This document shows positions 1 to 24,218 of a DNA stretch of 24,218 bases, piece after piece. Both the position numbers and the translations under genes were made by a program. The DNA comes from a virus. The notes under the pieces are model-generated. The model did not search any database and was not told the origin of the DNA. It saw nothing but the letters and a program-made list of their open reading frames with translations. Location of the stretch: IMG/VR virus record IMGVR_UViG_3300030389_002234, positions 1 through 24,218 of that record, one strand, 5' to 3'. How positions within the stretch are numbered: the first letter of the stretch is position 1; the number at the start of each line of letters is the position of its first letter.

Positions 1-2
1 AC

Positions 3-470
3 TTGAGACAAAGAGGTTTTGAACAAGCCGCAAGGATGGCAGAAGCCGATATTGCAAGAAGCATAAGAGCGCAAGAGTTTGATATATCTGGTGAAGCCGA
101 CGTAGCTAGGCAAAGAGCTGCGGCAGGTTTAGCGCAACAACAATTTCAAGCAGGTTTGTTGGGCGGTCAAGAAAGAGCGCAACAACAAGCATTGGCTGGT
201 TTATTAGGTATTGGCGGTCTACAACAAGCGCTTCAACAACAAGCTCTTGGCGCTGCTAGAAGTGAATTTGATAGAGCATTGCAATATCCTTTCCAACAAT
301 TTGGTTTGTTGAGTCAAGCGGTTAGCGGTATGCCTAGCGGACAAACTATTACAGAATCAGAAAGATTAGGCATGCAGGACAGATTACTAAGTGGTATAGG
401 AGGATTACAAAGAGCAATAGGTTCAATAGGATCTTTATTACCAGAAGATAATTACGGTCAAATGATGTAG
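3..470 (+). CDS. Gln/Ala-rich virion-like protein, 3' part (5' end outside window)
   Basis: The frame is open at the left edge. The first usable codon is TTG with no visible ribosome site, so the real start is almost certainly upstream and only the last ~155 codons are present. The protein is dominated by Ala, Gln, Gly and Leu, with many AQQQ/LQQA runs (residues ~38-82) that predict long amphipathic helices. There is no enzyme motif, signal peptide or metal site. It is followed after 7 bases by two more genes for large Ala/Gly-rich proteins in the same direction, as in late gene strings encoding internal or tail-associated proteins of short-tailed marine phages. A virion or ejection role is inference from composition and position; the family is not recognised. 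Confidence 0.7.
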   Translation: MRQRGFEQAARMAEADIARSIRAQEFDISGEADVARQRAAAGLAQQQFQAGLLGGQERAQQQALAGLLGIGGLQQALQQQALGAARSEFDRALQYPFQQFGLLSQAVSGMPSGQTITESERLGMQDRLLSGIGGLQRAIGSIGSLLPEDNYGQMM

Positions 471-477
471 GTTTTAC

Positions 478-1341
478 ATGAGCATAGGAAAACAAGATTT
501 ACAAGAATTAGCACAAGGATTGGGCGAATACCAACAAAAGTACGCTATAGATTTAGCTAGAACAGAAGCTATGATGGGCGACCCAAGTAGGCTAAATGCT
601 TTGATGCAAATGCAACAGCCCGCAAGACCTAAAGGACCAGCTGCTTTTGAAGAGTTTTTGTTGGCTAGACAATATCCTGAATTTGGAGAGTTTTTACAAG
701 CAAAACGAAAAGCAGGAGAAAAAGGATTTCAAGAGTTAGGTGCTAAAAAGTATGAAAATAGGCTTGATTTAGCTATGTCAGCGCAAGCATCTAACATAAA
801 TTTAGATAATTTAGAAAATATTTTAAACCAAGGATTGCGAACTGGTTTTGGCGCTTCATTGGGCCTGCAATTAAACAGAATAGGACAAACATTACTTGGT
901 CCTGATTTTAAAGCTGGAAACATTGCAGGAGCAGAATCTTTTGCGGCAGGAGCTACACAATTAATTCTACCAGAAGTAAAAAAACTTGGTGTCAATCCAA
1001 CTGATAAAGATTTAGATTTCGTAGTAAAAGGGTCTCCAGAGTTAGGCAAATCTGTAGAAGGTAACAAATTAATGTTGAAAGCACTTAGACTATCAAATTT
1101 AAGAGCTATAGACTCTCATAATTTTGACAACGCATTTTATTCAAACCCAGAAAATGAAGGTAAAACAGAAATAGATAGAAATGTAGCATTTCAGACGCAC
1201 ATGTTAAACAATCCACAACTGTATAACGCACAATCATTAATTGAAGAATATAATTCTTTATTAGAAAGAGAAGCTGCAAATAAACTTAACCAAGGAGATT
1301 TTGTTGATACTTCAAATGAGGAATTACCTGAAGGTATGTAA
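478..1341 (+). CDS. Hypothetical protein, probable virion-associated
   Basis: A 287-residue protein read from ATG with GTAGG about 7 bases upstream. It is mostly helical: Met/Gln-rich N-terminus (1-50), then a patch with FEEFLLAR and FGEFLQAKRKAG (57-80), a Gly/Ala stretch around 120-160, and an acidic C-terminus ending LPEGM. No catalytic motif, transmembrane segment or signal peptide is evident. Its stop codon overlaps the start of the next gene by one base (TAATG), so the two are probably translationally coupled. The setting among large Ala-rich proteins suggests a structural or DNA-delivery role. This is inference; I do not recognise the family. Confidence 0.7.
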   Translation: MSIGKQDLQELAQGLGEYQQKYAIDLARTEAMMGDPSRLNALMQMQQPARPKGPAAFEEFLLARQYPEFGEFLQAKRKAGEKGFQELGAKKYENRLDLAMSAQASNINLDNLENILNQGLRTGFGASLGLQLNRIGQTLLGPDFKAGNIAGAESFAAGATQLILPEVKKLGVNPTDKDLDFVVKGSPELGKSVEGNKLMLKALRLSNLRAIDSHNFDNAFYSNPENEGKTEIDRNVAFQTHMLNNPQLYNAQSLIEEYNSLLEREAANKLNQGDFVDTSNEELPEGM

Positions 1342-3332
1342 TGAAGCCTGGCGACATTATTAATTCAAAAAAAGGTCCTGCTTTATATCTTGGTGGCGAT
1401 ACTAAAGATATAAATAATTATAAATTTCCTGTAATAAGCGGTTTGCCAGCAGCTGCTGGGCAAGGTTTAACTTTTAGATTTTTAGATGAAATAGTTGGTA
1501 CTGCTAGAGGCATATTGCCTGGCGGCATAACACCACAACAGGGCAGAGACTTAGAAAGAGCTGCTTTTGAACAAGTTCAAGAAGAACGACCAGGCGCAGC
1601 TTTAGCGGCAGAAATTGGTGGAGCTGCTATTCCAGCTCTTTTTACCGCAGGCGCAACTACTCCAGTTTCTGCAACAGGAATCGGAGTTACCGCAGCTAGA
1701 GCTGGTTTATCTGGATTAGCTTACGGTGCAGGTGGCGCAGAAGGGACAACAGAAAGAATTGGTCCTGCGTTAGGAACAGGAGCGTTATCTACTGTAGGAG
1801 GCGCTGCAACACAATTAATTGCAAGACCTGTAGCTAGAGTCGCTAAAGAAGTAAAAGCATCTTTTCAAAAACCAGAAAAAATGGGTAAAGATGCAGCGCA
1901 AAAATTAGTAAAGGAAGCGTTAGAATACGACAAAACAGATATAAACTCTGCAATAAAATATATTACAGATAGAGGCGGTAAAAATTATTCTTTAGCAGAT
2001 ATTGGGCCAAACACTAGAGCTTACTTAGATGCTGTTAATGTTTTGCCTGGTCTAGGAAAAAAACAAGCGCAAGATTTTCTAAGACAAAGAAATGAAGGAA
2101 TGTTGTCGAGAATAACATCAGATTTACAAGAGTCTTTTGGATCTAACGCATCTTATTTTGATACATATAAAGCATTAGAATCTGCTAGATCAGAGGCTGG
2201 TAAATTGTTATACAAAAAAGCTTTTGAAAAAAAAATACCTATTACAGATGAATTTGTAGATTTATTTAATAGACCAAGCGTGCAAGCAGCTTTCAAAAAA
2301 GCTTACAAAATGGCCGCAGAAAAAAATGTTGCATTACCAAGAATCAATTTAAAAAATGGAAAAATGTATACAGAAGATGGAAATTTAATAACAGCAGTAG
2401 ATACAAAACTTCTCCATTGGATGAAAATGAGTTTAGACGATACTATTTATACTGGCAGATCTCCATTAAGCGGCGTTGGCGCAACAGAATTAAATTTACA
2501 AAAAGCAACTAAAAATGATTTTTTAAATTACATAGATAAATACAATAAAACGTATAAAGCAGCTAGAAATGAATGGTCTGAAAAAACAGCTATTATGGAT
2601 AAATTAGAACTTGGAAGAAAGTTTGACGCACCAAAACAAAACATAGAAGAAATTTCAGAAGAAATAGCTGCTATGTCTAAATCTGAGTTAGAAGCTTTTA
2701 GAAATGGAGTTTTAAATAACATAGTTGAAAAAATGGAAAAATCTATTGCTTTTGATGGTAGAGGCGCAAATTTAGCTTTTAACATCATAAAAACACCCAG
2801 AAGCAGAAAATTACTTAGAGAAACTTTTGAGCCTGGTCCAGCTGGCGATAAGAAATTTAATAAATTTATTAGTAATTTAGAAGATGAAATACAAATTAAA
2901 GATACTTCTAATTTAATAGTAGGAAACAGCGCAACTGCTGGCAGACAAGAAGCTGTGTCCGTTATAAAAGGTTTAGTAGAGCCTAGCGACATTCAAAATT
3001 TGAGTCCAGTAGGTCTAATTTACAGCATGTTAAAAGCAGACAATCCAGAATTACAAGAAAGAGCGCGTTTGGCAGCGGCAAATGAATTAACAAGAATTTT
3101 ATTAGAGACTAACCCTAAATCTTTAGAAAAAATAGCAAAAGAATTGTCTAATAAAAAAACTTTCAAAGGCATCTTAAAAGATTATATTCCTAAAGGTTTT
3201 GAAAGTATTATTAAAGCTTCAATAAGTCCGCAAGTTATAGCGGCAGGAGCTAACATACCTGGCGGTCAAACTCCAAGCATACAAGCTCCAAGCATGGAAG
3301 TCTTGTTAGAAAAGTTAAAGCAGCAAGAATGA
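1341..3332 (+). CDS. Large internal virion / DNA-ejection-like protein
   Basis: A 663-residue protein starting at the ATG that overlaps the preceding stop. Residues ~70-165 form an Ala/Gly-rich, weakly hydrophobic region containing GGAAIPALFTAGATTP and GLAYGAGGAEG. This is the kind of membrane-penetrating segment seen near the N-terminus of internal or ejection proteins of many phages. The rest (~170-640) is Lys/Glu-rich and helical, with a coiled-coil tendency, and the C-terminus is Pro/Gly-rich (GGQTPSIQAPSME). There is no lytic transglycosylase or peptidase motif that I can see. A role as an injected pilot protein or tape-measure-like internal protein is inferred from composition, size and position. 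A run of nine A at about 2227-2235 is a possible slippage site, but the frame continues normally. Confidence 0.7.
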   Translation: MKPGDIINSKKGPALYLGGDTKDINNYKFPVISGLPAAAGQGLTFRFLDEIVGTARGILPGGITPQQGRDLERAAFEQVQEERPGAALAAEIGGAAIPALFTAGATTPVSATGIGVTAARAGLSGLAYGAGGAEGTTERIGPALGTGALSTVGGAATQLIARPVARVAKEVKASFQKPEKMGKDAAQKLVKEALEYDKTDINSAIKYITDRGGKNYSLADIGPNTRAYLDAVNVLPGLGKKQAQDFLRQRNEGMLSRITSDLQESFGSNASYFDTYKALESARSEAGKLLYKKAFEKKIPITDEFVDLFNRPSVQAAFKKAYKMAAEKNVALPRINLKNGKMYTEDGNLITAVDTKLLHWMKMSLDDTIYTGRSPLSGVGATELNLQKATKNDFLNYIDKYNKTYKAARNEWSEKTAIMDKLELGRKFDAPKQNIEEISEEIAAMSKSELEAFRNGVLNNIVEKMEKSIAFDGRGANLAFNIIKTPRSRKLLRETFEPGPAGDKKFNKFISNLEDEIQIKDTSNLIVGNSATAGRQEAVSVIKGLVEPSDIQNLSPVGLIYSMLKADNPELQERARLAAANELTRILLETNPKSLEKIAKELSNKKTFKGILKDYIPKGFESIIKASISPQVIAAGANIPGGQTPSIQAPSMEVLLEKLKQQE

Positions 3333-3341
3333 TTTAGAACT

Positions 3342-3746
3342 ATGGGCCGCGTCACAGAACGACTAGGCAGAAGCGGAGAATATTTTACTGCTAGCGTTTT
3401 AGCCCTTGTTTCAGACACAGTAATTATTGTTCCGCATGGCGCAGAGGCAGATATAATTTTTGACTTTGAAGATAAATTATATAAATGCCAGGTAAAGTCA
3501 AAAACTAAGAAAGAAAAGAATCACAGCAAATGGCGGTTTGACTTACGCCGAGGCTCGCACACCAAGAACAGACACTTTGCAGAAGGCGCAATAGATATCT
3601 ACGCCTTGTATTCAAAGCAATACAACAACGTTATTTTCATGCCTTTTGGTGTCAATAAAAGAGAAGTACGCATAGAAGAAGATGTAATGAAAAACGCAGA
3701 TTCATTGGCTACGTTTCATCAAACAATGAAAGAGTTGAATTATTAA
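3342..3746 (+). CDS. PD-(D/E)XK nuclease, Holliday-junction-resolvase-like
   Basis: A 134-residue protein with the order of residues expected of small PD-(D/E)XK nucleases: E13 in the first helix (RSGEYFTASVL), D37 in GAEADIIFDF, and Q50-V-K52 in KCQVKSK, the E/Q-x-K position on the next strand. The fold class includes archaeal Hjc-type resolvases and the PDDEXK_5 family, which use these residues to hold Mg2+ and cut branched DNA. The start ATG has no clear ribosome site and lies 9 bases after the previous stop. It sits directly upstream of the integrase, so it may process recombination or replication intermediates, or act in genome protection. The fold assignment is reasonable from the motifs; the exact substrate is unknown. 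Confidence 0.72.
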   Translation: MGRVTERLGRSGEYFTASVLALVSDTVIIVPHGAEADIIFDFEDKLYKCQVKSKTKKEKNHSKWRFDLRRGSHTKNRHFAEGAIDIYALYSKQYNNVIFMPFGVNKREVRIEEDVMKNADSLATFHQTMKELNY

Positions 3747-3788
3747 GACTACTATCTTATACTTTGTAGTACATTTTTGGAGAAATAA

Positions 3789-4655
3789 ATGCACGAAAGT
3801 ATCAACGACTTACACAATCTTTATCAACAGGATTGCGCTAGACGTAAAACAAAGACAATCAAAGAACTTAACAGGATTTACCATAAATACATTGCAGGTC
3901 CTTTAGGCCAGAAAAAACTTAATAAAGTTGTCAGAGGTGACATAGCCAAACTGCATTTCAGTTTGTCAGAGACAGCGCCTGCACAAGCTAATAAAGTATT
4001 AACGTTGCTTAGATCTATGTTTAATCTGGCTATCACACTCAGCTTGGTTGAAAGCAATCCTGCGACACACATTGCAAAGAACAAAGAAAACAAAAGAAAA
4101 CTATATTTAACAAGCGAACAACTAATTCAAGTCAAAGAACAATTAGACTTGTTATACAAAAACAAACGCTATCAAGAATCCGTAGATTTCATCTGGCTAC
4201 TGCTTTTAACAGGAGCTAGATGCGGTGAGATTGCAAAAGCTAAATGGACGGACTTACAAGGCAATATGCTTGTCTTGAGCGAGCATAAAACGGATCAGTA
4301 TGGCGAGGAAAGAGTTATACATTTGAGTGAACGCGCCCTGGATATAATCAATCGCAGGGCGCAGGAGGGCAAAAGGATATTTAACATTCAAGCGCCTCGG
4401 AGAGCGTGGGATAAAATCAGAAAAACTCTTGGTATAGAAGAGTTTAGATTGCATGACTTACGCCATACCTTCGCGTCGTTTAGTTTACAAAAACTACCGT
4501 TAGCGCAAGTTGGTCATTTGCTTGGACATAAAGATCAAAAGACGACTGCGCGGTATGCACATATACATAAAGACAAAGCTATTGAGTCTGCTGCGCTAGT
4601 GAGCGAGCATATAGAAGCTCTGTTACAACCTACAGATTTTCGAAATCAAATATGA
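3789..4655 (+). CDS. int: Tyrosine recombinase (phage integrase)
   Basis: A 288-residue tyrosine recombinase. Residues ~4-95 are a SAM-like core-binding domain and ~105-280 the catalytic domain. The full active set is visible: R144 (LTGARCGEIAKAKW), K167 (SEHKTD), H222 and R225 (RLHDLRHTFASF), H247 (LLGHKD) and the nucleophile Y256 (KTTARYAHI). It cuts and rejoins attP and attB through a 3'-phosphotyrosine link. At this length no separate arm-binding domain is obvious. The start is supported by GGAG six bases upstream (TTTTGGAGAAATAAATG). The 42-base gap before it holds an imperfect ACTAC...GTAGT repeat, possibly a promoter or operator. The 3' end overlaps the convergent RHH gene by 26 bases. 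The intact motifs and excisionase-like neighbour indicate a temperate phage or prophage. Confidence 0.95.
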   Translation: MHESINDLHNLYQQDCARRKTKTIKELNRIYHKYIAGPLGQKKLNKVVRGDIAKLHFSLSETAPAQANKVLTLLRSMFNLAITLSLVESNPATHIAKNKENKRKLYLTSEQLIQVKEQLDLLYKNKRYQESVDFIWLLLLTGARCGEIAKAKWTDLQGNMLVLSEHKTDQYGEERVIHLSERALDIINRRAQEGKRIFNIQAPRRAWDKIRKTLGIEEFRLHDLRHTFASFSLQKLPLAQVGHLLGHKDQKTTARYAHIHKDKAIESAALVSEHIEALLQPTDFRNQI

Positions 4656-4845
4656 TGTTTTGGTTGCGCTCAGATGAATTGAGACCTACTGAGATCAGAT
4701 ACTCAGCTACGTCTCTTGGGTCTTTACCTTGCGACTCAGCAAACTTTAATAAATCTTCGTTTAGATACCTATTAATCCAAACAGGCTTTCTATTATTACG
4801 AAGCATTATTGGGTCATCAAAGTCGCTTAAAATTTTACCTACCAT
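4630..4845 (-). CDS. Ribbon-helix-helix-type small DNA-binding protein
   Basis: Reads on the reverse strand. I choose the ATG at 4845 (71 residues) because AAAGG lies eight bases upstream; an ATG at 4866 (78 residues) has no ribosome site. The core (KPVWINRYLNEDLLKFAESQ followed by GKDPRDVAEYLISVGLNS) has the pattern of RHH proteins: a short strand with alternating side chains, a helix, a turn and a second helix. Such proteins dimerise and bind inverted repeats. The opposite strand is also open here, but its product looks unnatural. The gene faces away from the excisionase and into the integrase, with a perfect inverted repeat at its start. An autoregulated switch protein or an antisense brake on int are both reasonable guesses. 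RHH membership is moderately sure. Confidence 0.65.
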   Translation of the reverse strand: MVGKILSDFDDPIMLRNNRKPVWINRYLNEDLLKFAESQGKDPRDVAEYLISVGLNSSERNQNIIFDFENL

Positions 4846-4853
4846 TTTCGTTG

Positions 4854-4878
4854 CCTTTATTTTCATAACAAATAAAGG
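4854..4878. promoter_or_regulatory. Perfect 9-bp inverted repeat, candidate operator or RNA hairpin
   Basis: CCTTTATTT (4854-4862) and AAATAAAGG (4870-4878) are exact reverse complements separated by seven bases. The site lies between the diverging RHH and excisionase genes. On the reverse strand the proximal arm contains the AAAGG ribosome site of the RHH gene, so as RNA the hairpin would hide it. As DNA it is a natural dimer-binding site for the RHH protein. The only nearby -10-like sequence for the excisionase, TATATT at 4879-4884, directly abuts the repeat. The repeat is seen; the regulatory role is inferred. Confidence 0.6.
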
Positions 4879-4904
4879 TATATTTTAGTAGAAACAGGAG
4901 AAAT

Positions 4905-5105
4905 ATGGAAACCACAGAAAATTTAGATTTAGTAACGACCAAAGAGTTGGCCAGAATACTCAAGATGTCGCATAGAACATTAGAGAATTGGCGCGGTCTA
5001 AACAAAGGTCCACGCTACAGAAAAGTAGGCGGTAAAATCTTGTACGACAAACAAGATATACAAGCCTTTATTGACTCAGAGGTAGTTGATCCAAATGCCG
5101 AGTAA
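4905..5105 (+). CDS. Excisionase / AlpA-type helix-turn-helix protein
   Basis: A 66-residue protein with a MerR-like winged HTH of the HTH_17/AlpA type: LVTTKELARILKMSHRTLEN-W at 9-29, then the wing GPRYRKVGGKILYDKQDIQAFID at 35-57. Such proteins bind DNA beside att sites and steer integrase toward excision, or act as transcription activators. The start is supported by AGGAGA five to nine bases before the ATG. It is the first plus-strand gene after the integrase/RHH pair and its end overlaps the recombination gene by 11 bases, so it probably leads the early operon. Excisionase versus transcription regulator cannot be separated by sequence alone. Confidence 0.8.
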   Translation: METTENLDLVTTKELARILKMSHRTLENWRGLNKGPRYRKVGGKILYDKQDIQAFIDSEVVDPNAE

Positions 5106-5850
5106 ACACGCTTTACTTTCCCCTTCGGCAGCGGAGCGTTGGACTAAATGTCCAGCGTCTCCGTCAATGTCGCAAGGTTCTCCGTACAGAACAAGTTACC
5201 CTGCGGAGCGTGGTACTTTGATCCACGAAATGGCAGAGAAGGTTTTAAAAGACCAAATTAAAGATTCATCTTTAGAAGATCATTACGCAGGTAAAACATT
5301 TACTACAGTTATAGAAGAAGATGACGAAAAAATAGAAGTTGTTGTTGACGATGAAATGTTGGGTATGGCCAAACAATACGCAGACTACATATTGCAACGT
5401 CATGAAGAGTTAGGCGGTAAAAGATTGATTGAAGAACAAGTTACCCTGGAGGAGATAAACCCACACCTTTGGGGTACGCTTGACTGTGCCATTATTACAG
5501 AAAAAGAAATAGAGATTATAGATTTAAAGACAGGCGCTTGGCCTGTAGATCCAAATAACTTACAGCTCAAGATTTATGCTTTAGGCATACTTGACAGATA
5601 CCCTTACGAAAACGCAAAAGTGAAACTTACTATTGTGCAACCTGTAAGCAGAGACAAAAAAGGACCAATTAAAACCTACGAAACTACCGTAGAAGATTTA
5701 GTAAATTGGGCTTACGATTTTTTAAAACCTGCGGCTGACGCATGTTTAGAACCAGAACCAAAATTTAACTTTGGTGAGCATTGTCGTTTTTGTTTGTATC
5801 AACAACAATGCCCTACTTATAACACTAATAAAGGAGATGTAAATGTCTGA
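5095..5850 (+). CDS. Cas4/AddB-like Fe-S PD-(D/E)XK exonuclease (DUF2800 type)
   Basis: A 251-residue protein read from ATG (MPSKHALLSPSAAERW), preferred over an in-frame TTG nine bases earlier because family members start this way. AGAGG lies 12 bases upstream and the start is inside the excisionase gene. Nuclease residues are H45 (TLIHEMAEK), D in LWGTLDCAI and D-x-K in EIIDLKTG. Four cysteines, C19 near the N-terminus and C230-x2-C233-x5-C239 near the C-terminus, match the 4Fe-4S 'iron staple' of Cas4 and AddB nucleases. Family knowledge predicts metal-dependent resection of DNA ends. It leads a set with a RecA-like ATPase and an SSB-like protein, so it probably makes the single strands used for phage recombination. 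Confidence 0.88.
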   Translation: MPSKHALLSPSAAERWTKCPASPSMSQGSPYRTSYPAERGTLIHEMAEKVLKDQIKDSSLEDHYAGKTFTTVIEEDDEKIEVVVDDEMLGMAKQYADYILQRHEELGGKRLIEEQVTLEEINPHLWGTLDCAIITEKEIEIIDLKTGAWPVDPNNLQLKIYALGILDRYPYENAKVKLTIVQPVSRDKKGPIKTYETTVEDLVNWAYDFLKPAADACLEPEPKFNFGEHCRFCLYQQQCPTYNTNKGDVNV

Positions 5851-6193
5851 AAACGAAAAGCCACCTGTTTTACAAATTGATAAAACAGATGGTCCACCAA
5901 CCATAGTTTTTGAAGAAGATATGCAAGATGAAAATGTTGCCAATCTGACACAAAACATTCAGTCTCGTAACGCTATGAATAATCTTATTAATGGCATTAT
6001 GAAGAATGAAAACCAGGAACTAGCTAATCTTAATGTTGTCATTCATGAGATAGTTAGATTAATATTAAGCTCGCTTGTTAATAACAACAATCAAGTTATG
6101 GAAAATTTAAGTAACCAACTTGGCGAAGTTATGCAGGCAAAAACACAAGGAGAAAATACAAATGAGTCTAGCGAAGATAAGGAAGAAAGCTAA
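5843..6193 (+). CDS. Small acidic hypothetical protein
   Basis: A 116-residue acidic protein with a strong start (AAAGGAG, six bases, ATG) that overlaps the previous gene by eight bases. The first ~30 residues are charged and Pro-containing (MSENEKPPVLQIDK). The middle (35-95) is a helical segment rich in Asn, Leu, Ile and Val that could oligomerise, and the tail is hydrophilic (NTNESSEDKEES). There is no known domain. Its 3' end overlaps the downstream ATPase gene by 32 bases. Its place between nuclease and ATPase suggests an accessory role in recombination, but nothing in the sequence proves this. Confidence 0.75.
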   Translation: MSENEKPPVLQIDKTDGPPTIVFEEDMQDENVANLTQNIQSRNAMNNLINGIMKNENQELANLNVVIHEIVRLILSSLVNNNNQVMENLSNQLGEVMQAKTQGENTNESSEDKEES

Positions 6194-6929
6194 AAAGAAA
6201 GCTCCAAGGATTGTGCTGTTCGGAAGCGGTGGCGTTGGGAAGTCTACTTTTGCTTCTACGATGAACAAACCAATATTCCAACTAACTGAAGATGGTCTTG
6301 TAAATATCGAGGTGGATCACTTTGATTTGCCTAAAGAAAACAATACAGGTTATGACGAAATCATAGCTAATATTAAATCTTTGTTAGCAGAAGATGATTT
6401 AGGCGGTTATAAAACTTACGTCTTAGACAGTTTGGATCAATTTGAGTTGAATTACGTCTGGCCTAAGGTCTGTAAAGATAATAACTTCAAGTCTATGGAG
6501 TCCGTAGGTTGGGGTAAATCTTACGGAGAGGCGTTAAACGTTTGGCGTGAATTTTTGAAGTACACCAACGAACTTAGAGAGCGTGGTATGACTATTGTTT
6601 TCATTGGTCATAACATTGTTAAAAGAGTGGAAGATCCTGCACAGGATCAACCATTTGACAGACACGAAATTAAAATACGCAGGAATGCTGCCGACTTAGT
6701 TTTAGAGCAGAGCGATTGTGTCTTTTATGCAACACGAAAAATCGGCACAGTCAAAGTACAAGGTACAAAAGGTACATCTACTAAACAGACGGTTGGCGAT
6801 AGAGTGTTAATCACAGAAGAGTCGCCTGGTTGTATGGCAAAAAATAGATATGGCTTACCTAATGAGTTACCAATGAATTGGGAGATAGTCAGAGAAGCTA
6901 TGATTGGTAATATCAAAAAAGATGTCTAA
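6162..6929 (+). CDS. Sak4-like RecA-fold ATPase (AAA_24), recombination/annealing
   Basis: A 255-residue P-loop ATPase. The chosen ATG has AAGGAG nine bases upstream; a longer frame from 6120 has no ribosome site and a very basic, unlike N-terminus. Walker A is GSGGVGKST (21-29) and Walker B is YVLDS (86-90, D89). A further strand ends in FIGHNIVKR, the sensor-like segment common in this family. The architecture matches AAA_24 proteins, which include phage Sak4 single-strand annealing or RecA-like proteins that work with an SSB. Between a Cas4-like exonuclease and a DUF669 protein, it is best read as the central strand-pairing protein of phage recombination. A role in replication loading is the alternative. 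Confidence 0.85.
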   Translation: MSLAKIRKKAKKKAPRIVLFGSGGVGKSTFASTMNKPIFQLTEDGLVNIEVDHFDLPKENNTGYDEIIANIKSLLAEDDLGGYKTYVLDSLDQFELNYVWPKVCKDNNFKSMESVGWGKSYGEALNVWREFLKYTNELRERGMTIVFIGHNIVKRVEDPAQDQPFDRHEIKIRRNAADLVLEQSDCVFYATRKIGTVKVQGTKGTSTKQTVGDRVLITEESPGCMAKNRYGLPNELPMNWEIVREAMIGNIKKDV

Positions 6930-7119
6930 CTATAGCGAAGTAGATAGGTTGGCTCGCTCTATCAAGCTAGTCAAATTAATTTTAACTAAACATCTGGAGA
7001 ATCAAGCTCTACGCGATGAAGGACCTCATGGTATAGAGTTTGATTTAGAAGATGTATTATCAATCCTAGATAATATTTTGGATGAATTAGATAATTTTGA
7101 AAATTACGATTTAGGATAG
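6922..7119 (+). CDS. Small acidic hypothetical protein
   Basis: A 65-residue protein starting at an ATG inside the end of the ATPase gene (8-base overlap). Only a weak AAAAAAG precedes it, so translation is probably coupled. It is helical: a basic N-terminal part (RLARSIKLVKLILTKHL) and an acidic C-terminal part (LEDVLSILDNILDELDNFEN). No family is recognised. An in-frame TTG 18 bases upstream is possible but less likely. Its place between the annealing ATPase and the SSB-like gene suggests a small partner of the recombination proteins, by position only. Confidence 0.7.
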   Translation: MSNYSEVDRLARSIKLVKLILTKHLENQALRDEGPHGIEFDLEDVLSILDNILDELDNFENYDLG

Positions 7120-7128
7120 GAGTATATT

Positions 7129-7578
7129 ATGGATATAACAAGTTGGGATCTGGATGCAATTCCAGAAAAAAAAGAATTAGAAGCTGGTAGATACACTATG
7201 GAATACCATGAAGCTGAACTAGTAAATAGTGATAGCGGATGGGAAGCCATAAAAATTACCTTCAAAATAAAAGACACAGGTAATTTTGTACCATGTACTT
7301 TTACAATGCAGTCTGATAATCCAGAAGCCATTAGGATAGGAAAAGGTTCTTTGAACGCATTAGCAAATGCGGTAGGACTTTCCTCTATGAAAGATACCGA
7401 TGAACTCGCAGGTAAGTTTGTATCTGCAGAAGTTGGTTTCAATAAAGGAGGTTATCCAGAAGTAAAAGATGACTATGGTAAAACCTGGCAGGCAGTTGAA
7501 GAAACTAAGTCAAGCCCAGAACCAAAAGTCGAAGAAGAGGAGTCGTCAGGAATTATAGATGACGAACTTCCTTTCTAG
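7129..7578 (+). CDS. DUF669 protein, SSB-like with DDELPF tail
   Basis: A 149-residue protein with a clean start (GGAG, six bases, ATG). Residues ~1-115 match the DUF669 pattern: MDITSWDLDAIPEKKELEAGRYTM, a strand with WEAIKITFKIKD, and GSLNALANAVGL. This is followed by an acidic linker (EPKVEEEESSG) and the tip DDELPF. Bacterial SSB ends in a similar acidic, Pro-Phe tip (DDDIPF) that recruits repair and replication enzymes, so a single-strand-binding role is strongly suggested. DUF669 genes commonly accompany Sak4-like ATPases in phages, as here. The 3' end overlaps the next gene by 20 bases. Confidence 0.85.
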   Translation: MDITSWDLDAIPEKKELEAGRYTMEYHEAELVNSDSGWEAIKITFKIKDTGNFVPCTFTMQSDNPEAIRIGKGSLNALANAVGLSSMKDTDELAGKFVSAEVGFNKGGYPEVKDDYGKTWQAVEETKSSPEPKVEEEESSGIIDDELPF

Positions 7579-7951
7579 TCTCGACTATTTTATAAAGTAC
7601 AACAGACAGTCTCTTTGCGGTTATTGTAAAGCGCCTGCAAAGGGATTGCTTGTTGAAAAAGAAAAAGATATTTACTACGCGGCATGTAGCAGAAAACACG
7701 CAGAAAAGATAATGAACGGAGAGAAACTAAACAGAAGGGCATACGCAAATCGAGACGGTGTGCGCTATGCAACAAAACAAAGCAAGGACAAATATATTGA
7801 GATCGCTAAGAAAAGCGGTACTTACGTTATGCATGAGTGGGACAGCAACGATAGAGAACAATTTTTTAATGAAGTAGTCTTAAACTATCTTGATTGGGCC
7901 AATGAGCAGGCAGAGAACGGCAACATAAGAGAGATAGTTATAGATGGTTAG
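7559..7951 (+). CDS. Small zinc-finger-like hypothetical protein
   Basis: A 130-residue protein starting within the end of the DUF669 gene. C20-x2-C23 (SLCGYCKAP) and C43-x3-H47 (AACSRKHAEK) form a plausible single zinc site. The rest is helical and charged (MHEWDSNDREQFFNEVVLNY), with no known enzyme motif. It overlaps the primase-helicase gene by eight bases. Primases of this type often carry an N-terminal zinc ribbon; the one here does not, so this protein might supply a DNA-contact zinc module in trans. That last idea is speculation from gene order. Confidence 0.75.
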   Translation: MTNFLSSLDYFIKYNRQSLCGYCKAPAKGLLVEKEKDIYYAACSRKHAEKIMNGEKLNRRAYANRDGVRYATKQSKDKYIEIAKKSGTYVMHEWDSNDREQFFNEVVLNYLDWANEQAENGNIREIVIDG

Positions 7952-9785
7952 CGTTACTAAACATTACGGAGAAGATGGTTTAGTCTTAGATAAAGATTTA
8001 GCGTTTGCAAGTTCAGGCAAAGATATCAGCGACTTACTGCGCGAGATGGAAAGCAACGCAGGATTGCGCGTTAGCAACTTAGTCACAACGGGCGAGATAG
8101 TCAGAGTTTCCGTTGGCGCGGTTGCAAGTCAACGTCCAGACAAAGGACAAGAAAAATCAGGTTGGTATTCAGTTAATTATTACGGCGACGCAATCTTCGC
8201 GTCTTACGGTAATTGGCGACAAGGCATAGAGTTCAAATTCAGCTCAGTCAATCCAAACGAGATGTCGGCGCGAGAGCGTGAAGATTTAAAACGGCGTATG
8301 GAAGAATCCATAGAGCGGAGCAAACAGCAACGCGCTGAAAGGTATGATGAAGTTAGCCAGGATTGTAAGAAAAGATTTGAGTCTGCAATAGAAGTTATAG
8401 ATCATCCGTATTTAGATAAAAAGCAAATTAAAAGTTATGGGTTAAAAGCAATCAGAGATAGTCTCGTTGTGCCTGTGCATTGTATAGAAAAAGGCCTAAG
8501 AAGTTTGCAATATATTAATAACGAAAAACGCTTTGTGAGCGCAAGCGAAGTCAAAGGCAATATTTATCATCTGGGTTTTGATTTATCAGATATCGCCAAT
8601 CAGAAAAAAATTATTGTCTGCGAAGGCGCAGCTACCGCGCATAGTATTTATGAAGCAACAAATCTTCCTACTATCTGTGTATTCTCTGCGTCGTTTGGTG
8701 AGGCGGCATTACTCAAGTTGCGTAAGCATACGCAAGCAAAGTTTGTGTTAGCGTTTGACAACGATGAACACGGTTTGGGCGCGAGTAAAGCGGAGGCGGT
8801 AGCGCAAGCGGTGGCGAGCGTGGAAATAAGAATACCGAGTGAGCGCGGCGACTATAACGACATGCACGTTGCTTATGGTTTAGAGAAAGTCAAAGAAGAG
8901 ATAATTAAAAGTAAGTTTAACTTTGCAAGTTTTGCCATTAGTAACTATGTGGGCGAGCCGCCAGAGCGTGATTGGTTAGTAGAAAATTTTATTGAAAACA
9001 AAGCAGGCGTGTTTTCTTCCATTGGTGGCGTAGGTAAATCCATGCTTGCGTTGGATCTCGCTCTTAAAGTTAGAGATGGTTTTGGCGACTTTATGGGTAA
9101 ACCTGTCAAAAAATCAGGTAATGTGGTGTTTTTTACCGCAGAGGACGATAAAACAGAGATTCATAGGCGGTTAAAAGCCTTAGACGCTCTAGGAGCTACA
9201 AAAACGTCGTCTCATGAAGTTTATGTAATTACCATACCAAACCTTAAACAACCCTTGAATTTGCTCATAGAGGACGTTTCTGGACTTCGAATTTCGAGTG
9301 AAGGCTACGAATTGTTGGAACAATTAGAAAGTATCGATAATTTAGCATTATGTATCTTTGATCCGATATCTTCGTTTGTTTCTGGTGTGCCGATTACGAC
9401 TAGCCAGGAGGCAGCACAGATGTACGGACAATATTGTTCTATGTTGAGTACAAAATTTGATTGCTCTACGTTGTCAATTCATCACATGACTAAAAGCGCC
9501 TTACAAGGTATTGATGATCCTATGTTGGCGCGAGCTGCTATTCGTGGCGCAAGTAGTATTATTGACTCAGCTAGGTTTGGACTCGCGGCATGGTTAGCAA
9601 GCGAGAGCGAGGCAGAGCGCATTTGTTTAGAGCAAGGCGTAGAATTTGACCGCATGCGCGTGATTAAGGCGGCGATAGTTAAAACTAACTCAGGCGAAGT
9701 CGATACAAAAATTAAGACTTTGTTTCGAAAAAATGCTTTACTTGAAATCATAGAAGAAAACAAAGGAGGTATAAATTGGGACTAA
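7944..9785 (+). CDS. Toprim primase - RepA-like helicase fusion
   Basis: A 613-residue two-part replication protein. Residues ~150-320 are a Toprim primase domain: IIVCEGAATAHSIYEAT with E227, and LAFDNDEHG with D272 and D274, for metal-dependent primer synthesis. Residues ~340-600 are a RecA-fold, RepA/AAA_25-type helicase: Walker A SSIGGVGKS (358-366), NVVFFTAEDDKTEIHRRL, Walker B LALCIFDP (D473), and SIHHMTK (H513/H514) as the sensor-like motif. The N-terminal ~150 residues hold no zinc ribbon and are unrecognised. It would unwind DNA and lay primers for host polymerase, since no phage polymerase is visible. The start overlaps the preceding gene. A repeat-rich noncoding stretch follows 130 bases later. 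Confidence 0.9.
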   Translation: MVSVTKHYGEDGLVLDKDLAFASSGKDISDLLREMESNAGLRVSNLVTTGEIVRVSVGAVASQRPDKGQEKSGWYSVNYYGDAIFASYGNWRQGIEFKFSSVNPNEMSAREREDLKRRMEESIERSKQQRAERYDEVSQDCKKRFESAIEVIDHPYLDKKQIKSYGLKAIRDSLVVPVHCIEKGLRSLQYINNEKRFVSASEVKGNIYHLGFDLSDIANQKKIIVCEGAATAHSIYEATNLPTICVFSASFGEAALLKLRKHTQAKFVLAFDNDEHGLGASKAEAVAQAVASVEIRIPSERGDYNDMHVAYGLEKVKEEIIKSKFNFASFAISNYVGEPPERDWLVENFIENKAGVFSSIGGVGKSMLALDLALKVRDGFGDFMGKPVKKSGNVVFFTAEDDKTEIHRRLKALDALGATKTSSHEVYVITIPNLKQPLNLLIEDVSGLRISSEGYELLEQLESIDNLALCIFDPISSFVSGVPITTSQEAAQMYGQYCSMLSTKFDCSTLSIHHMTKSALQGIDDPMLARAAIRGASSIIDSARFGLAAWLASESEAERICLEQGVEFDRMRVIKAAIVKTNSGEVDTKIKTLFRKNALLEIIEENKGGINWD

Positions 9786-9805
9786 CTAATAATAAAGGAG
9801 GAGCA

Positions 9806-9916
9806 ATGTCTAAAGGATCAAATCCAAGGCCAATGAACAGAGATAAATTTAACGAAAACTTTGACAAGATTTTCGGCAAAAAAAAGGAAAAAACCAAACC
9901 AAAGGACAAGAATTAA
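9806..9916 (+). CDS. 36-residue phage microprotein (SKGSNPRP type)
   Basis: A short gene with a strong AAAGGAGG ribosome site four bases before ATG. The product starts MSKGSNPRPMNRDKFNENFD, continues KIFGKKKEK and is basic at the end. I recall the pattern SKGSNxRP...F/YxENxDxIFG as a recurring microprotein in many tailed phages, often near replication or packaging genes; this is memory, not a search. No function is known to me. Size, ribosome site and pattern together make it a real gene. It lies directly after the primase-helicase and just upstream of the repeat-rich segment. Confidence 0.8.
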   Translation: MSKGSNPRPMNRDKFNENFDKIFGKKKEKTKPKDKN

Positions 9917-9917
9917 T

Positions 9918-10026
9918 GTACACAGATTCTCGTTTTATGTGCATAGAATCGCGTTTTTGGTACACAGATTAGTCTTACAAGGTAATTAAATTAGTCACAT
10001 AGACTATATAGCTATATAGCTATATA
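9918..10026. repeat. Repeat-rich noncoding segment, candidate replication origin
   Basis: Several repeats are packed in ~110 bases. GTACACAGATT occurs at 9918-9928 and 9960-9970, exactly 42 bases apart. GATTCT (9925-9930) and AGAATC (9945-9950) are inverted. ATTAGTC occurs at 9968-9974 and 9990-9996, 22 bases apart. TAGTC/GACTA form an inverted repeat (9992-10006). The palindrome CTATATAG is repeated 2.9 times at 10004-10026. Direct repeats spaced by near-whole helical turns next to an easily melted TA block, right after the primase-helicase, resemble an iteron origin. A promoter/operator complex is the alternative. The repeats are seen; the function is inferred. Confidence 0.55.
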
Positions 10027-10029
10027 CTA

Positions 10030-10062
10030 AAAATCGCTTTTTCTTTGGAAAAAAGCGATTTT
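10030..10062 (+). terminator. 13-bp perfect hairpin, likely terminator
   Basis: The arms AAAATCGCTTTTT (10030-10042) and AAAAAGCGATTTT (10050-10062) pair perfectly around a seven-base loop. The right arm ends in four T, so the hairpin would work as an intrinsic terminator, though its core is only TCGC/GCGA and the T tract is short. It closes the replication operon and lies 16 bases before the next gene. Because it is symmetrical it could also act on the reverse strand or be part of the origin. Confidence 0.65.
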
Positions 10063-10078
10063 GATTATTAGGAGAAAC

Positions 10079-10264
10079 ATGAAAAAAGATTTACGAATAT
10101 TCTTAACTAGATTCTTGTGGGACGATGAGGATTTTACAGGGCCTAATATTTATGCGAAGAGTGAGCGCGAGGCGCAAGCGATAGCAGAATATTACGGTTG
10201 TGATGTCATCGGCGAGCTAACGGAACAATTAATCCAAGAGAGCGAGTGCAAGAAGATACATTAA
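10079..10264 (+). CDS. Small hypothetical protein
   Basis: A 61-residue protein with ribosome site TAGGAG five bases before ATG; a frame starting earlier from TTG would begin inside the terminator hairpin and is rejected. The sequence is basic at the start (MKKDLRIFLTRFLWDDEDF), with a helix YAKSEREAQAIAEYYGCDVIGELTEQLI. The strand-loop-helix pattern with 'a.s..eA...a...g..vige' recurs in small phage proteins, but no function is known. Its end overlaps the next gene by 19 bases. It is rich in GAGCG/GCGAG words, unlike upstream genes. Confidence 0.75.
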   Translation: MKKDLRIFLTRFLWDDEDFTGPNIYAKSEREAQAIAEYYGCDVIGELTEQLIQESECKKIH

Positions 10265-10722
10265 ATAAATATTGGTGGCTTACTGAGGACGAGATTGAGC
10301 AACCGCGAGCAAGCGGGCTAGTGAGTGCGAGGGCGTGGGCGAAGTATAAATCTTACGCGAAACAGAAAGCGCTAGTCTGGCGATGGTTTCGGAAACAAGT
10401 AGGGAGAAAGGATCTCACGCCTGCGAGCAAGCTAGTTCTGTGGGCGTGCTGTGAGCGCCATAGGCATTTTAGTTGTAGCGTGAACGATAAATTTACTTAC
10501 TTAGCGCTTATGACGGGATTGGATCGGAGGAGCGTGAGTAATGCTATTCATGCGCTTGCGAGTGAGGAAAAGAATATCATCTGGATTGCAAGCGAGGGGG
10601 AAAGGTTATTAATGCGGAAAGCTAAGCGTGGTTATAAGAAACATTTATTGTTGGTTGGGTTAGAGAGCGAGCTAAGGGCAAGTGAGCGCGGTCTAGGAGA
10701 AAACACATTTTTTGGAGAGTGA
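10246..10722 (+). CDS. Winged-helix DNA-binding protein, replication-initiator-like
   Basis: A 158-residue basic protein read from GTG inside the previous gene (19-base overlap), with only weak AAGAGAG upstream. Residues ~55-110 resemble a winged HTH: LTPASKLVLWACCERHRHF, then YLALMTGLDRRSVSNAIHAL as helix-turn-helix, and a possible wing. This resembles the HTH of phage replication O/DnaD-like or RepA-like proteins, and the gene lies just beyond the candidate origin. Arg, Lys and Trp are abundant in the first 55 residues. An origin-binding role fits, but a transcription regulator is equally possible. Codon use is notably GAG/GCG/AGC-rich. Confidence 0.75.
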   Translation: MQEDTLNKYWWLTEDEIEQPRASGLVSARAWAKYKSYAKQKALVWRWFRKQVGRKDLTPASKLVLWACCERHRHFSCSVNDKFTYLALMTGLDRRSVSNAIHALASEEKNIIWIASEGERLLMRKAKRGYKKHLLLVGLESELRASERGLGENTFFGE

Positions 10723-10726
10723 TGAT

Positions 10727-10744
10727 TAACCGCGCTCTTGGTTA
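10727..10744. other. Weak hairpin between convergent genes
   Basis: TAACC (10727-10731) and GGTTA (10740-10744) can pair around an eight-base loop. It lies in the 22-base gap where the plus-strand replication operon meets the end of the reverse-strand operon. There is no T tract, so it would be a poor terminator at best. Confidence 0.3.
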
Positions 10745-10873
10745 TTATAGTTTATTGTCTCTCTCTTGTATTGCTTTTAATGTGTTTATCTCGTCAATAA
10801 GTTTGATTAAATCTTTGGTTGGAAGGTCGTAATAATCAACCGCAAGCCTTTGTTCTAATTCGTCTAGTGTCAT
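10745..10873 (-). CDS. 42-residue helical microprotein
   Basis: Last gene of the reverse-strand operon. It reads MTLDELEQRLAVDYYDLPTK and continues DLIKLIDEINTLKAIQER, an amphipathic helical pattern with no stop until TAA. The spacing to the preceding gene is 10 bases. No Shine-Dalgarno sequence is visible before the ATG (the upstream bases are all A/T), which lowers confidence. No family is recognised. The Leu/Ile/Asp periodicity argues for a real protein rather than chance, and the plus strand has no competing gene here. Confidence 0.55.
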   Translation of the reverse strand: MTLDELEQRLAVDYYDLPTKDLIKLIDEINTLKAIQERDNKL

Positions 10874-10883
10874 TTTAAATTTA

Positions 10884-11111
10884 TTAATTTGTATATCTCA
10901 AAATTAGCATGATAAATCTATTTTCTGCATCATCATAAGTATTAAAATAAGTTACTTTGTCATATATGCCGCCTTCCCTGTACTTTTCATATTCATTGCC
11001 TGCATAATTTAAAAGATCTAAATAATATCTTTTACCTCTTTGTTTAATTAACACATATGGTTTATTGGTTTCTCTATGAGTTATTTTACTTTCTAACAAT
11101 GTTTTAGACAT
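10884..11111 (-). CDS. Small hypothetical protein of reverse-strand operon
   Basis: A 75-residue basic protein with AAGGGG about six bases before ATG. It is β-rich: PYVLIKQRGKRYYLDLLNY, then YDKVTYFNTYDDAENRFIML. The 'vtyFnTydeA...F' part resembles small phage proteins in which a strand and helix are fed by a YDDAE motif; the same type of wording (YEEAYARC) occurs in the first gene of this operon. No function is known. The start lies two bases after the previous stop, so translation is probably coupled. Confidence 0.72.
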   Translation of the reverse strand: MSKTLLESKITHRETNKPYVLIKQRGKRYYLDLLNYAGNEYEKYREGGIYDKVTYFNTYDDAENRFIMLILRYTN

Positions 11112-11113
11112 AT

Positions 11114-11287
11114 TTACCCCTTAATTAAACCCTTAAACCTGCCCTCCTCAGACCATTGCAAAACTGTTTTTGCTCGTAGTAATGGGTCGGCTATGTAATA
11201 GCTTAATACCTGGTCGCCTTCAGAATTGAAAGCGACAAACCTGTTTTCTTGTTGGTAGATCTCTACCGCGTGATTATTTGTTTTCAT
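11114..11287 (-). CDS. Small hypothetical protein of reverse-strand operon
   Basis: A 57-residue protein starting MKTNNHAVEIYQQENRF and ending GRFKGLIKG. I choose the ATG at 11287 because AAGGAG lies four bases upstream; a longer frame from 11335 has no ribosome site and would run through the preceding gene. Two strand-like segments (AVEIYQQENRFVAFNSEGDQ and VLSYYIAD) and one helix are visible. No family is recognised. It overlaps the upstream microgene by 14 bases. Confidence 0.72.
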   Translation of the reverse strand: MKTNNHAVEIYQQENRFVAFNSEGDQVLSYYIADPLLRAKTVLQWSEEGRFKGLIKG

Positions 11288-11393
11288 TGGTCTCCTTTGG
11301 TTTAGCTTTTCGCGCTTGCTTGTTTTTATCTTCAAGCATTTTTATATAGATAGCATTATCTTTTATAGGTATGTCTTGCCATTGTTTAGTCAT
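11274..11393 (-). CDS. 39-residue basic microprotein
   Basis: Reads MTKQWQDIPIKDNAIYIKML followed by EDKNKQARKAKPKETNENK. The ribosome site AGAGAGG lies about seven bases before ATG. The first half is amphipathic, the second half highly charged and basic. It overlaps both neighbours (8 and 14 bases), which is typical of a compact operon. The upstream leader TAGAGAGGTTAACC nearly copies the leader of the preceding gene. No function is known. Confidence 0.6.
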   Translation of the reverse strand: MTKQWQDIPIKDNAIYIKMLEDKNKQARKAKPKETNENK

Positions 11394-11562
11394 TGGTTAA
11401 CCTCTCTACAGTAAATATAAAACGCTCAACATCTTTGTATTTAATAGGGTTATAAGTTTTTAAGAGCTTTGTAAGCTCTCCGCTATTAATGCAAATGTGT
11501 TGGCCAAAAAATAGCTCTTCTTTATTTTGGCTATCGATATAATCTATTATTAAGTTATACAC
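11386..11562 (-). CDS. 58-residue hypothetical protein, GTG start
   Basis: Starts at GTG with AGAGAGG seven bases upstream and lies two bases after the previous gene's stop. The product (VYNLIIDYIDSQNKEELFFG, then QHICINSGELTKLLKTYN, then PIKYKDVERFIFTVERL) alternates strands and helices and looks like a compact folded domain. No family is recognised. Without this gene and the microgene after it there would be an unexplained ~180-base gap in the operon; both have good ribosome sites. Confidence 0.65.
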   Translation of the reverse strand: MYNLIIDYIDSQNKEELFFGQHICINSGELTKLLKTYNPIKYKDVERFIFTVERLTND

Positions 11563-11564
11563 GA

Positions 11565-11936
11565 TTAAACCTCTCTAAAGTCTGGCGCAATAATTCCATA
11601 ACCGCCTAAGTCGCGGTACATGAAATCAATATTGCTATTAGTAAAGTTAGAAGAAAATTTAAGGGCGTAGCCTCTAGGGTCGCCATTGATGTAAATATTC
11701 TCTTCACTTGTGCCTAGTATTTGAGAAACTTTAGATAATACTTTATCTGTTTCTTTCTCCCATTGGTCACAGTCGATATCGCCGTTGCAATATTGCTCGG
11801 CTAATCTGTGAGTTTTATTCTCTAATCTAAATAACTTCTTACATAAAGAAACATTATCAAGATTAGTTTTGAACAAATCATTAAGGCGTTGCCCGTGTTG
11901 ATTTATTTGGTTATACATTTTTTCTTTTTTAGTCAT
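11565..11936 (-). CDS. Hypothetical protein with NGDPRGYALK motif
   Basis: A 123-residue protein with AAAGGAG nine bases before ATG. The N-terminal ~75 residues are helical and charged, with C31, C50 and C56 scattered. The C-terminal part contains YINGDPRGYALKFSSNF, then DLGGYGIIAPDF. I recall the 'NGDPRGYALK' string from many small phage and mobile-element proteins of unknown function, apparently a compact β-containing domain. It is a central gene of the reverse-strand operon. No activity can be assigned. Confidence that it is a real gene is high; the function is open. Confidence 0.8.
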   Translation of the reverse strand: MTKKEKMYNQINQHGQRLNDLFKTNLDNVSLCKKLFRLENKTHRLAEQYCNGDIDCDQWEKETDKVLSKVSQILGTSEENIYINGDPRGYALKFSSNFTNSNIDFMYRDLGGYGIIAPDFREV

Positions 11937-11964
11937 TGTGTTTAACTCCTTTGTTTTGGTTAAG

Positions 11965-11980
11965 ACGCTCCGCAGAGCGT
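11965..11980. other. Hairpin ACGCTC-CGCA-GAGCGT between operon genes
   Basis: A six-base perfect stem (ACGCTC 11965-11970, GAGCGT 11975-11980) with a four-base loop, in the 75-base gap between the first and second genes of the reverse-strand operon. No long T tract follows on either strand. It could be a weak attenuator or an mRNA-processing stem that sets the level of downstream genes. Confidence 0.4.
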
Positions 11981-12011
11981 TTCGGATATTTAATCCTCGT
12001 CAGTTAACCTT

Positions 12012-12470
12012 TTATAATTCTCCTGTTTCTAATTCAATGTATTCCAAACATCTTGCATATGCCTCTTCATATGTGTCGCAGTAATGATTGTCATGGTATG
12101 GATCATTTAAATCGTCTTCTTTAAAGTTTCCATATATCCATGTTGTATAAACGTCTTCATCTCCGCCCCATTCAACAGATAAAAAATCATATTTCTTTTG
12201 TAAAGAAACAATCTTTTTTCTATAACTGTATTCGGTATCGACTTCTTGAATATCGCTTTCATAAAACTGTTTCGCTTGTGATAATTCAGCTAACTTTAAA
12301 TTTTGAAAAGCAAGATGTTTTTTTTGTCTTGCTATTGATTTCTCAAGCTTTTCAATTTTTTGCTTAGCTGTTTTCTTCTTCAAGGTTAATTGAGATTTAT
12401 AATTTTCATGTTTTAAAAAAATTAAATCCTCAGTCTTAGTATAAAACTTATTACTTACTATTTTTGTCAT
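12012..12470 (-). CDS. Coiled-coil hypothetical protein, first gene of reverse-strand operon
   Basis: A 152-residue protein with TTGGAG nine bases before ATG. Residues ~25-95 form a Lys/Glu/Leu/Gln-rich coiled coil (LTLKKKTAKQKIEKLEKSIA continuing through HLAFQNLKLAEL). The C-terminal ~50 residues hold WGGDEDVYTTWIYGNF and a Cys/His-containing YHDNHYCDTYEEAYARCLEY. The last part (TYEEAYARC-xE) resembles small strand-helix modules in other phage proteins. No known family. A role in host takeover or regulation is possible given orientation and isolation, but nothing proves it. Confidence 0.78.
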   Translation of the reverse strand: MTKIVSNKFYTKTEDLIFLKHENYKSQLTLKKKTAKQKIEKLEKSIARQKKHLAFQNLKLAELSQAKQFYESDIQEVDTEYSYRKKIVSLQKKYDFLSVEWGGDEDVYTTWIYGNFKEDDLNDPYHDNHYCDTYEEAYARCLEYIELETGEL

Positions 12471-12489
12471 TGTGTTTTCTCCAAAAAAC

Positions 12490-12509
12490 GTAAAGAATAA
12501 TCTCTTTAC
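12490..12509. promoter_or_regulatory. Inverted repeat in leader of reverse-strand operon
   Basis: GTAAAGA (12490-12496) and TCTTTAC (12503-12509) are exact inverted copies with a six-base spacer. It sits between the candidate promoter and the first gene of the reverse-strand operon, so it is well placed as an operator or as an mRNA leader hairpin. Confidence 0.5.
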
Positions 12510-12513
12510 ATAC

Positions 12514-12544
12514 GTTATACTACTCTTTTTTACTCTGATTGCAA
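12514..12544 (-). promoter_or_regulatory. Candidate promoter for reverse-strand operon
   Basis: Read on the reverse strand: TTGCAA (12544-12539) as -35, then TAGTAT (12522-12517) with a 16-base spacer, or TATAAC (12519-12514) with 19 bases. Both -10 forms are near the sigma-70 consensus and lie ~45-50 bases before the first ATG of the operon. The match is moderate and unproven. Confidence 0.4.
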
Positions 12545-12586
12545 GAAATAAATATAAAAAAAAGTAAAAAAAAGTATTTTGACATA

Positions 12587-12592
12587 TATAAT
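12587..12592 (+). promoter_or_regulatory. TATAAT box just before small terminase gene
   Basis: A perfect TATAAT lies seven bases before the small terminase ATG, within TTGACATATATAATT. TTGACA and TATAAT are too close to form one promoter together, and no good -35 lies 17 bases upstream. If used, the mRNA would start at or next to the ATG and be leaderless. Confidence 0.3.
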
Positions 12593-12599
12593 TATTTGC

Positions 12600-13043
12600 A
12601 TGGAAACTAAACCTAAGTCAAAAGCTGGCAGAAAAAGAATTAAATTTGACGAAGAAACCTTAAAAAAAATACAAGAATGGAGCGGAAACGGACTTTCTGA
12701 GTCACAAATCGCACATTTATTAAATTGCTCATTGTCGACGATAGCAAGGAATAAGCGTAATAATGACAAATTTGACACAGCTTTGAAAACTGGAAAAGCT
12801 AAAGCCATAGCAGCAGTAACTAACAAAGTTTATGAAAATGCTTTAGAGGGAAAAGAAAATTCCGCTTTCTTTTTCTTAAAAAATCGCGATCCTAGCAACT
12901 GGAGCGATAGACAAGAGGTAAATCACAACATAAATCTAAAAGAAATCATGCAAAGTTCTAAAAATAGACTCATAGAGGGCGAAATAGTACAAAAAGAGAC
13001 TATTTCCGTCCCACTCCCTAAGAAGAAGTTGACCGAAGAATAA
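12600..13043 (+). CDS. terS: Terminase small subunit (HTH type)
   Basis: A 147-residue protein. A basic start (PKSKAGRKRIKF) is followed by a helix-turn-helix at ~30-55 (GLSESQIAHLLNCSLSTIAR). The second half contains AAVTNKVYENALEGKENSAF and FFLKNRDPSNWSDR, a signature pattern of small terminases, in which the oligomer binds the packaging site and delivers it to the large subunit. Position two genes before the large terminase supports this. The chosen ATG has no ribosome site; an in-frame TTG 21 bases upstream has none either. A TATAAT box sits just before it. The C-terminal ~40 residues are variable and basic. Confidence 0.85.
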   Translation: METKPKSKAGRKRIKFDEETLKKIQEWSGNGLSESQIAHLLNCSLSTIARNKRNNDKFDTALKTGKAKAIAAVTNKVYENALEGKENSAFFFLKNRDPSNWSDRQEVNHNINLKEIMQSSKNRLIEGEIVQKETISVPLPKKKLTEE

Positions 13044-13075
13044 AATACCTTGAAAAACCAGGAGAAAAATTAAAA

Positions 13076-13096
13076 ATGACCCCCCTTTTTTTCTAG
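13076..13096 (+). other. Six-codon minicistron over a C6T7 tract, candidate packaging region
   Basis: In the 94-base gap after the small terminase, a good ribosome site (AGGAGA) precedes ATG-ACC-CCC and a TAG only six codons later; the sequence passes through six C then seven T. It is followed by GCGGCGGTAG and a TATATA block. Such a polypyrimidine tract next to terS is a plausible cos/pac recognition or cleavage region, or a translational-coupling leader. Neither is proved. Confidence 0.35.
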
Positions 13097-13137
13097 CGGC
13101 GGTAGTATTTATATATAACCTTTGAAATAAATTTTTT

Positions 13138-13365
13138 ATGAAAATTGATAGAAAAGCATTTATAGAGTCAGTCACCGATACAACGCTTGGTGCAGTATTT
13201 AACTTTCCAATATCATGGGCCACCCTCGCTCTTTTGCTCATGTTCACTACTGACGCACTTTTTATTTCTGTAGTCCAGCTCACAGTCCTCACCGTCGCTG
13301 CTATTATTAGACGTTACTGCACCAGAATTTATTTTGATGAGATGAATAAGAAGAATGAAGTATAG
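13138..13365 (+). CDS. Small two-helix membrane protein (DUF7220-like)
   Basis: A 75-residue protein. The N-terminus (MKIDRKAFIESVTDTTLGAV) is followed by a hydrophobic stretch (~25-41), a short loop and a second hydrophobic segment (~43-57), ending in a basic tail RRYCTRIYFDEMNKK. The ESvtdttlG...AAiiRrY..RiyF pattern is like small phage membrane proteins annotated as DUF7220 in many tailed phages; this is recollection. No clear ribosome site is visible. It overlaps the large terminase start by 11 bases. Function is unknown: inner-membrane targeting or superinfection effects are only guesses. Confidence 0.72.
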   Translation: MKIDRKAFIESVTDTTLGAVFNFPISWATLALLLMFTTDALFISVVQLTVLTVAAIIRRYCTRIYFDEMNKKNEV

Positions 13366-14887
13366 TCCGCAACAAGAACAAGAGCTGATGACCGAATTAT
13401 GGTCACCAATGGTCAAAGATAATCCGTATAACTTTGTTAAATATTGTTTCCCTTGGGGACAAAAGGACACCCCCCTCGAAGATTTTGACGGACCAAGGCA
13501 ATGGCAAGAAAAAATTTTGCGAGAGATAACAACGCATATCCAACGTAACGAAAGAGTCGATATGCCAGAGATGTTTAGGCTCGCCGTCGCCTCTGGTCGT
13601 GGTATAGGTAAATCTGCTCTCGTCGCCTGGCTAATTATCTGGATGCTCTCCACGCGCTTGGGGTCGACGATTATTGTTACCGCTAACACCGAACAACAAT
13701 TACGCTCAAGAACTTGGGCCGAGTTAGGTAAATGGCTAACACTCGCCATAAACTCGCATTGGTTTACTAAAACCGCTACTGCAATTAAGCCTGCGGCTTG
13801 GTTTGAAGAAGCATTGATTAGAGATCTTAAAATCGACACAGGTTATTACTACGCGCAAGCGCAACTGTGGAGCGAGGAAAATCCTGACGCTTTCGCAGGG
13901 ATTCACTCTAATTACGGCGTTTGCCTGATTATGGATGAGGCATCTGGTATACCTGCGCCGATTTACTCAGTCTCGGAAGGTTTCTTCTCAGAACCAACTA
14001 CCGATAGATATTGGTTTTGTTTTTCTAACCCAAGACGGAACACAGGTCCGTTTTACGACTGTTTTCACAGCAATCGCTCTTTTTGGAAGAACGAACAAAT
14101 TGACTCGCGCACCGTCGAAGGCACGGATAAAGAATTATTTCAGCGCATGCTCGAACAATACGGCGAAGATTCAACCGTAGCGCGAGTAGAAGTGATGGGC
14201 GAGTTCCCACGCGCCGACGACGATACCGTTATTCCTATGGAGTTAGTCCGCGCCGCGATAGACCGAGACGTAGCGCTGACGGCGAGTGAGCCAATTTTAT
14301 GGGGTTTAGACGTAGCTCGCTTTGGCGGCGACTCTAGCGCGCTCTGTGTACGCCAGGGTAATACTGTCTTTGAGATAACTAACTTCCAATCTATGGATCT
14401 CATGCAACTCTGCGGAGTTGTGAAAAATAAATTTGACGATTGTACGGCGATGGAAAGGCCGCAAGAAATATTGGTTGATGTGATTGGTTTAGGAGCTGGA
14501 GTTGTCGATAGGTTAGCCGAACAGAATTTACCTGTGCGCGGTGTCAACGTAGCCGAAGCGCCAGCGACGAAAAAGAATTATTTAAACTTACGAGCCGAGT
14601 TATGGTTCAAGGTAAAAGATTGGTTGGCGCAGCGTGATTGCAGACTTCCTAACGATGATGAGCTTGTTTCTGAATTAGCTGCGCCGTCTTACAAATATAC
14701 GTCAACAGGCAAAATAAAAATAGAGTCAAAAGAAGAAATGAAAAAAAGAGGCATCAAATCACCCGACAAAGCTGACGCACTCGCGCTGACGATGGCAAGT
14801 AGCGCCGCAAGTTTTGGTGGCGGTGAGAGCTTTATGGGGTATAATTTTCGCAAGCCTGTTAAATCGAGAATAATACGAGTTGGCTAA
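13355..14887 (+). CDS. terL: Terminase large subunit
   Basis: A 510-residue packaging motor and nuclease. The ATPase half has Walker A ASGRGIGKS (79-87) and Walker B LIMDE (191-195, with D194 and E195), then the coupling-like segment CFSNPRRNTG. The nuclease half is RNase H-like, with D319 in LWGLDVARFGGDSSAL, D375 in LVDVIGLGAGV and D471/D474 in SPDKADALALTM. It cuts concatemers and drives DNA into the prohead through the portal encoded next. Length and order are typical. It overlaps the genes on both sides. Codon use is richer in GCG, CGC, CTC and GTC than in the preceding or following AT-rich genes, which may reflect mosaic origin. Confidence 0.95.
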   Translation: MKYSPQQEQELMTELWSPMVKDNPYNFVKYCFPWGQKDTPLEDFDGPRQWQEKILREITTHIQRNERVDMPEMFRLAVASGRGIGKSALVAWLIIWMLSTRLGSTIIVTANTEQQLRSRTWAELGKWLTLAINSHWFTKTATAIKPAAWFEEALIRDLKIDTGYYYAQAQLWSEENPDAFAGIHSNYGVCLIMDEASGIPAPIYSVSEGFFSEPTTDRYWFCFSNPRRNTGPFYDCFHSNRSFWKNEQIDSRTVEGTDKELFQRMLEQYGEDSTVARVEVMGEFPRADDDTVIPMELVRAAIDRDVALTASEPILWGLDVARFGGDSSALCVRQGNTVFEITNFQSMDLMQLCGVVKNKFDDCTAMERPQEILVDVIGLGAGVVDRLAEQNLPVRGVNVAEAPATKKNYLNLRAELWFKVKDWLAQRDCRLPNDDELVSELAAPSYKYTSTGKIKIESKEEMKKRGIKSPDKADALALTMASSAASFGGGESFMGYNFRKPVKSRIIRVG

Positions 14888-14888
14888 T

Positions 14889-17009
14889 ATGGCAGAAGAA
14901 AAGAAAACAGAAGAAGAAGTAGCAGAAGCATCTATGATGCTCGACCTATCGGCACAACTAAAAGCCGAGATGGATGACGCGAAAGATTACAACAATCAAG
15001 TTGGTCAAGAACGCGCCGAATCAACAGAATATTATTTAGGTAACGAGCCAGAACCAACTAGCTCATTGCAATCTTACTACGTCTCAACCGACGTTAGAGA
15101 TACGGTATTGTTTATGTTGCCGTCTATCATGCGTACTTTCTTTGGGACAAAAAAGATTGTTGAATTTGTGCCTAAAGGGCCAGAAGATATTCCGATTGCG
15201 GAACAACAAACCGATTATATTAATTACATAGTCCAAGAAAAAAACTCAGGCTTTCAAGTTTTATACGATGCGTTTAAAGACGCTTTGATCAGAAAGACAG
15301 GTTTTGTGAAAGCGTATTGGGATGACAGTCTTTCAACCACAACGCATGAATACACTAATATTTCACCGCCTGCTTACCAAGCATTAGTGATGGATAAAGA
15401 CGTTGAAATATTGTCTGAAACAGCAACCGAAGAAACAATAACAACTCTCGACCCTGTGTCTGGCCAAGAAGTAACACAAGTTATACCTGTGTCTTACGAT
15501 TTAACAATCAGGCGCGTCAAAGCTAAAAACCAAGTTGTTTTAGAGTCTGTGCCGCCAGAAGAAGTCTTAATAGCTAGACACGCTAGGTCTATGAAAGATT
15601 CTTCTTACGTTGCTCACCGCATGATTAAGACGGTAAGCGAGTTGGTTGCTATGGGTTACAGCAAAGAAGAAATAGAACAATACGGCGGTGAAGGTTCTTT
15701 ACTAGATCCGTTAGCTTTTGACGAGCAACAAGCCAGAAACCCACACGACAACATGGCTTTTCCAGACCAAGGCGCTAGTAAAAATGTTTTATACATAGAG
15801 CATTTTATTTACTACGACATGGACGATGACGGTATCGACGAATTATTAAGAGTATGTACGTTAGGCGACGCTCTCCACATTATTAACGTAGAGCCTTGCG
15901 ATGAAGTGCCGATTGTTATGTTTTGTCCTGACCCTGAACCACACACAGCAATCGGCTCATGTCCTGCGGATTACGTCAAACCAATCCAAGCAGCTAAATC
16001 ACAAATTGTTAGAGATACGTTAGATTCTCTTGGTCATTCAATCTTTCCAAGAATGGGTATTGTTGAAGGTCAAGTCAACGTTGACGATGTTTTAAACACC
16101 GACATAGGGCAACCGATTAGAATGAGAGCGCCAGGTATGGTGCAACAACTGACAACACCGTTTGTTGGTAGAGAGGCTTTCCCTGTGCTTGGTTACTTAG
16201 ACGAAGCTAAAGAAAACAGAACAGGCGTTTCCAAAGCAAGTGCAGGTTTAAATGCCGACGCATTGCAAAGCTCAACAAAAACTGCGGTTGCCGCTACCAT
16301 GTCTGGAGCGCAAGGCAGAGTTGAAATTATTTGCCGACACTTTGCTGAGAACGGTTTAAAAACTTTATACGGTTTAATTAATAACTTGGTTATCAAACAC
16401 CAAGACGCACAAGATGTGTTTAGACTTAACAATCAATTTATTCCTGTTGACCCAAGATATTGGGATAGCGACAAAGATATAGTTGTCAACGTTGGTATAT
16501 CTAAAACTAGCGATGATGAAAAGATGGCAGCGCTCACCGCGTTTGCTGGTAAACAAGAACAAATATTGCAACAACTAGGACCAAACAATCCTTTGGTAAG
16601 TTTGCAACAATACGCTAACACGCTGTCTAAACTTATCGAAATGGCAGGTTTCAAAGACGTTACTAGCTTTATCAATACGCAAGTACCGCCAATGCAACCG
16701 CAACCGCCTAAACCAGATCCTACTGAACTGCTCGCGCAAGCTGAAGCTCAGAAAGCACAAGTACAAGCGCAGAAAGCAGTCATCGATGCAGAGACCGATA
16801 GGATGAAAATTATCATGGATGACGACAGACAACGTGACATAGAAGAAGCACAAATACGCCTAAAAGCACTCGAATTGCAGGGTAAGTACGGCACACAGGT
16901 TAACATTGCTGAAATCAATGCTATTATGGAAAGAGACCGCGAAATGATTAGAGAAGCGGCCAAAATTCAAGCACAAGGATTATTTAGCAATGAGTCACCA
17001 ACCAGATAA
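14889..17009 (+). CDS. Portal protein
   Basis: A 706-residue protein starting at ATG one base after the large terminase stop; an in-frame TTG nine bases earlier is less likely. Portal-like parts are YYLGNEPEPTSSLQSYYVST, the conserved-looking MLPSIMRTFFGTK, an acidic mid-region (YYDMDDDGIDELLRVCTLGD) and a long helical C-terminus rich in AQAEAQKAQVQAQKAV, typical of the barrel/crown of long portals in short-tailed phages. It forms the dodecameric ring through which DNA enters and leaves. Gene order (terS, terL, portal) and size support the call; the subfamily is not certain. Confidence 0.88.
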   Translation: MAEEKKTEEEVAEASMMLDLSAQLKAEMDDAKDYNNQVGQERAESTEYYLGNEPEPTSSLQSYYVSTDVRDTVLFMLPSIMRTFFGTKKIVEFVPKGPEDIPIAEQQTDYINYIVQEKNSGFQVLYDAFKDALIRKTGFVKAYWDDSLSTTTHEYTNISPPAYQALVMDKDVEILSETATEETITTLDPVSGQEVTQVIPVSYDLTIRRVKAKNQVVLESVPPEEVLIARHARSMKDSSYVAHRMIKTVSELVAMGYSKEEIEQYGGEGSLLDPLAFDEQQARNPHDNMAFPDQGASKNVLYIEHFIYYDMDDDGIDELLRVCTLGDALHIINVEPCDEVPIVMFCPDPEPHTAIGSCPADYVKPIQAAKSQIVRDTLDSLGHSIFPRMGIVEGQVNVDDVLNTDIGQPIRMRAPGMVQQLTTPFVGREAFPVLGYLDEAKENRTGVSKASAGLNADALQSSTKTAVAATMSGAQGRVEIICRHFAENGLKTLYGLINNLVIKHQDAQDVFRLNNQFIPVDPRYWDSDKDIVVNVGISKTSDDEKMAALTAFAGKQEQILQQLGPNNPLVSLQQYANTLSKLIEMAGFKDVTSFINTQVPPMQPQPPKPDPTELLAQAEAQKAQVQAQKAVIDAETDRMKIIMDDDRQRDIEEAQIRLKALELQGKYGTQVNIAEINAIMERDREMIREAAKIQAQGLFSNESPTR

Positions 17010-17172
17010 GTATTACGATTTAGAAGTTTTAGCAGGCGATACTATTTATAGCGCTTACGAACTTAAAGCAAAATCATTTGACCAAGCACTAAAGATTATG
17101 CAAGTCTTATGCGACGAGACTATTTCCAAAGATTCCGAAGTAATTTATTATAGAGAACAAACAATACACTAA
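16990..17172 (+). CDS. Small hypothetical protein
   Basis: A 60-residue protein starting within the portal gene (20-base overlap). Pattern: YYDLEVLAGDTIYSAYELKA, then SFDQALKIMQVLCDETIS, a strand-strand-helix layout. Compositionally it is neutral, unlike the basic proteins that follow. Its stop overlaps the next ATG by one base (TAATG), so it is probably the first member of a coupled chain of microgenes. No family is recognised. Confidence 0.7.
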   Translation: MSHQPDKYYDLEVLAGDTIYSAYELKAKSFDQALKIMQVLCDETISKDSEVIYYREQTIH

Positions 17173-17432
17173 TGGCAAAAGACCCTAGGTTAAAAAAGGT
17201 TGGCGTTTCTGGTTTTAACAAACCAAAACGAACACCAAACCACCCAACCAAATCGCATGTAGTGGTTGCCAAAGAAGGCAGTAAAATAAAAACGATTAGG
17301 TTTGGTCAACAAGGCAAGACAGGTGATAAAACTATGACTAAGAGAGCCAAATCATTTAAAGCTAGGCACGCTAAAAATATAGCTAAAGGTAAAATGTCTG
17401 CTGCTTATTGGGCGAACAAAGTAAAATGGTAA
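17172..17432 (+). CDS. Small basic phage protein (DUF6321-like)
   Basis: An 86-residue, strongly basic protein. The string GVSGFNKPKRTPNHPTKSHV, followed by IKTIRFGQQGKTG and KSFKARHAKNIAKGKMSAAY-WANKVKW, is one I recall from many marine and other tailed phages under a DUF6321-type annotation; function is unknown to me. The RFGQQG and RHAKNI parts are the most characteristic. It starts coupled to the previous gene and its end holds the start of the next. A DNA- or RNA-binding role is guessed from charge and late position. Confidence 0.82.
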   Translation: MAKDPRLKKVGVSGFNKPKRTPNHPTKSHVVVAKEGSKIKTIRFGQQGKTGDKTMTKRAKSFKARHAKNIAKGKMSAAYWANKVKW

Positions 17433-17617
17433 GAAAATTTAAAAAAGTAGCAAAGACTAAAAAGGGCGTACCCAAAAAGTATTTGCAGGGAGCGAAAAAC
17501 AAATCCAAAAGAGAAAGAGAAATACTCAATACTATGAAACTCTACAAGATGGGTAAACTAACTCCTGCAATGATGAATAAAATATCTAAACAAAGAGCAA
17601 AAGATGGCAGGAAGTAA
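17426..17617 (+). CDS. Small Lys-rich basic protein
   Basis: A 63-residue protein from the ATG overlapping the preceding stop (AAAATGGTAA); an earlier TTG start would extend deep into the previous gene and is rejected. The sequence KGVPKKYLQGAKNKSKRERE is followed by ILNTMKLYKMGKLTPAM. The 'GVPKKYL.G.kn...re.ei' pattern recurs in small phage proteins, by memory. Very basic throughout, with no structured enzyme motif. Part of the overlapping microgene chain after the portal. Confidence 0.78.
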   Translation: MVRKFKKVAKTKKGVPKKYLQGAKNKSKREREILNTMKLYKMGKLTPAMMNKISKQRAKDGRK

Positions 17618-17849
17618 ACAAGCAGTTATAGACAAGTATCACAAATCAAGCGGCATATCGAAAAGCACACTTGGAAAAGTTTACAAAAGAGGTTTAGGTG
17701 CTTATTATTCAAGTGGGTCAAGACCAGGCGTTTCCGCACACAGGTGGGCCGCAGGACGAGTTAGATCTTTTGCTACAGGAAAAGGTGGCGCTAGAAAAGC
17801 CGATGCAGATTTACTTAGACCAAAAAAATCAAAACGAGGTAAAAAATGA
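17604..17849 (+). CDS. Small basic protein (DUF5824-like)
   Basis: An 81-residue basic protein starting inside the previous gene (14-base overlap). The centre, KVYKRGLGAYYSSGSRPGVS followed by AHRWAAGRVRSFATGKGGAR and KADADLL, resembles the DUF5824-type pattern 'vY.rGlgA..sGhRPG.s...Wa..Rv.SF' found in phages and metagenomes, by recollection. The function is unknown. Its stop and the next start overlap as ATGA. The GxRPGxS...W..GRVxSF core suggests a defined fold rather than a disordered tail. Confidence 0.8.
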   Translation: MAGSKQAVIDKYHKSSGISKSTLGKVYKRGLGAYYSSGSRPGVSAHRWAAGRVRSFATGKGGARKADADLLRPKKSKRGKK

Positions 17850-17926
17850 AATACGGAATGAAAAAAACTAAAGCTAAAAAACCAGCTATGAAAAAGAAAA
17901 AAGGAATGAAAAAATACGGAAAGTAA
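17846..17926 (+). CDS. 26-residue Lys-rich microprotein
   Basis: Starts at ATG within an ATGA overlap with the previous stop and reads MKYGMKKTKAKKPAMKKKKG then MKKYGK. The N- and C-termini mirror each other (KYGMKK... MKKYGK). Half the residues are lysine. It may condense nucleic acid or only couple translation to the next gene. With no separate ribosome site, it depends on reading from the upstream gene. Confidence 0.55.
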   Translation: MKYGMKKTKAKKPAMKKKKGMKKYGK

Positions 17927-17927
17927 T

Positions 17928-18044
17928 ATGCCTTTTAAAAAATACTCACCAAAACAAAAAAAGTTAGCCAGAGTTGCAAAACCTAGAAACAAAATAACTG
18001 GTGCTGACTTCAAAAAACTTAGAGCTAAGAAAAAGAAAAAGTGA
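17928..18044 (+). CDS. 38-residue basic microprotein (ITGADFKKLR type)
   Basis: Starts one base after the previous stop and reads MPFKKYSPKQKKLARVAKPR followed by NKITGADFKKLRAKKKKK. I recall 'Q+KLA..A.PR.KITGADF..LR' as a widespread microprotein of tailed phages. It is strongly basic. The AAAGTAAT upstream is a poor ribosome site, so coupling is likely. Its TGA overlaps the next GTG start (GTGA). No function is known. Confidence 0.75.
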   Translation: MPFKKYSPKQKKLARVAKPRNKITGADFKKLRAKKKKK

Positions 18045-18184
18045 AAAAAGTTAAAGCTCCCAAAGGTTATCACTTTATGAAAAGCGGTAAAACTTATAAA
18101 CTTATGAAACACGAAGGTAAGTTTGTTCCGCACAAAGGAGCTTCTTTAGAAGCTAAGTTCGAAGTACAGAAAAAGCATAAATAA
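18041..18184 (+). CDS. 47-residue basic microprotein, GTG start
   Basis: Starts at GTG in a GTGA overlap. The product contains APKGYHFMKSGKTYKLMKHE, then GKFVPHKGASLEAKFEVQKK-HK. The pattern 'PKGyH.mK....yKLMKH.GkF.PHKGAs..a.F.vQk.H' is one I recall from marine phage genomes. Small and β-rich with a basic surface. It is the last gene in the microgene chain and is followed by a hairpin. The function is unknown. Confidence 0.75.
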   Translation: MKKVKAPKGYHFMKSGKTYKLMKHEGKFVPHKGASLEAKFEVQKKHK

Positions 18185-18186
18185 TC

Positions 18187-18205
18187 TAGCCTTCGTCAAA
18201 GGCTA
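18187..18205 (+). other. Hairpin covering the start of the next gene
   Basis: TAGCCTT (18187-18193) and AAGGCTA (18199-18205) pair perfectly around CGTCA. The last paired base is the A of the following ATG. It may slow translation start of the lysis cassette or act as a weak terminator; no T tract follows. Confidence 0.45.
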
Positions 18206-18555
18206 TGAATGAAATTGTAACTATAATCAATGAGGTTGGCTTTCCTATAGCAGCTACGCTTGGGTTAGGTTTTTTCTTATGGAAGTTGCTCAATAAAATA
18301 GTCAACGGTATGGAGCAAAAGATAGACGTAGTTGACGACAAGATAAACGAGTCATTACAAGCCGTAGAGAAAAGATTAGACTCAAAACTAGACTCTCAAA
18401 CACAAATACTAATTCAATTAATCGACAGAGTGCGCTCTGTTGATAACGAGATTATTAGACAAGACATACTTTTAAAAACTATTCTTGGTGTGCCAAACTT
18501 AATAGAAAAAGATAAAATAGCTAAAGCAAATCAAAAAGATAAGAGGAAAGACTAA
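18205..18555 (+). CDS. TM plus coiled-coil protein, lysis-cassette member
   Basis: A 116-residue protein with one hydrophobic helix near the N-terminus (~11-31, GFPIAATLGLGFFLWKLLNK) and then a coiled coil with regular D/K/L/V/I spacing (VVDDKINESLQAVEKRL...), ending in a Lys-rich tail. Such TM-plus-coiled-coil proteins are common next to phage holins and may be regulators or part of the spanin/holin complex. The start ATG is in a hairpin and lacks a normal ribosome site. Its stop overlaps the holin start by one base. The exact role is not known. Confidence 0.75.
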   Translation: MNEIVTIINEVGFPIAATLGLGFFLWKLLNKIVNGMEQKIDVVDDKINESLQAVEKRLDSKLDSQTQILIQLIDRVRSVDNEIIRQDILLKTILGVPNLIEKDKIAKANQKDKRKD

Positions 18556-18953
18556 TGCCAGATCCTATTACAAATTCAGTTGTTGGTATTGCAGGCAACG
18601 TACTCAATAAATTTGTCGCAGACAAAAATTTAAAGATGACTCTTGAGCATGAACTCAAGACCCAATTACAAACTGCTAACCTAGCGCAGATAGAAGTCAA
18701 CAAGATTGAAGCTGCCAGTAAGAGTTGGTTTGTAGCTGGGTGGCGACCATCTGTCGGCTGGGTGTGCAGTCTGGCTATGCTTTACCATTTCATTCTTGCA
18801 CCTATGATCCAATTTGCTGTAGGTATAGCAGGCATACAAGTTGAGTTACCTGAGTTTGATTTTACTCAGTTATCTACAATATTGATGGCGATGCTCGGCA
18901 TGGCAGGTTTAAGGTCTGTAGAAAAAATACAAAAAGTAACAAAGGGAAACTAA
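18555..18953 (+). CDS. Holin of 3TM (GTA-holin-like) type
   Basis: A 132-residue protein. The central signature KSWFVAGWRPSVGWVCSLAM then LYHFILAPMI matches the phage/GTA 3TM holin family (the 'F...WRP..gw.c....' motif). Hydrophobic helices are at ~64-90 and ~108-120. The N-terminus is helical and charged. Holins collect in the inner membrane and release the endolysin at a set time. It is directly followed, with one-base overlaps, by the M15 peptidase. The start has the ribosome-like AGAGGAAAG upstream. Confidence in the family is good. Confidence 0.85.
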   Translation: MPDPITNSVVGIAGNVLNKFVADKNLKMTLEHELKTQLQTANLAQIEVNKIEAASKSWFVAGWRPSVGWVCSLAMLYHFILAPMIQFAVGIAGIQVELPEFDFTQLSTILMAMLGMAGLRSVEKIQKVTKGN

Positions 18954-19324
18954 TGTCTTGGGAAAATTTTCACCTTGACGAATTTGCTTGTCGACATTGC
19001 GGTAAAAATTTAATAAGTCATAACTTGGTAGATAGATTACAAAGTTTACGAACAGAGTTAGCGTTTCCGTTTGTTATAACTTCTGGTTACAGATGCCCAG
19101 AACATCCAAACGAAATAAATAAAAGTAAAGTTGGCACACATGCAATGGGTCTAGCAGTAGATATTTTGTCTTATGGAGAACAAGCGTATAAAATTATTAC
19201 AACAGCGCCTAAGCACGGATTTACAGGTATAGGCGTAAACCAAAAAGGTCAAGGAAGATTTATACATTTAGACATTGCAGATGAAACACACGGCAAACAA
19301 AGACCAACCGTATGGAGTTACTAA
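18953..19324 (+). CDS. M15-family peptidase, probable endolysin
   Basis: A 123-residue peptidase. TSGYRCPEHP (43-52) is followed by the zinc motif GTHAMGLAVDI with H63 and D70, and then RFIHLDI with H105, the third ligand. This is the M15_3 pattern of D,D- or L,D-carboxypeptidase/endopeptidase enzymes that cut peptidoglycan peptides. CRHCG at 13-17 is an extra pair of Cys often seen in this family. No signal peptide is present, so export depends on the holin. Its single-domain length is typical. It overlaps both neighbours by one base. Confidence 0.92.
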   Translation: MSWENFHLDEFACRHCGKNLISHNLVDRLQSLRTELAFPFVITSGYRCPEHPNEINKSKVGTHAMGLAVDILSYGEQAYKIITTAPKHGFTGIGVNQKGQGRFIHLDIADETHGKQRPTVWSY

Positions 19325-19563
19325 TGGAAGCTGATCCTATGTTTTTCTGGAACGTCTTGATTACTTTGATTTTTGCACCTCTTCTATATAATATTAGAGC
19401 TAATACAAGCGAAATTAAAAGGATAGATATTCTTTTAAACAAAACTAGAGAAGAGATACCGACAAAATATGTCACAAAAGATGAAATGAAAGAAGATTTT
19501 GAAAGACTGCTGGATCGTTTTGATCGCTTAGAAGAAAAATTAGATAAAATATTACAAACATGA
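19324..19563 (+). CDS. Small TM/coiled-coil protein, spanin-like
   Basis: A 79-residue protein starting at ATG with GGAG six bases upstream; an ATG 12 bases earlier would destroy that spacing and is less likely. A hydrophobic helix (residues ~6-24, MFFWNVLITLIFAPLLYNI) is followed by a coiled coil (EDFERLLDRFDRLEEKLDKI). Placed immediately after holin and peptidase, it resembles an inner-membrane spanin or related accessory lysis protein. No lipoprotein partner is seen, so this is not certain. It overlaps the next gene (ATGA). Confidence 0.72.
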   Translation: MEADPMFFWNVLITLIFAPLLYNIRANTSEIKRIDILLNKTREEIPTKYVTKDEMKEDFERLLDRFDRLEEKLDKILQT

Positions 19564-20078
19564 GTTTAGGAAAAATAGCAGACGACATATTAGGTATAGA
19601 CCCTAGCGGAGAAGGAATATTTGGTAGCTTCAGAGATAACCCAGAGCTAGGAGCGTTAGCCTCTATTGGTTTATCTTTTGTGCCTGGTGCTGGACCAGTA
19701 TTAGCAAACACAATTCCTCAAGCATTAACAGCTATGGCAGCACCAAAAGCGCCAGCAGGAATGTTGTCAGGACCAGCTCCTTCTATGGGCGGTTTGTTAG
19801 GCGGTTCAATAGACACCTCTGCTTTTGATTATGCAAAAAGCATTGCAGGCGGCATGCCTTTTAGTCAAGTAGTACAACCTGGCATGTCATTTTCACCGAC
19901 ACAACCTATGGGTCAACAACTAACACCGCAAGCACCTCTACCTGCACCAATGCCAATGATTCCTATGAGGCCAGCTCCAGAGATTACCCCTTTACCTACA
20001 ACCTCTCCAAAACCTTCTATACCAATAGAAGATATAGAAAGAATTAGAGCTTTGTTAGGTCCTGGGGAAATTGCATAA
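19560..20078 (+). CDS. Pro/Met-rich hypothetical protein
   Basis: A 172-residue protein starting in an ATGA overlap. The N-terminal part (1-60) has SLGKIADDILGIDPSGEG, then a Gly/Ala-rich hydrophobic stretch GALASIGLSFVPGAGPVLAN. The middle (~75-145) is low-complexity, Pro/Met/Ala/Gln-rich. The C-terminal ~20 residues (EDIERIRALLGPGE) are helical. This looks like a disordered, virion- or membrane-associated protein; a small hydrophobic segment could contact the membrane. Nothing is recognised. Confidence 0.65.
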   Translation: MSLGKIADDILGIDPSGEGIFGSFRDNPELGALASIGLSFVPGAGPVLANTIPQALTAMAAPKAPAGMLSGPAPSMGGLLGGSIDTSAFDYAKSIAGGMPFSQVVQPGMSFSPTQPMGQQLTPQAPLPAPMPMIPMRPAPEITPLPTTSPKPSIPIEDIERIRALLGPGEIA

Positions 20079-20081
20079 TTT

Positions 20082-20339
20082 ATGTCAGAAAAACAAAGAG
20101 CAATCCTAGACGGATTGGAAGCGGAGAAAATACTAGAGAGCGAGGTTTTTAAAAAAGCTCTTGAATCTCTTAAAGCTGAATATATTGCTTATTGGTTAAG
20201 CAGTAGAGATATTGATGACGTTAAAACAAGAGAAGATTTACACAGATCTATATTGTTATTGCCAGAAATAGAAAGGCATTTACGCATCATTGTTGAAAAA
20301 GGCAAAATCACAAAACATCAGGTTAATAAACTTAAATAA
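20082..20339 (+). CDS. Small helical hypothetical protein
   Basis: An 85-residue protein starting three bases after the previous stop with no strong ribosome site. It is all-helical: AILDGLEAEKILESEVFKKA, then LESLKAEYIAYWLSSRD, then EDLHRSILLLPEIERHLRII. I recall this type of ~90-residue helical protein just ahead of the scaffold or capsid in many tailed phages, without known role. It is followed by 54 noncoding bases with an imperfect GGTTTAA/TTAAAACC repeat and TAAAAT 17 bases after TTACAC, a weak promoter candidate for the capsid genes. Confidence 0.7.
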   Translation: MSEKQRAILDGLEAEKILESEVFKKALESLKAEYIAYWLSSRDIDDVKTREDLHRSILLLPEIERHLRIIVEKGKITKHQVNKLK

Positions 20340-20393
20340 CTTACACATTTCTACTTTTTGGTTTAAAATTGCTTAAAACCACAGGAGTTTTAT

Positions 20394-21419
20394 ATGGCAA
20401 CAACGGAAAAACCGACTGCATTACAAACTGATTATCAAAAATCAGTTGCGTCTTTTGAAAGTTTTCTATCTCCAGAAGAGGAGCAAATAGAACAAGCAGA
20501 AGAAATTATAGAAGATGAGTTAATTGAAGAAGCTGATGAAGCCGAAGAGATTGATAAATTGGAGGAGGTAGATCAAGAAGATTTACCAGAAGAAGAGTTT
20601 GAAGAACAAAGCGAAGTTGAAGAGGTAGAGCAACCTCAGCTTTACACAGTCAAAGTAGATGGTGTAGAACAAGAGGTAACGCTTGAAGAACTGCAACGCG
20701 GCTATTCAAGACAACAAGACTATACGAGAAAAACTCAAGAACTGTCACAAGAGAAAAAAGCTTTTGAACTAGAATCGACACAAAAGAAAAATGCTCTTGA
20801 TCAACAGCAAGCAGAGTTAGCTCAAAGAGATGCAGTTTATTCTCAACTGCTGCCAAAAATGGAAGCCCAAATTATGGGCGATTTAGAGAATGAGCCTGAT
20901 TGGGCGAAACTGAGCGAAGAAGATCCAATCGCTTACGTTAGAGAAAAGCAGGTATGGGATCAAAAAAAGGAAAAGCTCCAAGCAGTTCAAGCTGAGCAAC
21001 AAAGACTTCAAGAAGAAGCCGCAGTTAAACAGCAAGAACAAGTTCAACAAATGATTGAATTTGGTCAGCAAAAACTTTTAGAAATCATACCTGAATGGTC
21101 TGACGAAAAGATTGCTAATAAAGAGAAATCTGAAATTAGGAATTATGCGATAGAAACTTTAGGATTTAGTCCTCAAGAAATGGATCAAGTCTATGACTAT
21201 AGAGCTTTACTTGGTTTGCGAAACGCTTGGCTACAAAGCCAAACTGCAACCGCAGCTAAGAAAAAGCCTACACAAAAAGCCTCAGTTAGAGCAGGTAAAC
21301 CAGGCGCATCAACTAGAAAAGTTTCGGTAGCACCAGAGAAAAAATTACGTCAAAGGTTGGCCAAATCTGGAAAAACAGCAGATGCGGCTAAAGTTTTTGA
21401 ACAAATGTTAAATAAATGA
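20394..21419 (+). CDS. Scaffolding / capsid assembly protein
   Basis: A 341-residue acidic, helical protein with GGAG six bases before ATG. The first ~80 residues are nearly all Glu/Asp/Ala. Then YTVKVDGVEQEVTLEELQRG is followed by YSRQQDYTRKTQELSQEKKA, a motif pair widely seen in phage scaffold proteins. A Gln/Glu-rich coiled coil (~120-220) follows, and a basic C-terminus (KKKPTQKASVRAGKPG) that would bind capsid subunits. It lies directly upstream of the capsid gene (10 bases). Scaffolds guide shell assembly and then leave; no protease gene is visible nearby. Confidence 0.85.
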   Translation: MATTEKPTALQTDYQKSVASFESFLSPEEEQIEQAEEIIEDELIEEADEAEEIDKLEEVDQEDLPEEEFEEQSEVEEVEQPQLYTVKVDGVEQEVTLEELQRGYSRQQDYTRKTQELSQEKKAFELESTQKKNALDQQQAELAQRDAVYSQLLPKMEAQIMGDLENEPDWAKLSEEDPIAYVREKQVWDQKKEKLQAVQAEQQRLQEEAAVKQQEQVQQMIEFGQQKLLEIIPEWSDEKIANKEKSEIRNYAIETLGFSPQEMDQVYDYRALLGLRNAWLQSQTATAAKKKPTQKASVRAGKPGASTRKVSVAPEKKLRQRLAKSGKTADAAKVFEQMLNK

Positions 21420-21429
21420 CGAGGTAAAA

Positions 21430-22380
21430 ATGTCACAGATTACAAATGCTTTTGACTCATATGAAGCGATTGGTAACAGAGAAGATTTAGCAGATATTAT
21501 TTATAATATTTCTCCTACTCAAACACCTTTCCTTTCTGCAGTCGGAAAAAGAAATATTTCAAACGTCCAGTTTGATTGGCAAACAGAAGTTTTACCAACT
21601 CCATCTTCAACAGGTCAGCTTGAAGGTTTTGAGTTGAGTAGATCGGCTGCTACTAATACAACTAGGGCAACCAACGTAGCGATGATTTCAAGCAGAGACG
21701 CTACAGTAACAGGATCTCAAGAGGCTACTGACACAGCTGGTAAAAACTCTGAGATGGCGCACCAACTAGCTATTATGGCTAAAGCTCTGAAAAGAGACAT
21801 GGAAGAAGCGCTTACTCAGAACATTGCCAAAAATGCTGGTAATGCTTCTACTGCGAGACAAACTAGATCTTTGGAAACTTGGTACTCTACCAACGTAAAC
21901 AAAGCTAGTGATGGCGCAAACGGATCTGACTCAGCAGCTAGAACTAACGGAACTAGAAGAGATTTAACCGAAGCTATGGTTAAAGATGTTCAACAACAAT
22001 GTTTCGCTAGTGGTGCAGAGCCTTCTTTATTGATGGTCGGGCCTTACAACAAATCAGTTATATCTGGTTTCACAGGAAGGTCTCAAGCTAGACAATTTGT
22101 TGATGCTAATACTATCGAGGCTTCTGTCTCTATCTACTCTGGTGACTTTGGTGAACTACAAGTAGTTCCTTCAAACAGAAGTAGAGAACAAGCTGTTCAC
22201 TTGTTAGACCCAGAATACGCAGCTGTAGCATATCTTAGAGATTTTGAAACTATTGATATTGCAACAGTTGGTGATGCTGAAACTAAGATGCTCCTTGTTG
22301 AGTACGGCTTAGAAATGAGAAATGAAGCTGCACACGGTATCGTGGCAGACGTCAAAGTATCTGATTCAGACGCAGGTTAA
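21430..22380 (+). CDS. Major capsid protein (DUF5309/SU10-like)
   Basis: A 316-residue protein with GAGG-TAAAA before ATG. The N-terminus (DSYEAIGNREDLADIIYNIS, then PTQTPFLSAVGK), the middle WQTEVLPTPSSTGQLEGFEL and the C-terminal strands (YAAVAYLRDFETIDIATVG) fit the DUF5309 / phage SU10-type HK97-fold capsid as I remember it. The 'P..TPF...vgk......f.W..d.L' start is the best clue. It is highly likely to be the most abundant protein; a strong terminator follows. Codon use is smoother than its neighbours, as expected for high expression. Confidence 0.9.
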   Translation: MSQITNAFDSYEAIGNREDLADIIYNISPTQTPFLSAVGKRNISNVQFDWQTEVLPTPSSTGQLEGFELSRSAATNTTRATNVAMISSRDATVTGSQEATDTAGKNSEMAHQLAIMAKALKRDMEEALTQNIAKNAGNASTARQTRSLETWYSTNVNKASDGANGSDSAARTNGTRRDLTEAMVKDVQQQCFASGAEPSLLMVGPYNKSVISGFTGRSQARQFVDANTIEASVSIYSGDFGELQVVPSNRSREQAVHLLDPEYAAVAYLRDFETIDIATVGDAETKMLLVEYGLEMRNEAAHGIVADVKVSDSDAG

Positions 22381-22393
22381 TAACTAAAAGGAA

Positions 22394-22416
22394 GGGGGCT
22401 TCGGCCCCCTTTTTTT
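22394..22416 (+). terminator. Strong intrinsic terminator after capsid gene
   Basis: GGGGGC-TTCG-GCCCCC forms a perfect six-pair GC stem closed by the very stable UUCG tetraloop, extended by two A-T pairs and followed by seven T. It lies 14 bases after the capsid stop and ends only three bases before the next gene's ATG. It probably limits read-through so that the capsid gene is expressed above the tail-joining genes. Confidence 0.92.
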
Positions 22417-22418
22417 AA

Positions 22419-22709
22419 ATGGCAATCACAACAATCATAGATGTCAAAAACGGTCTAACTAACAAGTTTGCAACCGAGGACGATAAGTACGTTTACCAAA
22501 CTCATCAAAATGTCCAACCTGTCCTGGACGCTGTAAAAAATTATAGTCAATTAGAACCAGGAAAAGAGTTCAGACATGTCGCAGAAATACCTATGGTTAT
22601 ATATAATAAAATGCTTAGAGAAGGATCTATAAAAGACAAGTCACATTTGAAAAGATGGCTCAATGATCCTGATAATAAAATGTTTAGAGTTTGGAAAGGC
22701 AAAATATGA
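22419..22709 (+). CDS. Small structural-region protein
   Basis: A 96-residue protein starting two bases after the terminator T tract, without a ribosome site. Characteristic segments are TIIDVKNGLTNKFATEDDKY and FRHVAEIPMVIYNKMLREGS, then LKRWLNDPDNKMFRVWKGKI. The RHVAxIP...Y..a.reG....d....krWlNdpdN..FR.w.G part is a pattern I recall from capsid-adjacent proteins in many phages. Function is unknown (head-completion or virion component?). Its end overlaps the next gene (ATGA). Confidence 0.75.
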   Translation: MAITTIIDVKNGLTNKFATEDDKYVYQTHQNVQPVLDAVKNYSQLEPGKEFRHVAEIPMVIYNKMLREGSIKDKSHLKRWLNDPDNKMFRVWKGKI

Positions 22710-23350
22710 CGTACTCAGAATTAAAAACCAGAATAGCTAGTTATTTGAACAGAAGTGATCTAACTTCTGAGCTTGATGGTTTTATAGATCAAACAGAAGC
22801 AGAATTAAATAGAATGTTAAGAACTGCTGATATGGTCAAAAGAGCAACAGCCACAGCAGAGTTGCAATATTTATCTTTACCAACAGATTGGTTAGAGGCC
22901 ATAAACGTAGAGATAGCATCAAACAATTTTCAACCTGTCTTGCAACAATCTATTGAAAGCCTGGATATGTATAGGGCAGCAAATGATAATCAAACAGGAC
23001 AACCAATTTATTTTGCTTTGGTTGATAACACTATGGAGTTTGCTCCTAGTCCAGACAAATCATACACATTACAGCTGACTTACTACGCAAGATTGGCAAG
23101 TTTGAGTGATAGCAACACAACAAACTTTGTTTCTAATAATCACCCGGACGTTTATTTATATGGAGCTTTGAAACACGCTTCTATCTTTTTGATGGAGGAC
23201 GATAGAGTTGCATTGTTTAGCAATCTTTTTGATAAGGCCCTAGAAGAAATGAGAATGGAACAAGAGTATCGTGAGTTCGGAAAAGGATCATTAATTCAAA
23301 GAAGAAGAACTTATGGTAAAGCCAAAAAAAATATATACTACATGAGCTAA
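22706..23350 (+). CDS. Head-tail adaptor protein (SU10-adaptor-like)
   Basis: A 214-residue protein from ATG with AAAGG six bases upstream; an earlier TTG start is less likely. The N-terminus MTYSELKTRIASYLNRSDLT and then FIDQTEAELNRMLRTADMV match phage head-tail adaptor proteins of the SU10 type. The motif YLSLPTDWLEAINVEI and the later PIYFALVDNTMEFAPSPDKS - TLQLTYY also fit. Adaptors form a ring under the portal. Together with the SU10-like capsid this makes the assignment quite good. Proteins of short-tailed phages are the closest family in memory. Confidence 0.8.
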   Translation: MTYSELKTRIASYLNRSDLTSELDGFIDQTEAELNRMLRTADMVKRATATAELQYLSLPTDWLEAINVEIASNNFQPVLQQSIESLDMYRAANDNQTGQPIYFALVDNTMEFAPSPDKSYTLQLTYYARLASLSDSNTTNFVSNNHPDVYLYGALKHASIFLMEDDRVALFSNLFDKALEEMRMEQEYREFGKGSLIQRRRTYGKAKKNIYYMS

Positions 23351-23360
23351 GAGGTAATTT

Positions 23361-23756
23361 ATGGCAGGATTTACAGACTATTTAGAAGATGCTTTGTTAA
23401 AGCATGTTTTTACTAACACTTCATATACTTCCCCTTCTACGGTGTATGCAGCCTTATATACTGTTGCTCCGTCAGATACAGGTGGAGGAACTGAGGTATC
23501 TACTTCCGGGACAGCTTACGCCAGGCAAGCAATGGCCTTTTCTGTTTCAGGCACAGGCACTTTAGCAACAAATTCAGCTGCGGTTGAATATCCAACTGCT
23601 ACAGCTGATTACGGAACAGTAGTTGCTGTAGGCATATTTGATGCTTCTTCATCTGGTAATTTATTAGCTTACGCAAACTTAACCGCCAATAAAACAGTTT
23701 CTTCTGGCGACGTTTTTCGATTCAACGCAGGTGACGTAGATATAACTTTGACGTAG
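23361..23756 (+). CDS. Small fibre/virion protein (Gp80-like)
   Basis: A 131-residue protein, β-rich, with GAGGTAATTT before ATG. Pattern: FTDYLEDALLKHVFTNTSYT, then PSTVYAALYTVAPSDTGGG, TAYARQAMAFSVSG and the end FRFNAGDVDITLT. This resembles the short tail-fibre-like Gp80 family in phages ('...al...f....y..p...yvaLft..p.d.g.gtEvs...YaRq...f'), usually next to tail or fibre genes. Exact role in the virion is unknown. High Thr, Ser and Ala content fits an exposed β-structure. Confidence 0.75.
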   Translation: MAGFTDYLEDALLKHVFTNTSYTSPSTVYAALYTVAPSDTGGGTEVSTSGTAYARQAMAFSVSGTGTLATNSAAVEYPTATADYGTVVAVGIFDASSSGNLLAYANLTANKTVSSGDVFRFNAGDVDITLT

Positions 23757-23760
23757 GGTA

Positions 23761-24218
23761 ATGTCCGAACAAACATATAACTTTGGACGTTACAACAAGT
23801 CTAATTGGAATAATCTTCAATATGATTTTGGTGCGGTCGCTGTAACAGGTGTTTCGCTTGTTACTGCTGACGGTCAAAAAATCAATCTTGGCGCAAGCGC
23901 CGTTTCTTTAACTTCTAGCGCATCCGCAGCTGGACTTAGAATACTTAACAGCGACGCAGCCACAATTAGCGCGTCAAGTATTGTCGCAGCTGCTATACAA
24001 ATAGACCTTGGGGCCTCAAATATTTCTGCCGTTTCAAGCCTGGCATCCGCTGGACAATTAGTAATTCTTGGAGCTGCAAACGCTACACCGCAAACAGCGG
24101 TAGTATCAGAAGGTCAGTTAGTTATTTTAGGCGAAGGAGGTATTACAGGAACAAGTAGTTTTGTCTCTCTAGGTGGTCTAAAATGGGAGCCTGAGGATGT
24201 GGCGGCCGCAACTTACAC
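23761..24218 (+). CDS. Repetitive fibre-like protein, 5' part (3' end outside window)
   Basis: ATG with AGGG a few bases upstream opens a frame that stays open to the end of the window (152 codons). It starts MSEQTYNFGRYNKSNWNNLQ. From residue 18 on it is built of 20-residue units beginning with variants of GQLxILGA (positions 18, 38, 58, 78, 98, 118, 138), separated by Ser/Ala/Thr-rich spacers. The regular β pattern suggests a solenoid or fibre shaft; the W-rich N-terminus and late position fit a receptor-contacting virion protein. The last unit (GGLKWEPED) looks like a repeat cap, so the gene may end shortly outside. Confidence 0.72.
   Translation, partial: MSEQTYNFGRYNKSNWNNLQYDFGAVAVTGVSLVTADGQKINLGASAVSLTSSASAAGLRILNSDAATISASSIVAAAIQIDLGASNISAVSSLASAGQLVILGAANATPQTAVVSEGQLVILGEGGITGTSSFVSLGGLKWEPEDVAAATY
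23812..24218 (+). repeat. 60-bp (20-residue) degenerate tandem repeats in fibre-like gene
   Basis: Unit starts fall exactly every 60 bases (23812, 23872, 23932, 23992, 24052, 24112, 24172), encoding NLQYDFGA, GQKINLGA, GLRILNSD, AIQIDLGA, GQLVILGA, GQLVILGE and GGLKWEPE. The DNA has diverged (CTTGG is kept in three units), so the repeat is held mainly at the protein level. Confidence 0.8.

Follow-up and report, generated by a model that had tools for sequence, protein, structure and literature searches.

A probable iteron-type replication origin with constant geometry and changing repeat letters in uncultured marine phages

Does the short noncoding stretch ahead of a winged-helix protein gene in an uncultured marine phage serve as an origin of replication? 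The sequence studied is the IMG/VR virus record IMGVR_UViG_3300030389_002234, and the whole stretch of 24,218 nt that was analysed is referred to here as the window. The noncoding part occupies positions 9917–10078, between two plus-strand ORFs whose functions are unassigned. It begins at 9917 because the stop codon TAA of the upstream ORF (36 aa, 9806–9916) lies at 9914–9916, where it touches the first repeat of the locus. The downstream ORF (61 aa, 10079–10264) opens with an ATG at 10079 after a ribosome-binding site. Taking all the evidence together, it is very probable that 9916–10062 is a replication origin of the iteron type in a phage that is probably temperate. It would be read by a winged-helix initiator that loads a RepA-like helicase-primase. 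The GC skew of the window tracks gene direction, and the skew at third codon positions is approximately zero on both sides of the repeats.

The locus starts with an array of four related direct repeats on the plus strand, at 9916, 9937, 9958, and 9980, with spacings of 21, 21, and 22 bp. Iterons 1 (9916–9936, core ATGTACACAGATT) and 3 (9958–9979, core TGGTACACAGATT) enclose iteron 2 (9937–9957, core ATGTGCATAGAAT), which the initial annotation had overlooked, and are followed by iteron 4 (9980–10000, core AGGTAATTAAATT). The last copy is the most degenerate in the window, where its core matches the consensus at 8 of 13 positions; some relatives, including L020 and L044, keep it better. The initial annotation had described two separate repeat pairs, namely GTACACAGATT with copies 42 bp apart and ATTAGTC with copies 22 bp apart. 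The letters and distances of both are real (9918–9928 and 9960–9970; 9968–9974 and 9990–9996), but the parsing was incomplete, as the first pair consists of copies 1 and 3 of the four-copy array and the second of parts of copies 3 and 4. With a score of 52, this is the best four-copy array in the 24 kb window (the runner-up scores 47), and matches to a relaxed iteron pattern within the window are confined to it. When the whole window was Markov-shuffled 60 times, the maximum score averaged 46 and reached 51 at the top, and shuffles with the local AT-rich composition gave scores of up to 54. Taken alone, the array in the window is only moderately beyond chance. Since the shuffles of local composition reach 54, the case rests on the relatives, and conservation is the decisive evidence.

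Two inverted repeats follow the array. The TA-rich units CTATATAG reported earlier are present at 10004–10019, and they overlap a perfect AT-rich palindrome of 22 bp, TATATAGCTATATAGCTATATA, at 10005–10026, which is proposed to be the unwinding element. The hairpin, also reported earlier, has a perfect 13-bp stem (10030–10042 and 10050–10062) with a loop of 7 nt, so that on the plus strand it spans 10030–10062, directly before the ribosome-binding site. In the relatives, the order is the same: the last repeat is followed by an AT-rich stretch, the palindrome, and then the hairpin. Two inverted repeats occur in most clusters of relatives, in many different sequences that are each self-complementary, and the AT palindrome stands in the same place in most clusters with other letters. 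In classes B and C, the inverted-repeat test found the hairpin only and no AT palindrome. Directly after iteron 4, at the junction of iteron and AT palindrome, a further short motif, ATATCC[AG]T, is conserved in most clusters that belong to neither class A nor class C, among them L050, L088, and L097; the window's own class and class C lack it.

The relatives were collected by scanning IMG/VR for the winged-helix protein, which matched 151 of them; the best 80 of these 151 were kept. Those examined form 16 clusters at 85% identity, with identities down to 36%. They are nearly all metagenome-derived, many contigs are near copies, and the clusters are not strictly independent lineages. The 450 bp upstream of each winged-helix gene were scanned for arrays, with downstream stretches as controls. 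A clear four-copy array with a spacing of about 21–22 bp lies upstream of the gene in 15 of the 16 clusters. The best array scores in these 15 range from 54 to 72, against shuffle means of about 40–45 and downstream controls of 37–46; the window's own array, at 52, is the weakest in its cluster. The remaining cluster, L109, is weak, with an array score of 48 and shuffles of up to 49. When the spacing was left free between 14 and 46 bp, 21–22 bp was chosen at all 24 loci, which cover all 16 clusters. The positions adjoining the array match the consensus poorly and give no clear fifth copy, and the copy number is therefore four. By the initial annotation's own criterion, missing repeats or random spacing in the relatives would count against its proposal; with the array kept in 15 of 16 clusters, the idea survived.

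The letters of the iterons vary from cluster to cluster. They include TGTACATAGAWT, GTCCTTAGAWT, ATGCAACA, GGCGATTCTAG, GGGACATATTGTC, and GCGCTACAA, as well as GACAAATTGTACC, CTAACATATCCAA, CAAAACTACCCAA, TGTTAGGGACATA, and others, and a few clusters have a core in common. As read from sequence, the comparison shows the array, the AT palindrome, the hairpin, and the downstream winged-helix gene to be one conserved unit in which the letters change and the geometry is kept. In L024 (1381–1460), iterons 2 and 3 deviate by identical letters, TGTCGTTAGA, as would be expected if repeats inside one array change together. In 50,697 records of annotated phages, neither the winged-helix protein of the window nor three of its relatives (four cluster queries) found a match, and a search of 72,556 plasmid records with one relative as the query gave none. 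A search of genome contigs found none with the first alignment; with the larger alignment, it found a single contig, from a Pelagibacter MAG.

The replacement of an array is seen when the window is compared, protein by protein, with a class B genome (L008/L027). Most of the compared genes are 84–99% identical: the excisionase-like protein at 97%, the exonuclease at 96%, Sak4 at 92%, orf7559 at 96%, the helicase-primase at 94%, TerS at 87%, and DUF7220 and TerL at 99% each. The 36-aa ORF is 91% identical across 32 residues. For the array of the window, the other genome offers no DNA match, and the two winged-helix proteins share 60% identity, although the small ORF in between is 84% identical; therefore, two changed islands flank a conserved small gene. 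This 61-aa ORF is kept in classes A–C, and the other clusters gave no match for it. Divergence in this pair extends beyond the array and the winged-helix gene, because the SSB is lower than its surroundings and only one of the four minus-strand ORFs compared matched. The SSB difference concerns a DUF669/SSB-like gene (7129–7578), which is 73% identical between the two genomes, with neighbouring replication genes at 92–97%. Over the clusters, repeat similarity and protein similarity were compared with a Mantel test, which gave a weak signal (Spearman 0.20, p 0.04) that is not specific to the recognition helix. As the signal is weak and the recognition helix is not singled out, cognate binding of array and protein is something that we infer.

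The candidate initiator is the winged-helix protein of 158 aa encoded at 10246–10722 on the plus strand. It matches phrog_270, "replication initiation protein", at 1.7e-5, and members of its family match the PHROG replication-initiation families 270, 6643, 5810, 19658, and 678 (weakly). The TIGR01610 profile (phage O N-terminal domain) left the window protein unmatched and met two relatives below the cut-off (E 0.0058 and 0.02; 17 and 15 bits vs 45.5). Each of these profile links to a known initiator is weak, and solved structures searched by profile, with the candidate protein as the query, gave nothing significant. An AlphaFold2 model built from 40 sequences predicts a winged helix with a pLDDT of 88.8; it replaced a first model from 8 sequences, which was discarded at a pLDDT of 50.7. 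The modelled winged helix covers approximately residues 59–139, with helices at about 83–90 and 94–105 and wing strands at about 112–136. Fold searches returned a generic winged helix (best E of 0.018 for Foldseek against the PDB; VIA Z of at most 7.5). VIA lists 4pql ("N-terminal domain of DNA binding protein") and 4pt7 ("Structure of initiator"), and Foldseek lists the DnaD N-terminal domain 2v79. The fold is not taken as proof, because these three tie with many regulators. The suggestion in the initial annotation that this protein binds the repeats nevertheless gains from the replacement of array and protein together, the weak initiation-family matches, and the confident winged-helix model, which all point to it as the probable binder.

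The small ORF and the winged-helix gene (10141–10722) are also dense in G[CT][GA]AG pentamers on the plus strand, with 21 copies, or 36 per kb, vs 3.8 elsewhere; positions 8001–9000 are dense as well. For this motif, which was chosen post hoc, synonymous resampling gave 3.5 expected copies in the winged-helix gene, where 16 are present (0/1000), and 8.6 in the helicase gene, where 24 are present. An open 5-mer scan pointed to a broader G-rich bias. The density recurs in L046, L050, L099, and L111 and not in L085 or L054.

The probable partner of the initiator is encoded just upstream, at 7944–9785 on the plus strand. This protein of 613 aa combines a TOPRIM/DnaG-like primase part with a RepA-like (AAA_25) helicase, as indicated by Pfam (AAA_25, 1e-25; Toprim_3, 3e-8), PHROG (DNA primase, 4.5e-39), and the solved RepA helicase 1g8y (2.8e-16), the RSF1010 protein. 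In most relatives whose DNA extends far enough upstream, a related gene precedes the array. The slot between the helicase-primase and the array is variable. In the window, it holds short ORFs (9786–9915), and in other genomes, as judged by reading the sequence, it holds a cytosine methyltransferase-like gene (L001/L014), a PAPS-reductase-like gene (L010/L012), or the end of another methyltransferase-like gene (L023).

These parts can be arranged into a plausible order of events. The spacing of 21–22 bp corresponds to about two helical turns, and molecules of the winged-helix protein would occupy all four iterons from one side of the helix and bend the DNA. The bound initiator would strain the adjoining AT palindrome open, and the RepA-like helicase-primase encoded upstream would be loaded there to unwind and prime. 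The hairpin, once single-stranded, may be a priming or loading structure; alternatively, it may be a feature of the transcript ahead of the ribosome-binding site. Binding of the initiator to the iterons may also regulate the initiator gene. What characterizes iteron origins in general was found at this locus: several direct repeats are spaced by helical turns, next to an AT-rich element and a candidate initiator gene.

The same repeats might have other functions. If the array were an operator only, the winged-helix protein would regulate its own operon and replication would start elsewhere. Arrays directly upstream of genes for DNA-binding proteins can be operators, in every cluster the array precedes the gene, and the fold is as much like MarR/CRP-type regulators as initiators. 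A weak promoter-like match at 10000–10028 overlaps the AT palindrome, and shuffles give as many. This explanation is nevertheless unlikely: four fixed copies at two-turn spacing with a conserved palindrome and hairpin exceed what an operator needs, the family matches bear the name of replication initiation, and the helicase-primase accompanies the unit in most relatives.

A partition site or an array of arm sites for integrase or excisionase has only a very small probability. The window does encode a tyrosine integrase (3789–4655) and an HTH_17/excisionase-like protein (4905–5105), and such proteins bind repeated sites. Yet the integrase gene is 5 kb distant, and in class B, the repeats change with the winged-helix protein, whereas the excisionase-like protein stays at 97%. 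No convincing ParA/ParB-like profile match was found among the window proteins scanned, a subset of the ORFs. The repeats could also be features of a leader RNA or a terminator with no DNA-binding role, as the position of the hairpin directly before the ribosome-binding site might suggest. This is just as improbable, given that an Rfam search matched no family and a terminator scan found no terminator-like site in 9750–10300. Direct repeats, helical spacing, and cluster-specific letters suggest that it is duplex DNA that is recognized.

It is possible, and put forward here tentatively, that marine phages of this family repeatedly switch their "origin type". The iteron letters and the initiator would be exchanged together with the four copies, the spacing, and the palindrome-hairpin layout remaining fixed, and near-identical phages would become incompatible replicons. 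The drive for such switching could be an escape from origin decoys, which are known to block lambda (PMC4488673), from prophage interference, or from origin-targeting nucleases, a pressure described for PLE and ICP1 (PMC8263062). The layout can be recognized by eye and by script in many related marine phages, all uncultured, and as a marker it can help to locate origins in viral contigs. The natural pairs of an initiator and its set of sites, over a dozen in number, keep the geometry and change the letters, and they provide a data set for studying how specificity changes on both sides. It also becomes possible to ask whether the origin type sets which phages share a cell.

The initial annotation knew no described phage with this arrangement, and no description of it in a marine phage was found in the open-access literature. 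It does, however, resemble the lambda origin, in which four iterons stand beside an AT-rich tract that is needed for unwinding and not for O binding (PMC7466680) and which works in a similar mode (PMC7466680, PMC5043065). Here, too, four iterons lie beside an AT-rich tract. The lambda iterons start at 39034, 39054, 39078, and 39101, with spacings of 20, 24, and 23 bp, and score 63 in the same scan that gives 48–72 here; the spacing of 21–22 bp is stricter in the marine phages. In the lambda sequence, an inverted repeat also follows the iterons, as inverted repeats do here. Lambda O matches PHROG 5810 and 678, families in common with family members here, weakly for the latter. The differences are equally clear. 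The lambda iterons lie inside gene O, whereas those at 9916–10000 lie outside the gene at 10246–10722, and upstream of it in the relatives too. The C-terminal part of lambda O recruits P-DnaB, and the 158-aa protein has no counterpart to it; next to its candidate origin, the marine phage, unlike lambda, encodes a helicase-primase. Because of these differences, and because no O profile matches at the cut-off, the system is not placed with lambda O/ori, although it would work as ori-lambda and iteron plasmids do.

The origin of the IncQ plasmid RSF1010, with its RepA helicase, RepB' primase, and RepC initiator, has iterons of about two helical turns, an AT-rich tract, and hairpins. All of these DNA elements have a likeness here, where the iterons are four in number and spaced by 21–22 bp, and a RepA-type, putatively hexameric helicase is indicated by the match to 1g8y. 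In place of RepB', the helicase is fused to a TOPRIM primase. No RepC family was found among the Pfam matches at E values of up to 1. With no RepC match and with TOPRIM in place of RepB', the system is not an RSF1010 replicon. Among PLE satellites of Vibrio cholerae (RepA_N and iterons) that are otherwise similar, the repeats of the origin co-vary with the region of the initiator that binds DNA (PMC8263062). PLE differs in its three semi-palindromic iterons of about 30 bp and in its RepA, whose C-terminal domain is separate, and its likeness to the phage is an analogy. Set beside these relatives in design, the system is, as far as its sequence allows it to be classified, a novel form of iteron origin.
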